Source: Pyrococcus sp. NA2
GTDB taxonomy: Archaea > Methanobacteriota_B > Thermococci > Thermococcales > Thermococcaceae
Length of the DNA stretch: 64,000 nt
Assembly: GCF_000211475.1 (NCBI RefSeq)
Contig: NC_015474.1
Location: 434,001 to 498,000, forward strand
Reading direction: 5' to 3'
Shown: positions 1 through 64,000 of the stretch, piece after piece
How the letters are laid out: each line of letters begins with the position of its first letter
How positions within the stretch are numbered: the first letter of the stretch is position 1
Translations under genes and position numbers: made by a program
Notes under the pieces: model-generated
The model's input: only the letters and a program-made list of their open reading frames with translations
What the model was told of the DNA's origin: nothing
Databases searched by the model: none

Positions 1-177
1 AAATTAGCTGAAGAGGAGTTCTATAAAATAATTGGAAAGGAGATTATTGTTAGAGGAAATGTCATTGAAGATAGATTCCTTGGCCTTATTTTAAGAGCAT
101 CTTCTTGGGAGGAAGTTGACTATAGAAAAGAAATAGAGGAAATTAAAGAGGAACTCGAAAAGCTTGGGGTGATGTGA
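1..177 (+). CDS. RPA41, large subunit of archaeal replication protein A (C-terminal end only)
   Basis: The reading frame is open from base 1 and ends with TGA at 175-177, giving the last 58 residues of a protein that starts outside the window. By itself the tail is only a charged C-terminal segment ending LEKLGVM. Its identity comes from context: in Pyrococcus the order RPA41-RPA14-RPA32 is a known operon, and the next two genes are clear RPA14 and RPA32. The stop codon is followed after one base by the RPA14 ATG, so the two are translationally coupled. RPA41 is the main single-stranded-DNA-binding subunit in replication, repair and recombination. The family assignment is inferred from synteny and would be settled by the upstream sequence. 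Confidence 0.75.
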   Translation, partial: KLAEEEFYKIIGKEIIVRGNVIEDRFLGLILRASSWEEVDYRKEIEEIKEELEKLGVM

Positions 178-178
178 G

Positions 179-532
179 ATGGAAGTTGTTAGGAGAAGAA
201 GACCTGCCGTTGAGAGAAAAATCAGTGAAATTAAGGAGGATGATACCAGAGTTTCACTCATAGGTAGGGTAATCAAGGTGGACAAGATGGACTACATGTT
301 CTGGCTCGACGATGGAACTGGAATAGCGATAATTGAGAGTGAAAGTGACTTGCCGAAGGTTGGACAAATAGTGAGGGTTATAGGGAGAATAATAAGGAAC
401 GAAGAGGGAATACACATCTACGGTGAGATAATTCAGGATTTCAGTGATGTTGATCTCGAGGCTCTTGAAGAAATTAGGGAGCTCGAGAGGAAGATATTGC
501 CAAAGCTTGAAACCGAATTGACGTGGTGGTAA
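179..532 (+). CDS. RPA14, small subunit of replication protein A
   Basis: This 117-residue protein is a single OB-fold. A beta-rich core (about residues 20-85, including SLIGRVIKVD and FWLDDGTGIAIIES) is followed by a helical tail (about 90-115) that would join the trimerisation helices of the RPA heterotrimer. Length and position match Pyrococcus RPA14. It is placed between RPA41 and RPA32 with a 1-bp gap upstream and a 2-bp gap downstream, so the three subunits should be made together. The complex coats single-stranded DNA and works with RadA recombinase and DNA polymerases. Start is the ATG directly after the RPA41 stop. Confidence 0.9.
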   Translation: MEVVRRRRPAVERKISEIKEDDTRVSLIGRVIKVDKMDYMFWLDDGTGIAIIESESDLPKVGQIVRVIGRIIRNEEGIHIYGEIIQDFSDVDLEALEEIRELERKILPKLETELTWW

Positions 533-534
533 AG

Positions 535-1341
535 ATGAAGAAGAGGTTACCCGCAACTAGAGTTTACATTAAGGACATTCTTGAAGGATACTTCGTTAAA
601 AGCGAGGGGGATTTTGAGCCTAATTATTTAATAACGAAGTACGCTAGGAAGATATACAGGGCCAAAATAGTGGGAACCGTCGTCAGGGAACCCTTAATAG
701 CTGAAGATGAAACCTATGGAAAGTTCCAAGTTGATGATGGAACTGGAGTCATCTGGGTTCTTGGATTCAGAGATGACACAAAGTTTGCAAAGCTTGTAAA
801 GAAGGGAGATCTTGTTCAAGTAATAGGAAAGATCGCCGAGTGGAGAGATGACAAACAGATACTCGTTGAAGGGGTCGCAAAGGTTCACCCAAACATGTGG
901 ATCCTTCACAGATACGAGACCCTTAAAGAAAAGATCGAGCACATAAGGAAAGCAAAGATAGCCTTTGAGATATACAACCAGTACGGAATAACGGCTAAGT
1001 CCAAGGTGATAGCAAAGAATAAGGGAGTTCCAGAGGAACTACTAGAGGTTGTTGATGAGCTCTATGGAATAATGATGGAAGAGAGAAGCATGGAGGAGCC
1101 TGTAGAGGAACTACTTGAAGAAGAGGTTCCAGAGAGAAAGGAGAAGAATGAGTTAATCGAAAAGGCCAAGGAGGACATCCTAAATATTCTCAGACAGAAG
1201 AAGATAGCTGTTTCTAGGAAGTATATAATTAAAAAGCTCGCAAACAAGTATGATGAGGAAACGATAGATGATGCATTAACAGAACTGTTGGCCCAAAGCG
1301 AAATTTATGAGCCAGAAACAGGTTACTATAAGTTGCTGTAA
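535..1341 (+). CDS. RPA32, middle subunit of replication protein A
   Basis: The 268-residue protein has an N-terminal OB-fold (about residues 40-125, with GKFQVDDGTGVIWVLGF resembling the DDGTG turn of RPA14). A charged linker rich in Glu (about 180-205) follows, and then a C-terminal winged helix (about 210-268), the usual RPA32 plan. ATG at 535 is chosen because GGTGGT lies 5-6 bases upstream; an in-frame GTG at 523 is possible but has no Shine-Dalgarno and would overlap RPA14. It is the last gene of the RPA operon. Function in the trimeric ssDNA-binding complex follows from the family; the C-terminal winged helix is typically a protein-interaction module. Confidence 0.9.
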   Translation: MKKRLPATRVYIKDILEGYFVKSEGDFEPNYLITKYARKIYRAKIVGTVVREPLIAEDETYGKFQVDDGTGVIWVLGFRDDTKFAKLVKKGDLVQVIGKIAEWRDDKQILVEGVAKVHPNMWILHRYETLKEKIEHIRKAKIAFEIYNQYGITAKSKVIAKNKGVPEELLEVVDELYGIMMEERSMEEPVEELLEEEVPERKEKNELIEKAKEDILNILRQKKIAVSRKYIIKKLANKYDEETIDDALTELLAQSEIYEPETGYYKLL

Positions 1342-1391
1342 AGGGAAAACATTAAGTTTGGGAGCACCCTAGAGGTATGAAGGTGAACTTT

Positions 1392-2045
1392 ATGGAGGGT
1401 AACCAGGCAAACCAACTTGTGAACAAATTCGTCATCTCACTCCCAGAGGGAAGGATCATTGGGTATGCAACTGACATAAATGTTGAGGTCTCTGGAGATG
1501 AATACTACTTCATACTCAAAATTAAGGCCCTAGAAAACGTCTCAAGAGGAGAATTTCATTCAGGAATGTTTTCATCGGAAAAGAAAATAAAAATAAAACC
1601 ATCCGAAATCGTGAACGTTGGCCCGGACGTTATAATTCTGGGTGGGGGAAGGGTTCCTCCGTTAAGGGAAATTGAAAGGCTAGGTCAAGTTGTTGAGGAG
1701 TACAATGCACTTGTAAAAGAGCTCGAAGAGAAAGAGAAGCATATAAAAAGGCTCAAGGAGGAGAAGGAAAAACTAGAAAGAGAACTTGAAGAGCTCAAGA
1801 GAAAAATCAGAAGATTAGAAGTTTTAGAGGATGACTTTGATCACTTGAAAGAGCAGTTGATAAAGCAGGAAGGACAACTTGAAATGGCAAGAGAATACAT
1901 AAAATTGCTGGAGGGAGTTAGGCACGATATAGATAGCATCAAGGCGAATGTAGAAACATTATTATCAGGTTACCTTGAGGATATCGTGAGAAAGATTGTC
2001 AATGAGGAACTGAATGCCAGGGGATTAAAGAAGACAACTATTTAG
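1392..2045 (+). CDS. PRC-barrel-like protein with long coiled coil, function unknown
   Basis: About 217 residues. The first ~90 form a compact beta-rich domain (KFVISLPEGRIIGYATDINV, then a strand ending VNVGPDVIILGGG) that looks like a PRC-barrel. Residues ~100-180 are a continuous heptad-type coiled coil very rich in E, K and L, and a short helical tail follows. The start at 1392 is preferred over ATG 1377 because AAGGTGA stands 5 bases upstream of 1392. There is no signal peptide or membrane segment. It is separated from RPA32 by about 50 bp and is convergent with secG, whose stop codon it overlaps. The coiled coil suggests oligomerisation or a structural/chromosome-associated role, but this is only inference. 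Confidence 0.75.
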   Translation: MEGNQANQLVNKFVISLPEGRIIGYATDINVEVSGDEYYFILKIKALENVSRGEFHSGMFSSEKKIKIKPSEIVNVGPDVIILGGGRVPPLREIERLGQVVEEYNALVKELEEKEKHIKRLKEEKEKLERELEELKRKIRRLEVLEDDFDHLKEQLIKQEGQLEMAREYIKLLEGVRHDIDSIKANVETLLSGYLEDIVRKIVNEELNARGLKKTTI

Positions 2046-2212
2046 CCGAACAATCTTGGCCCAACTACATGGAGGAGTATCTCAAACATTATCACGATTA
2101 ACGCGAGGGCTATTGCACCTTTTGGAGTTATCTTTATTGCCCTTGTATCCTCATCAAAGAACCTCATCAGTCCAGCTCCTGTTGGAGGTAGTGTTGTTTT
2201 TTCTTTTGCCAT
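2042..2212 (-). CDS. secG: Sec61beta/SecG subunit of the protein translocase
   Basis: Translation of the minus strand gives a 56-residue protein, MAKEKTTLPPTGAGLMRFF... ending VVGPRLFG. It has a short charged cytosolic N-terminus with the conserved PPTGAGLMRFFDE-type motif and a single C-terminal membrane helix (about residues 33-50), as in archaeal Sec61beta. It is part of the SecYE-beta channel. A GGTGG ribosome binding site lies just upstream of ATG 2210-2212, and a TATA-like element lies at 2241-2253. The TAA stop (2042-2044) interlocks with the TAG stop (2043-2045) of the convergent coiled-coil gene, so the two 3' ends overlap completely. Confidence 0.93.
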   Translation of the reverse strand: MAKEKTTLPPTGAGLMRFFDEDTRAIKITPKGAIALALIVIMFEILLHVVGPRLFG

Positions 2213-2240
2213 TGTCCCACCAACTTCAACTCACGCTTAA

Positions 2241-2253
2241 CCTATAAAAATTT
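2241..2253 (-). promoter_or_regulatory. TATA-type promoter of secG
   Basis: On the minus strand the stretch reads AAATTTTTATAGG. It is centred about 35 bases upstream of the secG ATG, consistent with a short leader. Confidence 0.5.
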
Positions 2254-2280
2254 TAAGACGCATTGAAAAATTATCTATAG

Positions 2281-2353
2281 GCCCCCGGAAACCGCGGGGG
2301 AGGAGCTTAGGCTTAAGCCGAGCTATGACTCCCCTTCGCTCCCCGGGGGCACA
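2281..2353 (+). ncRNA. H/ACA-like guide RNA with a kink-turn
   Basis: A GC-rich island of about 70 bases in AT-rich intergenic DNA folds as one H/ACA hairpin. The lower stem is 2281-2288 (GCCCCCGG) with 2343-2350 (CCGGGGGC), followed at once by ACA at 2351-2353. An internal pocket (AAACCGCG at 2289-2296 and TTCGCTCC at 2335-2342) leads to an upper stem GGGGAG 2297-2302 / CTCCCC 2329-2334. Above it GA 2303-2304 faces GA 2327-2328 as tandem sheared pairs. A three-base TAT bulge (2324-2326), a GCT/AGC stem and an apical GGC-TTAA-GCC loop complete a canonical kink-turn for L7Ae. H/ACA RNAs guide pseudouridylation with Cbf5, Nop10, Gar1 and L7Ae. The reverse strand lacks the 3' ACA, which fixes the orientation. 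The rRNA target was not identified. Confidence 0.8.
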
Positions 2354-2356
2354 ATT

Positions 2357-4606
2357 TTAATCTTCTTCGGTGTAAGGCGCCGTTATTACCCTCCTTATTT
2401 CCCTCGCTATCTTCTCTCCTATACCTTCAACTTTCATTAGCTCAGGAACGCTAGCTGTAAAAACCTTCTCAACACTTCCAAAGTGCTTCAATAATCTCTT
2501 CGCTAGAGTTGCAGAAACATGAGGTAAACTCTCAACTATCATCCTCTGTCTCTCGCTCAGGGTTAAAGCCTTCTTATCTCCTCTAATCCTAACTTCCTTC
2601 TTTCTCTCTTCCTGTTCCCTCTTGGCCATGAAGAATATGTACTGAGCCGTCTCATCCGGTGTTGACGTGAATATTATTGGAACTCCGAAGTCAACTATCA
2701 CAGAGACTATCGCTCCCCTAATTGCGTTTGGGTGGACATTCCTTATTCCATAGAGTTGCCCTTCAACGATGATTACTGGCCTTGGATACGCTTCCTTAAG
2801 TCTCTTCACCTGATCAAACAACCTACCATCTATAATTGATTGAATGAAGTCGTTTGCAGACTTCCTCTCTATTGCAACCTCGTCACTCACTATGTAGTCC
2901 CCAACATCTAAATTCTTAACCTCAATCTTTGCTCCAAGGATCTTTAGCCTCTTAACAACTTCGCTCCTAAGTTCCCTGCTGTCTATTATCACCTTAATTC
3001 CTTTTGACTCTTCAGCCTTTCTCTCAGGCTTTGTTTCTTCCTCCTCCTTTACTTCCTTTTTAACATATGATTCGAGGGAAATTTGCTTCTCACGCTTGAC
3101 CATTTGACTAACCATCTTTATCGTCTCCCTCATTATCCTTTCCTTTTGCCTTGAACTCCAATAATACGCCTCATCTCTAGTTCCTTGGGCTATTAGGATT
3201 ACAACCCTTCCTGGCCTCTGCCTTCCAGTTCTTCCTCTTCTTTGGACACTTCTTATGGCAGAGGGGACTGGCTCATAAAAGATCACGAGATCAACTTCAG
3301 GAACATCCAAACCTTCCTCACCAACGCTCGTGGCAACTAGGACATTGAATTCTCCTCTCGAGAACATGTCCAGAATTATCTTCTGCTCTCTTTGGCTCAT
3401 TCCCCTGTCATTTTCTCTACTTGCTTGTCCAACGAACCTTCTCGCTTCGATTCCCTCTTTAGTTAGTTCCTCAACAACCTTCTTTGCGGTCTCCCTATAA
3501 TTCGTGAAAACTATTATCTTTGAGTTAGGCTTCTTCTCCAATTGTTCCTTTATTAATTTCTTCAAGACATTCAATTTTGGATGATCAAGCCCAAGTTCCT
3601 TAGCCTGTAAAAGCAGAGCCAAAGCTTTCTTCATCCTCCTATCTAAAAAGAGTTCTTTGCTGGCTCTCGTTGAGCCTGTCTTTGCTTCTTCGTAGAGCTT
3701 TTTTAGATAAACTCTTAAAGCTGATAGACCTTGAGTTTCGAGGAGTTCGATTGCATGATGCAACTTCAGGGCCATTGCATGAAAGAGAAGGTATTTTCTT
3801 AGATCATGATTGCCTTTTGCCATTTCCTCATTTATTATCTGCCCCGCCTTAAGGACTTCCCTTTTTGGAATATCTGGAGAGGAGGAATCGATGAATCCAG
3901 CCTCGGCCAGTGGTTTAAGTGTATCTTTGAGCATCTCTCTTAAGAGTTTTCTAACTTCCTTGTACAGCTCAGGCAACTCGACTTTAACCCACTCAAATTT
4001 AATTCCCTGGACGTATGGTTTAACATCTGGAGAATTCTCGGAGCGATACTCTATGTGTTCTATTCCAAGATTGTCAAGAACTTCCTTTATCTTCTCAGGT
4101 GTGCTCCCTGGTGATGCCGTCAATCCTATTACAAGCGGATTTTTTGCCTGTTTTAGATATTCCCGAGCTATGTAAACGTAAGCATAATTACCAACAGCCC
4201 TGTGAGCCTCATCAAATATTATCAAGGAAACATCCTCAAGACTTATTCTACCTACAAGGAGATCATTCTCAACAGTCTGTGGAGTTGCAATTATAACCTT
4301 TGCTCTTGCCCAAGCTCTTACCCTCTCATTTGGACTTATCTCCCCAGTTAAGGCAACTATCTTCTCGGGTGGAAGATTAAAGAACTTCCTAAAGGTTTCC
4401 GCATGTTGTAGAACAAGAGGTTTTGTTGGGGCCAACATTAGAACTTTCCCACCATACTTATTTAATCTATAATCAGCTATCATCATGGCTATTATCGTCT
4501 TACCAAGTCCAGTGGGCAGAACTATTAAACAATTCCTGTCCTTACACTTTGCATATATCAACTCCTGATACAATCTCGGCTGAAGTAGTTCCTTCCTAAG
4601 GTACAT
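2357..4606 (-). CDS. hef: Hef, archaeal XPF/FANCM-like helicase-nuclease
   Basis: A 749-residue protein with an N-terminal superfamily 2 helicase (Walker A PTGLGKT near residue 31-37, DEAH near 132-135, SAT-equivalent TASPG, motif VI QRRGRTGR). An XPF/ERCC4-type nuclease domain follows, with GDYIVSDEVAIERKSANDF (about 567-586, the GDXnERKX3D active site). A C-terminal tandem helix-hairpin-helix domain ends the protein. Hef processes stalled forks and flap or branched DNA. ATG 4606 fits the family N-terminus; an in-frame GTG at 4615 would overlap the upstream IMPase stop by 4 bp. The gene is last in a three-gene minus-strand unit with DUF63 and IMPase. Its 3' end lies 4 bases from the ACA box of the opposite-strand guide RNA. 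Confidence 0.95.
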   Translation of the reverse strand: MYLRKELLQPRLYQELIYAKCKDRNCLIVLPTGLGKTIIAMMIADYRLNKYGGKVLMLAPTKPLVLQHAETFRKFFNLPPEKIVALTGEISPNERVRAWARAKVIIATPQTVENDLLVGRISLEDVSLIIFDEAHRAVGNYAYVYIAREYLKQAKNPLVIGLTASPGSTPEKIKEVLDNLGIEHIEYRSENSPDVKPYVQGIKFEWVKVELPELYKEVRKLLREMLKDTLKPLAEAGFIDSSSPDIPKREVLKAGQIINEEMAKGNHDLRKYLLFHAMALKLHHAIELLETQGLSALRVYLKKLYEEAKTGSTRASKELFLDRRMKKALALLLQAKELGLDHPKLNVLKKLIKEQLEKKPNSKIIVFTNYRETAKKVVEELTKEGIEARRFVGQASRENDRGMSQREQKIILDMFSRGEFNVLVATSVGEEGLDVPEVDLVIFYEPVPSAIRSVQRRGRTGRQRPGRVVILIAQGTRDEAYYWSSRQKERIMRETIKMVSQMVKREKQISLESYVKKEVKEEEETKPERKAEESKGIKVIIDSRELRSEVVKRLKILGAKIEVKNLDVGDYIVSDEVAIERKSANDFIQSIIDGRLFDQVKRLKEAYPRPVIIVEGQLYGIRNVHPNAIRGAIVSVIVDFGVPIIFTSTPDETAQYIFFMAKREQEERKKEVRIRGDKKALTLSERQRMIVESLPHVSATLAKRLLKHFGSVEKVFTASVPELMKVEGIGEKIAREIRRVITAPYTEED

Positions 4607-4611
4607 CAACT

Positions 4612-5382
4612 TCACTTCTCAATCGAACTTAAAATCATTTCCAGAAGATCTTCATCATTAACGGCAACTAAGTTAACTTTCTCAGTTGCACTGAAGGATA
4701 CCTCTATATCATCCCCCTTGTCATCCTTAATTATGGCCCCTGCCTCTTTCGCTATTATAATTCCAGCGGCAATGTCCGTTGGCCGTAGGTAATTCCGAAT
4801 ATCAACGACGCCATCGAGAGCCCCCCTAGACAAGTACGCCAGCTCCAGGGCTATAGCTCCCAAAGTTCTTGTCCTCTTAACCTTATTAAGTATTCCAATT
4901 CCCCTTCCCGTTGTATAGAAGCTAATTGAAGGACTATCATCGGGTTTCCTAACCTTAAGCTTTTCACCATTTAGATAGGCACCCTGTCCTGGAATTCCTT
5001 CATAGAATCTCTCAAGTACTGGTTCATAGATAAAGGCATATATCGGCTCATTTCCCTTGAAAACTGCAACGCTAACTGCAAAAAATGGAATTCCAGATAT
5101 GAAGTTGTAAGATCCATCCAAGGGATCAATTAAAACTGTGTAATCGCTACCTTGGTCTATAACACCAATCTCTTCACTCACTATGTTAACACCTAGAGCT
5201 TTAAACTTACTTATCACTAGGTTCTCAGCAACCTTATCAACGATCTTTGTTTCGTCTCCGCTTGGACTTATTGAAACCGTCTCTGCCCCTTTTGAACTTC
5301 CAAAGAGAGGCATTACATTATGGTCAAAATCCCTAACTATGTCTATAGCTATCTTTCTCCAAACTTTTACGCCCATCATCAT
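4612..5382 (-). CDS. Inositol monophosphatase / fructose-1,6-bisphosphatase (archaeal class IV)
   Basis: About 254-256 residues with the Mg2+-dependent sugar-phosphatase signatures: SEEIG near residue 69-73, IDPLDGSYNF near 85-94, and a C-terminal LRPTDIAAG motif. Archaeal members hydrolyse both inositol-1-phosphate (di-myo-inositol phosphate solute synthesis) and fructose-1,6-bisphosphate; which reaction dominates here cannot be read from sequence. Three ATG codons occur at the start, so the exact start is uncertain by one or two residues. The start overlaps the DUF63 stop by 4 bp, and the stop nearly touches hef, indicating one transcript. Confidence 0.92.
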   Translation of the reverse strand: MMMGVKVWRKIAIDIVRDFDHNVMPLFGSSKGAETVSISPSGDETKIVDKVAENLVISKFKALGVNIVSEEIGVIDQGSDYTVLIDPLDGSYNFISGIPFFAVSVAVFKGNEPIYAFIYEPVLERFYEGIPGQGAYLNGEKLKVRKPDDSPSISFYTTGRGIGILNKVKRTRTLGAIALELAYLSRGALDGVVDIRNYLRPTDIAAGIIIAKEAGAIIKDDKGDDIEVSFSATEKVNLVAVNDEDLLEMILSSIEK

Positions 5383-6185
5383 ACCCCCATGAGCATTCTT
5401 AGCAGGTTTCTTGTTCCCGGAGCAAAGCCTAGGATGAATATGACCATCCTAATGAAGTCTAATAACTCTTTCTCTTCCCCTTCCTCCTCAAGTTTAAGCA
5501 TGATCCATAGGGCGGTATATAAGACCACGAACTTAAGGACGTACATAACTGCAGCGGTTCCTGTTAAGCCTATTAAAAGCCCTGGAACAACGTGTTGTTC
5601 CCAATACCCCATAAAGTCCACTCCAACGAATGTTGTGGTTGCATCATAAAAGTGAACATAGAAGAGGTAGGAGTTATTCCTAACAATTTGTAGCTTTCTT
5701 GAGAGAATGTAGACAACTAACTCGGCGAGAATTAGGAAGGGAATGAAATACTTGAGTACGATTAAATTGAAACTAACCTTCTGAAGGTTAGCTGATAATG
5801 CGGCAACATCTATTAAAACAAGCCCCCATCCAAAGGAGAGAAAAACTCCCCTCCAATCCTTAAAGAATCTGTGTGATATTATCAATGCTGGGAATGCTAT
5901 TGAAAAAACGAGAAAGTATATTCCTGGAGAGACAGTTATATAGGTTCTAGGAAAAACCCCGGCATCAGTTAAGGCCCTTGTAAAGGCTCCAAATATCATG
6001 TAGGGGATGAGAGCCCTAAAGAAGGCATTGTCTATCTTTATTCTGAGCTTCTTCAGAACTTTATAAACGAGAAGTGTTGCCAGTCCAAGGATTATGGCGT
6101 ATGTAAGGGTATTAACTGGATTATATCCAGTGTTATACTTTATCGGGTCAACAAAGTACCTCCTAAAGAAATCCACCACTCCCAT
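5379..6185 (-). CDS. DUF63 family membrane protein
   Basis: This 268-residue protein has about seven hydrophobic helices spread over its length, a short N-terminal amphipathic stretch (VVDFFRRYFVDP) and a charged C-terminal segment rich in Glu (LKLEEEGEEKELLDF). The family is archaeal and of unknown function. It starts an operon-like run, overlapping IMPase by 4 bp, after a gap of about 60 bp from EF-2. An integral membrane location is clear; a role linked to inositol-phosphate lipid or solute metabolism is possible from the neighbour but not shown. Confidence 0.8.
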   Translation of the reverse strand: MGVVDFFRRYFVDPIKYNTGYNPVNTLTYAIILGLATLLVYKVLKKLRIKIDNAFFRALIPYMIFGAFTRALTDAGVFPRTYITVSPGIYFLVFSIAFPALIISHRFFKDWRGVFLSFGWGLVLIDVAALSANLQKVSFNLIVLKYFIPFLILAELVVYILSRKLQIVRNNSYLFYVHFYDATTTFVGVDFMGYWEQHVVPGLLIGLTGTAAVMYVLKFVVLYTALWIMLKLEEEGEEKELLDFIRMVIFILGFAPGTRNLLRMLMGV

Positions 6186-6245
6186 GCAAACACCAGAACA
6201 AAATATCTCGTATTCAATTTAAAATTTATCGAGGAAAAGAGAGAA

Positions 6246-8444
6246 TCAGAAGAGAGGACAGACATCCTTCTCAGTTGGTGGATTTGGATCGAGTCCCTTC
6301 CTCTGCCTAATCTGCCTTATCACCTGTTGAGCCAGTTCATTTGGAACCTTCTTAAATCCAGCATGCTCTGTGCTCCATAGGGCTCTACCGCTCGTTGCAC
6401 TTCTTATTGAACCTGCGAATCCGAACATCTCAGCAACTGGAGCTTCTGCAATTATCGTCATTACTTCACCCTCTTGCTTCATGTCAACTAGCTGACCTCT
6501 CCTCTGGGTTATTTCCCTGCTAACAGCACCCATGTATTCATATGGAATGTTGATTATTACCTTCTGGTATGGCTCGTAGAGAACTGGATTGCTCTTCATC
6601 ATTGCACAGTGAATTGCAGTTCTTATTGCTGGGTAGATCTGAGCTGGACCTCTGTGGACGTTGTCCTCGTGAACCTGGGCGTCTATCAGTCTGACTATTA
6701 CCTTCATAACTGGTTCCTTGGCAAGTGGTCCCTCGTCCATAGCCTGGTGGAATCCATCGATTAGCAGATCCATAACCTCATTCAAATACTGGACACCCTT
6801 CGTGTTGTCTATGAACATGTTTCCGTTGTAGATGTCGACTATACCTCTAGCTATTTCGTAGTCCATTCCAAGCTCTGCAAGCTTCTTCGCAACTTCCTTC
6901 GGATTCTTAACCCTACCTTCTGGGATTATTCCCTCCTTGATTGCGTTGTATATCTCGTCTGGCATTGGCTCAACTACTATGTAGAACCTGTTGTGCCTGT
7001 TTGGTGACTTTCCTTCAACTATTGGACTTGGCTTGGTTATGCTCTCTCTGTAAACTACGATTGGCTCTGAAACCTCTATGTCAATTCCCCAGTCTCTCTT
7101 GAGCTTGTACAGCTTAACTTCAAGGTGGAGCTCACCCATACCGCTGAGGAGGTGCTGTCCAGTTTCTTCATCGATCTTAACGTGTAAGGTTGGGTCTTCT
7201 TTAGCGAGTTGCCTTAGAGCTTCAATTAGCCTTGGTAAGTCCTTAACGTTCTTAGCCTCTATGGCAACTGTAACTACAGGCTCACTAACGTAGTGCAGTG
7301 CCTCAAATGGCTCAATTGGTTCCTCAGCTACGGTTTCACCAGCCATTGCGTCTCTAAGACCAGTAACTGCAACTATGTTTCCAGCTGGGACGGCCTCCAT
7401 GTTTATCCTCTCTGGACCCATGTAGATACCTACCTGCTGTATCCTGGCCTTTCTCTTTGTGTTGATTAGGTAAACCTCCTGACCACTCCTCACAGTTCCG
7501 CTCCAAACTCTTCCCGTTGCAACTTCACCAGCATGCTTGTCGATGATTATCTTGGTTACAACCATGACCATCTTACCCTTTGGATCACAGTTAAGCATTG
7601 CCTGTCCAACGTCGCTGTTTATGTCTCCCTGCCAGAGGTGTGGAATCCTGTACTTCTGGGCCTCAATTGGGTTTGGTAAATGCCTAACTACCATGTCAAG
7701 AACTACAACGTGAAGTGGAGCTCTCTGCCTAAGGGTCTTATTGTCACCCTTAAGGGTTAATTCAATTATCTCGTTGAACTTCACACCGGTTCTCTTCATG
7801 AATGGAACGCTGAGAGCCCAGTTGTAGTATGCACTTCCAAAGGCAACACTACCGTCTTCAACCTTGACCATCCACTGCTTCTTGTACTCCTCGGGGGCGT
7901 ACCTCTGGATCAACCTATTGACGTCCATGATTATCTTTGAGAATCTCTCCATCATCTGCTGTGGAGTGAGCTTCAGCTCCCTGATTAGCCTATCAACCTT
8001 GTTTATGAAAAGAACTGGCTTAACGTATTCCCTAAGGGCCTGCCTAACAACGGTTTCCGTCTGTGGCATGACTCCTTCCACTGCGTCAACCACTATTATG
8101 ACACCGTCTATTGCTCTCATTGCTCTAGTGACGTCACCACCGAAGTCGACGTGCCCAGGAGTGTCGATGAGGTTAATTAGGTAGTCCTTGCCCTCGTAGT
8201 TGTGTACCATTGAAACGTTTGCAGCGTTGATCGTTATTCCTCTGGCCTGCTCCTGCTCGTCGAAGTCGAGAACTAACTGCTTACCAGCGAGCTCTTCACT
8301 TATCATTCCTGCCCCTGCAAGGAGGTTATCACTGAGCGTCGTTTTACCATGGTCAATGTGAGCGGCAATTCCAATATTCCTGATCCTTTCAGGTTGAAGC
8401 ATGAGCTCCTTAATCTTCGCAATCATTTCCTCTCTCCTACCCAT
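6246..8444 (-). CDS. fusA: Translation elongation factor EF-2
   Basis: A 732-residue GTPase that drives ribosomal translocation. The G1 motif AHIDHGKTT lies at about residues 28-36, with DTPGHVDF (G3) and NKVD (G4). The domain IV loop [10 protein letters not shown] carries the His that is modified to diphthamide in archaea and eukaryotes. The longer open frame begins with GTG at 8453, but ATG 8444 is chosen because GAGGTGGT precedes it. It is full length and ends KDVCPLF. It is monocistronic as far as can be seen, with its own strong TATA element upstream. Confidence 0.97.
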
Positions 8445-8489
8445 TTCCACCACCTCGATAAGCTTGCTCGGGTTTACTTAAAAGGTAGG

Positions 8490-8505
8490 GTTATAAAGCT
8501 TTTCC
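8490..8505 (-). promoter_or_regulatory. BRE/TATA promoter of EF-2
   Basis: On the minus strand GGGAAAAGCTTTATAA is a good BRE plus TATA element. It lies about 50 bases upstream of the EF-2 ATG, leaving a leader of roughly 20-25 bases. Confidence 0.6.
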
Positions 8506-8529
8506 CAACTCAAATTCTCTCCAGAAATG

Positions 8530-8775
8530 CTAATCGATAACGTCCATCGCAACTTTTATCCACCTAAGATAGGAATTCACGGTCCCCCTCATTGCAGAGG
8601 AGTCTGTTGCAACTATCTCAAGGATTATCTTTTTTCCTTCTCGCTCAAACCTTATTTCACTCCTCCTGTAAGGAACGCTCTTATGTTCATAGAGAACAGC
8701 CCTATAAACGACATCAGCTATTTCCTCACTTGGGAACTCGATCACTATTCTCCCCCTTACTCTTTTCGCCTTCAC
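8530..8775 (-). CDS. pcc1: Pcc1 subunit of the KEOPS tRNA-modification complex
   Basis: A small protein of about 81 residues with the Pcc1 alpha/beta fold: a first strand (RGRIVIEFPSEEIADVVYRAV), a basic middle (VPYRRSEIRFEREGKKIILEI) and a final helix (AMRGTVNSYLRWIKVAMDV). Pcc1 dimerises KEOPS, which makes t6A37 in tRNA with Kae1, Bud32 and Cgi121. GTG 8775 is preferred because GGAGG lies 7 bases upstream; GTG 8781 is the alternative. Either way it overlaps the end of the Brix gene by about 50 bp, an unusually long overlap that implies coupled translation. The family call rests on fold pattern and the conserved archaeal neighbourhood (L37Ae-RpoP-Brix-Pcc1). Confidence 0.85.
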   Translation of the reverse strand: MKAKRVRGRIVIEFPSEEIADVVYRAVLYEHKSVPYRRSEIRFEREGKKIILEIVATDSSAMRGTVNSYLRWIKVAMDVID

Positions 8776-9412
8776 TCTCACGCCTCCTGGGTGGGACTTT
8801 TATTCCAAAAGCCTCCTTGTAATCCCATCTCCTTCCATCCTCCATGATCCATATCTTAACGTTTATCAAGGGACCAACGGGTCTATCCCTTGTTATATCG
8901 AGCCTGTAAAAGTTGATAACTATTCCCCTTGGATGCCTCTCTATGACGGCTAAAACGTCAGTATTATACTTATCGGCAATATATGTGAGACTCTTATCTC
9001 CTCTAGGAACGAACTTCCCCGTTGTTAATTCGGAGAACACGTGAGCAAATGTTAAATGATCTAAACCAACTCTTTTAGCAGTAGTAACAACAAGAGGCAT
9101 GTCCTCCCTTATTGGAGGGAGACCTTTAAATCCCATTTCCCTTTGAAGCTTAACCCCGTGGAGATAGAGATAGCCAAGGTATCCCCATTCCTCAGGATGA
9201 ACCTTTATAAAAGTCAGCTTCAGTGGGTTCCCCTTCCAAACGTTTATTATAAGTAGCCTTTCGTATCCCCTGTCATAGGCTTCCATGAGAAGCTCCTGAA
9301 TTGTCTTCTTCCCTCTGGTTAGGTAAAGGGAGTTAGGAAACACCCTCTCCAAGTCGTGACCAAAACTTCTAGTCCTCCTCGTTGGCCTATGAGACGTCGT
9401 TATGAGGATCAT
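8726..9412 (-). CDS. Brix-domain ribosome biogenesis protein
   Basis: A 228-residue protein with an Imp4/Brix-type core, starting ILITTSHRPTRRTRSFGHDL. This N-terminus, with its RPTRRTR patch, is typical of archaeal Brix proteins that bind pre-rRNA. The domain runs to about residue 190 and is followed by a charged tail (RRRESEGEKSKGENSD) that lies in the overlap with pcc1. GGGAG precedes the ATG. Its place after rpoP and the L37Ae gene fits a ribosome-assembly operon. The molecular role in archaea is known only by homology to eukaryotic Imp4/Rpf factors. Confidence 0.88.
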   Translation of the reverse strand: MILITTSHRPTRRTRSFGHDLERVFPNSLYLTRGKKTIQELLMEAYDRGYERLLIINVWKGNPLKLTFIKVHPEEWGYLGYLYLHGVKLQREMGFKGLPPIREDMPLVVTTAKRVGLDHLTFAHVFSELTTGKFVPRGDKSLTYIADKYNTDVLAVIERHPRGIVINFYRLDITRDRPVGPLINVKIWIMEDGRRWDYKEAFGIKVPPRRRESEGEKSKGENSDRVPK

Positions 9413-9455
9413 AGCTACTCCCTTTAAAGTTGGAGAGAAGAGGTTAAAAACTTAG

Positions 9456-9605
9456 CTAAATTGCCTTAACTCTCCTCGGGATCTTTGGCCTAGGCTTATA
9501 GAGGATCTTACTACCACAGTAAGGACAGCGTAGATCCCTCGTTGTTGAGAGGTCCAACTTAACTTCCCTACCACACTTAGCACACCTATAAATTGCCTCG
9601 GGCAT
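9456..9605 (-). CDS. rpoP: RNA polymerase subunit P (Rpb12-like)
   Basis: Minus-strand translation gives a 49-residue zinc-ribbon protein, MPEAIYRCAKCGREVKLD... with CAKC at residues 8-11 and CPYC at 27-30, ending in a basic tail RPKIPRRVKAI. Length, motif spacing and tail match archaeal RpoP. The gene lies 5 bases downstream of the L37Ae stop and about 43 bases upstream of the Brix start, so it is the second gene of this translation/transcription operon. Confidence 0.95.
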   Translation of the reverse strand: MPEAIYRCAKCGREVKLDLSTTRDLRCPYCGSKILYKPRPKIPRRVKAI

Positions 9606-9610
9606 ATCCA

Positions 9611-9862
9611 TCACTCCATAATTCTTCTTGCAGCCTTACCTGCTGGAGTAACTGGAAGATATGCACCACCAGCAAATATTGCTCCGCACTTCTTACACTG
9701 CCATATTCCAGTGCTTATCCTCTTTACGGCTTTTCTTCCACATACTGGACAGACATGTTTCTGTCTCATCTTTGCCTCTACCGCTGCAACTCTTCTTCTA
9801 ATCTTAAGACCATATCTTGCTCCAAACCTTCCCGCAGAACCAACCTTTTTAGTTCCGCTCAT
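9611..9862 (-). CDS. rpl37ae: Ribosomal protein L37Ae (eL43)
   Basis: An 83-residue zinc-binding large-subunit protein, [18 protein letters not shown]... with CPVC and CKKC zinc ribbons around residues 38-61. ATG 9862 is chosen because GGAGGTGA lies 5 bases upstream; the frame extends to a GTG inside that Shine-Dalgarno, which is not a real start. It is the first gene of the L37Ae-rpoP-Brix-pcc1 operon. A TATA element lies just upstream at 9911-9920. Confidence 0.96.
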
Positions 9863-9910
9863 GATCGTCACCTCCTTGATCGTGAGCTGATGGGTGTAAC
9901 TCTTATGTGG

Positions 9911-9920
9911 TTTATAAATA
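9911..9920 (-). promoter_or_regulatory. TATA box of the L37Ae operon
   Basis: TATTTATAAA on the minus strand lies about 50 bases upstream of the L37Ae ATG and immediately after the stop of the DUF1667 gene, in the short gap between the two genes. Confidence 0.6.
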
Positions 9921-9921
9921 T

Positions 9922-10269
9922 TTATGCTTCCCTAGTTGCAACAATCTTAACACCTTCAAACTCCTCAATTACATCCCCAACCCTAACAGGAGCCTTCACG
10001 ACCTTTTTACTAAGCATCCTCATCAGCTTAGGAATCTCATCCTTTGGAATTGGCTTCTCAGTTTTAACGCTAACAGTAGGTAATTTCCCACCCTCTACAG
10101 GAACGACCGTCATGACAACTCTCCTAGGATGTAATATTTCCTCTATAGCCCATTCCTTCCCCCTGGGGCATGTGTAACCTCTTATATTCCTTATTTCCCT
10201 TCCTTCAACCTCCACCTCTATAGTGCAACTCAATGGACAAACTATGCACGTTAGCCTGTACACCTTCAT
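9922..10269 (-). CDS. DUF1667 protein, partner of an FAD-dependent oxidoreductase
   Basis: A 115-residue protein with two cysteine pairs, CIVCPLSC at 8-15 and [15 protein letters not shown] around 31-45, followed by [12 protein letters not shown]. This arrangement is the DUF1667 signature. Members usually sit beside FAD/NAD-dependent oxidoreductases and anaerobic glycerol-3-phosphate dehydrogenase subunits and may carry an iron-sulfur site. Here it overlaps the upstream oxidoreductase by 4 bp. Because that partner is truncated at its 5' end by a rearrangement, this gene has probably lost its original promoter and may be non-functional even though its own frame is intact. Confidence 0.85.
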
Positions 10270-10862
10270 CTCTTCACCACCCTCATAGTTACCCTATCAA
10301 CATTCCTCACTTCCTTCCCCTTAAGCCTAATTCTAAGCATCTCGGATGGCTTAACAACCGGTAATCTTATCCTCTTTCCTATTTCAGGGAATTCAACGAG
10401 CACATCTTCCATGGGCCTCGTCACCCTTGCATATATCCAAACATCACGCTCACCACTTATATAATGGGGAACAACGAACCTCACGTTCTCTCCTTTCACA
10501 ACTCTGATCCATCTCTTGGAATTAATTCCGTTATTCTCTATGAATTCCCTTGCCCCTTCAGCGGCAAGTTCTCCTTGTTCGACAACGTAATCTACCAGAT
10601 CATTAATTACAAGGGAATTTCCAGCAACAAATATCCCTGGAACCGTTGTCTCCAACCTATCGTTAACCACAGGGCCTCCCGTATTTGGATCAATCATTAC
10701 GCCGATATTCTTCAAGAGCTTAACATTTGGTATGAGGCCAGCAGAGATTATAACCGTATCTGCCTCAATCCAAAATTCAGTCCCAGGAATCTCCTTAAGG
10801 TTCTCGTCAACCTTGACAACCTTAACCCTCTGAACTCTCCCTCTTCCTTTGACCTCCACGAC
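10266..10862 (-). pseudogene. 5'-truncated NAD(P)/FAD-dependent oxidoreductase
   Basis: The frame encodes about 197 residues matching only the C-terminal half of a pyridine nucleotide-disulfide-type oxidoreductase: DTVIISAGLIPNVKLLKN, then TTVPGIFVAGNSLVINDLVDYVV and a C-terminal domain ending TMRVVKR. The N-terminal FAD-binding GxGxxG half and most of the NAD domain are missing. Upstream of about 10862 the sequence changes to a TnpB relic, and the frame meets a stop soon after. The first possible start is a GTG at 10857-10859 with no useful context. Full-length relatives are roughly 400 residues. The cause is a deletion or rearrangement associated with the neighbouring transposon remnant. 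Confidence 0.8.
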
Positions 10863-11761
10863 CTTGTGGCTTTGCCTATAGGAGAATTAGGGATAAATAC
10901 CCTCAACTGCATAGCAACGTCGTGCAAGATGCTATGAATTTGGCAATTGAGATCTACCGCTCTTGGATTAAGAACGGAGGGGAATTTCCAGAGTTTCACT
11001 CCGATGTTATTTACTTTAAAGGCGTTGATGTTAGGATAGAAAATAACGGATTGGTTGTCCCTTTAATGGGGAGGAGGGTTTATTTGCCACTATACGTTCC
11101 AAAGAAGTATAAAAAGTACCTTCAATACAAACACGGCAGAGTCATCATAAAACGTATTGACAAAGATTGGTATGCGTTGATCTCGGTCAATGTCCCAGAA
11201 AAAGAACCAATAAAGCCCATTGGAACAATTGGAGTGGACTTAGGATACTATAACTTGTTAGTGGCAAGCTAGCTTTGCCTTATAGACTATCTTTGATATA
11301 AGGTCTGCATAGCTCCAACGGTGTAAAATTTTCCTCAATAGCTTCGGTCTTCTTTGCTTCTTTAACCCCTCCAGCCTTTCTAGAACAATCGCCCTATTTA
11401 ACTGCTCTTGCCTTTAAAACAAGTCCCTTAGCAATTTTATGGTTTAAATCATTGACAAACTTTCTGTCTTTGTGGTTTGTCTTAGCATAAATACCGAACT
11501 TTTTCATAAGCCTCTGTTGCCTTCCCGCAGTTAGCTTTTCCAAATGTTCCTTGAGGGACTTCAAAGACATGTTCGAACTGCGGTTACTACGTTAGAACTT
11601 TCAAAGATAATGGGGTGTTTAGGTGTCCAAGATGCGGTTTTGTGGCTGATAGGGATTATAACGCCTCAATAAATATTGCGAAAAAAGGTTTGGAAGAATT
11701 GGAAAAGCGGGCCTTCCTCCCCGCCCAAAAGGGCAAGGCCTCCAGCCCGCGGAGGAGATGA
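10863..11761 (+). pseudogene. Scrambled IS200/IS605-family TnpB relic with inverted middle segment
   Basis: Three pieces of a TnpB are visible. From 10863 to about 11270, plus strand, the frame reads CGFAYRRIRDKYPQLHSNVV and continues to GTIGVDLGYYNLLVAS, the RuvC-I aspartate region. From about 11271 to 11572 the sequence reads on the minus strand as SLKSLKEHLEKLT ... NHKIAKGLVLKA and IVLERLEGLKKQ (RuvC-II Glu) to VYKAKLA, with one frameshift. From about 11573 to 11761, plus strand again, it gives CSNCGYYV, CPRCGFVADRDYNASINI (zinc ribbon and RuvC-III Asp). The natural order would be a single plus-strand gene, so the middle was inverted, with small losses at both joints. The N-terminus is also missing. 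Confidence 0.85.
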
Positions 11762-12040
11762 AGAAGTTCAGCTGGAAAGTTGTCCCAAGCCTGACAATAC
11801 TGGGATTCAGCAAAAGCGTCGGTTGGGCTCTAAACAAAGATCTCTCTTTTCTTATTATCAAGTTATATTTTCTCTTGAAAACTTCACCGTTCACGACGGG
11901 GAGATGTCAGACTCAATCAGCTCTAGTGAAGGGAAGCATACTAGCCACCGAGAGAATAATTAGAATCTTAGTTCCTAGGTATTGTTCGTAGCAATATTCC
12001 TTTATGGAATCTGGAAGATAGAGAAGTTGGAGGGAGGTAA
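11762..12040. other. Gap between TnpB relic and interrupted hydrolase
   Basis: About 280 bases with no convincing gene. The first part may be the degraded right end of the IS200/IS605-type element, since a plus-strand frame from 11758 continues with no family resemblance. GGAGGGAGGT at 12030-12039 is the ribosome binding site of the hydrolase that starts at 12041. Confidence 0.5.
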
Positions 12041-12278
12041 ATGATTGGTGTTATTTTTGCAATTCCCCTTGGCATTCTAACATTTCTTGCATTCGTTGGA
12101 TACAATATGGTAACACCACCTAAAAAAGTAGGGGAGTGGACGCCCAGGGATCTTGGACTCGAATATAAGGATATCGAGTTCAAGAGCAGGGATGGAATTA
12201 AGCTTAGAGGATGGTGGATAGATAGGGGCAGAAAACTTTATAAATTTCATTGTGTGTCATTATGTGTTGGTGTGTGTC

Positions 12279-12908
12279 GTGGAGAGGTTGCTCACGCCGA
12301 GGCAGGTTGCTGAAATCCTTGGTGTGAGTTTTATTACAATTAAAAGGTGGATTTATTCTGGAAAAATAAAGGCAGTAAAGCTTCCAACGGGCAAGTGGAG
12401 GATTCCAGAGAGTGAGGTGAAGAGGATTCTTGGTGAAAAACCCCCCGAAGAAACAAGAGCAGTCATTTACGCTAGGGTTTCAAGTTCAGACCAGAGGAAA
12501 GACCTTGAGAGGCAGGTTGAATACCTCACGAATTACTGTTCAGCGAAAGGCTACAAGCTCGTCCAAGTTATTACTGACGTAGCTTCAGGCTTGAATACGA
12601 GGCGTAGGGGACTACAAAAACTCTTCAAGCTTGTTTCTGAGAGAGAAGTTGATGTAGTCCTTGTAACCTACAAGGACAGGCTGACGAGGTTCGGTTATGA
12701 GTACCTCGAATACTTCTTTCACCAATTCGGCGTGAGGATTGAAGCAATACACGGGGAGGAAAAGAAGAATGCTCAACAAGAATTCGTTGAGGACTTGATT
12801 GCAATAGTAACTTCCTTTGCTGGCAAATTGTATGGAGCTCGTTCCCACAAAAAGAAAAAACTCGTCCAAGGCTTCAAGCAATTGTTGAAAGAGGTTGAAG
12901 GAGAATGA
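12279..12908 (+). CDS. tnpA: IS607 TnpA, MerR-HTH serine recombinase
   Basis: About 209 residues from GTG 12279. An N-terminal MerR-like helix-turn-helix (LLTPRQVAEILGVSFITIKR, about residues 4-23, with wing to ~45) precedes a small serine-recombinase catalytic domain (VIYARVSSSDQRKDLERQ, catalytic Ser near residue 68, and YKDRLTRFGYEYLEYFF). This HTH-first order is typical of IS607 transposases, as opposed to resolvases. The frame extends upstream to ATG 12252, but that extension runs through the TG-rich repeats and is Cys/Val-rich, so it is probably not translated. The stop overlaps the tnpB ATG by 4 bp. Confidence 0.95.
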   Translation: MERLLTPRQVAEILGVSFITIKRWIYSGKIKAVKLPTGKWRIPESEVKRILGEKPPEETRAVIYARVSSSDQRKDLERQVEYLTNYCSAKGYKLVQVITDVASGLNTRRRGLQKLFKLVSEREVDVVLVTYKDRLTRFGYEYLEYFFHQFGVRIEAIHGEEKKNAQQEFVEDLIAIVTSFAGKLYGARSHKKKKLVQGFKQLLKEVEGE

Positions 12909-14203
12909 GGATTGCAAGAACGGTAGTGCTGAAGTCTGAAAGACTTCCGAAAAAAGTTTTCAAGGTATTCATCGAGCTTGAAGGAATGTACCGAGAAATG
13001 CTCCTCCAGACTGTCCAGTTTGCAGTCCAGAACGAAATCACCTCCTTTGTAAAACTGAAGGCCGAAAAGTATTCCTTCTTGAGGAAGCTTTACCCCCAAC
13101 TCCCGAGCCATTACGCACACACGGTTTGCCAGGATTCAGTTACGAGGGCAAAAAGCTTCTTGAAGAGGAAAAGGAAAGGCCTCGTCAAAAAGGAGTATCC
13201 AGAAGTTAGGAGTGTTTCAATCTGGCTCGATGACCACCTGTGGCGTGCTGGGCTAACTTTCATAAAAATTGCCACGCACAAGGGTTGGATAGAGGTTGGT
13301 CTCGAGGGGCACAAGCATTATTGGAAGACGGTAAACTCGGGCTGGAGGATGGCTTCACAAGCGAGGGTAAAGCTTGAGAAGAAGGAGAGGAGGTTAGTTG
13401 TTTACTTGACGTTTTACAAGGATGTCGAACCGCGTGAGGCAAAATCGTGGATTTCCGTTGATGTGAACGAGGATAATGTTACTGCACTTGTAGATTTTAC
13501 GCCAGTAATTTTTGAGACGGGCCAGAAAAGGATGACCCTCGGCTATTATTACAGGAGGAAAAGGATTCAAAGGAAGTGGGATAAAAAGCTTGGCCCAAGG
13601 AGTGGGAGGAAGAGGAAAATCTTGGGGAGGCTTCACGAAAATGATAAGAAGAAAGACATTCGTAACAAGCTTGCAAAAATAATTGTAGAGGAAGCGAGGA
13701 GGAGGAACGCTGGAATAGTCTTGGAAAGGCTTCCGAAGAACGTTCCGAGAAGGATGCTGGAAGGGATTAGTGATAAACAACTCCGCCACAGGATTTATCA
13801 ATCAGCGTTTCTTGGAATCCAGAAAGCTATCGAGAGGAAGGCGAAAGAATACGGAATCCCAGTAATAAAGGTGAACCCGAGGAATACTTCAAGGATTTGT
13901 CCCGTTCACAATGCTGTCGTGAAGTATGAGAATGGTTCTCGTTTTGGAGTTTGTAGTGCTGGTGGTGAAGTCTGGCATCGGGACGTTCTTGCTGTTTGGA
14001 ATTTGTATTTGAGGGCTCTCCAGAGTGATGGGGGCTCTGCCCCGAGCTCTGGGGAGCTGTTCGTAGATGGGAGGCCCGTGCCGTTGGCCTCGACTGCCAC
14101 CAATGAAGCCATCTGGATTGAAAAGTCCAGATGGCTGAGGTGGAACTCCCTACCGCTGGCATTGATACAAACTGATACGCTCCCACACAAAACGAAGCGG
14201 TAG
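12905..14203 (+). CDS. tnpB: IS607 TnpB, RNA-guided nuclease
   Basis: The 432-residue protein has the RuvC-type catalytic triad in order: Asp near residue 186 (SWISVDVNED), Glu near 274 (IVLERLP) and Asp near 360 (EVWHRDVLAVWNL). A basic N-terminal half and a reduced zinc finger (CPVH at 332-335 and a Cys at 350, rather than a full four-Cys set) flank these. TnpB proteins are RNA-guided DNA nucleases that promote transposon retention. The C-terminal coding region overlaps the putative omegaRNA hairpins. The frame is intact. The start ATG overlaps the tnpA stop. Confidence 0.93.
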   Translation: MRIARTVVLKSERLPKKVFKVFIELEGMYREMLLQTVQFAVQNEITSFVKLKAEKYSFLRKLYPQLPSHYAHTVCQDSVTRAKSFLKRKRKGLVKKEYPEVRSVSIWLDDHLWRAGLTFIKIATHKGWIEVGLEGHKHYWKTVNSGWRMASQARVKLEKKERRLVVYLTFYKDVEPREAKSWISVDVNEDNVTALVDFTPVIFETGQKRMTLGYYYRRKRIQRKWDKKLGPRSGRKRKILGRLHENDKKKDIRNKLAKIIVEEARRRNAGIVLERLPKNVPRRMLEGISDKQLRHRIYQSAFLGIQKAIERKAKEYGIPVIKVNPRNTSRICPVHNAVVKYENGSRFGVCSAGGEVWHRDVLAVWNLYLRALQSDGGSAPSSGELFVDGRPVPLASTATNEAIWIEKSRWLRWNSLPLALIQTDTLPHKTKR

Positions 14204-14213
14204 GGAGAAACGG
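14107..14213 (+). ncRNA. Putative omegaRNA scaffold at the IS607 right end
   Basis: Two strong hairpins lie at the 3' end of tnpB. One is 14107-14117 with 14126-14136 (AGCCATCTGGA / TCCAGATGGCT, 8-base loop). The other is 14146-14157 with 14196-14207 (CTCCCTACCGCT / AGCGGTAGGGAG, 38-base loop). They end 6 bases before the element boundary. In TnpB systems the omegaRNA is read from the tnpB 3' end and right end, with the adjoining flank as guide. Here the guide would begin at 14214 with AAGCGAAAAAACTATAG. The 5' limit of the RNA is not visible. Its existence is inferred from family knowledge plus these structures. Confidence 0.6.
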
Positions 14214-14904
14214 AAGCGAAAAAACTATAGTAGTCCTACATGGATACACGGCAAGCAGGTGGAACGAGACATGCATGAAACCAGCAATCAAGATAATTGG
14301 AGAGCTAGGATACAACATCCTAACATTTGATTTTAGAGCCCATGGAGAAAGTGAAGGGAGCAAAACAACTATTGGAGACAAAGAAATTTTAGACCTAATG
14401 GGAGCAATAGACTGGCTCATCAAAAATACTAGAACCAAAAGAATAGCTCTAATTGGATTCTCAATGGGAGCCATGGTTACGATAAGAGGGCTTGCCGAGG
14501 ATGAGAGAACTTGCTGTGGAGTAGCAGACAGCCCGCCTATATACATTGATAGAACTGGAGCAAGAGGAATTAAATACTTTGCAGAATTGCCAGAGTCTCT
14601 CTATCCACTGATAAAGCCATTCATAAAGCTTTTCAGCGGAGCTAGGGAGGTAAACATAATAGAATACGCAGAGAAAGTCAGAAAGCCTCTTCTGATTATT
14701 GCAGGTAGTAAGGATCCCCTTGTAACCATGGATGAAGTTAGGGACTTCTATGAACGGAATAGGGATATCAATGGTGGATTAGAGCTCTGGACCACAGATG
14801 CTCCTCATGTGAAGAGTATAGAACTGTACCAAGAGGAATGGAAGAACAAAGTAGAAGGATTCCTGAGAAAACATTTGGACTCTCCCTGATTTTTCCATGG
14901 ATAA

Positions 14905-14914
14905 ACTTTATAAT
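14905..14914 (+). promoter_or_regulatory. TATA box of tRNA-Pro
   Basis: CTTTATAATT-type sequence is centred about 29 bases upstream of the first tRNA base, the usual distance for an archaeal tRNA promoter. Confidence 0.6.
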
Positions 14915-14938
14915 TGGAGAACTGGGAATTCGAAGTGA

Positions 14939-15016
14939 GGGGCCGTAGGGTAGCTTGGCCTATCCTGCGGGCTTCGGGAGCCCGTGACCCGGGTTCAAAT
15001 CCCGGCGGCCCCACCA
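14939..15016 (+). tRNA. tRNA-Pro (anticodon CGG)
   Basis: A full cloverleaf is seen. The acceptor stem GGGGCCG (14939-14945) pairs with CGGCCCC (15006-15012). The D-arm is G-rich, and the anticodon stem CGGGC/GCCCG encloses the loop TTCGGGA with anticodon CGG. The T-arm contains GGGTTCAAATCCC, the discriminator is A 15013, and an encoded CCA is present at 15014-15016. There is no intron. It reads Pro codon CCG. Its 3' two-thirds overlaps, on the opposite strand, the end of the fucose-isomerase-like frame. Confidence 0.97.
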
Positions 15017-16144
15017 TATTACCGAAAACCCTAATTCTTCAAATAAGTGGGCAACTTCATCCGCATCCGCATACGCTAACACGTGATGATTGCCAAAAGT
15101 TTTATCAACGAATTCTTTAGCCCTTTCTAAGCTAAGCACTACCTGAGTCCTACACATGAATTCATGTTCCAAATTTTCCTTAACTTCAACGGGAGTTATG
15201 AGAACTTCATGATTCCTAAGTTTAATAAGGGTCGCCGATCCTCTCGGAAGTTTGACCCTAACTCCAACCCCCAATCCCGTTTCAAAATGGGTCATGAGTT
15301 CAAAGTCCCCAATCAAGGGAGCGGAGCAATGTGCCAACACTATCTCGTTCTCACTGAAATCAACAAGGTTCCCCATGAAAGATGGCTTGCCCAGGAACTT
15401 CTGAATTATCGCCATTGCCAATAGCGAACTAACGTCACCCTCACATCCGGCAACTATTCCTTCCGCATTTAGGAGGGCTAGGGCTAGACAGGGAGTTACG
15501 TGCAGATCTTTGACGACGTCGAAGCATCCTATTGTAAAGCCATCAAGCTCATACCTCTCGACAATCTTTTTGAGGGCCAAGTATAGCCTCATAGCTTTAT
15601 TCAGGTCATGCACTTCTATCCCCTTAGCTTTCTCCATTAGCTTTGATCCCTTCCATTCAACCCTCCTGAAGACATCGTAAAGTTCACTTAAATCTACCCT
15701 TAGAATTGGAAACTTAGTATCTTCATTTATCAGCCAAGGGGATGTTCTCCCTATGAGAGCCAGCCTCATGCTGAGAAACTTCTTCAGCATCTCGAGTCTT
15801 TCCTCATATAGGGAGATCGCCTCCTCAATCTCAAAAGGTTTCACAAGGATCGTTGGAATTAGCATGCGTCTGAAGAACTCCCTAAGCTCAAGAGCTGCTG
15901 CTAGGGAATTATTTTCTGAATTTCCTACCAATATTATCGGTTTTCTAAACCTGTAGACCTCCTTCAGAAAGCCCTCCGTGCCCCCGGTTAAAGGATAAAC
16001 TATCACTACATCCGCCTCAACTTCTCCGATCTCCCTCTCAGATTGGACTATCTGCACTTCATATCTCTCAAACTCTCTGATAACATCGATGAATTGTTCC
16101 TTCTTCGAGAGGGGACTTAAGCCAAGAATAGCGGCAACCCTCAT
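14960..16144 (-). CDS. L-fucose isomerase C-terminal-domain-like protein
   Basis: A 394-residue protein. The N-terminal ~120 residues form a Rossmann-like domain (VAAILGLSPLSKKEQFIDVI). The remainder contains the metal-site-like region FTIGCFDVV, TPCLALALLNAEGIVAGCEGDV and VLAHCSAPL that occurs in L-fucose/L-arabinose isomerase-like proteins. In archaea such proteins are annotated as fucose-isomerase related, without a proven substrate. The last ~18 residues (WWGRRDLNPGHGLPKPAG) are antisense to tRNA-Pro, so the original C-terminus probably lay earlier or the tRNA has been captured as coding sequence. The gene is monocistronic, with no neighbour suggesting a sugar pathway. Confidence 0.75.
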   Translation of the reverse strand: MRVAAILGLSPLSKKEQFIDVIREFERYEVQIVQSEREIGEVEADVVIVYPLTGGTEGFLKEVYRFRKPIILVGNSENNSLAAALELREFFRRMLIPTILVKPFEIEEAISLYEERLEMLKKFLSMRLALIGRTSPWLINEDTKFPILRVDLSELYDVFRRVEWKGSKLMEKAKGIEVHDLNKAMRLYLALKKIVERYELDGFTIGCFDVVKDLHVTPCLALALLNAEGIVAGCEGDVSSLLAMAIIQKFLGKPSFMGNLVDFSENEIVLAHCSAPLIGDFELMTHFETGLGVGVRVKLPRGSATLIKLRNHEVLITPVEVKENLEHEFMCRTQVVLSLERAKEFVDKTFGNHHVLAYADADEVAHLFEELGFSVIWWGRRDLNPGHGLPKPAG

Positions 16145-16194
16145 GCATCAAGATTCTCGACAAATCTTAAAACTTTAAGGATTAATCAAGTTGC

Positions 16195-16743
16195 ATGAAA
16201 ATAGTGCACATGGAAGAGACATTAACGAGATACTATGGCTATACTTTACTCTCCAGATACGTTCAAGCCGCATTCCCCCTGGATGGAATACTATGCGAGA
16301 TAGAAGTGACCATCGATGAAGAGGGAAACAGAGAGGCAGAGGGCACATTTTATAAGGTTCCAAGAGATCTTCTCATCGAGCTCTCCGACTTAATACTTAA
16401 CGAATTGTCTACCTCAGCTCTTGTTGACGTTCTCTTCTCTTTAAGCGTTCAGGATCTACTTCCAGTTGAAGAGGTTGAAAATGAAAAGCTTGTGGAGATA
16501 ACTAAGCGTATCATGAAAGAGCACCAAGAGCTTAACAATGTCATCATCGTGAAAGGAGGAGATATCACGAATCTGTTGCCACCTGGAGATGATCTAACGC
16601 TATTCGTGTTGGACGAAATCGAAATAAGAAAAGTCTCAAAGGATATAAATGTAGATGAGTTCAGACGTATCATTGGAAAGGACATCAAGGATATTTGGGA
16701 CGTCATAGATACCATAAGGGTGAAAGGTTATGACGAAGATTAA
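16195..16743 (+). CDS. Hypothetical protein, 182 residues
   Basis: I do not recognise this family. The N-terminal third is a beta-rich stretch (AAFPLDGILCEIEVTIDEEGN). The middle is helical and acidic (VPRDLLIELSDLILNEL ... IMKEHQELNNV), and a C-terminal part contains DDLTLFVLDEIEIRKV. There is no Cys cluster, signal peptide or membrane segment. There is no clear Shine-Dalgarno at ATG 16195 or at the second ATG (16210), so the message may be leaderless. The gene overlaps the AMMECR1 start by 14 bp, which suggests joint expression. The function is unknown. Confidence 0.7.
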   Translation: MKIVHMEETLTRYYGYTLLSRYVQAAFPLDGILCEIEVTIDEEGNREAEGTFYKVPRDLLIELSDLILNELSTSALVDVLFSLSVQDLLPVEEVENEKLVEITKRIMKEHQELNNVIIVKGGDITNLLPPGDDLTLFVLDEIEIRKVSKDINVDEFRRIIGKDIKDIWDVIDTIRVKGYDED

Positions 16744-17347
16744 AGATGAATGGGGAGAGTTCCTCGTTAGACTCGCCAGGAGAGCTATTGAAGAGTATCT
16801 GAGGACTGGAAAAGAAATAGAGCCTCCAGAAAACACTCCAAAGGAACTATGGGAGAAGATGGGAGTCTTCGTAACTTTAAATAGACACAACGTTCCGCCT
16901 CAAACTGCCTTAAGGGGATGCATAGGATTCCCACTACCAATCTATCCCCTGGTAAAGGCCACAATAAAAGCTGCAATATACGCGGCAGTTGACGATCCGA
17001 GGTTTCCCCCTGTTAAGCCCGAGGAGATGGACAACCTAGTTGTTGAGGTCAGCGTTCTAACACCTCCAGAGCTGATTGAGGGGCCACCTGAGGAGAGACC
17101 AAAGAAGATAAAGGTCGGAAGGGATGGACTTATCGTGGAGAAGGGAATATATTCAGGACTTCTACTTCCTCAAGTCCCAATAGAGTGGGGGTGGGACGAG
17201 GAAGAATTCCTAGCGGAGACATGCTGGAAAGCTGGACTTCCTCCAGACTGCTGGTTGGATGAAGATACGAAGGTTTACAAATTCACGGCGGAGATATTTG
17301 AGGAGGAGTACCCAAGGGGTCCGGTGAGGAGGAAACCTCTCATTTGA
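16730..17347 (+). CDS. AMMECR1-domain protein
   Basis: This 205-residue protein carries the AMMECR1 signature LRGCIGF (about residues 62-68) in a two-subdomain fold, with PLVKATIKAAIYAAVDDPRFPPV and the C-terminal PPDCWLDEDTKVYKF. The family is conserved in archaea and eukaryotes (TTC27-independent AMMECR1 in humans) and related to the MEMO neighbour in bacteria; the biochemical role is unproven, with nucleic-acid or radical-SAM-linked roles proposed. It is full length. It overlaps the upstream hypothetical gene by 14 bp and runs convergently 8 bp into nadC. Confidence 0.93.
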   Translation: MTKIKDEWGEFLVRLARRAIEEYLRTGKEIEPPENTPKELWEKMGVFVTLNRHNVPPQTALRGCIGFPLPIYPLVKATIKAAIYAAVDDPRFPPVKPEEMDNLVVEVSVLTPPELIEGPPEERPKKIKVGRDGLIVEKGIYSGLLLPQVPIEWGWDEEEFLAETCWKAGLPPDCWLDEDTKVYKFTAEIFEEEYPRGPVRRKPLI

Positions 17348-18176
17348 CTATCTCAAGACTAACGTCGAAGTTCTTAACGGAATGTGTCAGGTAACCTAGG
17401 CTTATGACATCTATATCTAGCTTCGCATACTCCTCTATGTTTTCCGGCGTAATTCCGCCTGAGACCTCTATCTTTACCCTGTCCCTTAGGCCAAGTCTCT
17501 TCAATTCCTCAACTGTCCTCCTTATCTCCTCTGGCTCCATATTATCGAGCATTATTACATCAGCCCCAGCTTTTGCAGCTTTGATCGCATCCTCCAAGCT
17601 TTCCACCTCAACCTCAACAACCTTATAGATGCTGAACTCCTTGGCCCTCCTTATAGCCTCTTCAAGCGGAACTAGGGCTAAATGGTTGTCCTTTATCAAT
17701 ATAGCATCGCTCAAAGAGAAGCGGTGCATCTCTCCACCGCCTATAAATATTGCCTTCTTATCTATTAACCTCAGCAAGCTCTTCCTAGTCCCAGCAATCC
17801 TAACTTTCGGGTTAATCCTCCTAACCTTCTCAACTAGCTTTCTAGTTTCAGTAGCTATTCCACTCATCCTTCCCATTATATTCAGGGCCGTCCTCTCGAC
17901 GAGGAGGATTGCCCTTGCATTGCCCTTTAGCTCCATTATAACGTCTCCCTTACTAACTCTCTCACCGTCCCTCTTCCTAACATTCACATTAACTCCAAAG
18001 TGCCTGAAGAGGAGCTCAGCTTCCTCAACGCCGGCTATTATTCCATCCTGCTTAGCAATGATTATCGCCCTCGCCTCCATATCTTTTGGTATTATCGCCT
18101 CGCTCGTCACGTCCCCATAGGGTGAATCCTCCCACACGAATCTTAGGAGGTAATCTAGGGGTATCATCTCCATCAC
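17340..18176 (-). CDS. nadC: Quinolinate phosphoribosyltransferase (nicotinate-nucleotide pyrophosphorylase)
   Basis: A 278-residue enzyme that converts quinolinate and PRPP to nicotinate mononucleotide, the third step from aspartate to NAD. The diagnostic segments are present: VERTALNIMGRMSGIAT, AGTRKSLLRLIDKKA, the GGGEMHRFSLSDAILIKDNH active-site region, and a TIM-barrel phosphate site VSGGITPENI. It overlaps the GNAT gene by 4 bp (ATGA), making a nadA-GNAT-nadC unit. Together with nadB further upstream it forms the complete de novo pathway. Confidence 0.96.
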   Translation of the reverse strand: MMEMIPLDYLLRFVWEDSPYGDVTSEAIIPKDMEARAIIIAKQDGIIAGVEEAELLFRHFGVNVNVRKRDGERVSKGDVIMELKGNARAILLVERTALNIMGRMSGIATETRKLVEKVRRINPKVRIAGTRKSLLRLIDKKAIFIGGGEMHRFSLSDAILIKDNHLALVPLEEAIRRAKEFSIYKVVEVEVESLEDAIKAAKAGADVIMLDNMEPEEIRRTVEELKRLGLRDRVKIEVSGGITPENIEEYAKLDIDVISLGYLTHSVKNFDVSLEIVK

Positions 18177-18976
18177 CCCTTCGCATAGGCGAGTATCCCA
18201 TAGACCATCTCGATCTTTTCATCCACCTTTGGACCAAACCTCATCCTCGTGCACCTCGTGAGCTCCATTGGTTTGAACTCCTTGATAAGCTCGAGGGAAT
18301 CCTCATTTAAAGTTGGAACTATGATCTCCTTAGCCCCCAGGGAGAATCCCTTTAACAGTATCTTCCTCGCGACTTCTTTGGTCTCAGCAATTAAGGGACC
18401 AATTCTATCCCTATACACCATCCCAAACCCTTCATTCTCAACCGTTACTATCTTGGCGCCCCTCCTTAAGTAAGCCTCAAGAACCCTTCTTCTATCGTCG
18501 CCAAATGCCACCTCATCAAGCTCACTCATCCACTCAGGAATGTGAGTTAGCACTTCAACGTTGCTAACCTTTTCAAGAGGCCTCCTTGTTAGCCTGAACC
18601 TTACCGTTCTGTATTCATCGACAAAGTTGAACTTCCTGTACAATCCATATCCCTGGGAGCTAGCATCAAGCCTTATCGTCTTAACCTTCTTTCCAATTTC
18701 AAGAAGCCTCCTGAATATGGCCGTTCCTATTCCTCTTCTCTGATAATCCTTCTTAACTCCCATCAAACCAATCCAAGCAATTTTCTTGTAGAGAAATATG
18801 CATCCCATGCCAACTGGCTTTCCCTCAACTAAGGCCAACAAACAGCCATCTGGCTGAACCTCCAGTGATATCTCCATGGAAGGTCTTACGGCATCCCTGG
18901 GGCCGTGAAAGTTATAGGCGTCAATGAATATTGAGACCATATTTTCTAGGTCATCAAAGGTTGCCACCCTTATCAT
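18173..18976 (-). CDS. GNAT-family acetyltransferase
   Basis: The 267-residue protein has an N-terminal GNAT domain with the acetyl-CoA pyrophosphate-binding motif QRRGIGTA (about residues 79-86), and a second, less conserved half (about 140-267) that resembles a degenerate second GNAT repeat. It overlaps both nadA and nadC by 4 bp, so it is co-expressed with NAD synthesis. The substrate is unknown; a link to NAD-pathway regulation by acetylation would be speculation. There is no membrane segment. Confidence 0.88.
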
Positions 18977-19881
18977 TTGCTCATCTCCAGCATCCTTTCT
19001 ATGGCCCTTCTAGCCTTCTCTGCTATCTCCTCGGGAACATTTATCTCATACTTCATGTCCCTTAGGGACTCATAGATGTGCTTGAGGGTTATCGCCTTCA
19101 TTCCAATGCAGAACGCATCTTCCTTAGCTGGATGGAACTTCTTGTTTGGATAGAGCTTCTTCAACCTGTACACCATCTCCCTCTCGGTGAACACCACCCA
19201 CTCATCCCACTCGCATGCCCTCCTTATCATTCCTCCAGTGGAGACTATTATATCAGCTCTCTCCTGAACCTCTGGAATGCATTCTGGATGAACCATGAGC
19301 TTAGCGTTTGGATACAATTTCTTTGCCCTCTCAACGTCTTCAAGCGTGAACTTCTGGTGAACGTAACAATGACCGTGAGGTGGAACCGGAATTACCTTCT
19401 TTCCAGTCATTTTAGCAACGTAATGGGCCAAGTTCTTGTCTGGGCCAAAGATTACGACATCTGAATCGAGCTTCCTGACTATGTCAACGGCGTTTGCTGA
19501 GGTAACAGTGACATCAGCGTAGGCTTTAGTTTCAGCGGTACTGTTCACGTAGAGAACAACGGGAGCATCTGGATACTTCTTCTTCGCTTCAAGGATATGC
19601 TCAACCTTTAACATGTTCGCCATTGCGCATGTTGCCCTCTTAGAGGGAAGAAGGACGACCTTGTCTGGATTGAGAATCTTAGCTGTTTCTGCCATAAAAT
19701 CGACGCCTGCGAAAACTATAACGTCGGCGTCAACATTTTTCGCTTTTCTCGCCAATTCAAGACTATCTCCGATAAAATCAGCTATGTCCTGAATTTCCGG
19801 AAGCTGATAATTGTGAGCCAATATTACCGCATTGCGCTCTTCTTTAAGCTTAAGTATCTCTTCAACTAAATCCATGGGCAT
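18973..19881 (-). CDS. nadA: Quinolinate synthase A
   Basis: NadA condenses iminoaspartate with dihydroxyacetone phosphate to quinolinate on a [4Fe-4S] cluster. The three conserved cluster cysteines are visible in [16 protein letters not shown] and DAFCIGMK. The substrate-binding His is in LAHNYQLPE near the N-terminus. The frame is 302 residues; the second in-frame ATG (19875) gives the more usual start [10 protein letters not shown]. It overlaps the GNAT gene by 4 bp. Confidence 0.97.
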
Positions 19882-19924
19882 CCCCGATTTTAGATAAATT
19901 TCGTTTTGTTATATAAAAGTGACT

Positions 19925-21112
19925 TCAGAGGAAAACGATAATGTAAAACACCGCAATAAGGAAAAACGTCAAGCTTGGAAGAAGCAATCTCAAGTAAACA
20001 TTCTTTAACTCCGCCTTATAGTACTCAGTGGAAAACACGAGGCATAGGTGAACTGGGCTAAAGAGCATGCCCATGTAACCCCCAAGATAAGCCAAAGCTA
20101 TTCTATCAAACCCTGTGAAGAAGGGCTTTAATAGAGGAAAGGCCATGGCAACATAGGCAAAGCTCACGCCAGTCATTAGGCCTATCACAAATGGTGTCAA
20201 GGTTAATATTAAAAATACAGGTACATGGAAGGAGAGCATTAACTTAGGCAACTCCTCAACAACCCCGCTTTTCTCTATAACATCCTTAAAGTACATGACG
20301 GCTATTAGGAGGAAGATTATTCTCGGCTGTAATGCCTTCCCAACTACTTCCTTGGCATTAACCCTCCTGAAATTTGGCAAAAATATCGAGAGAAATCCTA
20401 AAAAGGCTCCGTAAACCATGTCAATTCCCAAACCAACGGAGACCACAATTATAACTAAAATCGGATATATCGTCTTAAGGAGGAGCTTAAGTCCCTCCAT
20501 CCTATTTCTCTCGTTTTTGTCTTCCTCGCGAAGGGGGTATATCATGAAAATGTAACCAATTAGAGCCATTAGGATTGTAAGCGGAAACATCTTCGTGCTT
20601 ATCTCTCTTATAGACACTCCGACTATTGCGGACATTACAACTATTGCCTGATACATCGGCCAAGAGAGCTCCCAGACGTGTCTGAACCAATAGTTTATGA
20701 AGGTTTTAACCTCTGGCTTTAAGTTGAATCTACCTGCAACTGGCTCTATCATTGGGGCCGAAACTAATGCTCCGGCCGGCATGGGCATTAAACCTATCAA
20801 AGCCGGGAGAGCCCAAAGTGAGTGTTTGGCCTTTGGAAAGAGTTCCAGAGTGGCCTTCTCCATCTTCTTAAGGTAACCAATCTGGGAGAAAATTGAGGTA
20901 ATTCCCATTATCAGGGAAATTATTATTATCAGCCTAAGGGTTGTCCAGGAGGTAATCGAGCTAAGGAATATCTCAAGCATTTCCCTGGGACTAATTCCTG
21001 ATAGGAGAGCCAAGGTTATTGAACCTATGAAAATTGAAACCCCTATATTGACCTTGAGCCAGAGGAGGATTATCACGATCGTGAAAGATATCACCAGGGA
21101 AGCAAGATTCAT
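19925..21112 (-). CDS. DUF401 family membrane transporter-like protein
   Basis: About 396 residues with 10 or so hydrophobic helices arranged as two halves. The conserved loops PMPAGALVSAPMIEP and GYMGMLFSPVHLCLV are typical of DUF401 and recall the symmetric re-entrant loops of ion-transporter-superfamily proteins (CitMHS/ArsB-like). The upstream 24 codons of the open frame (to 21184) are not needed; GGTGAT just before ATGATG at 21115/21112 marks the start. It lies between nadB and nadA in the NAD cluster, so transport of aspartate or another dicarboxylate is conceivable, but nothing in the sequence proves it. Confidence 0.8.
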   Translation of the reverse strand: MNLASLVISFTIVIILLWLKVNIGVSIFIGSITLALLSGISPREMLEIFLSSITSWTTLRLIIIISLIMGITSIFSQIGYLKKMEKATLELFPKAKHSLWALPALIGLMPMPAGALVSAPMIEPVAGRFNLKPEVKTFINYWFRHVWELSWPMYQAIVVMSAIVGVSIREISTKMFPLTILMALIGYIFMIYPLREEDKNERNRMEGLKLLLKTIYPILVIIVVSVGLGIDMVYGAFLGFLSIFLPNFRRVNAKEVVGKALQPRIIFLLIAVMYFKDVIEKSGVVEELPKLMLSFHVPVFLILTLTPFVIGLMTGVSFAYVAMAFPLLKPFFTGFDRIALAYLGGYMGMLFSPVHLCLVFSTEYYKAELKNVYLRLLLPSLTFFLIAVFYIIVFL

Positions 21113-21146
21113 CATATCACCAGAGTTTAAAGGTTCAAATGGAAAT

Positions 21147-22544
21147 TTAAATGTTGTTAACGCTAAAGAAGCTTGGCCTCTCAAACTCCTTCCTCATGAA
21201 TGGAAAGTCACTTCTATAGTGAGCTCCTCTGCTCTCTTCCCTCCTTAGTGCAGAGATTAGGACGGCCCTCGCAACTATCTTCAGCCTCTCATCTGCATCC
21301 ACGTCTTTAAGCTTATTCAAACCCTCAAGCAGGGAGTTCCTGTTTCTAACTATTCCAGCGTGATTCCACATGATGTCTCTAATTGCATCAACATCCCCGA
21401 GTTCCTTAAACGTATAGGGAGCATCATTAACTTCCCTTCTCGGCTTTTCCCTCAATATTGTCCTCGCAACCTCTAGGCCTGAGACTACACATTCCAGTAG
21501 GGAATTACTTGCCAACCTGTTGGCCCCGTGAAATCCATTTGAGGCCGCCTCACCAATAGCATATAATCCTTTTATCCTCGTCCTATAGAAGAGATCAACG
21601 CTTATCCCACCCATCGTATAGTGAGCTACAGGGGTAACTGGGATTAGATCCTTGGCTGGATCTATGCCCTCCTTCTTTAGGAAGGAATATACGTAAGGAA
21701 ATCGCTCCTTGAAGTTCTCTATTCCGGTAGCATCCAGGAATACACCCTTCCCCTCAAGCATCTTTAGGTAAATTGCCCTCGCAACGACATCCCTCGTCTC
21801 TAGCTCATTTACGAACCTCTCACCATCCCCCGTGATCAGCTTTGCGCCGGCCCCTCTAACGGCTTCCGTGATTAGATAAGTCTTTTTACCGATAAAGCCA
21901 GTCGGATGAAACTGCACGAACTCCATGTCCCTAAGGGGCAGACCTTTAAGGGCAAGATCACCTATTAGAAGCCCAACGTTTTCCTTTATGCCAGCAGTGA
22001 ACCTGTACAACCCTGAGAAGCCTCCCGTGGCTATCACAACAGCATCGAATTTAAGCAGTTCCCCATTCAAGAAGATACCCGCTAACTTACCCTCCTTTAT
22101 TCCAACCTCCTCAACGAAACCCCTTATGAAGTTAACACCTACATCCCTTGCGTACTTCTCAAGCGTGGGTATCATGTGTTTCCCTGTCTCGCTCTTAATC
22201 GTGAATATTCTCGGATGTGAATGACCTCCCTCAAGCTCGTTTCCCGTAAATTCCACTCCGTGAGAAACTAAAAACTCATAAGCCTCCGTTGATTTGGAAA
22301 TTACGCTCCACACAACTTCCTCATCATTTATGTATTTTCCAGCCCTTATGGTATCTAGGACGTGAACCTTTATTGAATCTCCTTTAACGATTGGAAACGC
22401 TATTCCCGCTTGAGCCAAGTAAGAATTTGAATTGATTGATCTAGGCCCTATTATCGAAACCTCAACACCCTTCTCAGCCAGGGATATTGATGCAACTAAT
22501 CCAGCTAATCCACTCCCCACAACTCCAACCTTCATTTCCATCAT
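21147..22544 (-). CDS. nadB: L-aspartate oxidase
   Basis: A flavoprotein of up to 465 residues that oxidises aspartate to iminoaspartate for NadA. The FAD dinucleotide-binding motif GSGLAGLVASISLAEKG is at the N-terminus. The substrate and FAD segments EFVQFHPTGF, HYTMGGISVD and GEAASNGFHGANRLASNS are intact, and it ends with the REESRGAHYRSDFP motif typical of the succinate dehydrogenase/aspartate oxidase family. Several ATGs occur at the start (22544, 22541, 22535). It overlaps ppcA by 4 bp, which places oxaloacetate supply next to aspartate use. Confidence 0.96.
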   Translation of the reverse strand: MMEMKVGVVGSGLAGLVASISLAEKGVEVSIIGPRSINSNSYLAQAGIAFPIVKGDSIKVHVLDTIRAGKYINDEEVVWSVISKSTEAYEFLVSHGVEFTGNELEGGHSHPRIFTIKSETGKHMIPTLEKYARDVGVNFIRGFVEEVGIKEGKLAGIFLNGELLKFDAVVIATGGFSGLYRFTAGIKENVGLLIGDLALKGLPLRDMEFVQFHPTGFIGKKTYLITEAVRGAGAKLITGDGERFVNELETRDVVARAIYLKMLEGKGVFLDATGIENFKERFPYVYSFLKKEGIDPAKDLIPVTPVAHYTMGGISVDLFYRTRIKGLYAIGEAASNGFHGANRLASNSLLECVVSGLEVARTILREKPRREVNDAPYTFKELGDVDAIRDIMWNHAGIVRNRNSLLEGLNKLKDVDADERLKIVARAVLISALRREESRGAHYRSDFPFMRKEFERPSFFSVNNI

Positions 22545-23953
22545 CCCAGGAAGCCTCTAATCTGTGCAAGTTTAATAACATCACCCTGACCCCTGAAAAC
22601 CTGCTCAGCTTCACTTACGTATTCTTCATTGATTTCCGGCTTAAATTCCTTAATCCTTTCAACTAATTCCTTAAGCCCAACGCTCTCCGCAACCTTGAAG
22701 CTGAAAAACCTCATGGCAAACTCCAAATCCTCATACACGTTCTTGTAATACTCGGAAACTATGTCAAGCTGTTTATCACTTAGCGCGTTTAAGGCCAAGA
22801 GTTCTGGGGGAATACCAATCGAATACAGAGAAGCAGTGAACTTTATTGCCCTTGGGAGTGCCATATCCCCAATTCTCCTTGAATATCCAAAAAGTCCTAT
22901 ATGGAGCTTTCTTCTCCTCCTATCTGGAATTCTCGTTACGACCCTCCTTATATGGGGAGCCAAGATCTTTATCTGTCTCTGGTACTCGACCTCATACAGC
23001 TGTATAAAGTCTGGAATATCCACGAAATGAGGTTCTCTCCTCTTGGTTGACTTAACGAATTCAACTGCCTTGACTACCTCCTTTGTTGGATGGTCATACT
23101 TAAAGCTACTTTGAATTGTGTACGTTTGAACACTTGGGTACTCCCTAACAACGTTCTCAACATTGTCAGGTCTCATTCCACCTCTAAAAGGAGGCCCTCC
23201 AACGCCTATTATTGGATATATTGGAATCGACAGGCTGTCCTCGACTTTGAACATTTCATAGAGGGCCTTCTTTACATAGGTCACAGCTGATATTAAACCA
23301 TAGTTCATCGCTGGATCACTCCTTGCGAAGAAAACTCGCATGTACTCAATATTCCTTCTCCTTGAGATATAATCCTTCACGATCTTTGCAGATTTGAGAA
23401 GAGCGACCTTTGTCTCGAACAAAGGTATAACTCCAATCTCCTTCGGATAGAAGTCTCCTATCCATTCCCTAACGGTGACATCATAGATTACCTCATTTGC
23501 AAGCTCAACAATTCTCTTGTAAAGCATGTAGACCCTCTCTATTTCAGCTAAGCTTGTCGTCATTGGAAGTATAACCTCAAATATCGGAGCTATGTCATCC
23601 TCATAGAATACCTTCGCGTAATCCGCGGCCCGCGTTATGCCCTGCAGAGTTTCAATCAAAAGTTTTGCCTCAGCCTTCTCAACGCTCGGGTTTGGGACTC
23701 TTGGGGTTATCCTTACATCCTTTCCCAGGATTACCTTCTTGAAGAACATCGAGTATCTCTCAAGCAATTTCTTTACGACAAACTCGTCAACCTCCTTTCC
23801 TTCAAAATCCCACATCTGCTCGTCTGCTCCTAAAACGCTGAAGGCGTAGAATGCTTCAGTTATCTCATCATCACCACCAAGAACGGGAGAGCTCGCAAAG
23901 AAGGGGATTGAATAATTATCAGGATGTTGAGTGCTCATTATCCTTGGTATCAT
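22541..23953 (-). CDS. ppcA: Archaeal-type phosphoenolpyruvate carboxylase
   Basis: The 470-residue protein begins with RIMSTQHPDNYSIPFF, the hallmark of the short archaeal PepcA family, about half the size of bacterial PEPC. It carries GVGGPPFRGGMRPDN (phosphate/active-site region) and QSSFKYDHP. It makes oxaloacetate from PEP and bicarbonate, which after transamination gives the aspartate used by NadB. It heads the nadB-DUF401-nadA-GNAT-nadC run. The upstream region (23954-24082) is about 130 bases, contains no gene, and must hold its promoter. Confidence 0.95.
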   Translation of the reverse strand: MIPRIMSTQHPDNYSIPFFASSPVLGGDDEITEAFYAFSVLGADEQMWDFEGKEVDEFVVKKLLERYSMFFKKVILGKDVRITPRVPNPSVEKAEAKLLIETLQGITRAADYAKVFYEDDIAPIFEVILPMTTSLAEIERVYMLYKRIVELANEVIYDVTVREWIGDFYPKEIGVIPLFETKVALLKSAKIVKDYISRRRNIEYMRVFFARSDPAMNYGLISAVTYVKKALYEMFKVEDSLSIPIYPIIGVGGPPFRGGMRPDNVENVVREYPSVQTYTIQSSFKYDHPTKEVVKAVEFVKSTKRREPHFVDIPDFIQLYEVEYQRQIKILAPHIRRVVTRIPDRRRRKLHIGLFGYSRRIGDMALPRAIKFTASLYSIGIPPELLALNALSDKQLDIVSEYYKNVYEDLEFAMRFFSFKVAESVGLKELVERIKEFKPEINEEYVSEAEQVFRGQGDVIKLAQIRGFLG

Positions 23954-24082
23954 TGCATCACCAGAAACCGGAATTATATGTCACTATTAAATGTATCGGA
24001 GAGAAAATTGGAGATTTGTCAACAGTTGGAGAAGAATTTTGACAAGGGAATACGAAAAAACTTGGAAGAAGAGATAAAGGCC

Positions 24083-25735
24083 TCAGTCTAGGTCGCTGCT
24101 ACTGCTGCTGAATTCCTCGCTTCCTCCTCCCTTCTCTCCTTCCTTCTCCTTCTCGAGCTTCTGTGCTGCGATGACATCGTCGATTCTTAGTATCATTATC
24201 GCTGCCTCGCTAGCGCTCTTGATTGCCTGCTTCTTGACCCTCACTGGCTCGATTACTCCTCTCTCCATCATGTCAGCTGGCTCGCCCTCGTAGACGTCGA
24301 TACCGATGGTTGGTCCCTTCTCCTTGTGAGCTGCAATGACCTTCACTAGGGTCTCGATTGGGTCAAGTCCAGCGTTCTCAGCTAGTGTCCTTGGAATCAC
24401 CTTGAGAGCCTCTGCGAAGGCCTCAATTGCGAGCTGCTCCTTACCACCGACCTCCTTGGCGTACTCGTCTAGCTTAATTGCAAGCTCGATCTCGCTAGCT
24501 CCACCACCGGCGACGATCTTTCCGTCCTCGAGGATGTCCTTGACGACCTTGACTGCATCCTCAAGGGCCCTCTCGACCTCGTCAACCACGTGCTCAGTTC
24601 CACCTCTAATGAGGATCGTTACTGCCTTGGGGTTCTTGCAGCCCTCAACGAATATCATGTTCTCTCCTGCAACTTTCCTCTCCTCAACAAGCTCAGCCTC
24701 ACCGAGGTCCTCTGGGGTTAGGTCTCTTATGTTGGTGACGATCTTAGCTCCGGTAGCCTTAGCGAGCTTCTCCATGTCGCTCTTCTTGACTCTTCTGACA
24801 GCTAAGATTCCATACTTAGCTAGGTAGTGCTGTGCAAGGTCATCAATTCCCTTCTGGACGAAGACGACATTTGCTCCGACCTCCTTGATCTTGTCGACCA
24901 TCTCCTTGAGCATCTTCTCCTCCTGCTCAAGGAAGGCCTGGAGCTGCTCTGGGCTTGTGATCCTTATCTCTGCATCGGTCTCGGTCTCCTTGACCTCTAG
25001 TGCATCGTTTATGAGAGCGATCTTAGCCTTCTCAACCCTCTTTGGCATTCCTGGGTGAACTACCTCCTTGTCGATGACGACACCTCTGATGAGCTTGGTG
25101 TCACTAACAGCTCCGCCCTCCTTCTTCTCTAACTTGATGTTGTCGATGTCAACCTTGAACTTGCCGTCCTTCTCCTCTGCTACGAGCTTGACGGCCTCAA
25201 CTGCGAGCTTTGCCAAGTACTCCCTCTCCTCCTCTGCGGCCTTTCCAGTTATTGCTGTCATTGCTGCCTTGAGGAGAATCTCTTCATCATCTGGCTTAAC
25301 ATCCTTGGCTATGCTGTCGAGTATTTCCTGAGCCTTCTCAGCTGCTAACATGTAACCCTTGATGACTATGCTTGGGTGGATGTTCTGGTCGAGCAACTCC
25401 TCAGCCTTCTTGAGGAGCTCACCGGCGATGACTACTGCAGTGGTAGTACCATCACCGGCCTCCTTGTCCTGGGTCTTGGCGACCTCAACCATCATCTTAG
25501 CTGCTGGGTGCTGGATGTCCATCTCATCGAGAATCGTTGCACCATCGTTGGTGATTACGATGTCACCGAGGCTGTCGACGAGCATCTTATCCATACCCTT
25601 TGGACCTAGTGTTGTCCTGACGGTCTCCGCTATGATTCTAGCGGCAAGGATGTTCATTCTCTGTGCATCTCTTCCAACATATCTCTGGGTTCCTTCAGGC
25701 AAAATTAAGATTGGTTGACCTGCTAACTGGGCCAT
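24083..25735 (-). CDS. thsA: Thermosome (group II chaperonin) subunit
   Basis: A 550-residue chaperonin. It shows [11 protein letters not shown], the ATPase motif [33 protein letters not shown] and the C-terminal [13 protein letters not shown] 25735 is chosen because the preceding in-frame GTG lies inside the GGGGGTGGAG Shine-Dalgarno. The C-terminus is unusual, ending [15 protein letters not shown], with a run of serines rather than the Gly/Glu-rich tail common in thermosomes. It is monocistronic, with a long leader and a good promoter. It is the main ATP-dependent protein-folding machine of the cell. Confidence 0.96.
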
Positions 25736-25823
25736 CTCCACCCCCCTCCTTTATTTTTATGTTTATTGCCACCTGAGGTTTTAGTTACCTTATGTGTCTT
25801 CCATACATAGGTTCCTTTGGATT

Positions 25824-25841
25824 GCTTATAAATTTTTCGGT
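25824..25841 (-). promoter_or_regulatory. BRE/TATA promoter of the thermosome
   Basis: The minus strand reads CCGAAAAATTTATAAGCA, a strong BRE and TATA. It lies about 95 bases upstream of the ATG, so the transcript should carry a leader of about 65-70 bases. No clear Phr-type heat-shock operator was recognised. Confidence 0.6.
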
Positions 25842-25974
25842 TTAAAGACCAAGTTAATTGTATGTCCAAATCAGTCTCAGTAGATTTAAAATTCTGAACA
25901 AGAAGCCAGAGGAGTAGAAACTACCCTATTAATTTTTAAATGAAAGCTTCTGCTTGGTTAGCTTGAAATATTTT
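25842..25974. other. Non-coding gap between thermosome promoter and chelatase operon end
   Basis: About 130 bases of AT-rich DNA between the thermosome promoter and the stop of the ChlI/D-like gene. No gene, RNA fold or repeat was seen. Confidence 0.4.
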
Positions 25975-27888
25975 TCACATCTTATATACCTTGGCATTTG
26001 CAACTTCCCTCAAAACTGGAATGTATGAAATTCCCGGGTTTATTCCTCTTCCCCCTGGATCATAGATATTGAGCTCTATCCCCTTTCTCCTCAGAGCTTT
26101 TGCCAGCTCAATTATTTCATCCTTAATTCGCTTTCCAAAAAGTGGAACGTTGGCCTTTCCGTCAGTTATCAAGAATGCCCTAACTTTTAAGGCCCTGTCT
26201 TTTCTCCTCTCACGTTCAGCAAGCAGAAGAAGATTGTAGAGTGCAGAGCTTAAAGGTGTCCTCCCCCCAGTTGGAACACTCTCTATTTTCTCAAGCACTT
26301 CCCAGTAGTTCTTAGTTGGCGAGACGAATATCTCCGCCTGATTACCTTTCGCAACTATCAAAGCCATCTTTGACTTTTTAATGTAGCCGTTCTCAACTAA
26401 TTTCTCCGCTATCCCCTTCGCGATGCTTATCCTCTTCTGTACGGCCATGCTCCCGCTCGAATCCAGGAGCAGAACCCAGAGCGTTGGTGCCTTTGCCTTC
26501 CTGACCCTAACGCGGATATCGTTTAAATCGAGCTTTATTGGAGGTCTTTTGCCATTTAAGACTGCCCAAACCAAAGAGTTGTAAAAATCAATGTCCCTTA
26601 TTTCACCTTTTGGGGGAACGTAAGAGACGGGAATTCCCTTTGGAAAGTTTACCACCGTAACGCTGACATCTCTTGAGGAGCGGTATCCTGAAAATTCACT
26701 TCCATCAAAGTTTCTGCTCTCTATCTTTGGGATTTTAGCTTCACTTGGGCGAAAATTTTTCTCTAAATTTCCAATCCCTTGACTTCGAGACTCTCCACTA
26801 CTTTTTTCTTCCTTCTTGTGCTCATGCTTGTGACCATGTTTGTGGTCGTGATCGTGCTTGTTATTGTCCCTAGGCTTTAGGGACTTCATTTGAAGTGGCT
26901 TTTGGAAGGGTTTGTCCCTCAAGCGGTGCGGTAGAGCTAACTCCATAGCTTTTTCTAAGTCCTCCAGTGAGACCCTTCTCTTTCCATTCAGGGCGGCTAT
27001 TGCTTTGGCCGTCTTTATCGTTACTATCTCAGCTCTGTTGGTTTTAATTCCCAAATTAACGACCGTTTCAGCTAAAAGCTTCAACAAATCGTCGCTTATC
27101 TCGACCTTCGGCAGAATCTCTCTCGCCTTAACGATTCTCTCCGTAAGCTTCTTCTCTTCTCTCTCATACTTTTTGTAGAAGCTTATCGGGTCTTCATGAA
27201 ATTCCTCAACCCTCTTGACTATCTCTATCCTCTCCTCTGGGTTCATTGGAGCACTTACCTCGACGCATAAACCAAATCTGTCGAGGATTTGAGGCCTAAG
27301 CTCGCCTTCCTCGGGGTTCATGCTTCCAACCAGAATGAACCTTGCCGGATGCCTAAAGGAAATTCCTTCTCTCTCTATTGTATTCCATCCCATTGCCGCA
27401 GCATCTAAGAGTGAATCGGCTATGTAGTCGTCGAGCAGATTAACTTCATCAATGTAGAGCACGTTCCTGTTCGCCTCTGCGAGTATCCCTGGCTGTAATG
27501 CCTTTCTTCCTTCTTTTAAGAATCTCTCCACATCCACGGTTCCGACAAGCCTATCTATGGTAACGCTCAGAGGTAAATCAACAACCCGCATCTTCCTTTT
27601 TGCTACCGGCAGCTCTTCTCCCCTCTCATATCGCTCGTAGCAACTGTCGCACATCTCCAAGGGATTCTTCGGGTTACAGTTGAAGAGGCAACCATCAACC
27701 ACCTCAATCTCGGGCAAAACGTTGGCCAGAGCCCTGACTAGAGTTGATTTTCCCGTCCCCTTATCTCCTTTAAGCAGGACACCACCTATTAGTGGATTAA
27801 CGGCTACACAAAGTAAAGCTAATTTAGCCTTTTCTTGCCCAACTATTGCAGAGAATGGAAAGACTAAGCGTTTTTCACGAGCTTCCAT
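25975..27888 (-). CDS. Fused ChlI/ChlD-type metal-chelatase ATPase with VWA domain
   Basis: A 637-residue protein. Residues ~10-330 are an AAA+ ATPase (Walker [10 protein letters not shown] at 41-49, [11 protein letters not shown] Walker B, sensor [19 protein letters not shown]). A linker has a His-rich stretch near 341-360 ([14 protein letters not shown]), and a C-terminal von Willebrand A domain has MIDAS motif LDSSGSM near 473. This is the ChlI-ChlD arrangement of Mg- and Co-chelatase motor subunits in one chain. It overlaps the cobN-like gene by 25 bp, so the two are surely co-translated and should form the chelatase. The metal is not determined; the His-rich linker points to Co or Ni binding. 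Confidence 0.88.
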
Positions 27889-30800
27889 ATTTTATCCACC
27901 TCCTTAATCTTTTCACTCCAGTGCTCATCATCCTCAGCTGTGTATATTTCAATTGTCCCGCCTTGAACTTCCCCTTCACCAAGGTGTTCCTCCAAAATTC
28001 CCTCAATCTCAGAATAGATCTCCATTAGCCTTTCAATTAATTCATCGCTCGTCTTCCACAAGCCGCGCTCATAAGCCTCAATCAAGCGCCTTGCAATTTC
28101 CTCAATAGCGTAGGGATTGTGCTCCTCGAACCATCTCCTCATTTCTTCATTTAGAACGTATTTCTCTGCTATTTCATCAAAAACCCAATCTTCAACGAGC
28201 TTCGTCGTTGCTTCCCAGCCGTACAAGTGAAGAATCTTCTTAGAGAACTCAGCGGCACCGCGATAACCATGCTTCTTCATTTCCTCAATCCACCTATCGT
28301 TAAGAAGCTTTGCCCTAACGACCCTTTCAAGCTCAACTTTCATGTCAACTATTTTAGCATCGCTTATGTCCCTTGTGTCCGTCTGAACCACGTCAACGTT
28401 CTTGCCTGTTAATGCATCAACTGCAGCCTTAAATCCTCCGTGATGTGCAAAATAGCAGCAACAGCTCGTTGGATCGTGCTCATCACTTAGGTGGTTTCTG
28501 TTGATTACATCCACCTCTTTCAGGTTCAAGACCAGCGAGTCATGTGCCTCAACACCAAAAGCATCTTTTCCATAAGCATAGCCACTCCACTGAACCCACA
28601 CTTTGGCTAAATCTTCGTCATTTCTCCAGCCCGATGATTCAACCGCCAAATTCACTCCAGCCCCATAAGCTCCCGGTGGGGCTGAAAATACCCTAAACCT
28701 TGCGAACCTTTGAGCTTCTTCAAAACTCCTGCCGAGTTCAATGAACTTTTTAATGTGCTCAATGTAGTGCTTTTTGATGTAGTTCATCTCTAAGGGCTCA
28801 TCTAGCGCAACAACTTTTTCTATAGCCTCGTCAATTAGGTAGATGTAATTCGGCAGTGTGTCTCTCACGATTCCGCTTATTCTAACCAGGACATCAATTC
28901 TTGGCCTTCCGAGCTCTTCTAAGGGAATTACTTCAAGCCCAACAACCACATCTCCCTTCCAAATCGGCCTAACTCCAATCAGGTACAGAATCTGGGCTAT
29001 CTGCTCTCCATCAGCCTTATAACCGTCTATGCTCCAGAGAACCTGCCCGACGCTCTCTGGATACTTCCCATGCTTTTCTTTGTAGGCTTTTAAAAGTTTT
29101 TCAGCAGTTTCAACCCCTATCTGCCATGCCGCTTTAGTTGGCAGAGTTCTCGGGTCAACAGCATAGAAGTTCCTCCCTGTCGGTAAAATCTCAAACTTTC
29201 CTCTTGTTATCGCTCCAGACGGACCGGGCTCTACATACTCTCCACTCAGTCCCTTCAAGAAGCCGTCATATTCTTTTTCACACTCAATTATTTTCTCTGC
29301 AACTTTGAGAGCTTTTCTGAATGCTCTTTCGAGCTTTTCCTTCTCTTTAACTTTGAATCCAAATCTTTCGATCTCCTCCTTGATAGCTTCAAAGCTTTCT
29401 CCCTTAAGCAAACGCTCCAAACTCTTTACTGCTATCTTGTGGAAGATCTCCAGCAGTTCTCTGTTCGTGAAACCATTCGTGGTTCCCAGGGGATTCCTCC
29501 TTATCTCATCGTAGTCTAGACCTATCGCTTCAGCTATAATGCGCCTAATCGAAGGGGAAGCGTAAGAATCATAAGTCATTGCCGTAGCAATGTATTCTGC
29601 CAGTCTTTTTGGTTCTTTTGGCGGATGTCCAAAGATATGGAGGCCGAGATTTATCTGGGAGCTCCTCATCAGCTCAATGTAGCGATGTATCTCTTCTACA
29701 GTCTGCTCTTCATCTTCTGGATTCACTATTCTCAGCTTGTTTTCCTTAGCTCTCTCCAGAATCTGTTCATAAATTTTCTTTCTCCTTGCCTCATCCCCCA
29801 AGCTCTTTGCTTTTGCATACTGAGTCAAGAGGGAATCCAAATCGTCCAAAACCTCCGCCATTCCCATCGGGGGATAGATGTGGTCTACAAGCGTCGCGTA
29901 GCCTCTTCTCTTGGCAATGACTCCCTCCATTGGATTGGAGACAGCATAAACGTAGAGATGAGGAACGTCGTCCAGGCTCGCCTCAGGGATACACGAAGGG
30001 GAAAGCCCAACGCCTTTTCCAGGCCTAAATTCGAGATAGCCATGGGTTCCGAAGTGTATCATTACATCGGCCCTAAATTTGCGCGTTATCCACTTGTAAA
30101 CGGCCCACCACTGGTGCGGTGGGACTATTGTTGGGTCGTGCAGAATCCTACAAACCTTTCCGTCGCACCTTGCCCCAGCACAGCCGAACTTTGGCTGGGG
30201 GGTTATGAAGATGTTCCCGAACCTTATTCCAGGAACGACAAACTTCCCGTCATATACCATTCCAACCAATGCTTTGTCCACTTTGCCGGCTAAGACATCC
30301 TCAGGTCTTCCCCAGTCCCTCATGATTCTCCCCTTCAAATCTTCTGGGAGCTCGTTGAACCACTTCAAATATTCCTCCAAGCTTACGAAGTCAATTGCTC
30401 CTCCGCTTTTGACGATCTCATCAACGCTTGTCCATCTGAACTCGCTTATCGCTTTTCTCTTCAAAATTAGTTTTATCAGCTCTTCCCCATTCTTTGGTAA
30501 ATCTTCGCCAACGTAATAACCTTCCTCCTTGAGCCTGTGCAGAAGTCTGACGATGCTCTCGGGAACGTCCAGACCGAGGCCAACACCGATGTTCGCCTCA
30601 AGCCCTTTACATGGAGGATTTATTAGAACTATAGCAATTTTAACTTCGCTTTTTGGCTTCTTTCTGAGCTCGATCCACTTCTTTACCCTTTTGGCTAAAT
30701 ATTTCATATGCTCTTCGTAGGGTTCTCCAACCTTGTAGCCTTCAATATTTCTGGTTCCGGCTATAAATATCGGCTCAACTGCTCCCGCAACCTCTGGGAT

Positions 30801-31622
30801 TATCACTCCATAAACTTGCGTCATGTAATCAACGCCTTGTTCACTCTTCTTCCACTCTTCAAGAGATCGGTAGTAAGATCTTATCGGAGCAAGAACTGGA
30901 ACGTTAAGTTTTTCCAGATTCTTTAAATCAACCGTTCCGAAGGAAATTAAGCTCACCAAAGCTTCCACAATCGGCTTTCCATTCTTCATAAAGAACTCTT
31001 CAACTGCCTCGCTCTTCTCTCTCCCAAGTCCTGTCGTCGAGTCTTTTCCGTAAGTGAAGACCGGAATAACACCAAGCCCTTCTTCTTCAAGGGCTTTGAT
31101 GAGCTCTTTAATTGGTTTAAATTCCTTATAAAGCCAGGCACTCCTCCAGAAGAGAAGTCCAACTAACGGCCTCCTCCTGTAAACCTCCAAATATTCGTCC
31201 AGGCTCTCAAAAACCCCAAAATCTGGATGATAGATGCCATGCATAGGAACCTCTTCCGGTTCTTCATATTCAATTGCCTTTCCAGCTAAGCTTGCTAAAA
31301 ATCTGACTAAATTTCTGAGATTCTTCTCGCCTCCAAGAACATAATATGTCTTCGCTTTGATTAGGATGTCTTCTGGAACATTAGTTAGGCTTTCAAGTCC
31401 AGCACATGCGATGACTTTAGCTCCGCTCCCCTTAATTTTCCCTTTCACTATTTCGGGAAGCTCGTGGGCATAGATGAAGATCACCTCAGCTTCTTCTACC
31501 TTATCCAGCTCCCTCTCACAGTTATGGTCGGTAAGCACAATTCCCTCTATTCCTTCTTCTCTAAGGATTTCCTGAAGCAAAGGCAAAGCCCTTGCCCCAT
31601 AACCTAATATGAAGCAAATCAT
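27864..31622 (-). CDS. cobN: CobN/ChlH-family metal chelatase large subunit
   Basis: A 1252-residue protein with the CobN/BchH/ChlH architecture: an N-terminal region ([20 protein letters not shown]), a central block with [18 protein letters not shown] and [20 protein letters not shown], and a C-terminal block with [20 protein letters not shown] and [16 protein letters not shown]-like sequence (here [17 protein letters not shown]). Such subunits bind the tetrapyrrole and perform metal insertion with the ChlI/D motor. ATG 31622 is chosen because GGGGTGA precedes it; it overlaps the GATE gene stop by 4 bp. No other corrin or chlorophyll genes are in the window, so the real substrate is open. 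Confidence 0.88.
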
Positions 31623-32239
31623 GGAATCACCCCCCATAACGGCAGTGATGCACAAGATAACATGCTCCTCGTTGTTATTGAGATAAGCATGAGCTTTGTT
31701 CCATCTTTTGAACCATAAAGTCCAACATAATAGGGGATCAACACTCTCAGGAAGGTTGCGAAAATTGATCCGAGAAGAAGAGCCCTTATTAGGGCTTTTT
31801 CACGTATTAAACCAGCATTCAACAAGTTTACACCGATAGTATAGGCTGCCATGCTGCTAACCATTGCACTTAAGGCCACACTCAGCTCTTCTGAAGAAAA
31901 TAGTAAATACTCCGCAAAGTTCCAATGCCTAACCATTACTGGAAAAGCGTTCATAGGCAGAGCAATGTAGAGTTTCCTCTTTCCAATTTTGTCCTCCCTA
32001 TAGAAACCCAAAAGCATGGTATTAGAGGCTCTTGTGTTTAAAAAAGCTGTTACAAAGGTTAGTGCACACTCTAGTGGCAGGTTTGAGAGCTTAACAAATG
32101 GTTTATCAATGAATGAGAATTTCTCCACCACGCCCTTCTCGATTAGAAGCCTAGCTATGAATATCCCGATAAGTAACCCAGGAACAGAGTGCTTTAGGAA
32201 ATTGAATGCAATTCCACCTGAAATTATCAGCGATTCCAC
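31619..32239 (-). CDS. Nucleoside-recognition (GATE) domain membrane protein
   Basis: A 206-residue integral membrane protein with about six hydrophobic helices. It begins with FLKHSVPGLLIGIFIARLLI, and the conserved central region FLNTRASNTMLLGFYRE resembles GATE/nucleoside-recognition domains of FeoB and spore-maturation proteins. It is sandwiched between the ABC importer genes and the cobN-like gene, with a 4-bp overlap to the latter and a 2-bp gap to the former. This position implies a part in metal or tetrapyrrole uptake feeding the chelatase, which is inference from context. Confidence 0.75.
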   Translation of the reverse strand: MESLIISGGIAFNFLKHSVPGLLIGIFIARLLIEKGVVEKFSFIDKPFVKLSNLPLECALTFVTAFLNTRASNTMLLGFYREDKIGKRKLYIALPMNAFPVMVRHWNFAEYLLFSSEELSVALSAMVSSMAAYTIGVNLLNAGLIREKALIRALLLGSIFATFLRVLIPYYVGLYGSKDGTKLMLISITTRSMLSCASLPLWGVIP

Positions 32240-32241
32240 TT

Positions 32242-33012
32242 TTAAACCACCTCTGTTTTTGGAAGTATGAGCCTAAGTCCGTTGAATTCAAGAATGTGAA
32301 CCGGAACACCATAAACCTCCTCAAGTACCTCCTCTCTCAAGACCTCATTCGGTTTTCCAATAGCTCTGATCTTCCCTTCTTTGACAAGAGCTATTCTATC
32401 CGAATACATCGAGGCCAAATTTGGGTCGTGGAGAGTCATGATAGCGGAGATGCTTTCCTCCTTTGCCAACCTCTTCACAATCCCAAGGACCTTCACCTGA
32501 TTCTTAAAATCTAAATGGGCGGTAGGCTCATCCAAGAGAAGAACCTTTGGCTCTTGAACCAGAGCCCTTGCTATGAGGACAAGCTGCAACTGACCTCCAC
32601 TCAGCTGTGTGTAGGGCTTATCCTTAAAGCGCTCCATTCCTATGAGCCTGAGCTTCTCCAGAGCCTTCTGATAGTGCTCCTCCCTTGGGCTCTCAAAAAC
32701 TCCAAGCTGAGAAGCTAAGCCCATAACCACAACGTCCAAAACCGTATAGGGGAAAGGAGGATGATGAGACTGAGGAACATAACCAGCTAACTTAGCCCTC
32801 TCCTTTAAAGAGAGTGAGTGAAAGTCTTTGCCATCTATGAAGACACATTTTTTCTCTGGTTTCAGCAATCCGTAGATGCTTTTCAGAATCGTTGTTTTCC
32901 CGCTGCCATTTGGGCCAAGCAGCGTTAAAATCTCACCCTCTCTCACCTCAAAGCAAATATCTTCAACGCTGAAATCACCGTAGCTGAATGACAAGCCCTT
33001 GACTTCAAGCAT
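32242..33012 (-). CDS. ABC transporter ATP-binding protein (BtuD/FecE type)
   Basis: About 256 residues with Walker A GPNGSGKTT (about residues 35-43), Q-loop VPQSHHPPFPY, signature LSGGQLQLV, Walker B VLLLDEPTAHLD and switch His in TLHDPNLAS. It is closest in pattern to FecCD/BtuCD-family ATPases for iron-siderophore, haem or vitamin B12. ATG 33012 is preferred over a GTG three codons earlier; it overlaps the permease gene by 8 bp. It is the energising subunit of the importer heading the chelatase operon. Confidence 0.93.
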   Translation of the reverse strand: MLEVKGLSFSYGDFSVEDICFEVREGEILTLLGPNGSGKTTILKSIYGLLKPEKKCVFIDGKDFHSLSLKERAKLAGYVPQSHHPPFPYTVLDVVVMGLASQLGVFESPREEHYQKALEKLRLIGMERFKDKPYTQLSGGQLQLVLIARALVQEPKVLLLDEPTAHLDFKNQVKVLGIVKRLAKEESISAIMTLHDPNLASMYSDRIALVKEGKIRAIGKPNEVLREEVLEEVYGVPVHILEFNGLRLILPKTEVV

Positions 33013-34051
33013 TCCAACCACCGCCCGTCTTCCTTAGCAGATACGCAAAGAACGGAATTCCAAGGATTGTTGTCAAAATACCAATTGGAATCTCATAAGT
33101 GGCAATCGACCTCGCTAATGTATCAGCTAAAACCATGAATGAAGCCCCTACGGTTATTGTTAGGGGTATCAGCGTCTTATGGTCTGGTCCAAATGCCATT
33201 CTAACCATATGCGGAATCATCAAGCCTACCCAGCCAATTATCCCGCAGAAAGCAACTGAAACAGCAGTTATGAGGGATATTATTAAGATAAAGGCAAGCT
33301 TCAGCTTTTCAGTTTCAACTCCAACAATTTTGGCCTCTTCTCCAAAAGATAAGACGTTTAATTGCCAGCGCATCAAATAAATCAGCGCACATCCAAGAAA
33401 GATTACAGGAAAAGCCACCTTAACTGAATTCCAGTCAGCGTCTGCAAAGCTTCCCATGAGCCAGTAAACAACACTCGCCAGCTTTTCATGCTCCATCAAA
33501 AACTTCAACAGGGAAGTTAACGCCGAAAAGAATGCATTAACAATTACTCCAGCAAGAACGAGCGAAACAGGGGTTATTTTTCCGCCAATTTTAGCTAGAG
33601 AAGTTGTCAAGAACACAGCGAGTAAAGCAAAGGCAAAGGCCAATGGGGTAACACCCAAGCTCAGAGAAAGTCCTATAGCCAAAGCAGCGCCAAAAGCCGC
33701 TCCTGCTGAGATTCCTAAAATATAACTATTGACAAGGGGATTCCTAAATATCGCCTGCAAAACTGCTCCAGAAAGGGCTAAAGCTGAGCCAACAATCATC
33801 GCTAAAATAACCCTTGGAAGTCTTATTTTGAAAAGGATAGCCTGATAAACGCTTGGGTAAGGGATTTGGATGACAAAATTAATCCTTCCAAAGGTTATTT
33901 TAGCCAAAATTTCAGAAATGATCTGAAGAGTTTTTAATACCACCATATCCACAATGGCAGAGAGAGGTATGTTATAAGCTCCAATGCATAAGCTTATGAA
34001 GAATGCAAAAATTGGAGAAGCTAAAAGGAAAAGAAAGAGGAGCTTTCTCAT
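33005..34051 (-). CDS. ABC transporter permease (FecCD/BtuC family)
   Basis: About 348 residues with ten predicted membrane helices and the family motifs RLPRVILAMIVGSALALSGA, NPLVNSYILGISAGAAFGA and GIIGWVGLMIPHMVR near the C-terminus. The open frame extends upstream to 34258, but that part is a shadow of the binding-protein gene. The true start is ATG 34051, preceded by GGAGGGCTAA that overlaps the stop of the binding protein. It would form the membrane channel for a metal-chelate such as B12, cobinamide or haem. Confidence 0.92.
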   Translation of the reverse strand: MRKLLFLFLLASPIFAFFISLCIGAYNIPLSAIVDMVVLKTLQIISEILAKITFGRINFVIQIPYPSVYQAILFKIRLPRVILAMIVGSALALSGAVLQAIFRNPLVNSYILGISAGAAFGAALAIGLSLSLGVTPLAFAFALLAVFLTTSLAKIGGKITPVSLVLAGVIVNAFFSALTSLLKFLMEHEKLASVVYWLMGSFADADWNSVKVAFPVIFLGCALIYLMRWQLNVLSFGEEAKIVGVETEKLKLAFILIISLITAVSVAFCGIIGWVGLMIPHMVRMAFGPDHKTLIPLTITVGASFMVLADTLARSIATYEIPIGILTTILGIPFFAYLLRKTGGGWNA

Positions 34052-34053
34052 GT

Positions 34054-35172
34054 TTAGCCCTCCATGTTGTAGAACCTCTTGAGGAGCTCCTCGTATATAG
34101 GCTTCCAGTCCGGGTAATATTCTGGGTAAATCGCGTGTCCAAAGGCATATATTCCAGTAATAAATCTCGGCCCATACAGCGCTACGGCATCTTTTCTCCA
34201 TGAGCTCACTAATATTCCAACAACATTTCCTTCTTTGACAGCTTTGATTTCCTGCCATGCTGGGTCGCTCTTTATCTTTTCAACGGCTTCATTGAGCCTA
34301 TCTGGATCCCAGTCCACCACTATCAAAACATCTGTCTTATTCCCAAAGTATGCTATGAGCTTCTCCAGGTCAAGCTTTGGATACTGGGTTGAAAAGTTGT
34401 AGTCAAATGCAACATTATGTGCCCCTACAAGCTCAGCGGTTTCAGCGTATGCTGAACCTTTATAAGAGATGGTTATTGCTCCGGTAGCATACTTCCCAGC
34501 TATCGATGAGCCATAGACTATTAGAACATTTTTTCTCTTGTCAGCAGGTATTTTACTTGCTATTTCAAGGGCTTTGTTGTAATACTTCTCCAAGAAGCTC
34601 GCGAGCTCCTCGGCCCTTTTCTCTTTGTCAAAAACTTTTCCAAGAATCCTAATTATTCTAATGTTTTCATATGGCATTTTTGTTCCAGTTACATTGGAGT
34701 CAGGGATTCCAAAGGCCAGAACTTTAAAGCCAAACTCTTTTGATTTCTCAATAACATCAAGCTCTCCTTCACTAAAGCTTCCCTTCCAGCGCCCCATGAT
34801 TATCAAGTCTGGATTTAGGCTTACAACAGTCTCCCAGTTTATGCCCTTCTTATAAGTGCTTCCAACTTGAGGCTTCTTTCTAATGCTTTCTGGTAAAAAC
34901 TGATCCTTTGGTGTGTACTTATCAATCCCAACTATCTTATCTGCAACTCCCAAACAGTACATGACCTCAGCCCAGTAACTACTCAAAACGATTACCCTTT
35001 CCGGAACTTTCTCAAACGTTACTTTCCTTCCCATGGAATCAATGATAGTTACTGAATAATTACTAACAGTAGTCATGTTAGAAGATTTGGTAATACTAAC
35101 ATGCTCATTGATCACAATAATAAAAATAAATATTCCAATAGCTAAAGCAACGAATGCTAATCTCTTGTACAT
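34054..35172 (-). CDS. Membrane-anchored substrate-binding protein (BtuF/FhuD-like)
   Basis: A 372-residue protein. It has an N-terminal hydrophobic anchor (about residues 5-25), a Ser/Thr linker, and then a class III binding-protein fold: VTIIDSMGRKVTFEKVPERV, LSSYWAEVMYCLGVADKIVG, LNPDLIIMG and a C-terminal lobe GPRFITGIYAFGHAIYP. No lipobox Cys is seen, so it is probably anchored by an uncleaved helix outside the cell. The first gene of the operon, it has GAGGTGA before ATG 35172. Class III folds bind Fe-siderophore, haem, B12, Mn or Zn. Confidence 0.9.
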   Translation of the reverse strand: MYKRLAFVALAIGIFIFIIVINEHVSITKSSNMTTVSNYSVTIIDSMGRKVTFEKVPERVIVLSSYWAEVMYCLGVADKIVGIDKYTPKDQFLPESIRKKPQVGSTYKKGINWETVVSLNPDLIIMGRWKGSFSEGELDVIEKSKEFGFKVLAFGIPDSNVTGTKMPYENIRIIRILGKVFDKEKRAEELASFLEKYYNKALEIASKIPADKRKNVLIVYGSSIAGKYATGAITISYKGSAYAETAELVGAHNVAFDYNFSTQYPKLDLEKLIAYFGNKTDVLIVVDWDPDRLNEAVEKIKSDPAWQEIKAVKEGNVVGILVSSWRKDAVALYGPRFITGIYAFGHAIYPEYYPDWKPIYEELLKRFYNMEG

Positions 35173-35198
35173 ATTTTTCACCTCGTATCACTTAATTT

Positions 35199-35211
35199 TA
35201 ATACAGTATTA
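35199..35211 (-). promoter_or_regulatory. 13-bp palindrome upstream of the importer/chelatase operon
   Basis: TAATACAGTATTA is a perfect 6-bp inverted repeat around one base, 27-39 bases before the start of the binding-protein gene. It is placed where a repressor (for example a metal or B12 sensor) could act. A promoter TATA is not certain. Confidence 0.4.
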
Positions 35212-35324
35212 CGATGAGCTTGAAAACTCTTGGCTTTTTAATTCTTTTTAAATCAAGAGGTTAATAACCAATAGTTAAAATTATGTAAGAGCACATCCAA
35301 TATACTAAAGCTTTAAGAAAAGCG

Positions 35325-35345
35325 ACACCCACGTAATCTGGGTGT
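35325..35345 (+). promoter_or_regulatory. Hairpin covering the ribosome binding site of the lipoprotein gene
   Basis: ACACCCA (35325-35331) pairs with TGGGTGT (35339-35345) across a 7-base loop. GGGTG at 35340-35344 is the only Shine-Dalgarno for the TTG start at 35352, so folding would hide it. Confidence 0.5.
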
Positions 35346-35351
35346 AAAGTA

Positions 35352-36062
35352 TTGAAATTTGGCAAACTCGGAATCATAGTTTTAGCCCTTCTAGTCTTGG
35401 TAGCGGGATGTATTAAGGATAAAACGACAACTCAAACTAGGAACTTAACACCCCAAGAGATCTACGAGAAGATAGAGAATGCAACAGAATTCGGAGCTAT
35501 CTGGAATGTTACGATAATTGTTAACGGAACAGAATTTGCGAGTGGTATCGGATATTCAATATTCACTGGAGATGATATGAGGACATTCCGAGAAAGTAGG
35601 GGAGAAAAAGGACTCAAGTGGGAGTCTTATTCCTACATTAACTGGAGTAACAACCAGGGAGAACTCAGGGTAATAATGAAGGTAGGAAACCAATCTAAGA
35701 AGTTCTCGGATAAGAAGAACTTTAATGCAACTATCGCCAAGAGCATGGCCTATCCAAAAGGGGAGCTTTACCTATTACTTTCTAAAGAAGCAAATTTTGG
35801 GAAGAGTAACCATACAACCTCATGCAAGGATGATACATGTATCGTCAGTATAACTAGAGAGGAAGGAGTTCCCTTTAAAGAGATGAAGGGAAACGTTACG
35901 ATAATTAAAGGCAAAGTTAAGAGGGTAAGTTTAACTGCAAAGACGGAAAAGGGAGAGATCGAGGTTCTTAATATCGAGTTTGTTTACCCAGAAGATCCAA
36001 AATGGGAAGAGCTCAAGAGAATCCTCAAGGAGAAAGAAGCTGTTTTTGAAGGTAAACAGTGA
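35352..36062 (+). CDS. Lipoprotein of unknown function
   Basis: A 236-residue protein with an N-terminal signal and lipobox VLVAGC (Cys near residue 20). A mature beta-rich domain of about 200 residues follows, with a Cys pair (TTSCKDDTCIVSI) and many NVT/NGT-type N-glycosylation sites. The start is a TTG at 35352 because no ATG is near and GGGTG lies 7 bases upstream. The domain resembles small LolA-like lipoproteins in length but I do not assign a family. It is convergent with, and overlaps by 38 bp, the gene for the ribonucleotide reductase activase. It lies divergently from the ABC importer/chelatase operon. Confidence 0.75.
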   Translation: MKFGKLGIIVLALLVLVAGCIKDKTTTQTRNLTPQEIYEKIENATEFGAIWNVTIIVNGTEFASGIGYSIFTGDDMRTFRESRGEKGLKWESYSYINWSNNQGELRVIMKVGNQSKKFSDKKNFNATIAKSMAYPKGELYLLLSKEANFGKSNHTTSCKDDTCIVSITREEGVPFKEMKGNVTIIKGKVKRVSLTAKTEKGEIEVLNIEFVYPEDPKWEELKRILKEKEAVFEGKQ

Positions 36063-36747
36063 AACCCTGCTCCTCTAACTTTCTTTTTAGCTCTTCAATT
36101 TCCTTTTTTGGCCAGCAGTGTTCTTCGCACCATTCACTGCTCCTAGGTGTTGTAAGTGGTGGGCCCACAAGGGGATTGAGCACTATGTATGAGTCACCAT
36201 CCAACTTCTTAAGTGCATCAATTATCCATGGCCACTGATCTAACTTCCTGGCAACGGGAATCCTTACCTCGAGAGGAATTCCATGCTCAGAAACAATGCT
36301 CAATCCCTGGAGGAATAACTTCCACAGCTTCTCCGAAGCCTTTCTAGGCAAGCCAAACATCTCGAAAGGAGGTGCCTTAACATCTGTGGCCACGTGATCA
36401 ATTAGCCCTTTATCTATCAAAATTTCCAATGGCCTAACTATTGTGAGATTTGAGTTCAGGCTTATTTTAACTCCAGTTTCCCTTATCAATTCGAACAGTA
36501 CCTCAAGCTCCCTCCACTGGACGAGTGGCTCCCCTCCAGTCACGTGGAAGTAATCTATCAAGGGAGATGCAAATTCAACCTCCTCCCTTAATTCGTTGAC
36601 ATCCAATTTGAAACATCCGATTCTTTCAGCGATCTTCCAGTTGTGACAAAAGGGGCACTTAAGATTACAACCACAGAGCCAGAGTGTGAATGTTACCTTC
36701 CCATGAACGTCCACCATGCTCACACTCTTCCATCCAGCAGTTAACAT
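36025..36747 (-). CDS. nrdG: Anaerobic ribonucleotide reductase activating protein (radical SAM)
   Basis: A 240-residue protein with the radical-SAM motif CNLKCPFC (CxxxCxxC, about residues 30-37), HVTGGEPLVQW, and a TIM-barrel with ATDVKAPP. It would cleave S-adenosylmethionine to install the glycyl radical on NrdD. GGAGGTTCTTAA precedes the ATG. It lies directly downstream of nrdD with a gap of about 22 bp, so the two are probably co-transcribed. The C-terminus extends into the convergent lipoprotein gene. Confidence 0.9.
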   Translation of the reverse strand: MLTAGWKSVSMVDVHGKVTFTLWLCGCNLKCPFCHNWKIAERIGCFKLDVNELREEVEFASPLIDYFHVTGGEPLVQWRELEVLFELIRETGVKISLNSNLTIVRPLEILIDKGLIDHVATDVKAPPFEMFGLPRKASEKLWKLFLQGLSIVSEHGIPLEVRIPVARKLDQWPWIIDALKKLDGDSYIVLNPLVGPPLTTPRSSEWCEEHCWPKKEIEELKRKLEEQGFTVYLQKQLLSP

Positions 36748-36769
36748 TTAAGAACCTCCAAAAATTGTT

Positions 36770-38614
36770 TTAGAGAGAGGAGTAGTGCTTTCTCGTCCAA
36801 AACTCCTTCTTCCTAAATGGATTCCAGTTTCTTAGGGGTCTATAATAGCCAATTATCCTGCTCCATATCTCAACGTTATCGCTTCCACATCTTGGACAGT
36901 GAGTATGGAGACCCGTTGCTGAATAACCACAGCTATTACACACTGTTATCGCGGGAGTATAGCTCCAGTAAACGAGTTCAGTCCTCATGAGCTTTTTAGT
37001 TAACCTCGCTAGAGCCTCTGGATCGGGCTCCTCACCCAGGAAGATATGCATCATAACTCCGCCAGTGAAGGATCTCTGAACTTTCTCCTCTATCCTAATT
37101 CTATCACTTAACTCAAGGTTACCATAGTAGGGGGCTATGCTAGTTGAATATATTGGATTCTCCGCATCATCAAGATATTCTCCAAGTTCGGGAAACTCTC
37201 TAAGATCTTTCACTGCAAGCTTTGCAGCCGCACTCTCTCCAGGGACTTCTTCAACGTTCCAGGGGATGCCACTTTCCCTCATCCATTCTCTTGCTTTTGA
37301 TGTTGCAAACTCGACCATCTCCTTCATTATCTCAGCGGCCTTGATCCAATCCCTTCTGGAGCCTTCAATCCAAAGATCTGGATCGTTCAGGTAAATTGCC
37401 ACAGCCTCCGGAAGTCCAAGGATCCCTATTGTATTGAAATGACTTGTGGGGAATTCCTCGAGGTAAGTCCTTATCATGCTGTACATGTGGGGATAATTTG
37501 TCAGCAACTTAATGTAACGCTCCCTAAACCAATCAGTAGTTATCCTTACTATTTCGAGCACCTTCTCGTACTCTTCCCAGAATTTGTCATCATCTCTCGA
37601 TTTCAACGCTATTCTAGGCAAGTTCACCGTTGTCACGTTTACTGAACCGGTAACATCTGGCATTGCCCAGAGACCGCCAAAGCGTTGCCTCTCCAATTTC
37701 TCCAGTGCTTCCTCTTCAGAGCTCTTTCCACTGAGACCGAAGGCATAAGCAAACTCGTTCTTATCTATATTCAACCTGCAACACATTGCATAACTCGCAT
37801 CTGGATCAACTACGTTTGTATTTAACCAGTAGAAGCTACCTCTTTTAGCAGCTGTCGTGAATACAGCCTCAAAGATCTCAGGATCATCCCAAAGCATCTT
37901 TGCCGTGACCATTATGGTTGGTATCGGGAATGTGAAAGGTTGTCCTATTGCATCTCCCTCCCTGAGAACCTCTGTTAAGGCTATTAGAAACTTCTTTGCC
38001 TCTTCCTCAAATTCTCCCAAGGGAGCAATCTTCTCACCATTGTATATTGCATAGTCCCCCTCAAGCATCTTCTTGGGGGCATCCAAGGTGACCGTGAAGT
38101 TCGTGAATGGTGTCTGAAGGCCAATTCTCGTAGGGTAGTTCAAGTTGTAAACCAATCTTTGCACTCCCTGCTTTATCTTCTTCTCATCCAATCCATCCTT
38201 CCTTATGAACGGACCTGCGTACCACTCAACGCTACTGAATGCCTGGGCACCACTGAAGTAGTGTTGGAGGGTTATCAGGTAATTGGCAACGTGATCAACA
38301 AAGGTGTCGAAGTGCCTCGCGGGTCTCGAGATTATTGTTGGTGTTTTGAGACCTTTTTCAAGTAACCTCGCTATACTATGTCCCGTACAGTAAGGTATGT
38401 ACAGACTGTAGGGAAGCTTGTGGATGTAGATGTCACCATTGAAATGAGCCCTTCTTCCAACCTCAGGAATCAATCCGAGGGAATCTTTTAGAGCTTCTTC
38501 CATTACATAGGCAAAGAAGCCACTTGGTCCCGGATATCTGTTCGCATTCTCCAATACATCTAGGGAGCTCCACCTTGCGTACTCGGTCAGTAAATCCCTT
38601 GATATATCTTCCAT
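36770..38614 (-). CDS. nrdD: Anaerobic ribonucleoside-triphosphate reductase
   Basis: A 614-residue glycyl-radical enzyme that makes dNTPs without oxygen. The C-terminal zinc site (CNSCGYSATGLHTHCPRCG) and the glycyl-radical motif RIIGYYRP (Gly near residue 588) are intact. The catalytic region contains the Cys-containing segment DASYAMCCRLN. ATG 38614 is chosen because GAGGTG lies 6 bases upstream; GTG 38623 is the upstream alternative. It is full length. Its promoter region has two related palindromes. Confidence 0.95.
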   Translation of the reverse strand: MEDISRDLLTEYARWSSLDVLENANRYPGPSGFFAYVMEEALKDSLGLIPEVGRRAHFNGDIYIHKLPYSLYIPYCTGHSIARLLEKGLKTPTIISRPARHFDTFVDHVANYLITLQHYFSGAQAFSSVEWYAGPFIRKDGLDEKKIKQGVQRLVYNLNYPTRIGLQTPFTNFTVTLDAPKKMLEGDYAIYNGEKIAPLGEFEEEAKKFLIALTEVLREGDAIGQPFTFPIPTIMVTAKMLWDDPEIFEAVFTTAAKRGSFYWLNTNVVDPDASYAMCCRLNIDKNEFAYAFGLSGKSSEEEALEKLERQRFGGLWAMPDVTGSVNVTTVNLPRIALKSRDDDKFWEEYEKVLEIVRITTDWFRERYIKLLTNYPHMYSMIRTYLEEFPTSHFNTIGILGLPEAVAIYLNDPDLWIEGSRRDWIKAAEIMKEMVEFATSKAREWMRESGIPWNVEEVPGESAAAKLAVKDLREFPELGEYLDDAENPIYSTSIAPYYGNLELSDRIRIEEKVQRSFTGGVMMHIFLGEEPDPEALARLTKKLMRTELVYWSYTPAITVCNSCGYSATGLHTHCPRCGSDNVEIWSRIIGYYRPLRNWNPFRKKEFWTRKHYSSL

Positions 38615-38625
38615 CCCAGACACCT

Positions 38626-38692
38626 CTTGGATATTTTATCCAAGACGGTCATAGGAAAATCTCAAGTTATATCTCTTTTGGACATAATATCC
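38626..38692 (-). promoter_or_regulatory. Paired palindromes around the nrdD promoter
   Basis: GGATATTTTATCC (38629-38641) sits inside a longer perfect repeat CTTGGATA-TTT-TATCCAAG (38626-38644). A second copy, GGACATAATATCC, lies at 38680-38692. The centres are 51 bases apart, about five helical turns. A TATA-like GATATAACTT (minus strand, near 38664-38674) lies between them. They look like a repressor site pair. Confidence 0.55.
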
Positions 38693-38942
38693 ATCATATC
38701 ATCAAGAATGAAAGAGATGTATTGTCAAATATTCATAGTTGCAATAGGAATCATGTCAAAAAGTTAACATAATAAGTTGGTGAATAAATTTTTCAATGAA
38801 AATATTTAAAAGGTTTTGATAAAATGACAATTAGATTATTGCTTCCTCTGAATTTTTGTCGAGCGAATTGATTGCATTTAAATACTGCCTTGTATAGGTT
38901 TTTAACCAACCACTTAATTCACCTTGTATAGAGGCGATAAAA
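38693..38942. other. Intergenic region between nrdD promoter and TPR gene
   Basis: About 250 AT-rich bases between two divergent genes. A TATA-like ATTTAAATAC at about 38875-38885 on the plus strand is a plausible promoter for the TPR protein. No gene or RNA was recognised. Confidence 0.4.
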
Positions 38943-39944
38943 ATGAAAGAATGGGAAACTGCGCTAAAAGAAAAGGACTGTCAAAAATTACTGGAACTCT
39001 TTGACGAGTACTTCGAAACAATAGAAGAGGAGAAACTTGAGGAAGAGCTAGAGAGAGTAGGCAAAGTAGCCGTTGAGTGTGAGAACTTTGATCTACTCCA
39101 TGAAATTGCTCACCTCTATGATCACCTAGGAGAACCAGAAAAGGGAATCGAACTTTACAAAACTGTCGCCGAAAAGAGAAAAGAAAGGGATCTAGACGAG
39201 TATGCAGAGGCTCTGTACTATTTGGCAGATGCCTACGACCACTTCGGCATGCCAAAAGAAGCCCTCAAGGTTTATGAGGAACTGTTGAAGATAGAGGAGA
39301 AACTAAACAACAAAAGGGAGGTGGCCTTGACCCTTGCTAACATGGCCATCATAAAGGATGAGCTCGGACAAACTGATGAGGCAATAAAACTAATGGAAAA
39401 GGCCAAGGATATTTTCCAAGAAGTTAGTGACGAAAGAAATTATCTGATTAGCCTTATAGACCTTGCCCACTTCAATTACAGACTTGGAAAATATGGAGAG
39501 GCAAAAGAGCTAATTAAAGAGGTTCTAAGAAATCCCGTAGACAGAGAGATAGAGGTTAACTCAAGGATCGTTGAGAGTGAAATATATTCGGGAGAGGGCA
39601 AATACAAGGAAGCTGCTCTCTCATTGAGAGATGCCTTACAAAGGGCTGAGGACGACGAGGAATTATTTGGGCTCGTCTTTGACACCATAATTGACTTCAT
39701 AGAGGGCCTATTAAATGAGGGCAAATACAACCAGGTCATTGAAGTCTCGAAAGTGTTCTCCGAATTATTTGAAGATGACACAAGATATTTCTTTGAGGCC
39801 ATAGGCAAAATAGCGGAGTGGAAGTCTGGGAAGGAAGATGCAAAGATTGAGGTTGATGAACTTTACAAAAAGATAGAGAACGAGGACTTAAGAGCAATAT
39901 TAGATGAGTGGAGGAAACCAAAACTTACTCTAAGTCTCATTTAG
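38943..39944 (+). CDS. Tetratricopeptide-repeat protein
   Basis: A 333-residue all-helical protein with about six TPR-like repeats, for example EALYYLADAYDHFGMPKEAL and LANMAIIKDELGQTDEAIKL in the first two-thirds. No enzymatic motif, signal peptide or membrane helix is present. TPR proteins act as protein-interaction scaffolds; the partner is unknown. It is transcribed alone, divergently from nrdD and convergent with ef1b, overlapping the latter by 4 bp. Confidence 0.85.
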   Translation: MKEWETALKEKDCQKLLELFDEYFETIEEEKLEEELERVGKVAVECENFDLLHEIAHLYDHLGEPEKGIELYKTVAEKRKERDLDEYAEALYYLADAYDHFGMPKEALKVYEELLKIEEKLNNKREVALTLANMAIIKDELGQTDEAIKLMEKAKDIFQEVSDERNYLISLIDLAHFNYRLGKYGEAKELIKEVLRNPVDREIEVNSRIVESEIYSGEGKYKEAALSLRDALQRAEDDEELFGLVFDTIIDFIEGLLNEGKYNQVIEVSKVFSELFEDDTRYFFEAIGKIAEWKSGKEDAKIEVDELYKKIENEDLRAILDEWRKPKLTLSLI

Positions 39945-40216
39945 ATCCTTGAAACCGTCTCTACGTCAGCGCTTTCTACTTCTTCCACTTCTTGAAACTT
40001 TTCCGCAATTTCATCAAAGGAGTAACCCTCTTCGTCTCTACCAAGGATGTAGAACTTGAGTGCTACCAAACCAAAGGCTATTGGCTCTCTTTCAACCTTT
40101 GCCAATCCATATTTCTCTGGAATCATCGCCTTGAGCTTCTCCTCTAGCTCGTCCAAGTTTACCTCTGGATCTGTTGGCATAACTCTAATAACTCCAACTA
40201 AATTGTAATCACTCAT
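39941..40216 (-). CDS. ef1b: Elongation factor 1-beta (nucleotide exchange factor for EF-1alpha)
   Basis: This 91-residue protein has the ferredoxin-like fold of aEF-1beta, with VIRVMPTDPEVNLDELEEKL, PIAFGLVALKFYILG and the acidic end EVEEVESADVETVSRI. It recycles EF-1alpha GDP to GTP. Its ATG immediately follows the stop of the zinc-ribbon gene (TGA-ATG with no gap), so the two are coupled. Length and ends match the archaeal family. Confidence 0.95.
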   Translation of the reverse strand: MSDYNLVGVIRVMPTDPEVNLDELEEKLKAMIPEKYGLAKVEREPIAFGLVALKFYILGRDEEGYSFDEIAEKFQEVEEVESADVETVSRI

Positions 40217-40408
40217 TCACGGACCCTCCCATCCGCACTTGGGGCACTTATAAGGCTTTGCCAATAATCTGCAGGTTTCGCATCTCCAAATTATTGCTTC
40301 CCCGCAGTTCGGGCAGATGAAGTGAGTGGCATGCTCTCTAGGTGTGATCTCCCTTCCACATGATGTACATACGGGTATCTCAAACTTCAACTCAACGTTC
40401 TCCGCCAA
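40217..40408 (-). CDS. Zinc-ribbon RNA-binding protein linked to translation
   Basis: A small protein of about 63-66 residues with four CxxC motifs (CTSC, CPNC, CETC, CPKC), ending [10 protein letters not shown]. It is a conserved archaeal family usually encoded beside EF-1beta, thought to bind RNA. The start is uncertain: TTG 40408 (with GGGGGTG upstream) is preferred to GTG 40417. It is the first gene of a two-gene unit with ef1b, starting from a promoter shared divergently with the UbiA-family gene. Confidence 0.88.
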
Positions 40409-40510
40409 TACCCACACCCCCAGAAGGGAGGTTTTTATCTCTTGTTAACTGTCATCGGGTTGAAGCACTTATTTATAAACCTTTTCCTATATTCTAACCA
40501 GGGAGGAGAT

Positions 40511-41344
40511 GTGGAAGTTAGGGCCTTCATAGAGATTATGAGACCTCACAACTGTATCTTAGCTGGAATAGTCGGTATACTTGGAGCGCTGGTGGCTTAT
40601 GAGGGAATACCTCCGATGAGTAAGATACTTCCAATATTTCTAGTCGTGTACCTTGGATGCTCCGCTGGAAACACGATAAATGATTACTTTGATGTGGAGA
40701 TAGATAAGATAAACAGGCCGGACAGGCCAATTCCAAGGGGTGCCATTAGTAGAAAAACTGCCCTCTATTATGCCATGTTCCAGTATCTCCTCGGCCTCCT
40801 CCTCACGTATTTTCTTGGATTTAACTCATTCTTGTTCGCAATGGGAGCTTATGCATTAACGTTCATCTATGCCTGGAAGCTTAAGCCATTGCCCTTCGTC
40901 GGTAACGTTGTCGTTGCATTGTTGACGGCATTAACCCCAATATATGGGGCAATTGGGGTTGGAAGGATAGGTTTAGCCGGATATTTAGCGATATGTGCAT
41001 TTTTAGTTAACGTTTCCAGGGAGATAATGAAGGACATAGAGGACTTCGAAGGAGATAAAAGCCTTGGAGCAAAAACTTTGCCAATAGTTATTGGAAAGAA
41101 GAAAGCTGGGATAATTGCGTCAATATTTGGATTTCTAACTGTCTTTGCCTCATTTCTTCCCATAAAGGTTGGAATAGGACTTGGTTATTTTCCAATGCTC
41201 ATAGTTGATGCAATGATAATAAAGGCGAGCATTGACGTTATAAGAAATCCTGAAAGCGCCAAAGATGGACAGAGAGTATTAAAGTTGGCCACTTTCATAG
41301 CCGTTATAAGCTTTCTATTGGGAGCATTAACTAGGGAGGTGTGA
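40511..41344 (+). CDS. UbiA-family prenyltransferase, probable digeranylgeranylglyceryl phosphate synthase
   Basis: About 277 residues, eight or nine membrane helices. The two Asp-rich motifs are NDYFDVEIDKINRPDRP (residues ~58-74) and MKDIEDFEGDKSLGAKTLP. In archaea this family member adds the second geranylgeranyl chain to geranylgeranylglyceryl phosphate for ether-lipid synthesis. GTG 40511 is preferred because GGAGGAGAT precedes it; the longer frame from 40442 includes promoter sequence. It is followed after 3 bases by a hypothetical gene. The exact substrate is inferred from family, not shown. Confidence 0.85.
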   Translation: MEVRAFIEIMRPHNCILAGIVGILGALVAYEGIPPMSKILPIFLVVYLGCSAGNTINDYFDVEIDKINRPDRPIPRGAISRKTALYYAMFQYLLGLLLTYFLGFNSFLFAMGAYALTFIYAWKLKPLPFVGNVVVALLTALTPIYGAIGVGRIGLAGYLAICAFLVNVSREIMKDIEDFEGDKSLGAKTLPIVIGKKKAGIIASIFGFLTVFASFLPIKVGIGLGYFPMLIVDAMIIKASIDVIRNPESAKDGQRVLKLATFIAVISFLLGALTREV

Positions 41345-41347
41345 AAG

Positions 41348-41725
41348 TTGCTTGAAGATATTATTAAAGAAAACCTTGAGAGAGAAGGACTATGGCTTGT
41401 TATAACGTTTAAAACCCCATACGGGCCGCTAGATACAATGGAAATGCTTGAGGAAGCAATTAAAAACAGTGGTTGGAGGATAACGTTTAAAGCCAACTGG
41501 TGGACAGCTGACATTCCCTATGGGCTTGTTAGAATAGATGCGAGGAGAGGAGACAAGGAAAAGATAGTGCTTGGGAGATGGATACTCGGAAAAGAGCTCA
41601 AGGTAATAAAGGTCGAAAATCTAGAGCTAGAGAAGGGAAAGGAGGAATTCTTCAGGACAGTAGATAGCATAACCTCCACTCTCATCCACGACCCAGTGAT
41701 AAGGACAATGAGGGAGCAATACTAA
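41348..41725 (+). CDS. Hypothetical protein, 125 residues
   Basis: I do not recognise this family. It starts with TTG 41348, three bases after the UbiA-family stop, and probably uses the end of that gene as its ribosome binding region. It is an alpha/beta small protein with conserved-looking aromatic and basic segments (FKTPYGPLDTMEMLEEAI, WWTADIPYGLVRIDARRGD). There are no Cys and no membrane helices. The tight coupling suggests a role with the lipid enzyme, but there is no direct evidence. It is convergent with the tungsten oxidoreductase gene (4-bp overlap). Confidence 0.7.
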   Translation: MLEDIIKENLEREGLWLVITFKTPYGPLDTMEMLEEAIKNSGWRITFKANWWTADIPYGLVRIDARRGDKEKIVLGRWILGKELKVIKVENLELEKGKEEFFRTVDSITSTLIHDPVIRTMREQY

Positions 41726-43578
41726 AGCCCAGTTCTCATCTTCACGACCTCAATGGCCCTTTTAGCGTCTTCCTTAAATTCAGGTAGTCCCAATGCTTCC
41801 ATCGTCTCAGGTAATGGAACTCCAAGCTCTTCATGCCACCCTCTTAGCCTATAGAATTCTCTCCTTGCCTCCAGGAAGTCATTGTAATCTATAAACGCTT
41901 TATTTTCCTTAGCTGGACCATCCTGCTCGGGTTCCCACCATCTTGGAGGAATGACATCATCATAGGGAGGAGTTACCCAGTCAAGAACGTTATGAATCCT
42001 TGCTATATTTTCAACTCCCCAGGCCCTTCTCCTAAGCTCTTCAACGCTCCAGTTCTCACCTGTTGTCACGGAGTAAAGTCTTGCTAAATCCTCAATTGTA
42101 TATGGCACGAACTTACAGACGCCCAGCATGTCAGTAATGTAACTCTCATCTCTACTCTCTATCAAAGAGGGAACCAGCTCCTTGGCAGACCCCTGATTTG
42201 GAAGCTGATGAGGTCTTGGCCATCCCCTCAGATGGCTTGCACCAACGTCGGCTGTAGCATAGCTCAAGGCATAAGTTCTCCTTCCCCTAGGATCCCAAGC
42301 CGGAGCTTCTAAGCCCTTCACATGAACTGCAAATTCACAGCCTCTTCCAAGTCTTTCACAGGCCCTCCTGACGCCATCCGCAAGGATAGCACCTATTCCC
42401 CTACGCTCCGCCATCATTATCAGTAATTTCTCCTCTGCTTCTTCATCTCCAAATCCCTTAACTGGAAATCCTATTTCCTCTTCATCTATTAATTCCCTCT
42501 CGACGAGCTCAAAGAACCATGCTATCGTATTTCCAGCAGCTATGCTATCCAAGCCAAGATCATTGGCAAGCCAGTTGAAGTAAGCCACAGCCTTGAGGTT
42601 GAAAACTCCAGTTGCCGCTCCAAGCATTGCCAGGCTTTCGTATTCTGGCTTTACCTTTATCCTCCTACCCTTATACTCAACCTCTATATACCTTGCACAC
42701 TTTATTGGACAGCTCTTCCCATGAATGAACCACTCGGGCTCAACCTCATACCTCTTCACCTCATCACCCGCTAACTTGCTGGCCAATTCATCGGGAATGT
42801 ATGGTTTGGAGAAGTTGTATGCCGGACTCATTCCAAGGGATGCTGAGCTTCTCAACCCATCTGTGGTTCCATAGTTTCTACTGTGCTCATACTTTGGATC
42901 CGTTGAAAACCTCTCATAGAACTCTTTCCAGAGTATCTCATACTCCTCTGGATTTGCAACCTCTGGCTTCTCTCCAGGCTCTACGACGATAGCCTTAACC
43001 TTCTTACTCCCAAGAACAGCTCCAAGCCCCCCTCTTCCACTAGCCCTCTCGGTGTCATAGACTATGTTAGCTATCCTGCTCAATTTTTCTCCTGCTGGGC
43101 CAATCATTGCCACACTGGCCTTTGGATATTTCTTCCAAAGTTCTCTGGTAGCCTCATGAACTCCCTTACCCCAGAGATCCCTAGCATCGATTATCTCGGC
43201 CTCTCCATCGTGTACATAGATGTAAACTGGCTCCTCAGCTTTACCTTCTATTATTAGGACATCAAAGTGCCCCCTAAGCTTTGGACCAAAGGCATCTCCT
43301 CCGCTGGAATCTGTGATTAACCTTGTTTCAGGACTCTTGCTTACTGCAATTACCTTGCTTGAACCAGGGATCAGGCCAGTTAACCCACCGGCAGCAAATA
43401 TCATTTTATTTGCAGGGCTTAGAGGATTAGTTCCTGGAGGAACCTCCTTGTAGATGAGGTAGTATCCGAGACCCTTTCCTCCTATGAACTTCCTTATGAC
43501 CTCATCTTCCAGTCTCTCGTACCTAACCTTCTCATTCGTGAGGTTTATTCTTGCTATTCTGTTCTTATAACCGAACAT
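41722..43578 (-). CDS. Tungsten-containing aldehyde ferredoxin oxidoreductase family protein (WOR4-like)
   Basis: A 618-residue protein of the AOR family. It shows the N-terminal KFIGGKGLGYYLIYKEV, the pterin-binding RASGRGGLGAVLGSKKVKAI and DVGASHLRGWPRPH. The cluster region has only two of the usual three Cys in a row (SCPIKCARY, near residues 286-290, Gly where the first Cys would be), plus a later Cys near 487. This fits a [3Fe-4S] rather than [4Fe-4S] cluster, as I recall being reported for P. furiosus WOR4. ATG 43578 is chosen with GAGGTG upstream; it overlaps the aldo-keto reductase stop by one base. Substrate unknown. Confidence 0.88.
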   Translation of the reverse strand: MFGYKNRIARINLTNEKVRYERLEDEVIRKFIGGKGLGYYLIYKEVPPGTNPLSPANKMIFAAGGLTGLIPGSSKVIAVSKSPETRLITDSSGGDAFGPKLRGHFDVLIIEGKAEEPVYIYVHDGEAEIIDARDLWGKGVHEATRELWKKYPKASVAMIGPAGEKLSRIANIVYDTERASGRGGLGAVLGSKKVKAIVVEPGEKPEVANPEEYEILWKEFYERFSTDPKYEHSRNYGTTDGLRSSASLGMSPAYNFSKPYIPDELASKLAGDEVKRYEVEPEWFIHGKSCPIKCARYIEVEYKGRRIKVKPEYESLAMLGAATGVFNLKAVAYFNWLANDLGLDSIAAGNTIAWFFELVERELIDEEEIGFPVKGFGDEEAEEKLLIMMAERRGIGAILADGVRRACERLGRGCEFAVHVKGLEAPAWDPRGRRTYALSYATADVGASHLRGWPRPHQLPNQGSAKELVPSLIESRDESYITDMLGVCKFVPYTIEDLARLYSVTTGENWSVEELRRRAWGVENIARIHNVLDWVTPPYDDVIPPRWWEPEQDGPAKENKAFIDYNDFLEARREFYRLRGWHEELGVPLPETMEALGLPEFKEDAKRAIEVVKMRTGL

Positions 43579-44405
43579 CAAACACACCTCTTTGCCCTTT
43601 CTCTATCCTCTTTGCTTAACCTCCACCCCATAGCCCCAAAGTTCTCCTCTATGTGTTCAATTTTTCCAGCCTTTGGAATTGCGATTACGTTCTCTTCCCA
43701 TATCAGGTAATTCAGGGCAACTTGGGCTGCAGTCTTTCCATATTTCTTACCTATCTCCCCCAAGCATTCATTCCTGGCTAAAGTCCCTTTCTCTAATGGA
43801 GTATAAGCTATTAGGGCCATCTTTTCCCTCCTCATGTAGTCTAAAAGTCCAGATGATTCAACCCACCTGTCCCTTACAGAGTACTTGACCTCATTTGCAA
43901 CAATCTCATGCCTCCTCATCGCTTCCTGGGAGCGCTTCAAAAGTTCCAAATCAAAATTACTTACCCCTATGTACCTAATGAGGCCCTCATCAACGAGATC
44001 TTCAAGCGCGTGCAGGGTTTCCTCTATCTTCCTCCAACTATCTCCCGGCCAGTGAAGGAGGTAAAGGTCAATGTAAGTCCCAAGTCTTTTGATACTTGCC
44101 CTTGCAGCCTTCTTTGCACTCTCAAATCCGAAGTGGGTTGGCCATACCTTGCTTATTATGAATATATCTTCCCTATTGAAACCTTCTATAGCCTTTCCGA
44201 CGAGCTCCTCAGAGTGTCCAGCCCCGTAGAACTCCGCTGTATCGATGAGGTTTATGCCAAGTTTGAGTCCATATCTTAGTGCATCTATACTCTCCTTATC
44301 CCTGGAATAGTCGGGAGTTTCATAACCACCTATGCCCCACGTTCCCATTCCGATTGCCGTTACCTTATCATCCCCGATCCTCTTAAGATCAGAAACCTTG
44401 GTCAT
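43578..44405 (-). CDS. Aldo-keto reductase
   Basis: A 275-residue TIM-barrel oxidoreductase with the AKR tetrad in order: Asp55 and Tyr60 (NLIDTAEFYG), Lys86 (SKVWP) and His118 (LLHWPGD), and an NADP-binding C-terminus (AIPKAGKIEHIEENFGA). It is placed one base ahead of the WOR4-like gene in the same transcript, so aldehyde reduction/oxidation may be paired. ATG 44405 is preferred because GGTG is upstream and it removes four extra codons. Substrate unknown. Confidence 0.9.
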   Translation of the reverse strand: MTKVSDLKRIGDDKVTAIGMGTWGIGGYETPDYSRDKESIDALRYGLKLGINLIDTAEFYGAGHSEELVGKAIEGFNREDIFIISKVWPTHFGFESAKKAARASIKRLGTYIDLYLLHWPGDSWRKIEETLHALEDLVDEGLIRYIGVSNFDLELLKRSQEAMRRHEIVANEVKYSVRDRWVESSGLLDYMRREKMALIAYTPLEKGTLARNECLGEIGKKYGKTAAQVALNYLIWEENVIAIPKAGKIEHIEENFGAMGWRLSKEDRERAKRCV

Positions 44406-44489
44406 TTCATACACCAAAAAGACAAGGAAGTTAATTTAATTAAGGTTTCCGTCTAAACGCTATGATGGACAAATTTGAGGAATATTTTG

Positions 44490-44699
44490 CTAAATTTCCT
44501 CCAACTTCTTCCTTATTTCCTCCGTATTTCTTCTTGCATCTTCAAGTGTGTTTTTCAATCTTTCAATCTCAACTTTGAACTCATTAAGCGTCTTATTAAC
44601 CTGATAGAAGGCAAAGATAAGCACGACAAGTATTATCAAGCCAAGGATTATACTTATCCACCCACTAGGAGTTTGCACATGCTCACCTCCCCACGGCAT
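44490..44699 (-). CDS. Small membrane protein with coiled-coil tail
   Basis: A 69-residue protein: a short polar N-terminus, one membrane helix (WISIILGLIILVVLIFAFYQV, residues ~14-34) and a Glu/Lys-rich coiled-coil helix to the end. GGAGGTG, inside the last codons of the ArsR-type regulator, serves as its Shine-Dalgarno; the gap is 2 bases. The pair is likely co-translated. I do not recognise the family. It may be a membrane partner of the regulator's response, which is inference. Confidence 0.7.
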   Translation of the reverse strand: MPWGGEHVQTPSGWISIILGLIILVVLIFAFYQVNKTLNEFKVEIERLKNTLEDARRNTEEIRKKLEEI

Positions 44700-44701
44700 T
44701 T

Positions 44702-44998
44702 TTACACCTCCTTAAGATTTTTCAGAGTTTCATTTGTGATGACTATCTTAAACTTCTTCGCTTTGTAGTACTTCTTAGCCCTTGGATCCCCAGGTTCAAG
44801 GCGAAGCTCACTTTCAACCAAACCCGCCTTCTCAAGCTTCTTTAGATGTAAGTAGAGAAGTTGCCTCGAGATTCCTAATTCCTTGGCAAGTTCATAAACG
44901 TACCACTCCTTCTCACAGAGCATCTTAAGTATCTTAACCCTAACTGGATTCCCAAGGGCTTCACCTATCTTCACCAGCTCGTCAATGCTCTGCACCAT
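44702..44998 (-). CDS. ArsR-type winged-helix transcription regulator
   Basis: About 98 residues, with a winged helix in ALGNPVRVKILKMLCEKEWYVYELAKELGISRQLLYLHLKKLEKAGLVES. The C-terminal tail is basic (DPRAKKYYKAKKFKIVITN). There is no obvious CxC metal-sensing motif (only one Cys in LCEKEW), so the signal is unknown. It sits between the DUF2202 gene cluster and a small membrane protein. A perfect palindrome is present in front of the DUF2202 operon (47296-47321), for which it is a candidate binder. ATG 44998 is chosen; GTG 45007 is possible. Confidence 0.88.
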   Translation of the reverse strand: MVQSIDELVKIGEALGNPVRVKILKMLCEKEWYVYELAKELGISRQLLYLHLKKLEKAGLVESELRLEPGDPRAKKYYKAKKFKIVITNETLKNLKEV

Positions 44999-45067
44999 AG
45001 TTATCACGCTGGACAGTCCTGGAGGGATTCCGAATAAGAAAAGGTGGAGAAAGATAAAAGCTTTCCG

Positions 45068-45735
45068 TTAGTTTCCAACTATTGATTGATATTCCTCTTC
45101 ACTTAACACTTGAGGTGAATACTTGACTCCATAATTATTGGCCAGAACCTTAGTAAAGGCCCTTAGGTGATTTTTACTGCCCTCCATCAGATTTTCAAAC
45201 ACAATCTTTATATCTTCATTGTCAACTTTAGACAACCACTCCTCGAGATCCTTTATGTCTATCTCCTCTATCAACGCGCCGACTTTTAGGGCTTCAATTT
45301 CACTCTCCTCTCCTCTGGCAACTAGTTGATTGTACAGGGCCTGTATCTCAGGATTGCTGAATTCTCCGATACCCTTACCTTCTACCGGATCCGTGAGGTT
45401 GTACTTCTCAATGAGCTGAAGCACCATGTCCATGTGTGTTTGCTCGCTCCTCGCTATGTTCTCGAATATCTTTAATCCTGTTACGTTGTACAGCTTAAGG
45501 TATACATCGCGAGCAAGCTTTCCTCTTCACGCATGTATAGGATCGCCTCAATTTCTTCCTGGCTTAAGTTTCCTGGAGGTAATGTAGATACGTTAACCGA
45601 TGAACCCTGTCCACGTTCTCTATTTTCAGGAGAACCACCTGAAGGCGTTGGTGTGATGCTTTTGCTAGATATGCAACCTCCAATGACCACCGCTCCAATT
45701 ATTAAGGCAACAATAATTAAACCACCAATCCTCAT
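45068..45735 (-). pseudogene. DUF2202 lipoprotein gene with a single-base frameshift
   Basis: The first part (from ATG 45735) gives a signal peptide with lipobox VVIGGC, a Ser/Pro linker and the start of a DUF2202 ferritin-like domain (EIEAILYMREEE), then goes out of frame. The rest is found in another minus-strand frame (to 45068): HMDMVLQLIEKYNLTDP, VGALIEEIDIKDLEEWLSK, NHLRAF. Comparison with the intact paralogue at 46555-47280 shows that one base is missing in a short A-run (plus strand TTT at 45519-45521). Restoring it gives a single protein of about 222 residues. Either a pseudogene or a sequencing error. Confidence 0.85.
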
Positions 45736-46355
45736 CTTTCACCACCTCTCAGGTGAGTTATAATTTCTTCCAGTATCGCCTTGAACTCCTCCCTATCAAG
45801 CTCATATTTGTACTCTATCTCAGCGAGCTTTTCATCTGGAGACGCTTCAATCCCCCTTTTGGCAAGCTCCTCAATTAGGGCCTCAACTGAAACGTTGTAA
45901 CTTTCTGCGAGCTCCCTAACCGTGTAATACTTCATCATGACTCCCGTTATGTAAACTGTAGCATCGCCCCCGACCTCAACCTCATGACTTTCAGACTCTT
46001 CTTCTCCGGTATAATAAGTGAACACCTGATACCCAGCAACGACCAAGAGGAGTGGTATAACTAACGCGGCCATGCCTTTGAGCTTTGACTTCCTGAGGCC
46101 CATCCTAAGCATTGTAACCATGCTCTTGAAGCCTATTAAGAGATGTAGTGCAACGAGGCCTATCATCACGAAACCAAAGTATGTGTGAACTTCGGTCAGC
46201 GTATCCTTGTCAAATCCCAGGAAAGTCCAACCTATAGACTCGGCTATCCTTCCGCTAGGTGCGAGGTAAAGCCCAATCCCCGTAATTCCAATTACTATGA
46301 AGACCACCAGGAGGAGCAGATCGATTATTCCCCTTAACAGTGCAGATGCCTTCAT
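45732..46355 (-). CDS. DUF4405-like membrane protein
   Basis: This 207-residue protein has four hydrophobic helices in the first ~130 residues, with conserved histidines in EVHTYFGFVMIGLVALHLLIG that resemble cytochrome b561-like or DUF4405 domains. The C-terminal ~70 residues are a soluble helical domain (YYTVRELAESYNVSVEALIEEL). Paired His in membrane helices suggest haem binding, but this is not certain. It overlaps the frameshifted DUF2202 gene by 4 bp and follows the 51-residue membrane protein by 4 bp. It belongs to the cluster with DUF2202 proteins, possibly a redox module at the cell surface. Confidence 0.78.
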   Translation of the reverse strand: MKASALLRGIIDLLLLVVFIVIGITGIGLYLAPSGRIAESIGWTFLGFDKDTLTEVHTYFGFVMIGLVALHLLIGFKSMVTMLRMGLRKSKLKGMAALVIPLLLVVAGYQVFTYYTGEEESESHEVEVGGDATVYITGVMMKYYTVRELAESYNVSVEALIEELAKRGIEASPDEKLAEIEYKYELDREEFKAILEEIITHLRGGER

Positions 46356-46359
46356 TCAA

Positions 46360-46515
46360 TCACCTCCTTAATATAGCATAGAGCAAGAGCGCTAACGCTA
46401 GGAAGGGAAGTAACATTATGGTGAGCCTTGCAAGCATTATTATGAACGCGAGAGGACCAAGCCACCACCAACCAAAGCCTCTCCTAAATCCAAATCCCGC
46501 CTTTAGCATTTTCAT
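46360..46515 (-). CDS. 51-residue membrane protein
   Basis: Minus-strand translation gives MKMLKAGFGFRRGFGWWWLG followed by two short hydrophobic stretches and LRR at the end. The ATG at 46513-46515 has GGAGG upstream, and the TGA lies at 46360-46362 inside the AGGAGGTGA ribosome binding site of the DUF4405 gene, so the two are coupled. No family is recognised. The basic N-terminus and hydrophobic C-terminus point to an integral membrane protein in the DUF2202/DUF4405 operon. Confidence 0.65.
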   Translation of the reverse strand: MKMLKAGFGFRRGFGWWWLGPLAFIIMLARLTIMLLPFLALALLLYAILRR

Positions 46516-46554
46516 TCCTCCACTCGAACATTTGAGATAAAAAATGAAAGAAAA

Positions 46555-47280
46555 TCAACCCCCAACGTTCATCTGCCACCATCCATTGCCTCTATTCCAA
46601 CCACTGCCTCTCATATGACCGTGGCCCCTTCCTTTCATGTGCATGTGCCAGTTATGGCCACTAAGTATCTCATCGACCTGCTCCTGGGGTAGCACTTGGG
46701 CCGTGTAAGTAACGCCCTGAGCCTCGAGGTTTCTCACGAAGGCCCTCAAGTGATTCTCACTACCAGCCATGAGATTCTCGTAAACCTGTTTGATGTCCAC
46801 GTTATCTACCTTTGCAATCCACTCCTCAAGGTCCTTAATGTCGGTCTCCTCTATGAGAGCCCCAACCCTGAGCGCGTCCACTACGCTTTGACTTCCCATC
46901 TCGACAAGCTCATTGTAGAGATTCTGAAGTTCCTCGTTCTCAAATATGCCAATTTCATTCAAGGTATCGGGTTTCGTCAAGTTGTATTTCTCGATTAACC
47001 TTAGTACGGCGTCCATGTGCCTCTGCTCGCTCTGTGCTATTCTATCAAAGATGATAAGCCCTGTTTCGTTGTAAAGTTTTAGGTATACATCCCTCGCGAG
47101 CTTCTCCTCCTCGATCATATAGAGCAAGCTACTAGCTTCCTCTTCACTAAGGGGAGCGGAGTAAGATACCTGAGCCACTGGACTTGGTCCAGGGACGCCT
47201 CTGTACGCTACAACTCCTTGGAGTGCTAAACTAAATATTCCTAACACCAACAACCCAAATCCTATCAATTTTTTCCTCAT
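46555..47280 (-). CDS. Exported DUF2202 ferritin-like protein with His/Met-rich tail
   Basis: A 241-residue protein with an N-terminal signal peptide (about 1-25), then a helical ferritin-like DUF2202 domain: LLYMIEEEKLARDVYLKLY, SEQRHMDAVLRLIEKY, VGALIEETDIKDLEEWI, SENHLRAF. These carry Glu/His residues able to bind metals. The last ~35 residues are rich in His, Met, Gly and Trp (NWHMHMKGRGHGHMRG), a likely metal-binding tail. It is the first gene of the operon and has GAGGTGA before ATG 47280 and a palindromic operator in front. The role is unknown; metal or redox stress at the surface is inferred. Confidence 0.82.
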   Translation of the reverse strand: MRKKLIGFGLLVLGIFSLALQGVVAYRGVPGPSPVAQVSYSAPLSEEEASSLLYMIEEEKLARDVYLKLYNETGLIIFDRIAQSEQRHMDAVLRLIEKYNLTKPDTLNEIGIFENEELQNLYNELVEMGSQSVVDALRVGALIEETDIKDLEEWIAKVDNVDIKQVYENLMAGSENHLRAFVRNLEAQGVTYTAQVLPQEQVDEILSGHNWHMHMKGRGHGHMRGSGWNRGNGWWQMNVGG

Positions 47281-47295
47281 GTCTCTTCACCTCTT

Positions 47296-47321
47296 CATAT
47301 GTAACTTCGATATTACATATG
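47296..47321 (-). promoter_or_regulatory. Palindromic operator of the DUF2202 operon
   Basis: CATATGTAA (47296-47304) and TTACATATG (47313-47321) form a perfect 9-bp inverted repeat with an 8-base spacer. Its centre is about 26 bases downstream of the TATA box (TTTATAAA, 47331-47339), at the expected transcription start, and just before the GAGGTGA Shine-Dalgarno. It looks like a repressor site. Confidence 0.7.
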
Positions 47322-47339
47322 CATGCTACATTTATAAAG

Positions 47340-47871
47340 TTTTTGGTTATCCCTAAAAACTAACCCAAATATCTTGAATGATTTAGACGAAAAATCAAGT
47401 TACAATAAAAGCTCTTATAACCCGTGCAGAGGATTTTTCCTGAGATGGTTCCCATGGAAGAGGTAATTCCTGGGAATATACAGGTATTTGACCCATTTGT
47501 CAATGTGTATGCTTGCACATAAAGGGTTACAGGAATGAGGGTCAATTATTAAGAGCTTGCATCTGCAGCTGGGGGTTATCTTAGTTAGCTCAAGCGTAGC
47601 TCAGCAATGCTTATTCCTGAACCTAAAACTAGTAAGAACAGATCCTCCCTTCCAACTATGAATTTATATACCTTATGATCTAACATTTAAAGCGAGGCTT
47701 CGAGAGAAAAAGTAAAAGAAATCTAACCTGAGAAGCTTCTTGAGAGACAGGAAATCCAAACTTTCTGCAAGATTTATTGCATAACTAAGGCCGAATATAA
47801 CGAATCCTCAAAGCCCAGGAATTGACCACTGCTCTTCAAGTAGCTCAAGTTCACTCTCACGATCAACAAAC
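47340..47871. other. Gene-poor region between DUF2202 promoter and ClC gene
   Basis: About 530 bases with no intact gene. It holds a short plus-strand remnant of an MBL-fold gene (47445-47522). A minus-strand frame at 47360-47545 is not convincing. Several small inverted repeats occur, none with a clear RNA fold. Confidence 0.5.
47445..47522 (+). pseudogene. Remnant of an MBL-fold hydrolase N-terminus
   Basis: The plus strand encodes MEEVIPGNIQVFDPFVNVY and then a stop. This matches the N-terminus of the intact MBL protein at 49179 (VEEVLPGIYRILDSFVNVYLI), with the typical start of the family. It then stops, with no HxHxDH region following. A relic of a duplicated or inserted MBL gene. Confidence 0.4.
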
Positions 47872-47900
47872 CTAATCGTGATTAGACTAATCATGATTAG
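47872..47900. repeat. Tandem 14-bp palindromes at the ClC gene end
   Basis: CTAATCGTGATTAG (47872-47885) and CTAATCATGATTAG (47887-47900) differ by one base and are one base apart. The second is a perfect palindrome. They overlap the stop codon of the ClC gene. They could be operator sites or an RNA-level 3'-end signal. Confidence 0.6.
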
Positions 47901-49117
47901 TAATTTAATTGTTGCGTTGAAACTAACTTGAGCAGGGTTCCTTGTATGGGTTCAATTCTTGACAACCTAACAACAGAATACGAGATCAATGAGGGAATGA
48001 AAACCTCAAGGAACACCCTAGGATCTCCCGAAAGCTCCATGAGTAGGAGAGATCCTGTGAGAGGAGCCCTTAACATTCCGGCGAAGAAGCTTGCCATCCC
48101 AGCCAGAATGAAGTTAACATCACCTCCAATTATATTCCCCATCAACGCTCCAATGGCCAAGACTGGGAGTACCAAACCTCCCGGAGCGTCACTTGAAAAT
48201 GACAGAACAGTATGGATTGACTTAAGCAACAACAGGACAAAAGCCATCTCGAGACACAACCCACCACTTAGAAGTCTTCTTACCAAATTATGCCCACCGC
48301 CAAGGGCCAGGGGCATCACAAATAGCAAGAGCCAACTTTCCACGAGGGGCAGAGCCAGCTTAACCCTTAACCCTCTGGACTTAATTATGGAAAATCTCAA
48401 CGCCTCGGTGAGAATTACTGCATAGAATCCAGAAGCGATTCCCAGGGTAACTAGAATTTGGTATGAAGAGAGTGTGAGGGGAGAGTAGGATATCGAAAGA
48501 TTCATGGGAAAGAGAAGCTTAGATACAAGTGCCGAGATAAGCGAAGTGAAAAGCAGAATCAATACAAGTCTAAAATTCATTGGAGCTCCGAGAATCTCTA
48601 TTGCCGAGGCTACACCAGCAAGTGGAGCTTCAAAGGCAGCTGCTATGCCAGCCGCCGCCCCAGCCCAAATCATCTCTTTTTCTCTGGAGAATAACATGCC
48701 GATTGAACCACCAATTTGAATTGAAGGACCTGCCTTCCCCAAGGAGAACCCACTTAAGAATGTTAAGGCCCCTCCAAGAATTTTCAGGAGAACAAGCTTC
48801 ACTGGATTATACCTGATTTTATCCATCAAGATAGCTCTTATATGGGCTATTCCTCCCCTAGCTATGTATGGCTCAAGCTTGAGGAGGAAATTAATCGTCA
48901 GAACGCTTAATATCGTCACCACAATCCACAACATAGCCAAAATAGGATCCTTGTTAACGATCAAGTATAACTCCTCTATTGTACAAGATAACAGCTTATA
49001 AAATCCAACAATAATACCGATTGAAACGCCAAGGATGGGGAGTATTATAACATCCTTCTTCACAAGAGTTACAATATCCCAACTTCTACTTAAATGTTTG
49101 AACAGAAACTTTGACAT
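47897..49117 (-). CDS. ClC-family chloride channel
   Basis: A 406-residue membrane protein with about 10-12 helices and the family layout, including LSGFSLGKAGPSIQIGGSIGML and GAAAGIAAAFEAPLAGVASAIE. The usual GxEGP motif is GKAGP here (near residue 127), so the gating/proton glutamate is replaced by Ala. That predicts passive anion flow rather than Cl-/H+ exchange. There are no CBS domains. No Shine-Dalgarno lies before the ATG, and a TATA-like GATATATTT lies about 25 bases upstream, suggesting a leaderless message. Confidence 0.88.
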   Translation of the reverse strand: MSKFLFKHLSRSWDIVTLVKKDVIILPILGVSIGIIVGFYKLLSCTIEELYLIVNKDPILAMLWIVVTILSVLTINFLLKLEPYIARGGIAHIRAILMDKIRYNPVKLVLLKILGGALTFLSGFSLGKAGPSIQIGGSIGMLFSREKEMIWAGAAAGIAAAFEAPLAGVASAIEILGAPMNFRLVLILLFTSLISALVSKLLFPMNLSISYSPLTLSSYQILVTLGIASGFYAVILTEALRFSIIKSRGLRVKLALPLVESWLLLFVMPLALGGGHNLVRRLLSGGLCLEMAFVLLLLKSIHTVLSFSSDAPGGLVLPVLAIGALMGNIIGGDVNFILAGMASFFAGMLRAPLTGSLLLMELSGDPRVFLEVFIPSLISYSVVRLSRIEPIQGTLLKLVSTQQLNY

Positions 49118-49178
49118 TTGTCCAGAGAAGCATAATGGAAATATATCAAGAGCACCAACACTAACTGGGTGAATAGAG

Positions 49179-49787
49179 ATGGTGGAAGAAGTACTTCCAG
49201 GGATATATAGGATCCTTGACAGCTTTGTGAACGTCTATCTAATAGATGCAGGAGATCATCTAATTTTAATTGACACAGGAATAGAATCCACATGCGAAAA
49301 AGTTGAGAAGGCCGTTAATAAGATAGGAAAACCACTTAGGACAATTGTAATAACTCATGGCCATTTAGACCATGTAGGTTCCCTAGCATGCCTCAAGGAG
49401 AAATTCAACCCAAAAATCGCAGCTCATAGAAATGAATTTGAGATGATAAAGGAGAATACCGGAGTCGAACCGGACATGGAGCTCAAGGACGGAGAGGAAT
49501 TCGAAGGTCTGAAGATATTCCACAAGCCAGGGCATACAGCTGGTAGCATATGCATCCTCTATGGAAAGACCCTCTTTGTTGGAGACTTGCTCATGGAGAA
49601 AGATGGTAGATTGGAAGAGATACCTCAGCAATATTCTCAGGATCCAAAGATGAACAGGCAGAGAATAATGGAATTGCTTGAGATAGACTTCGAGAACTTA
49701 ATGCCAGCCCATGGAGAACCTGTGATAGGGAGTGGAAAGGAGAAACTAAAGGAACTCGTTGAAAGATTGAAAGACTCCGATCTCTAA
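49179..49787 (+). CDS. Metallo-beta-lactamase-fold hydrolase
   Basis: A 202-residue protein with the MBL metal motif THGHLDHVGS (about residues 58-67), a further His in KPGHTAGSICIL, an Asp in VGDLLM and a C-terminal AHGEPVI. These are the glyoxalase II-like set for two metal ions. A hydrolytic or glyoxalase-like role is expected; the substrate is unknown. GGTGA lies upstream of ATG 49179. It is divergent from the ClC gene and convergent with the PD-DxK protein. Confidence 0.9.
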   Translation: MVEEVLPGIYRILDSFVNVYLIDAGDHLILIDTGIESTCEKVEKAVNKIGKPLRTIVITHGHLDHVGSLACLKEKFNPKIAAHRNEFEMIKENTGVEPDMELKDGEEFEGLKIFHKPGHTAGSICILYGKTLFVGDLLMEKDGRLEEIPQQYSQDPKMNRQRIMELLEIDFENLMPAHGEPVIGSGKEKLKELVERLKDSDL

Positions 49788-49798
49788 TTGTTAACAGG

Positions 49799-51010
49799 TT
49801 AGTACCTCCACCTGGATACAATATCTCTTATTGTCTCTTGGAACTCTTTTTCACCATATCTACCAGGAAAGACATCTTCAATGATAGTGTAGCCCGAGTT
49901 CTCAAGCTCTTTTTTGTAGGGAACTTTTCCAATCGAAGCAACTATGAAAGTTGAATTTCTAAACACGCCACCAAACCGCATCCTATATTCCTTTAATTGT
50001 CTAACGTCATCTCTCGTCATTTCAGTTTTTGCATCTATTAAAATTGAACCTAAGGGGGGATTTTTAAACACATCATCCCTTGAGTAATAAGCTCCCTCAA
50101 ATACCATTATATCTGGTTTCACATGAATCCTTTTAGGAGAACGTTTCGAGGCAAGAGACTTCAAGGCTTCTCGATAAGTTCTTGGTAGTCGCATTCCGAG
50201 TAATTTCTCTGCTTCATTATACTCTCCTCTGGCGATCGATTCTGTAACTTCTCTAATTATTTCGGGAGGATATCTCCACACTACCTCAGTCCAGTCTTCT
50301 ATCGAAAATTGATACCAAATTGTAAGTCGTGGAATACTATCCTCTACTACTAGTGTTGGCCAGTCTTTATGGGTTATCCAAAGAGTCTTCTCTCTTGGGG
50401 GAGATTTAATAAGTGAATCAACAGTGAGCATTAAAACATAAAGCTCATGTGCAAATCTTATCTTCTCCTTCAGGGATCTGATCCTACTTCTAGGATTAGG
50501 AAATATTAACGAAACTATTTCCCCAAGTTTCGGGTTTTCATGCACTTCTTCTCCTCTTATTCCTTCTATAATTAAGTCAATATTTAGTTTCCTTTCAATT
50601 TCCCAAACTCTCTGTATCAGAGGAGGAACGGTTGTCCTATATTTCGTGAGAACTGAATATTCGTCTCCAAAAATTTCAAAATCATAGTGTTCAAGCTGAG
50701 TTATATCCTTCATAAACTTTCGAGTAAGCGTTACATTTTGGAAATCAACTTGATAAAATTCAGGATATAGATACCCCTTATTTGAGAATCCAAATTCTAG
50801 GAACTCAGCTTTTTGGCCAAATATTGATTTCGCTTCTTGAATCGGAAGCATGTAGATAACTTCATCATGTTCCCTGAGATGAGGTCTCAAGAATCTAGAA
50901 ATGTGAACTACCTTAGAACCCCTGACAAGGTATATGTATCCTCCTCCCCTGGAACCCCTATAGCTTTCTCTTGCTATGAAATAATTACCCTCCAATCTAA
51001 TGCTCATCAT
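49799..51010 (-). CDS. Probable PD-(D/E)xK nuclease, 403 residues
   Basis: I do not recognise the full protein. The C-terminal third shows HVKPDIMVFEGAYYSRDDV followed by ILIDAKTEMTRDDVRQLKEY, i.e. a PD (near residue 299) and D-A-K (near 325) spaced as in PD-(D/E)xK nucleases. The N-terminal two-thirds (LEGNYFIARESYRG ...) is of unknown type, with a helical middle. There is no Shine-Dalgarno; the transcript may be leaderless. It lies one gene away from a C5-cytosine methyltransferase, so a restriction or DNA-defence role is possible but not shown. Confidence 0.65.
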   Translation of the reverse strand: MMSIRLEGNYFIARESYRGSRGGGYIYLVRGSKVVHISRFLRPHLREHDEVIYMLPIQEAKSIFGQKAEFLEFGFSNKGYLYPEFYQVDFQNVTLTRKFMKDITQLEHYDFEIFGDEYSVLTKYRTTVPPLIQRVWEIERKLNIDLIIEGIRGEEVHENPKLGEIVSLIFPNPRSRIRSLKEKIRFAHELYVLMLTVDSLIKSPPREKTLWITHKDWPTLVVEDSIPRLTIWYQFSIEDWTEVVWRYPPEIIREVTESIARGEYNEAEKLLGMRLPRTYREALKSLASKRSPKRIHVKPDIMVFEGAYYSRDDVFKNPPLGSILIDAKTEMTRDDVRQLKEYRMRFGGVFRNSTFIVASIGKVPYKKELENSGYTIIEDVFPGRYGEKEFQETIRDIVSRWRY

Positions 51011-51039
51011 ACCATAGTTTTAAAGAAGAAATTTAAAAA

Positions 51040-52278
51040 TTAAGCCCCAAATTTCTCGCTCCTGTTCATCAGATCCATCATTATGGGAACTATGTCGTGT
51101 CCCCTTATCCTTCCAAGACCTCCTTTCATCGCTTCCCTCTCTCCGAATTTTTCTGTATGGTCAGTCCTAACTCCTCCTCCAGCTATCAACAGTGGAACTG
51201 GGTCTCCACTATGGTTCATGACTTCGCAAGGAGTTGAGTGATCTCCCGTTATTGCTATGACAACCTCATCCAAGCTCACGTGATCAACTATGTATCCAAC
51301 CATCCTATCAGCTCTCTCTATTAGCTCGGCCTTCAGCTTTGGATTGTTGTCGTGACCAGCCGCGTCCGTAGGCTTAAAGTGGAGGAACACGAAGTCGTAA
51401 TCCTTCAGTAACTCAACTACTTTCCTTGCCTTTGCCATCTCATCCGTGTTATATTCGCCCGTTGCACCCTTTGGAGTGTAAACGTCAAATCCAACGGCCC
51501 TGGCAACTCCTTTCACTAGAGCCACAGCCACAACTCCTGCAGCTTTGACTCTCCACTGTTCCGTAAACTTCATCGGTATGTTCGGATAGGTTCCAGCTCC
51601 TCTTATTAACAGGTAGTTGGCTACAGGCTTACCCTCTTTTCTCCTCTTTTCATTTATTGGATGTCTATCGAGAACTTCATGAGCTTTCTTAACGAACTCC
51701 TCAAGGATTTCCGCAACCTTCTTACTCTCCTCATCTTCCCATGTGAACCTGTGAGGAGGCTTTCCAGCCTCATGAGGATCGTTCTCTCCAACCTTGTATC
51801 CTTTTGCCATTCCCTTGAGAACGAGAACCGCCCTATGACCAGTAGCCCCCTGGAATATGAAATCAACTCCTACATCAACTTCCTCCTGTATTGCCTTTGC
51901 TAACTCATGAGCTTCCTCTGTGCTTATCCTTCCGGCTCTTCTGTCCTTTATTATTCCATCTTCAAGCGTCGCAAAGTTTACCCTAAACGCCAGATCATCC
52001 TCACTTAAATCCAAGCCAACTCCAAGGGCTTCAAAGAAGCCCCTCCCTCTGTACGTTTTATATGGATCATAACCGAAGATGCTAAGGTGGGCAGTATCGC
52101 TACCTGCTGGTTGACCAGGTTTTATTGGATCTTGCTGACCGAGGATTCCAATCTTTGCTAATTCATCCATATTTGGCGTATTTGCATATTCCAATGGCGT
52201 TAATCCGTTGAATTCCTTTATAGGCCTATCCCCAAGTCCATCCAAGATTATTAGAATTCCTTTTCTTTTAACAACCAT
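51040..52278 (-). CDS. apgM: 2,3-bisphosphoglycerate-independent phosphoglycerate mutase, archaeal type
   Basis: A 412-residue alkaline-phosphatase-superfamily enzyme that interconverts 3- and 2-phosphoglycerate. The N-terminal [12 protein letters not shown] (metal ligand Asp), the [20 protein letters not shown] region with the catalytic Ser, [13 protein letters not shown] and the C-terminal [20 protein letters not shown] (metal ligands) are all present. GGGTGATAGG precedes the ATG. It is a central glycolysis/gluconeogenesis gene, standing alone between the PD-DxK gene and the DNA methyltransferase. Confidence 0.96.
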
Positions 52279-52340
52279 CCTATCACCCGTGAACTTAGGG
52301 ATTGCACTAAAGTTAAGTTTTTTGCTGAATTAATTGAAAA

Positions 52341-53273
52341 TCATTCATCAATTAACTTCCGTTTAAGGAACTCTGCTATTGCCTTCGCCAATGGAGGAGG
52401 AACAGCTTCACCAACGCTGTCAAACTGGACGTTTCTCCCTCCCAAGAAAACAAAATAATCGGGAAAACCCATTAATCTGGCCTGCTCCCTAACGGTTAAA
52501 GGCCGATCTTCGAAGGGATGAACAAACCTGCTGTTCCCCCTGACAGTTGGAGCTGGCTTATATGGATGAAGTCTTATCCAGTTCTGAAACCTCCCAAATT
52601 TCTGAGCTGCCTGTCCCCATCTTAAGTAGGGTATCTTGCGAGCTATCTTAGATGGTGGATTCCAAAGCTCATTATTAGGAGCATCAGGAGGAACGTCTTT
52701 AAGAACATCCCAAACCCTGTTAGGCCCCCTAACCTTTCTAGGCTTAAGTTCAATGTTTGATATGAAAACTCTCCTCCTGATTTGTGGAACTCCATAATCA
52801 AGTGAATTTAGGACATTAAAATAAACATCGTATCCTGCTCTCTCAAATTCTCTCCTTATGTACTTTTCGACTTCCAATATTTGAGGCACATTCTCCATAA
52901 CGAAGAACTTTGGCTTGAGTTCTCTAACAAACCTCACGAACTCAAGGACTAATCTCCCTATTGGATCTTTGTATAGTCTATCCCTGGGATCTTCCATCCT
53001 TCTCGGATTTATTGCGGTAAATGGTTCGCAAGGAGGCCCGCCAATTATCACATCAACCTTATCTGCAACATCCAAAGGATTAACGAGTTTTATGTCGCTC
53101 ACAATCACGTTAACCTCTGGGAAGTTTTGAGAGTATGTCTTTGCCTTTGGCTTAAAATTCTCAATTGCAGAGATTATTTTGAATCCGGCAAGTTTAAATC
53201 CTAAAGAGAAGCCTCCCGCTCCAGCAAAAAGATCTATAACGGAAGGTCTCAGCTCTTTATTGCCTTCTCCCAA
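52341..53273 (-). CDS. C5-cytosine DNA methyltransferase
   Basis: A 310-residue enzyme with the m5C methylase motifs in order: [15 protein letters not shown] (I), [16 protein letters not shown] (IV, catalytic Cys near 82), VMENVP (VI), [13 protein letters not shown] (VIII), then a target-recognition region and [16 protein letters not shown] (IX) and [13 protein letters not shown] (X). Motif IV is PPCEPF rather than the common PPCQxF. All motifs are intact, so it should be active. The recognition sequence cannot be read. It overlaps rpoL by 25 bp, so it is co-transcribed with RNA polymerase genes. No adjacent restriction enzyme is certain, though a PD-DxK gene lies two genes downstream. Confidence 0.92.
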
Positions 53274-53536
53274 GCATCCAAAACCTCCTTAGCCCTTTCA
53301 AAGATCTTCCTCGCTGCGTCTTCTAGAGCCTTCTCTGGAGTTATCTTACCATCAGTGACGACCCTAAATCTTGGTTTTCTTGCCATCGTTATCGGGTGCT
53401 CTATTGTATAGGCCGCAAACTTTACGTGTGGATTCTCCCTCAGAGTCTCCGTTAGTAAATTAGCGAAAGTGTGATCCTCGCCCTCAAGGTAGAACTCAAG
53501 TAAATCCTGCTCCTTTTTAATCACTTCTATCTTCAT
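53249..53536 (-). CDS. rpoL: RNA polymerase subunit L (Rpb11-like)
   Basis: A 95-residue protein with the Rpb11 fold: [31 protein letters not shown] followed by [13 protein letters not shown]. It pairs with RpoD in RNA polymerase assembly. ATG 53536 is chosen because GGGTGAGGGAG precedes it; GTG 53545 is within that signal. It overlaps both the DUF2067 gene upstream and the methyltransferase downstream, so it is in the Csl4-DUF2067-rpoL transcript. Confidence 0.95.
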
Positions 53537-54155
53537 CTCCCTCACCCTTCAAATGGTTGAGCACTATTTCAAGAGCCTGCTCCTTGTTCTTTATGAGTTC
53601 ATATTTAAACTTATCTTCCTTATACTCGGCCACACCCAACTCAACTAGGAGATCCAAAACCTCTTCAGGGTCCATATTGTAGACAACTGAAACTGGAGCA
53701 ACCACCTCCCTAATCTGTCTCGTTGTTTGAAGTGCTATATCGGCAACAACGTCACTCAGCTTCCTAACGAGATCCACGATCTCTCTCCAAGGCATTGAAG
53801 TTTTTATGTACTCATCCTTCACTTCAACCTTCTCTCCAAGCAGTTCAAGCGTTTTAAGTAGAATTTGGATTGAGACGTTAGCATTGGCCTCCCTGAATAT
53901 GTCTTCAGGGTAGTAGGTGTACAGCCCCTTCCTGTCAGGGTAGAGCCTGCCCCTAACCCTCTTGTGAGCCTCCCTTATTGCCCTTATTGCCTCCCTTATC
54001 TCATCTTTCGTCCCCTGAACGTTAACTTTCAGGGAATTTAGCCTCCCATGGATGTAGACAAATGCCGATAAATTCATCCTTTGAACCTCTTTCATGAACT
54101 CCTCCTTCTCAATATCGTCCCTAACGTGTAGAACTATAACTTTCTTCGCCTTCAT
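53517..54155 (-). CDS. DUF2067 family protein
   Basis: This 212-residue protein has a KH-like or alpha/beta N-terminal part ([19 protein letters not shown] and [22 protein letters not shown]), a basic helical stretch ([17 protein letters not shown]), and a long helical C-terminus. The family is found in archaea and is of unknown function, often next to exosome Csl4 and RpoL, which suggests an RNA-processing link. It overlaps csl4 by 4 bp and rpoL by about 20 bp. AGGTGAACAT precedes the ATG. Confidence 0.8.
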
Positions 54156-54748
54156 ATGTTCACCTTCCTGTACAGTGTTGATAACTTTCTAGTCTCAATG
54201 TTTCCGCATTTTGGACAGACCAGTTGGTTCCCTTTTCTAACTAGAGGTGTTCTACACTTTGAACAGAGGGCATAAACGACGCCAAGATCAGGATCCTTAG
54301 TCGTTAACTGGATTGGACTTTTCTCATCTGCTATGACCCTAGCCCTAACTATGTCCCCGATCTTAAATTCGTTCCTTAAATCTTCGACGAAGCCATCCTT
54401 TACCTGGGATATGTGAATCCCCGCTAAGGTCGATGTAGCTACCCCTCTGCTTTGTCCCTCTATCTTTATCAGCTTGAGCAGAACGGCCTGTTGCTTCACA
54501 TCTAAAACCCTAGCGTAAACTATATCTCCCTTCTTTGGAATGGGAGGAACTTTTGAGGCTGGTTCCAAACTTATCTCAATCTTATCCTTGTCTATCCTAA
54601 CCCATCCAGCCCTCGTTGAGTATAAATTTCCATCTTCAACTATAACACCATCTCCAGGAAGATATTCCTCCATCACGCCCAGATACTCTCCAGGAAGTAC
54701 AAAATCTCCATTTTTTACTGTTCTCTTTTTCCAATTTCCCTCCTCCAA
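54152..54748 (-). CDS. csl4: Exosome subunit Csl4
   Basis: A 198-residue cap subunit of the archaeal RNA exosome. It has an N-terminal beta-domain (VKNGDFVLPGEYLGVMEEYL), a central S1 domain (KKGDIVYARVLDVKQQAVLLKL ... GDIVRARVIADEKSPIQLTT) and a C-terminal zinc ribbon (CSKC and CPKC). The start is uncertain: no ATG is available and TTG 54748 gives 34 bp of overlap with the helicase; family members begin near VKNGDF. It is co-transcribed with the Ski2-like helicase and DUF2067, an RNA-degradation theme. Confidence 0.93.
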   Translation of the reverse strand: MEEGNWKKRTVKNGDFVLPGEYLGVMEEYLPGDGVIVEDGNLYSTRAGWVRIDKDKIEISLEPASKVPPIPKKGDIVYARVLDVKQQAVLLKLIKIEGQSRGVATSTLAGIHISQVKDGFVEDLRNEFKIGDIVRARVIADEKSPIQLTTKDPDLGVVYALCSKCRTPLVRKGNQLVCPKCGNIETRKLSTLYRKVNI

Positions 54749-57282
54749 CTCTCTCCCCTCCTCTTGGAGTTATCATCATTGTGTTTAAATATTCTGCCTT
54801 CCTCTATTTCTCTCTTAATAACAAGGGCCGTTTCTTCGACCTCTCTCTTCTTAAAGACGCTCGCTATCCTCTGAACGGCTTCAAGCTTTCTAACAATTCC
54901 ATCTAACCATGTGAATATATCCCCAGGGTATATAATCAGGCCATAAACTTTTCTGAAATATTCAGAGATTTTGGATGGCTCATTGCCTTCCCTTCTCAGC
55001 TCGACTATCTTCTTCCCAACCATTTCCATTGCATATTCAGTGCAATCCGCTTCACCGCAGTTGAAGAAATCTTGGTATATTAAGAACAGCCTATCTGCTG
55101 CACTTGGACTTAACTCCGGAATTATCTTGTCCAGCTCATCTAGTATGGATGCAAATGAGCTTGAAAAGATATTCGAACTTATTCTTCCCCTAACGGCCGA
55201 TTCAATCTCCCTCTGCAGAAAGCCCGGAAGGTAGGCATTCTCAAATGGGAGGAGATGGATTGATATCGTCAACGGATCTAGGGTCTCCAAATTTTTCCTT
55301 ACAAACTCTGCTTCATTCGGAAGTAGAAAGCTCATGCTTACAGCCCTTCCATATGGAGTTACATTTACTTGATTCCCTCTAATCTTGACCATACCTAATT
55401 CTTCAAGTCTCTCGAGAACTTTCTCGGCACTCCTGTTCGCACCTAGAGTGAGGGAATTTACCTCCTCTATCACATCAAGCCTGTTGAAGACGCAGGCATG
55501 TGCAAGAACATTGTCCTCCTCTATTTCATCACTCCATTCCACTATAACGGGTTCTATTGGAGATGTAAGCAATTTTAGAGCAATTTCATCCTCTGTTCCT
55601 TCCATTTGGGCTGAATATTTCTTCCCTGGCTCGACGATTAAGTATACCTTACCCTTCTCATGATACAGAGGTCTTCCAGCCCTTCCGAGCATCTGGTGGA
55701 ACTCCCTAACCGTGAGCCACTTGTTTCCCATTGCAAGACTCTCGAAGATAACCTGAGAGGCCGGAAAGTCAACGCCTGCACCTAAGGCAGCCGTCGTAAC
55801 AACAACATCTATCATTTGGGCCTGGAACTCCATTTCAGTTATCTTCCTCTGCTTATAAGGCAATCCAGAGTGGTAGGGCTTAGCCCTTAATCCTTTGCTC
55901 GTTAAGAAGGATGCTAACTCGTGGCATCTCTTCCTGGAATAAGTGAAGACTATCGTCTGTCCCTTGAACCCTTTTGAACTAACTCTTGCAACTTCAGCCT
56001 TACACAATTTTGCTATGAACCTCCATTTCTCCCTCTCGTTCCTTGCTATTACTAGATGTCTCTCCAAATCCACGGGTCTCTCATCGTACATTACGAGCTT
56101 CATTCCAAGCGACCTAGCTAACTCCTCCGGATTACCAACGGTTGCAGAGAGTCCTATGAATTGGGCCTTAGGATAAAGCTTTCTCAGCCTAGCTATTAAT
56201 CCATCGAGCCTTGGCCCTCTCTCCTCATCGTCGATCATGTGGATCTCATCTATGATTACAGTTCCAACGTTCCCTATCTTCTTCCCGGCCCTCAGCAGAT
56301 AGTCTATACCCTCGTAAGTTCCAACTATTATGTCGGCATCTATCCCAGTATCAACTATAACTGGTTCTTCTCTCGTCTTTATTCTACTCATCCCAACCCT
56401 TATTGCAACCTTCAGGCCAAGTTTTGAGTACTTCCTCCTAAAATCCTCGTATTTTTGATTAGCTAGAGCTACCAGAGGAACCAGAAACAGCATTTTCTTT
56501 CCCTGTAAAGCCTTTGGAATCCCAGCTAATTCACCTATGAGGGTTTTACCGCTGGCCGTTGCCGAAACAACGAGAAGATTTTCTCCCTCTAAAAGTCCAT
56601 TCTTCACGGCTAAAGCCTGAACTGGAAGTAGTTCCGTTATTCCTTCAAGCTTCAGAACGTTCTTTAAAGCATCTGGAATATCTAAATCGTCAATGCTTAT
56701 TTTCTCAACCTTCACATGCTTTGCTTTTAGTTCGTCCCACTTGGTTATCTCAGGATGTTCCGTCGGGTCAAACCTTGGGTCAAAGGCATATAGAACTTTA
56801 TCAAGGTCTCTAAATTTCTCTAAAAGCCTTTTAGCTTGTTCAAACATTCCGAGGGAATTAAATCTCATCCTAAGTTCGTTCTTTAACTCCTCCTCCGCGC
56901 ACCTCTCGCAGATATATTCCCCCCTATACTTTATCCTGTTTCCCTCAGTCAGAACGGTAATTCTCCCTTCCAGGAGACAGAATCTGCATAACTCAGCCTT
57001 TTCAATGTTCTTATTCATGAGTCTCCTCTTGAAATAATCCTCCCACTCATAGGCGTTGTTAACAAGAACTATTCTAGAACTTCGAAGTAACTTCTCAATT
57101 TCTTTTGGATTTCTATATTGGCTCCCCTCAAGGGCTTTAAATAACCTGCCATCTCGCATTATTAACCTTAAGATCCTATCAGCTTTCACATTTCTAATTT
57201 GCGAAAGTTTTTCAGGAGGATTTTCGATGATAAAGGCCTCAAGCTCACCTTTCTTTTTACCCTCTCTTATTACGAACAGCAT
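54715..57282 (-). CDS. Ski2-like superfamily 2 helicase with N-terminal zinc motif
   Basis: The 855-residue protein has a DUF5814-like N-terminus with a Cys4 motif (CRFC at 99-102, CERC at 125-128). A Ski2-like helicase core follows: Walker A SATASGKT at 240-247, DEIH at 345-348, LSATVGNPEEL, motif VI QMLGRAGRP. A C-terminal winged-helix/ratchet region with a CxxxxC pair (CGEADC) ends the protein. Such helicases may unwind RNA for the exosome or act on DNA; its overlap with csl4 favours an RNA role, by inference. The start codon ATG 57282 is 8 bases from the Lrp-like gene stop. Confidence 0.88.
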   Translation of the reverse strand: MLFVIREGKKKGELEAFIIENPPEKLSQIRNVKADRILRLIMRDGRLFKALEGSQYRNPKEIEKLLRSSRIVLVNNAYEWEDYFKRRLMNKNIEKAELCRFCLLEGRITVLTEGNRIKYRGEYICERCAEEELKNELRMRFNSLGMFEQAKRLLEKFRDLDKVLYAFDPRFDPTEHPEITKWDELKAKHVKVEKISIDDLDIPDALKNVLKLEGITELLPVQALAVKNGLLEGENLLVVSATASGKTLIGELAGIPKALQGKKMLFLVPLVALANQKYEDFRRKYSKLGLKVAIRVGMSRIKTREEPVIVDTGIDADIIVGTYEGIDYLLRAGKKIGNVGTVIIDEIHMIDDEERGPRLDGLIARLRKLYPKAQFIGLSATVGNPEELARSLGMKLVMYDERPVDLERHLVIARNEREKWRFIAKLCKAEVARVSSKGFKGQTIVFTYSRKRCHELASFLTSKGLRAKPYHSGLPYKQRKITEMEFQAQMIDVVVTTAALGAGVDFPASQVIFESLAMGNKWLTVREFHQMLGRAGRPLYHEKGKVYLIVEPGKKYSAQMEGTEDEIALKLLTSPIEPVIVEWSDEIEEDNVLAHACVFNRLDVIEEVNSLTLGANRSAEKVLERLEELGMVKIRGNQVNVTPYGRAVSMSFLLPNEAEFVRKNLETLDPLTISIHLLPFENAYLPGFLQREIESAVRGRISSNIFSSSFASILDELDKIIPELSPSAADRLFLIYQDFFNCGEADCTEYAMEMVGKKIVELRREGNEPSKISEYFRKVYGLIIYPGDIFTWLDGIVRKLEAVQRIASVFKKREVEETALVIKREIEEGRIFKHNDDNSKRRGESWRREIGKREQ

Positions 57283-57290
57283 CTCACCAC

Positions 57291-57758
57291 CTACTTCAGC
57301 GTTATCCCTGCCTCTTTAAAATTCTCTAATACTATTGAGATCCTCACCCTCCTAATCAAATTCTTCAGATAATGCCCTCTTAGACTCCTCAAGAATGAGT
57401 TTAGGGCCTCAACATCCTTGAAAGTCCCCTTAATTACCAGGGGAAACTCCCCTGTTTTCTTGTAAACGTCACTAATGTTTCTCATCTTTAATATTGGAAC
57501 GAGCATTTTATGGAGATCCTGGGACTCGGGATCTATAAGCTCCAACTCTATAATTGCAGTAATGAACTCGCCGAAGAAGGAATGATCTATGACTGCCGAG
57601 TATCCTTTGATCACGCCTAACTTTTCAAGCTTCTCAATTCTATTTTTAACTGCCGATGCCGTTAATCCAACCTTTTTCCCCAGCTCAGTGAGAGTTATTC
57701 TGCTATTCTTTCTGAGTTCTCTAACAATTATCTCATCGATTTCATCTATCCCGGGCAT
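57291..57758 (-). CDS. Lrp/AsnC-family transcription regulator
   Basis: A 155-residue protein with an N-terminal HTH (ITLTELGKKVGLTASAVKNRIEKLEKLGVIKG, about residues 20-52) and a RAM/AsnC-type effector domain (FITAIIELELIDPES ... TGEFPLVIKGTFKDVEALNSFL). These regulators bind amino acids and form octamers. It is encoded 3 bases after the TrmB-like regulator, so the two are co-expressed. Targets are unknown. The DNA-binding half is complete. Confidence 0.9.
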   Translation of the reverse strand: MPGIDEIDEIIVRELRKNSRITLTELGKKVGLTASAVKNRIEKLEKLGVIKGYSAVIDHSFFGEFITAIIELELIDPESQDLHKMLVPILKMRNISDVYKKTGEFPLVIKGTFKDVEALNSFLRSLRGHYLKNLIRRVRISIVLENFKEAGITLK

Positions 57759-57761
57759 ACT

Positions 57762-58103
57762 TCATGACCTTGTTTGATTTTTGAATTCTTTTTCAAGTTC
57801 CTCTATACTCTTCATTATGTGCTCCTTGATCCTCTGGAGTATCTCTCCCGGGGACACTGCTGTATAAATGTAACCAAGCCAACCTCTCTGAATGAGCTCC
57901 CTCTTCAATAGTCCCTTCCTATACAAATTCAAAACATGAGTTCTCACACTCCTCTCACTAATTCCAAGCTCTTTTTGTATCTCCTTTATTCTCATTCCCC
58001 TCTTCTTCTCGACCAGTAGCCTATATATCATTATCTCATTCTTTTTTAACCCTATGGCCCTTAATAATGTCTCTAGCTTGGTTAACTTGTCTTCATGTTT
58101 CAT
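57762..58103 (-). CDS. TrmB-like winged-helix regulator
   Basis: A 113-residue protein with a TrmB-type winged helix (LLRAIGLKKNEIMIYRLLVE, then IKEIQKELGISERSVRTHVLNLYRKGLLKREL) and a short C-terminal coiled coil (RIKEHIMKSIEELEKEF). No sugar-binding domain is present, so it is a minimal member. It is followed by the Lrp-like gene and preceded by the cupin gene, with about 90 bp between. The target is not known. Confidence 0.85.
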   Translation of the reverse strand: MKHEDKLTKLETLLRAIGLKKNEIMIYRLLVEKKRGMRIKEIQKELGISERSVRTHVLNLYRKGLLKRELIQRGWLGYIYTAVSPGEILQRIKEHIMKSIEELEKEFKNQTRS

Positions 58104-58193
58104 TATTTTCCCACCTACGAAATTTTAGTTACATACACAAATTAGGGTAAAAAGCTAAAAAAGGTTTTTCAAAATTGTTAAAGCGTAAAAGAA

Positions 58194-58562
58194 TTACTCC
58201 TGCCACTCGTCTTCTGGTATTGCTTCCCTCTTTGCCGGAATTATGCATATGAATTCAAATGTTTCAGAATCCTCGTTCCTATAACCATGAGGCTCATTTG
58301 GAGGAATATATATGTAGCTCCCTGGAACAACTTTAAACCAATTTTTTCCATCTTTTGTAAGATAACCTTCGCCCTTAACAACGAATATCTCGTGCTCCCA
58401 ATTATGCTGGTGTATTGGAATCTCACCTCCCTTCTTAATGACAAAATATCTCATTGCAAAGTTCTTGGCTCCAACCTTCGGACTTATGAGCCATCTTATC
58501 GTGGTGTTATTCGCATTTGGAACCTCCTTCTCAGGCGTGTCCTTTACATGCCCAATGTACAT
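58194..58562 (-). CDS. Cupin-domain protein
   Basis: A 122-residue single cupin barrel with the metal motif HQHNWEHEIFVVKGEG (about residues 53-68) and the second motif YIPPNEPHGYRN. These have His/Glu ligands for a metal ion. It belongs to the small archaeal cupins of unknown substrate. GGTGATACAAAG precedes ATG 58562. It is divergent from the aminopeptidase, sharing the short intergenic region. Confidence 0.88.
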   Translation of the reverse strand: MYIGHVKDTPEKEVPNANNTTIRWLISPKVGAKNFAMRYFVIKKGGEIPIHQHNWEHEIFVVKGEGYLTKDGKNWFKVVPGSYIYIPPNEPHGYRNEDSETFEFICIIPAKREAIPEDEWQE

Positions 58563-58622
58563 CTTTGTATCACCGACGAAACTTATGCAAGGAAGTATTT
58601 AAATGCTTCCAACCAATTGGTA

Positions 58623-60311
58623 ATGGTGTCAACGATGGAATCGCTTCTTAAGCTTGTGGAGAAATTCGATGCAGAGAACGTTCTTAGAGATGTCGTTGAG
58701 ATATCAAAATTCCATAGAATCCAGGGTTCAAGGGAGATAGTTGAGGCTAGTGAATACGTAGCGAAGAGACTTGAAGAGGTGGGCATTGAATATGAATTCC
58801 TTAATGACACCTATGATGGCAAATCGTACCACCTAACCTTACCCTCCCCGATAGGCTGGGAAGTTCTAGAGGGGGAACTCAAATTCAATGAAAAAATCCT
58901 GAAGACATCGAAGTCTCCCCTCCTCGTTATGGCCCATTCACCGGCTGGAGAGGCTGAGGGAGAAGTGCTACCAATATTAAGGGAAGAAGACTGGGAAAAA
59001 GCCGAAGGAAAGATAGTGCTCGTAGGAGAGAAGTGGAGAGAAGCTTACAAAAGAGCTAATGAAGTAGGAGCAAAGGCATTCATAGCATACAGGAGAGGAA
59101 CTGGAAATGCGTTCCCATACATAGGGCTATTCTTAACGAAGAGGGACTTGGAGTGGGCCAAGATACCTGCACTGGCAGTTCCAGAAGCGATAGCGAACGA
59201 ATTGATTGAGAAGTCCAAGAAAGGTGGAGTTAGGATAGAGGTAACAGTGAAAACTGAAATTAAAGAGAGGGAAGAAATGCCAATCCTCTATGCTAGGATA
59301 GGGGAACCCCCATACCTCCTCTTCTCAGCTCACATATGCCATCCAAAGCCAGGAGCAAATGATAATGCATCGGGCTCAGCGATGTTGATAGAGCTTGCAA
59401 GAATACTTAACAAGAACAATGGCAGGGTTGGATTTGCGTTCCTCTGGATTCCAGAATACCACGGAACTCAAGCGTTCATTCCAAAGGTCAATCTTGAGGA
59501 GATATATGCTAACATAAATCTCGATATGGTGGGAGGTAGTGAGGACAGGTCGAACTCGACGATAATGCTCGTTAGAACGCCACTCTCAAGATTCTCCCTA
59601 CTTCCTGGAGTCTTAGAGCTGTTCTTGAGGAAAGTTAATGCAGGAGGAAAGAGCTTCTCCGGTTCCCCCCTACCGAAGCTTAAGTTAAAGGAATATCCCT
59701 ACGAGATGGGAAGCGATCATGATGTGTTTAACATCTTCGGAATCCCAGGGATCATGCCAATAACTTGGCCCGACAATTACTATCACACTTCAGCTGATAC
59801 ACCTGAAAAGCTCAGCCTTGAATCCCTGGAGGTGATAGGAAAGGCCGTTGCAGCAACAGCATTGTTCCTCGCCAAGGCCGAGAAGGAAGATATTGAAAGG
59901 GTTGCAAGGGGCTTTGCAATGAAGTATCTCGGAGAGCTAAGCATGGAAAGAAAGATAGAGGTTGCCGAATCCCTGGTCATGAACGGCTTGAGCAGAGATT
60001 CAACGTTCCTCGGACTCAAGATGGGTAAGGAGCTCGAGGGAGAGGGATGGCTCGAGTGGAAGGAGAAAGGAGTAATAAGCACAAAGGCCCTAGAATACAG
60101 GGATGAGGAACTAGCCAAGAAGTTCAGGGACATCGTTGAGGAGGAGAGAATGATCAGCGTTCACATCCACGAATACCTAATGCTCAGCGAAATCCTGGAT
60201 AGAGAAAGAGCCCTCAAGGCCCTAAGGGATGAATATGGAGAAGTTAAGGAGGATAAGATAAGTGAAGCCATCGAGATTCTGGAGAAGGTCAACGTCATTA
60301 AGACCAGGTGA
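58623..60311 (+). CDS. M28-like zinc aminopeptidase with PA-type insert (DUF4910 family)
   Basis: About 562 residues. The N-terminal ~60 are helical. A PA-type insert (about 75-210, with KIVLVGEKWREAYKRANEVG) is followed by a metallopeptidase core: FSAHICHPKPGANDNASGSA near 236-253, IPEYHG near 276, NINLDMVGG near 300 and YYHTSADTPE near 384, giving the His-Asp-Glu-Asp/His zinc ligands of M28-type enzymes. A C-terminal winged-helix-like region ends the chain. The open frame extends to 58287, but that overlaps the cupin antisense; TATA GTATTTAAAT at ~58597 places the start at ATG 58623 or 58635 as nearly leaderless. Intracellular peptide breakdown is likely. Confidence 0.85.
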   Translation: MVSTMESLLKLVEKFDAENVLRDVVEISKFHRIQGSREIVEASEYVAKRLEEVGIEYEFLNDTYDGKSYHLTLPSPIGWEVLEGELKFNEKILKTSKSPLLVMAHSPAGEAEGEVLPILREEDWEKAEGKIVLVGEKWREAYKRANEVGAKAFIAYRRGTGNAFPYIGLFLTKRDLEWAKIPALAVPEAIANELIEKSKKGGVRIEVTVKTEIKEREEMPILYARIGEPPYLLFSAHICHPKPGANDNASGSAMLIELARILNKNNGRVGFAFLWIPEYHGTQAFIPKVNLEEIYANINLDMVGGSEDRSNSTIMLVRTPLSRFSLLPGVLELFLRKVNAGGKSFSGSPLPKLKLKEYPYEMGSDHDVFNIFGIPGIMPITWPDNYYHTSADTPEKLSLESLEVIGKAVAATALFLAKAEKEDIERVARGFAMKYLGELSMERKIEVAESLVMNGLSRDSTFLGLKMGKELEGEGWLEWKEKGVISTKALEYRDEELAKKFRDIVEEERMISVHIHEYLMLSEILDRERALKALRDEYGEVKEDKISEAIEILEKVNVIKTR

Positions 60312-61353
60312 TGTGCCTGTTGAAGATGTACCTAATCAGGAAGGATGCACCTATGCCGAAGAGGTTCGCAAGTAGATAGTGGACTCCAAGGAACAGAAGG
60401 AGCCAGTAAACTAGGAACTGGGCAACGGCTCCAACCAAGGCCGCCAGATGAAACTTCACAAACCTTGCAAATATGCTTCCCTTTCTTATATCCCTGAACG
60501 TCCAGAGATCATTCCAGATGAAATTATTTATTATGGAAAGCTCAGTTGAAGGAATAACGGCTATCTCCTTTGAGAGACCAAGCCTAACGAAGAGCCACAG
60601 GAAACCTTCATTAACGAGTATTCCAGAGAGACCAACCAGGGAGAACCTGATAAGTCTGTCCACCTCTTTTTCCCACTTCATTAACCTGTAAACGTGCCTC
60701 AGATAATTTATCATTGTTTTTCCCTTCAGTTTGCTCTCTCCGAATCTTCTGGTTGAGAACGTGAAGGGAACCTCCTTAACCCTCGAATACCTACCCTTCA
60801 CGAGGATCTCCATGAGGATCTTAAAGCCTATTGGATTGAGTTCAACGCCTTCAACAACCTCCCTCCTGAGTGCAAAGAAGCCACTCACCGGATCCTTAAT
60901 CTTGGATATCTTTGGCAGGGCCAACCTTCCTATCATTATTGCACCTTTGGAGATGAGCTTCCTGTAGAGGGGCCAATTCTCTACCCTACCTCCATCAACG
61001 TATCTGCTTGCAATCACTATGTCATAGCCCTCAACGATACCTTCAATTAAGCTCGGAATAACCTCGGGGGGATGCTGGAGATCCGCATCCATGACAACAA
61101 ATACATCACCTTTTGCCTCCGAAAATCCCCTTATGACTGCTGAGGAAAGCCCTTTCTCCCCAATCCTCCTTATGACTCTAACTGGATAAAGCTTGGAAAG
61201 CTCAAGGGCCTTTTCCCATGTTCTATCCGGAGAATCATCGTCAACAACTATTATTTCATAATCATAACCCTTCAAAGAAGCGTTGATCCTTGAGAAGAGC
61301 TCCTCCAAGTTATCCCTCTCATTGTACGTGGGGACTATTATTGAGATCTTCAT
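60298..61353 (-). CDS. Polyprenol-phosphate glycosyltransferase (GT2) with GtrA domain
   Basis: A 351-residue protein. The N-terminal GT2 domain (about 1-225) has ISIIVPTYNERDNLEELF, VVDDDSPDRTW and DADLQHPPEVIPSL (DxD). The C-terminal ~115 residues carry four membrane helices of GtrA type. These enzymes load a sugar onto dolichol/polyprenol phosphate at the cytoplasmic face for surface glycoconjugates and N-glycosylation. GGAGGATAAAATA precedes ATG 61353. Its 3' end overlaps the aminopeptidase gene convergently by 14 bp. Mannose or glucose specificity is not readable. Confidence 0.9.
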   Translation of the reverse strand: MKISIIVPTYNERDNLEELFSRINASLKGYDYEIIVVDDDSPDRTWEKALELSKLYPVRVIRRIGEKGLSSAVIRGFSEAKGDVFVVMDADLQHPPEVIPSLIEGIVEGYDIVIASRYVDGGRVENWPLYRKLISKGAIMIGRLALPKISKIKDPVSGFFALRREVVEGVELNPIGFKILMEILVKGRYSRVKEVPFTFSTRRFGESKLKGKTMINYLRHVYRLMKWEKEVDRLIRFSLVGLSGILVNEGFLWLFVRLGLSKEIAVIPSTELSIINNFIWNDLWTFRDIRKGSIFARFVKFHLAALVGAVAQFLVYWLLLFLGVHYLLANLFGIGASFLIRYIFNRHITWS

Positions 61354-61383
61354 TATTTTATCCTCCAAAAAATAAAATGAGGA

Positions 61384-62067
61384 TCAGGGTTTTCTAACAA
61401 CGAACAGGGCGTGATCCTTTTCGTATGGTTCGAGATTGAGTCTCTCTATGACCTCAAAGTATTCGCTAAGCTCCCTTTCAACTTCCCTGAAAACCTGCTC
61501 CGGTTCCTTAGTAACGTCTATACTCCTGCTCTTTACCGCTATCATTCCATAGCCTCCCCTCTTAAGGTAGACATCGGCGTTATCTATGAGTATCTTAGCC
61601 TGAGTTGGCTGTGCAACGTCCTCAAAGATAACGTCAACCTTTGGAACCAAGGCCCTGTACTCTTCAGGCTTCGTTGCATCGCCTAGGATGGGAACTATGT
61701 TCTTCCTCTCCTCAACTATTGGGACCAGCTCTCTTAGCACCCTCGGCGAGAACTCTATCCCGAATATCTTTCCTTCCCAGCCGATTATATCACTTACGTG
61801 AGATGCCGTTGTTCCACTTGCAATTCCAAGGTAGAGAACGTTCTTCCCCGGCTTAATTGGGAAGTTCTTGAGACCGTTCATTATTGCCGCGCCAAGCTTC
61901 GACCTGTGAGGGTTCCAAATCCTGTACTCCTCACCCTCCCACTTTATCACCCTCTCACCGTAAACCCTCTGCCCTGGAACGAGGTTCTTGGTTGCTATCT
62001 TCTCACTACCATCGTCGTCGATGACTATATAAACGCCAGGGAACTTGTGCTTCTTAACCTCCACCAT
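61384..62067 (-). CDS. flpA: Fibrillarin, 2'-O-methyltransferase of C/D box RNPs
   Basis: The 227-residue protein has an N-terminal beta-region, then a SAM-dependent methyltransferase fold with [42 protein letters not shown] and [10 protein letters not shown]. It acts with Nop5 and L7Ae on C/D guide RNAs to methylate rRNA and tRNA. GGAGGTGATTTGA precedes ATG 62067. It lies 5 bases downstream of nop5; the two form the classical nop5-flpA operon. Confidence 0.97.
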
Positions 62068-62072
62068 TCAAA

Positions 62073-63269
62073 TCACCTCCCCTTCTTTTTCTTCTTTTTC
62101 TTCTTCTTTTTCTCCTTCCATGGCTTCCTCCTCTCTTCCCTCTTTCTCTTTGGCGGCCTTGGATACTTCTCCTTGATCTCCCTTATTCTAGCCTCAAGCT
62201 CCTTCTTCAATTCCTCCGCTATGTACTCTCCAGAGAAGTAGTCAACTCTAGCCGCTATAGCCAACTTTCCAGCCAGTGCCCTAGCTATCTTACCCCTCTG
62301 CCACCATGGAGAGCGGTTTATAGCTGGGTACTGATAGATAACTCCGTGCTTTGGAGGCTTTGCTCCAGTTCTTAGGTGCCTGAACAGAGCTTTCTCGGCA
62401 CCAAGAACCTGTATCGTTGAAGATGGAAGCATTGCAAGCTCCTTCAAACCTCCAGCTAAGCTTATCAGACGAGCGGCAAGCTTTGCACCAACCAAAGCTT
62501 TCAGGTTGGGAGCAACGTCATCCATCGCCTTGTCTATGTAATCCTCCAACTCCCTTCTGAGCTTGTAGAGCCTGTCTATCTCCTCGGCAAAATGCTGAAC
62601 CACAGAGATGTCGGTTTCGTCCATCCAAGCACCCATCGTTTTCTCCTTGGCCTCCACTATCTTCTTTATCTTCTCCTCGCTTAGGCCGAGCTCTCTAAGC
62701 TTTTCCTCGTCTATGTTATCCCTGTGCCCAACCTCCTTAACGAAAGCTACGTACTGCGGATGCCTCGGCAATATCTCATCCAACTCCGGGAAGTGAAGTG
62801 AATACCACTCCCTCAGCCTTGAAACCAAGAGGTTTATCACCTTGTCAATATCATCTAAAGCCTCTATTGCCTGAATGACCATCTTATCCCTTGCTCCGCT
62901 CTGCTCCTGAATTCTAAGCCTTGTGAGCTCAACGCCAACCCTGTAGTAATCCTCATACCAGTTCTCCCCCAGGAACTCCTCGGGGTTGCTCCTCAGCCTC
63001 TCTCCAGCCAAGTTTGGAAACTCCGTTCTCGCATTGTATCCAAGCTCCTTGGCCCTCCTTGTAAGCTCTGGGTGCTCGAAGATGAATTCCGTGAAGCCCT
63101 TCCCCTTCAGCTCCTCCAGAACCTTCTGCATGTCCTCGATTAACTCACCCTTAAGTAGCTTATCCAAGGCCTTCTCGGGCTTCTCTGTGAAGTACCTTGT
63201 GAGCACGAGGTTGCCGTTTTCGTCGAAGGCGTAAATTCCCCTGACGTTCTCTGAGATGAACGCCTTCAT
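62073..63269 (-). CDS. nop5: Nop5 (Nop56/58-like) protein of C/D box RNPs
   Basis: A 398-residue protein: N-terminal domain, long coiled-coil region (about 120-260) and a Nop domain (GAKLAARLISLAGGLKELAM ... GAEKALFRHLR) that contacts the RNA-L7Ae complex, with a very basic tail. The last ~25 residues are mostly Lys/Arg and end with a run of ten Lys before GR. ATG 63269 is chosen because GGTGGTGATT precedes it. It bridges fibrillarin and L7Ae. Confidence 0.97.
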   Translation of the reverse strand: MKAFISENVRGIYAFDENGNLVLTRYFTEKPEKALDKLLKGELIEDMQKVLEELKGKGFTEFIFEHPELTRRAKELGYNARTEFPNLAGERLRSNPEEFLGENWYEDYYRVGVELTRLRIQEQSGARDKMVIQAIEALDDIDKVINLLVSRLREWYSLHFPELDEILPRHPQYVAFVKEVGHRDNIDEEKLRELGLSEEKIKKIVEAKEKTMGAWMDETDISVVQHFAEEIDRLYKLRRELEDYIDKAMDDVAPNLKALVGAKLAARLISLAGGLKELAMLPSSTIQVLGAEKALFRHLRTGAKPPKHGVIYQYPAINRSPWWQRGKIARALAGKLAIAARVDYFSGEYIAEELKKELEARIREIKEKYPRPPKRKREERRKPWKEKKKKKKKKKKGR

Positions 63270-63347
63270 AATCACCACCAGATGAAACTTTAGCTAATGA
63301 TATAAAAGGGTTGGGATAGAAAAGGTTAGCGGTTCTCGTCAATCTTA

Positions 63348-64000
63348 TCACAACATATTGAGCATCTCCTCGCCGTAGTGGAAGAGTCCTGGGAGACCTC
63401 CGGTGTGGATGAAGAGGACGCTATCGCCCAAAGCCCCCTTCTGGGCTAAGTCATAGAGGCCGTAGAAGGCCTTTCCCGTGTACACTGGATCAAGCAGAAT
63501 TCCCTCGCTCGTCCCGACGAGCCTTATCAGCCTCGAAACCTCCTTGACCACTTTACCGTAAGCACCGAAGCCATAGTCATATATGATCGGTTCTTGAACC
63601 TTGACGTTTACCTCCAGTAACTCCATTGTCTTCCTCACTATCTCACTAACCCTCTCCTTTGCCTTCTCAGTCGAACTGCTGACGTCTATTCCAACGACCT
63701 TCCACTTTGCCTTAACTATCGCCGAACCAAGCAGTAGGCCAGAGTAGGTGCCACCGCTACCAACGGCATCCACTATCGTATCAACCTCAATCCCCATCCT
63801 CTTTAGCTGGGTGTATATCTCACCAACCCCTCTTACGTAGCCGAGGGTTCCAACGGGGGATGCTCCCCCAGGGGGAATTATGTAGGGTTTCTTCCCCTTA
63901 GCCTTAAGCTCCTCAGCAACCTCTTCGGCCACCTTGAGAAGCTCCCAGCTGTTCTCTGCCTCATAAATCCTCGTCTCAATCCCCATTAGCTTATCGAGCA
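63348..64000 (-). CDS. PLP-dependent ACC deaminase / D-cysteine desulfhydrase family (5' end outside window)
   Basis: The visible part is about 217 codons, open to the window edge. It shows the fold-type II PLP segments PGGASPVGTLGYVRG, VDAVGSGGTYSGLLLGSAI (glycine-rich phosphate loop) and LDPVYTGKAFYGLYDL, ending EEMLNML. The lysine that binds PLP lies further upstream, outside the window. Archaeal members annotated as ACC deaminase are often D-cysteine desulfhydrases; the reaction cannot be decided here. It lies upstream of nop5 on the same strand, with a gap of about 80 bp. Confidence 0.88.
   Translation of the reverse strand, partial: LDKLMGIETRIYEAENSWELLKVAEEVAEELKAKGKKPYIIPPGGASPVGTLGYVRGVGEIYTQLKRMGIEVDTIVDAVGSGGTYSGLLLGSAIVKAKWKVVGIDVSSSTEKAKERVSEIVRKTMELLEVNVKVQEPIIYDYGFGAYGKVVKEVSRLIRLVGTSEGILLDPVYTGKAFYGLYDLAQKGALGDSVLFIHTGGLPGLFHYGEEMLNML

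Follow-up and report, generated by a model that had tools for sequence, protein, structure and literature searches.

Structure of the interrupted locus

The window, a stretch of 64,000 nucleotides of the Pyrococcus sp. NA2 genome, contains an alpha/beta-hydrolase gene (whole extent 12041-14889) that is split by an insertion sequence of the IS607 family (12229-14213, + strand, 1985 bp). The 5' part of the hydrolase (12041-12228, + strand) comprises 62 codons and 2 bases and was assigned from the joined frame, the orthologues and the matches of the joined protein to alpha/beta-hydrolase families of Pfam, and the 3' part (14214-14889, + strand) contains the nucleophile motif GFSMG, with the Asp and His motifs after it. 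The element was delimited by the joined frame, the TnpA profile and ends matching those of other genomes. When its flanks were joined (...GATAGGGG to AAGCGAAAAA), an ATG-to-stop frame of 287 codons was obtained, 864 bases including the stop and with no internal stop, as a sequence-only reading of this DNA had claimed for a deletion of 1985 bp. The GG which the same reading placed at both boundaries is present at 12227-12228 and 14212-14213, and because it stands on both sides, three of the 13 cut positions tried (shifts 0, -1 and -2) gave the identical joined sequence; the exact exchange base inside GG cannot be assigned. The possibility that the left GG is part of the element was rejected, as the frame, 27 of 29 relatives and all 12 empty sites of the G039 insertion assign it to the target. 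This target, GGGG (12225-12228, + strand), would contribute its last two bases as the GG exchange core, and as a whole it is the candidate target-adjacent motif of TnpB.

The ends of the element are supported beyond the frame, because the copies in other genomes stop at the same bases. The copies in G001, G026, G039 and G043 aligned across query bases 1-1985 and that in G002 across 2-1985; they have the left tip CAGAAAACTTTATAA or a similar one and the right tip GCGGTAGGGAGAAACGG, and the sequence outside is unrelated. Eleven left junctions were typed by hand, with the insertion common to G006 and G008 counted once, and GG was found at -1/-2 in all of them, G at -3 in ten and at -4 in nine, with a left G run of at least four in eight. 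No shared sequence was seen when the right flanks of the copies were compared by eye. A TATA-like box, CTTTATAAAT, was recognized by eye in the left tip (12236-12245, + strand), has similar counterparts in the copies of other genomes and is possibly the promoter of the element itself. It is followed by short GTGTGTC-like direct repeats (12250-12278, + strand), found by eye against the IS607 ends described in passages of PMC6188088, which may be TnpA binding sites; opposite-sense words resembling them were noticed by eye around 14160-14194. These results confirmed that the event is real and that the insertion is reconstructable, with GG at the termini and in the empty target and no target-site duplication; the joint of the P. 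abyssi copy is not exact.

The uninterrupted hydrolase, which the sequence-only reading proposed to seek in relatives, was present at E <= 1e-110 in 30 of the 36 other Thermococcaceae genomes searched, and the best match in 24 genomes outside this family was 1.7e-21. Since three of the 36 gave no match (G007, G019 and G024, G019 being a 78% complete genome) and three only weak ones (G027, G033 and G035), loss of the hydrolase seems to be tolerated. All 29 relatives aligned, a count without the own-genome locus L034, which starts past the junction strip, and without the G010 orthologue, which has no locus, were open, with a stop at the match end or at most three codons from it. The junctions of these relatives agreed with the reconstructed one: the strip was gapless in 27 of the 29, with a one-residue gap near the junction in L049 and L052, and the peptide DRGSEKT of the joined window was identical in four. 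The GFSMG and later Asp and His motifs were found in the ten relatives aligned for the relative-rate test, with GYSMG in two. The counts of unique changes leaned towards the window gene (22-28 vs 16-21 with nine outgroups), and the acceleration was not significant with any of the nine (P 0.09-0.88). The restored frame is clean and carries no further inactivating change, so the host gene is otherwise undamaged, as had been proposed, and the insertion would have inactivated it.

The non-significant acceleration is in line with an insertion that postdates the split from P. abyssi. The earlier description of the transposition as recent has weak support and applies relative to the split from the nearest species compared, a scale to which it is limited because the genome collection has one genome per species; strong recency was rejected on the non-significant relative-rate test in nine outgroups, and a finer date is not supported.

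TnpA and TnpB

The tnpA gene (12279-12908, + strand) encodes an IS607 serine transposase with an N-terminal helix-turn-helix and a C-terminal resolvase domain. Its frame is open, with 218 amino acids from GTG at 12252 or 209 from GTG at 12279, where the relatives L006-L008 start with ATG. TnpA scored 237.5 bits against NF033518 (cut-off 110), which together with the absence of a target-site duplication bears out the earlier assignment to IS607. PF12728 at residues 13-60 is followed by PF00239 at 70-202, that is, a serine recombinase with an N-terminal DNA-binding domain as in IS607 elements, and the nearest solved chain is the catalytic domain of the ISC1926 TnpA (E 2.3e-64). Selection was assessed on full open genes only, in four tnpA and six tnpB relatives. 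The dN of tnpA was 0.04-0.06 vs a dS of 0.58-1.66 in four comparisons, and that of the tnpB body was 0.09-0.20 vs 0.95-2.48 in six, rates which indicate purifying selection on both between the open copies compared.

The tnpB gene (12905-14203, + strand) overlaps tnpA by 4 bases, and its open frame of 432 amino acids belongs to the RNA-guided nuclease family and stops with a TAG inside the last hairpin of the right end. The protein passed the cut-offs of TIGR01766 (79.3 vs 32) and PF07282 (47.4 vs 26.3), and with 99.3 bits it lay 0.7 below the cut-off of 100 for NF040570, the NCBIfam profile of guided TnpB. Residues D186, E274 and D360, which we take from motif knowledge to be the catalytic RuvC D-E-D triad, were invariant in all five sequences of an alignment with four Desulfurococcales homologues. 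A canonical four-cysteine zinc finger was not found in TnpB, which reads CPVH...CSAG, with H335 and G353 at positions occupied by Cys in the Cas12m chain; around the third Asp the sequence is DVLAVWN, with Leu where the Cas12m alignment has Asn. The CPVH...CSAG pattern recurs in the Thermococcaceae copies and in the four crenarchaeal homologues compared, and because these relatives have it too, the degenerate finger is not damage in the window copy. Mutation of TnpB in the window copy only was rejected on the same ground, and the earlier statement that tnpA and tnpB are intact holds with this qualification.

In residues 332-360 of TnpB (13898-13984), Cys-His-Cys and a Gly replace the four cysteines, and an invariant His358 follows in WHRD. 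As a guess, His358 could be the missing zinc ligand, and a rearranged zinc site is possibly common to the Thermococcaceae and Desulfurococcales copies. The structure model of TnpB was mediocre (pLDDT 67.5, pTM 0.48), and a fold search with it placed Cas12f first and the TnpBs of ISFba1 and ISDra2 at ranks 13 and 20, all with TM-scores below 0.4. The window also holds the broken remnant of another tnpB-like gene (10922-11760), which ends about 280 bases upstream of the hydrolase and keeps a four-cysteine finger, CSNC...CPRC, at its end.

Right end and predicted guide RNA

The right end is predicted to encode an omegaRNA (reRNA) scaffold (14014-14213, + strand) with hairpins at 14014-14058, 14071-14091, 14108-14135 and 14146-14207, followed by AAACGG. 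The fold of 14010-14233 had a z-score of -6.66, and none of 200 shuffles was as good. The alignment used for covariation (A3) had 14 rows, of which ten come from Thermococcaceae and four from crenarchaeal elements; the derivative L106 of A1 is not among them. In the two long hairpins 98.7% of cells were paired, vs at most 43.8% in slid-partner controls, and changes on both sides were seen in 12 of 22 pairs; these counts are not independent events because the rows are related, and most of the changes separate Thermococcaceae from crenarchaeal rows.

Codons 374-432 and the stop of tnpB (14024-14203, + strand) fall within this region. The last 59 codons had a dS of 0.15-0.44 and a dN of 0.10-0.17, vs the dS of the tnpB body given above, again in six comparisons. 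Because dS is depressed and the structure model gives this tail no confident fold, we read it as part of the scaffold, and it resembles an RNA gene whose translation is incidental. In TnpB systems the guide RNA usually overlaps the 3' end of tnpB. All seven tnpB copies checked stop at the equivalent position, a TAG within the 3' arm of the last hairpin. In two loci of the Desulfurococcaceae AG1 (L096 and L097), the last hairpin was observed without the TAG, the tnpB frame runs 15-20 bases beyond the right tip, and the tip of L096 is AAACGA. The order of tnpB after tnpA, with the predicted guide RNA at the right end, is that of IS607 elements.

Judged from this architecture, the guide would be AAGCGAAAAAACTATAGTAG (14214-14233, + strand), supplied by the hydrolase gene. 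The 19 bases 14212-14230, GG and the first 17 guide bases, occur only once in the own genome when up to 3 mismatches are allowed. The bases before the guide match at the junction of the element itself are ACGG, not GGGG. TnpB would cut the empty hydrolase allele adjoining GGGG, and the interrupted site would be spared because the insertion parts GGGG from the guide-matching sequence.

Other copies and spread of the element

A second empty site was available for the insertion in G039. In 12 relatives examined, out of more matches listed, the empty site was gapless with GG at the exchange point in all 12; GGGG was present in five, and the others were GAGG-like or GTGG-like. G001 belongs to the genus of the window and is taken to be P. 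abyssi from the sRk48 and sRk52 coordinates and from the near identity of its element with one on the P. abyssi plasmid pGE2. Its chromosomal insertion lacks 4 bases beside the left G run as compared with the empty sites of the own genome (G000), G002 and G003, which may reflect an imprecise insertion or a later loss, and because of this junction exact joining or freedom from decay is not universal.

The genome of Pyrococcus sp. NA2 holds one full copy of the element and one remnant. The remnant (G000:C1:1599702-1599898; L002 1501-1697) is 97% identical over 149 bases and keeps the last hairpin and an intact right tip without a full tnpB; the 10-base word TTCCATGAAT was seen by eye at both of its sides. 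A second IS607-type tnpA lies elsewhere in this genome, and its neighbouring tnpB (L004) is just 36% identical.

The copy in G026, which belongs to another genus, was 91.9% identical in TnpA and 82.3% in the TnpB body, vs 56.3% for the hydrolase. The differences at fourfold sites, which were used because the NG86 dS of the hydrolase pair was undefined (saturated), were 0.32 for TnpA and 0.39 for the TnpB body and 0.73 for the hydrolase; since they are lower for the element than for the hydrolase, the element seems to have been horizontally transferred. The more distant G002 copy of the same genus was 70.3% identical in the TnpB body (fourfold 0.62). The chromosomal copy of P. abyssi and a left-truncated copy on the P. 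abyssi plasmid pGE2 are 99.9% identical over 1862 bases, which makes the plasmid a plausible carrier.

Two identical 1468-bp copies in G040 (L009 and L072) have the same deletion of most of tnpA, keep an open tnpB and the scaffold, and sit between unrelated flanks, of which one matches a gene with many relatives. This identity between unrelated flanks argues that a derivative without tnpA and with tnpB has moved, probably with TnpA supplied in trans. Other relatives are damaged: the tnpB of L011 aligns as two separate pieces without a clean join, a contig end truncates L012, and L013 is missing its 5' part and contains a stop. Short derivatives were also observed. L104 (G006:C3) and L105 (G008:C57) occupy the same site and retain the left end and the scaffold but have lost most of tnpA and tnpB, and L106 (G006:C2) is another, near an apparent further left end. 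A search of viral contigs with the TnpB alignment gave 23 stretches, none confirmed, and the phage search gave 11 records with distant TnpBs only, at most 39%.

Discussion

Based on the joint evidence of the reconstructed frame, the two open genes, the conserved right end and the copies in other genomes, the window very probably contains a complete IS607 element that was cleanly inserted at GG and inactivated the hydrolase, with retention through TnpB and its guide and with intergeneric spread in Thermococcaceae. IS607-family elements move as a double-stranded circle. The element would have moved in this form, and the TnpA serine recombinase would have exchanged strands over the GG common to the element ends and the GGGG of the hydrolase, so that the hydrolase was cut after codon 62 without a base duplicated or lost. 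A transcript of the right end would then read out into the hydrolase and take AAGCGAAAAAACTATAGTAG as its guide. By analogy with published IS607 TnpBs and from the architecture described here, TnpB charged with this guide would cut an uninterrupted hydrolase allele at GGGG-AAGCG..., and loss of the element would be repaired from the sister copy, by which the insertion would be kept. The family seems to spread between genera of Thermococcaceae, with a plasmid as one plausible carrier.

Most of these features have counterparts in described systems. The passages of PMC6188088 on the IS607 family report GG targets, with (G)GG favoured by OrfA itself, and no duplication, and the exchange over GG between the circular element and a GG target is described in parts of PMC6188088 and PMC4058570. 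Judged by PMC6188088, an insertion that is clean and can be reconstructed is what IS607 would normally produce, and the earlier view of this insertion as a rare case was not sustained. ISC1926 of Sulfolobus islandicus, with a pyrE::ISC1926 strain on record in Sulfolobus, is likewise archaeal and has GG termini and empty targets (PMC6188088); it is another element in another host, and it was compared here through the TnpA chain alone. IS607 of Helicobacter pylori and ISXfa1 of Xylella fastidiosa also exchange over GG with no duplication (PMC6188088, PMC4058570), and the ISXfa1 TnpB is reported in PMC10711439 to use GGG as its motif, with an RNA scaffold in which the fixed right-flank base is included. 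The window element differs from these two in the left G run of at least four in eight of 11 junctions, with the motif read from it, and in the degenerate zinc finger of TnpB. The ISFba1 TnpB with RAGATH-18 RNAs is an IS607 TnpB with the guide RNA downstream and the motifs AGGAG/GAGGG (PMC11061315); the fold search with the window TnpB also matched its structure, 8iaz, at an identity of only 16%. No Rfam family matched the window right end in a search of 11900-15100.

In P. abyssi, sRk48 and sRk52 have been described as folded, processed RNAs related to IS607 orfB-like 3' ends (PMC3124441), and gel retardation of sRk52 by L7Ae was reported in the same paper, the only one to name sRk52 within the literature searched. 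Six places in G001 resemble one another, the number also given in PMC3124441, and the published coordinates of the two RNAs correspond to two of them. Sequences similar to sRk48/sRk52 were found in all nine genomes of the genus searched, and an Rfam search of the P. abyssi ncRNA loci gave nothing. The two loci (L100 and L101, G001:C1) end in a hairpin and AGAACGG, as the right end of an IS607 element does, and this tip resembles by eye the AAACGG of the window. The RNAs belong to another subfamily, with no blastn match to the window element at E <= 0.1, and look like its stand-alone guide RNAs.

One rival reading leaves TnpB out. If the TnpB of the whole clade had no working nuclease, TnpA alone would maintain the element and the G-rich flank would reflect the target choice of TnpA. 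The degenerate zinc finger and the Leu in place of the Cas12m Asn after the third Asp favour this, as does the preference for (G)GG that PMC6188088 ascribes to the IS607 OrfA alone. Against it, D186, E274 and D360 are invariant in five of five sequences, the tnpB body appears to be under strong purifying selection, the scaffold covaries in Thermococcaceae and crenarchaeal copies, and the two G040 copies lost most of tnpA and kept tnpB and the scaffold; we consider a dead TnpB unlikely. It is improbable, to a clearly greater degree, that the insertion is old and that one or both hydrolase pieces still work as separate proteins. In the 3' piece an in-frame ATG at 14275 opens a frame of 204 codons in which the nucleophile, Asp and His motifs are all present, but this piece lacks the N-terminal part bearing the LHGY motif, the split version was found in none of the 29 aligned relatives, and the hydrolase seems dispensable in view of the six genomes of 36 with no match or a weak one.

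Two further explanations were considered. Fusions of insertion sequences with group I introns are known (PMC4227781), and if RNA splicing removed the element from the transcript, as in an IStron, the hydrolase would still be made; the exact restoration of the frame on removal of the element would suit this, but it is to be expected in any case from the GG exchange. A search of 11900-15100 against Rfam gave no intron family at E <= 1, and the two matches below the gathering score both lie on a tRNA-Pro gene found by ARAGORN. A self-splicing group I intron in the element was rejected for want of such a match, and only a very slight chance is left to an IStron-like arrangement. An assembly error or a mixed culture, with the insertion as a minor allele or artefact, is scarcely credible: the genome is a single contig of 1,861,320 bp and 99.92% complete, repeats should not mislead the assembly here because there is only one full copy of the element, and the element ends equal those in independent genomes.

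A functional TnpB guided to the empty hydrolase site is the reading we prefer. A wider proposal is possible though doubtful, namely that these elements form an archaeal IS607 branch with the scaffold almost wholly within the tnpB frame as far as the stop codon of the last hairpin, a rearranged Cys-His-Cys-(His) zinc knuckle, a GGGG motif and a TnpB-guide module acting as a self-enforcing drive, which would persist in the hydrolase gene and spread between genera even in copies without tnpA. The behaviour of the element is mostly ordinary, being what the well-studied IS607 family is known to do, and the conceptual gain is small because the mechanism is already described for this family. The locus is an IS607 insertion from a hyperthermophile that can be reconstructed in full; the genes of both enzymes are open, and the window allows prediction of guide, motif and cut site alike. 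It may serve as a clean test case of whether an archaeal IS607 TnpB protects its own insertion.

Follow-up and report, generated by a model that had tools for sequence, protein, structure and literature searches.

A conserved RNA structure at the right end of a Pyrococcus IS607-family element as the predicted omegaRNA of its TnpB

The right end of an IS607-type element in Pyrococcus sp. NA2 very probably specifies the 3' part of the omegaRNA (reRNA) of its IS607-family TnpB and would, with it, provide guide-directed retention after excision, as in other TnpB elements. The element lies in the window, by which we mean the whole 64,000-nucleotide stretch of DNA that was analysed, and its features are given in window coordinates in Table 1. 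Literature searches on IS607 with Pyrococcus and TnpB, and on stand-alone TnpB guides, returned no description of the element among open-licence papers.

Table 1. Features of the element and its flanks
Feature	Position	Strand	Details
Host alpha/beta hydrolase gene, split by the element	12041..14889 (parts 12041-12226, 14214-14889)	+	
Left flank plus core, GATAGGGG	12221..12228	+	last three bases, GGG, are the inferred TAM
IS607-type element	12227..14213	+	core GG left 12227-12228; core GG right 14212-14213
Archaeal TATA-like box, CTTTATAAA, left end	12235..12245	+	sequence inspection; presumed tnpA-tnpB-omegaRNA promoter
tnpA, IS607-type serine recombinase	12252..12908	+	NCBIfam NF033518 (transpos_IS607), 237.5 bits (cut-off 110)
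tnpB, 432 aa	12905..14203	+	Pfam PF07282 above cut-off; NCBIfam TIGR01766
omegaRNA stem A	14016..14056	+	outer arms 14016-14025/14047-14056, inner GGGGC/GCCCC; covariation, helices 1-2
omegaRNA stem B	14071..14091	+	loop with CCGTT at 14081-14085; helix 3, 4/6 pairs changed on both sides
Predicted pseudoknot, CCGUU x AACGG	14081..14213	+	14081-14085 with 14209-14213, including the GG core; helix 4
Helix around hairpin C, CCACC/GGTGG	14097..14143	+	14097-14101/14139-14143; helix 5, one pair changed on both sides
Hairpin C (first hairpin)	14107..14136	+	13 bp in the RNA; helix 6, 8/13 pairs changed on both sides
Hairpin D (second hairpin)	14146..14207	+	helix 7, 6/11 pairs changed on both sides
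Predicted guide, AAGCGAAAAAACTATAG	14214..14230	+	host gene sequence; position by homology

RESULTS

How the element sits in its host gene defines its ends. Homologous copies in other Thermococcaceae can be aligned with the window from approximately 12226 onward, and position 14213 is exactly the last base that they share. When the flanks are joined (GATAGG+GG to AAGCG), a 287-amino-acid hydrolase is read in frame, with no gap at the join relative to intact sister-species orthologues, and the empty donor site becomes ATAGGGG/AAGCGAAAAAAC. The frame is lost if one or two G residues are removed from the join, and the insertions at loci L018 and L121 have the same requirement for one full GG. Thus, the core is the last GG, and the G that precedes it belongs to the target. 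With GG at both ends and three insertions in agreement, the element shows the IS607 trait of crossover at GG without target duplication. Moreover, the TATA-like box at the left end is retained in most full and RNA-only copies.

The proteins agree with the family assignment. TnpA contains the Pfam Resolvase and HTH_17 domains with an N-terminal HTH, as expected of IS607, and its gene overlaps the start of tnpB. TnpB scored 79.3 against TIGR01766 (cut-off, 32) and 99.3 against NF040570 (guided_TnpB), just below the cut-off of 100. Direct comparison to PDB sequences gave weak Cas12 matches only. An AlphaFold model of TnpB (mean pLDDT, 81.5), in turn, was matched by Foldseek to AsCas12f, ISFba1 TnpB, and ISDra2 TnpB with E values of 1e-17 to 1e-10. 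The RuvC triad D186/E274/D360 is intact and is invariant in 15 homologues, and the standard four-cysteine pattern of the zinc ribbon is incomplete in this TnpB clade. The model is structured up to about residue 372, and residues 374 to 393 and 416 to 432 are predicted to be disordered. Stem A of the omegaRNA starts at residue 371, and thus the C-terminal tail of the protein is largely a by-product of readthrough of the RNA gene.

The source genome contains a single intact copy of the element plus a decayed right-end remnant, a copy number from which recent activity does not follow. Perhaps the omegaRNA is real and TnpB no longer serves as a retention nuclease, either because it is a relic or because it has been repurposed for RNA-guided repression. 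The copy number, the remnant, and the altered zinc ribbon would fit such a history. The reading frame is open, however, the catalytic triad and the RNA with its predicted pseudoknot are intact, and the element lies within an otherwise intact gene that excision would restore. We therefore consider loss of the nuclease role unlikely.

Further features were noted in the window, elsewhere in the source genome, and at another locus. The remnant (G000:C1:1599699-1599898; L057) retains the hairpin D arms and AAACGG, has lost most of stem B and all of hairpin C, and is followed by a different 3' flank. Another IS607-like element at 524613-525939 (G000:C1; L002, L180) encodes a TnpB that is 38% identical, has a left flank of AGG rather than GGG, and has its own right-end RNA (25 bits). 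Within the window, a 116-amino-acid open frame at 10922-11272 resembles the middle of a TnpB, has a RuvC-I-like motif (IGVDLGYYNLLVAS) and no Pfam match, and is possibly a decayed tnpB. A likely tRNA gene (Rfam tmRNA/tRNA-clan match) lies at 14939-15016, just 3' of the interrupted hydrolase gene. Finally, two right ends at 4435-6300 of locus L012 share a terminal hairpin but face opposite ways, and one of the two belongs to a different TnpB.

What lies at the right end is a structured RNA. When the surrounding 4 kb were searched for inverted repeats, two perfect hairpins were the only ones found, and these are the long 11- and 12-bp hairpins that a sequence-only reading had placed over the end of tnpB. 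The first (arms 14107-14117/14126-14136) has an 8-nt loop and the second (arms 14146-14157/14196-14207) has a 38-nt loop; both are 100% complementary, and the tnpB stop codon lies within the 3' arm of the second. That the hairpins stop six bases short of the element end also held once the end was set at 14213 by homologous copies. The 114 nt holding both hairpins fold with -49.4 kcal/mol (z = -8.6), and none of 200 shuffles was as good. The structured region is larger than first noted, as it begins at 14016, some 90 nt further upstream, and the two hairpins are only its 3' half. The predicted RNA is about 200 nt long (14016-14213), with extra stems and a candidate pseudoknot in which the element's five terminal bases take part. 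Like an omegaRNA, it overlaps tnpB and stops at the element boundary.

Covariation was evaluated in 13 aligned right ends, drawn from the Thermococcales and from the Desulfurococcales/Thermoproteota, with seven helices scored. Pairing was retained in 95.5% of 741 cells, and 27 of the 58 pairs had changes on both sides, a count reached by 0 of 500 shuffles. When the partners were slid by 1 to 3 columns, pairing fell to 34 to 48%. We regard covariation in the aligned sequences as decisive for an RNA structure that extends from Thermococcales to Desulfurococcales, and thus across two archaeal phyla. Unrelated structure in other copies had been named beforehand as grounds to abandon the omegaRNA; instead, the same structure recurs throughout the Thermococcales copies and their Desulfurococcales relatives. 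The pseudoknot differs from the other helices in that it is nearly invariant (96.9% of cells paired) and so has no compensatory support. It is proposed from complementarity plus precedent in ISDra2 and ISXfa1.

Stable stem-loops at the 3' end of a gene might instead be an intrinsic terminator or a stabiliser of the tnpB mRNA. The structure, however, is followed by a run of A rather than a run of T, its CCGTT loop and 3' AACGG are conserved, and it persists in copies without tnpB. Moreover, its homologues in Pyrococcus abyssi are processed small RNAs with sizes that imply 3' ends beyond the element. Covariation and the RNA-only copies lead us to reject a terminator or stabiliser, which we consider exceedingly improbable.

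Alternatively, the hairpins could be DNA sites by which TnpA recognizes the ends, without a role as RNA. In the copies L018, L019, and L121, the hairpin D loop contains significant inverted copies of left-end repeats (e.g., TCATTGTGTGTAGG) that are possible TnpA sites; in the window copy, the inverted left-end repeat in that loop was not significant (TTGTGTG only, 202/500 shuffles). A loop motif leaves unexplained the compensatory changes in five helices and the presence of stems A and B 120 to 200 nt from the end. IS607 elements are described as lacking terminal inverted repeats (PMC6188088), and P. abyssi transcribes homologous sequences into RNA. Again on covariation and the RNA-only copies, we reject the idea that the hairpins are TnpA sites only, which is very unlikely, but the two roles may coexist in hairpin D.

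If the right end encodes an omegaRNA, the guide should come from flanking DNA. The sequence 3' of the element end is different at every independent insertion, and in the window the guide proposed by the sequence-only reading does directly follow 14213. That reading had also looked to the left side for a target-adjacent motif (TAM) ending in GG. The left flank, GATAGG+GG, bears this out, but the claim was understated, as the motif appears to be GGG. A G is found at -3, before the GG core, in 40 of 42 left ends of this lineage with L155 re-anchored (39 of 42 by script). In a second lineage, also from the Thermococcales, 9/9 left flanks have G there, whereas 3/3 have A in a third, which comprises sRkB, sRkC, and the source genome's other element. 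At the right end, the -3 position is C in nearly all copies examined; L110 reads AAAGGG. The window copy ends in CGG, and thus a single base of the motif distinguishes its inserted site from its empty site. A genome search allowing up to three mismatches to GGG plus guide found only the element's own right junction, and the single mismatch there is the TAM base.

From the insertion flanks, we infer that the TAM is GGG, the same as the TAM measured for ISXfa1. The preference for GGG could instead stem from target choice by TnpA. A 2013 study of IS607 transposases, however, found insertion flanks with little obvious pattern besides the core dinucleotide (PMC4058570), and for that reason the strong preference at -3 may reflect TnpB-based retention.

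Relatives of the RNA have already been detected in P. abyssi. A covariance model built on the right ends matches four ncRNAs of genome G001 at their published coordinates, namely, sRkB (E = 1.3e-11), sRkC (2.9e-10), sRk52 (2.5e-7), and sRk48 (1.8e-6), and these matches are part of the reason that we take G001 to be P. abyssi. All four end in AACGG at an element end. When reported 5' ends are added to RNA sizes, which are approximate as read from gels, the 3' ends would fall past the element end by 9 nt for sRkB (216 nt), 12 nt for sRkC (220 nt), and 14 nt for sRk52 (190 nt). Judged by model match and end sequence, sRk48, sRk52, sRkB, and sRkC (L176-L179) are IS607-type omegaRNAs. The RNAs themselves were demonstrated by Northern blotting and CR-RT-PCR in a study that also reported covariation, BRE/TATA promoters, and primary transcripts that are processed into shorter RNAs with a 5' monophosphate (PMC3124441). 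That study noted a link to IS607 OrfB 3' ends, predates omegaRNAs, and does not use the name. The P. abyssi ncRNAs differ from the window RNA in that they are stand-alone loci with their own promoters, in two sister lineages, and sRk52, sRkB, and sRkC bind L7Ae (PMC3124441). No other paper naming sRk52 was found among open-licence papers.

Copies without protein genes are abundant. Three Desulfurococcales/Thermoproteota genomes (G119, G120, and G121) have 38 to 44 copies of the RNA each by the model (counts of 38, 42, and 44) and few full-length TnpB homologues. Among 40 loci from G119 and G120 (L135-L174, with L168 cut by a contig end), full-length tnpB is present in five (L135, L136, L137, L140, and L155). 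Most of the remainder are approximately 230 to 350 nt long: GGG flanks the left end, a TATA-like box and the scaffold follow, and the 3' flank of each is unique. The structure of the RNA-only copies still covaries (0/500 shuffles), and thus selection acts on the RNA and not on protein coding. Similar elements of about 260 to 280 nt also occur in Thermococcales (L047, L128, L131, and L132).

DISCUSSION

How the system would operate can be proposed from known TnpB elements. A transcript from the left-end promoter would pass through tnpA-tnpB, and TnpB or a host nuclease would trim it to a scaffold of about 200 nt ending in AAACGG plus a host-derived guide of about 10 to 16 nt. A TnpB-type pseudoknot would arise from pairing of AACGG, which includes the GG recombination core, with the CCGUU of the stem B loop. 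TnpB would then cut guide-matching DNA that adjoins GGG, and the inserted element would be spared because its own right end reads CGG. Excision by TnpA would leave the rejoined ATAGGGG/AAGCG open to cutting, and the element would be regained when the break is repaired from a sister copy.

The closest comparison is ISXfa1, an IS607 element of Xylella, in which the TnpB TAM was measured as GGG, the scaffold takes in the right-flanking core base, and a pseudoknot is required (PMC10711439). ISXfa1 and the window copy share TnpA and TnpB of IS607 type and a GG core, and the window copy is predicted to share the GGG motif, a core base as part of the scaffold, and the pseudoknot as well, but ISXfa1 is bacterial and its reRNA of about 150 nt has three stem-loops, whereas here a scaffold of about 200 nt has two long hairpins. 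ISFba1 likewise pairs an IS607 TnpB with a right-end RNA, one derived from RAGATH-18 (PMC11061315; PDB 8iaz), and its TnpB matches ours in fold (E = 7e-13). The ISFba1 TAM is AGGAG, however, and a search of 14010-14230 at E up to 1 matched no Rfam family, RAGATH-18 included. With ISDra2 TnpB-omegaRNA, the likeness lies in the RuvC triad, a scaffold adjoining the guide (with a pseudoknot that is predicted for the window copy), and overlap with the tnpB end (PDB 8h1j, 8exa; PMC10097598), but ISDra2 is an IS200/IS605 element that has a Y1 transposase and recognizes another target motif. SisTnpB1 of Sulfolobus islandicus is also a TnpB of an archaeal hyperthermophile with two hairpins near the 3' end (PMC10640517), but it is of IS200/IS605 type with a TAM of TTTAA.

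Why the RNA occurs so often without tnpB invites speculation. In several hyperthermophilic archaea, the omegaRNA may have become an amplified, RNA-only mobile element that acquires its own guide and is served in trans by a few TnpA/TnpB copies, such that one nuclease works with dozens of genome-encoded guides, each protecting its own element. The orphan ncRNAs sRk48, sRk52, sRkB, and sRkC of P. abyssi would then be examples that are expressed. We regard the case for and against this proposal as evenly balanced.

The principle of a transposon-encoded guide RNA is already known. Here, it is well supported that a deeply conserved archaeal RNA family carries it, also in the form of dozens of RNA-only elements. 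The window would provide a complete hyperthermophile set for an IS607 TnpB, from the protein and its RNA to the guide, the TAM, and the natural target, in which self and nonself differ by one base, with activity predicted from these parts. Moreover, Pyrococcus small RNAs of a class that had lacked an assignment are accounted for as guide RNAs. Finally, in genomes where one TnpB possibly serves dozens of guide-RNA genes, trans-acting transposon retention would become directly testable.
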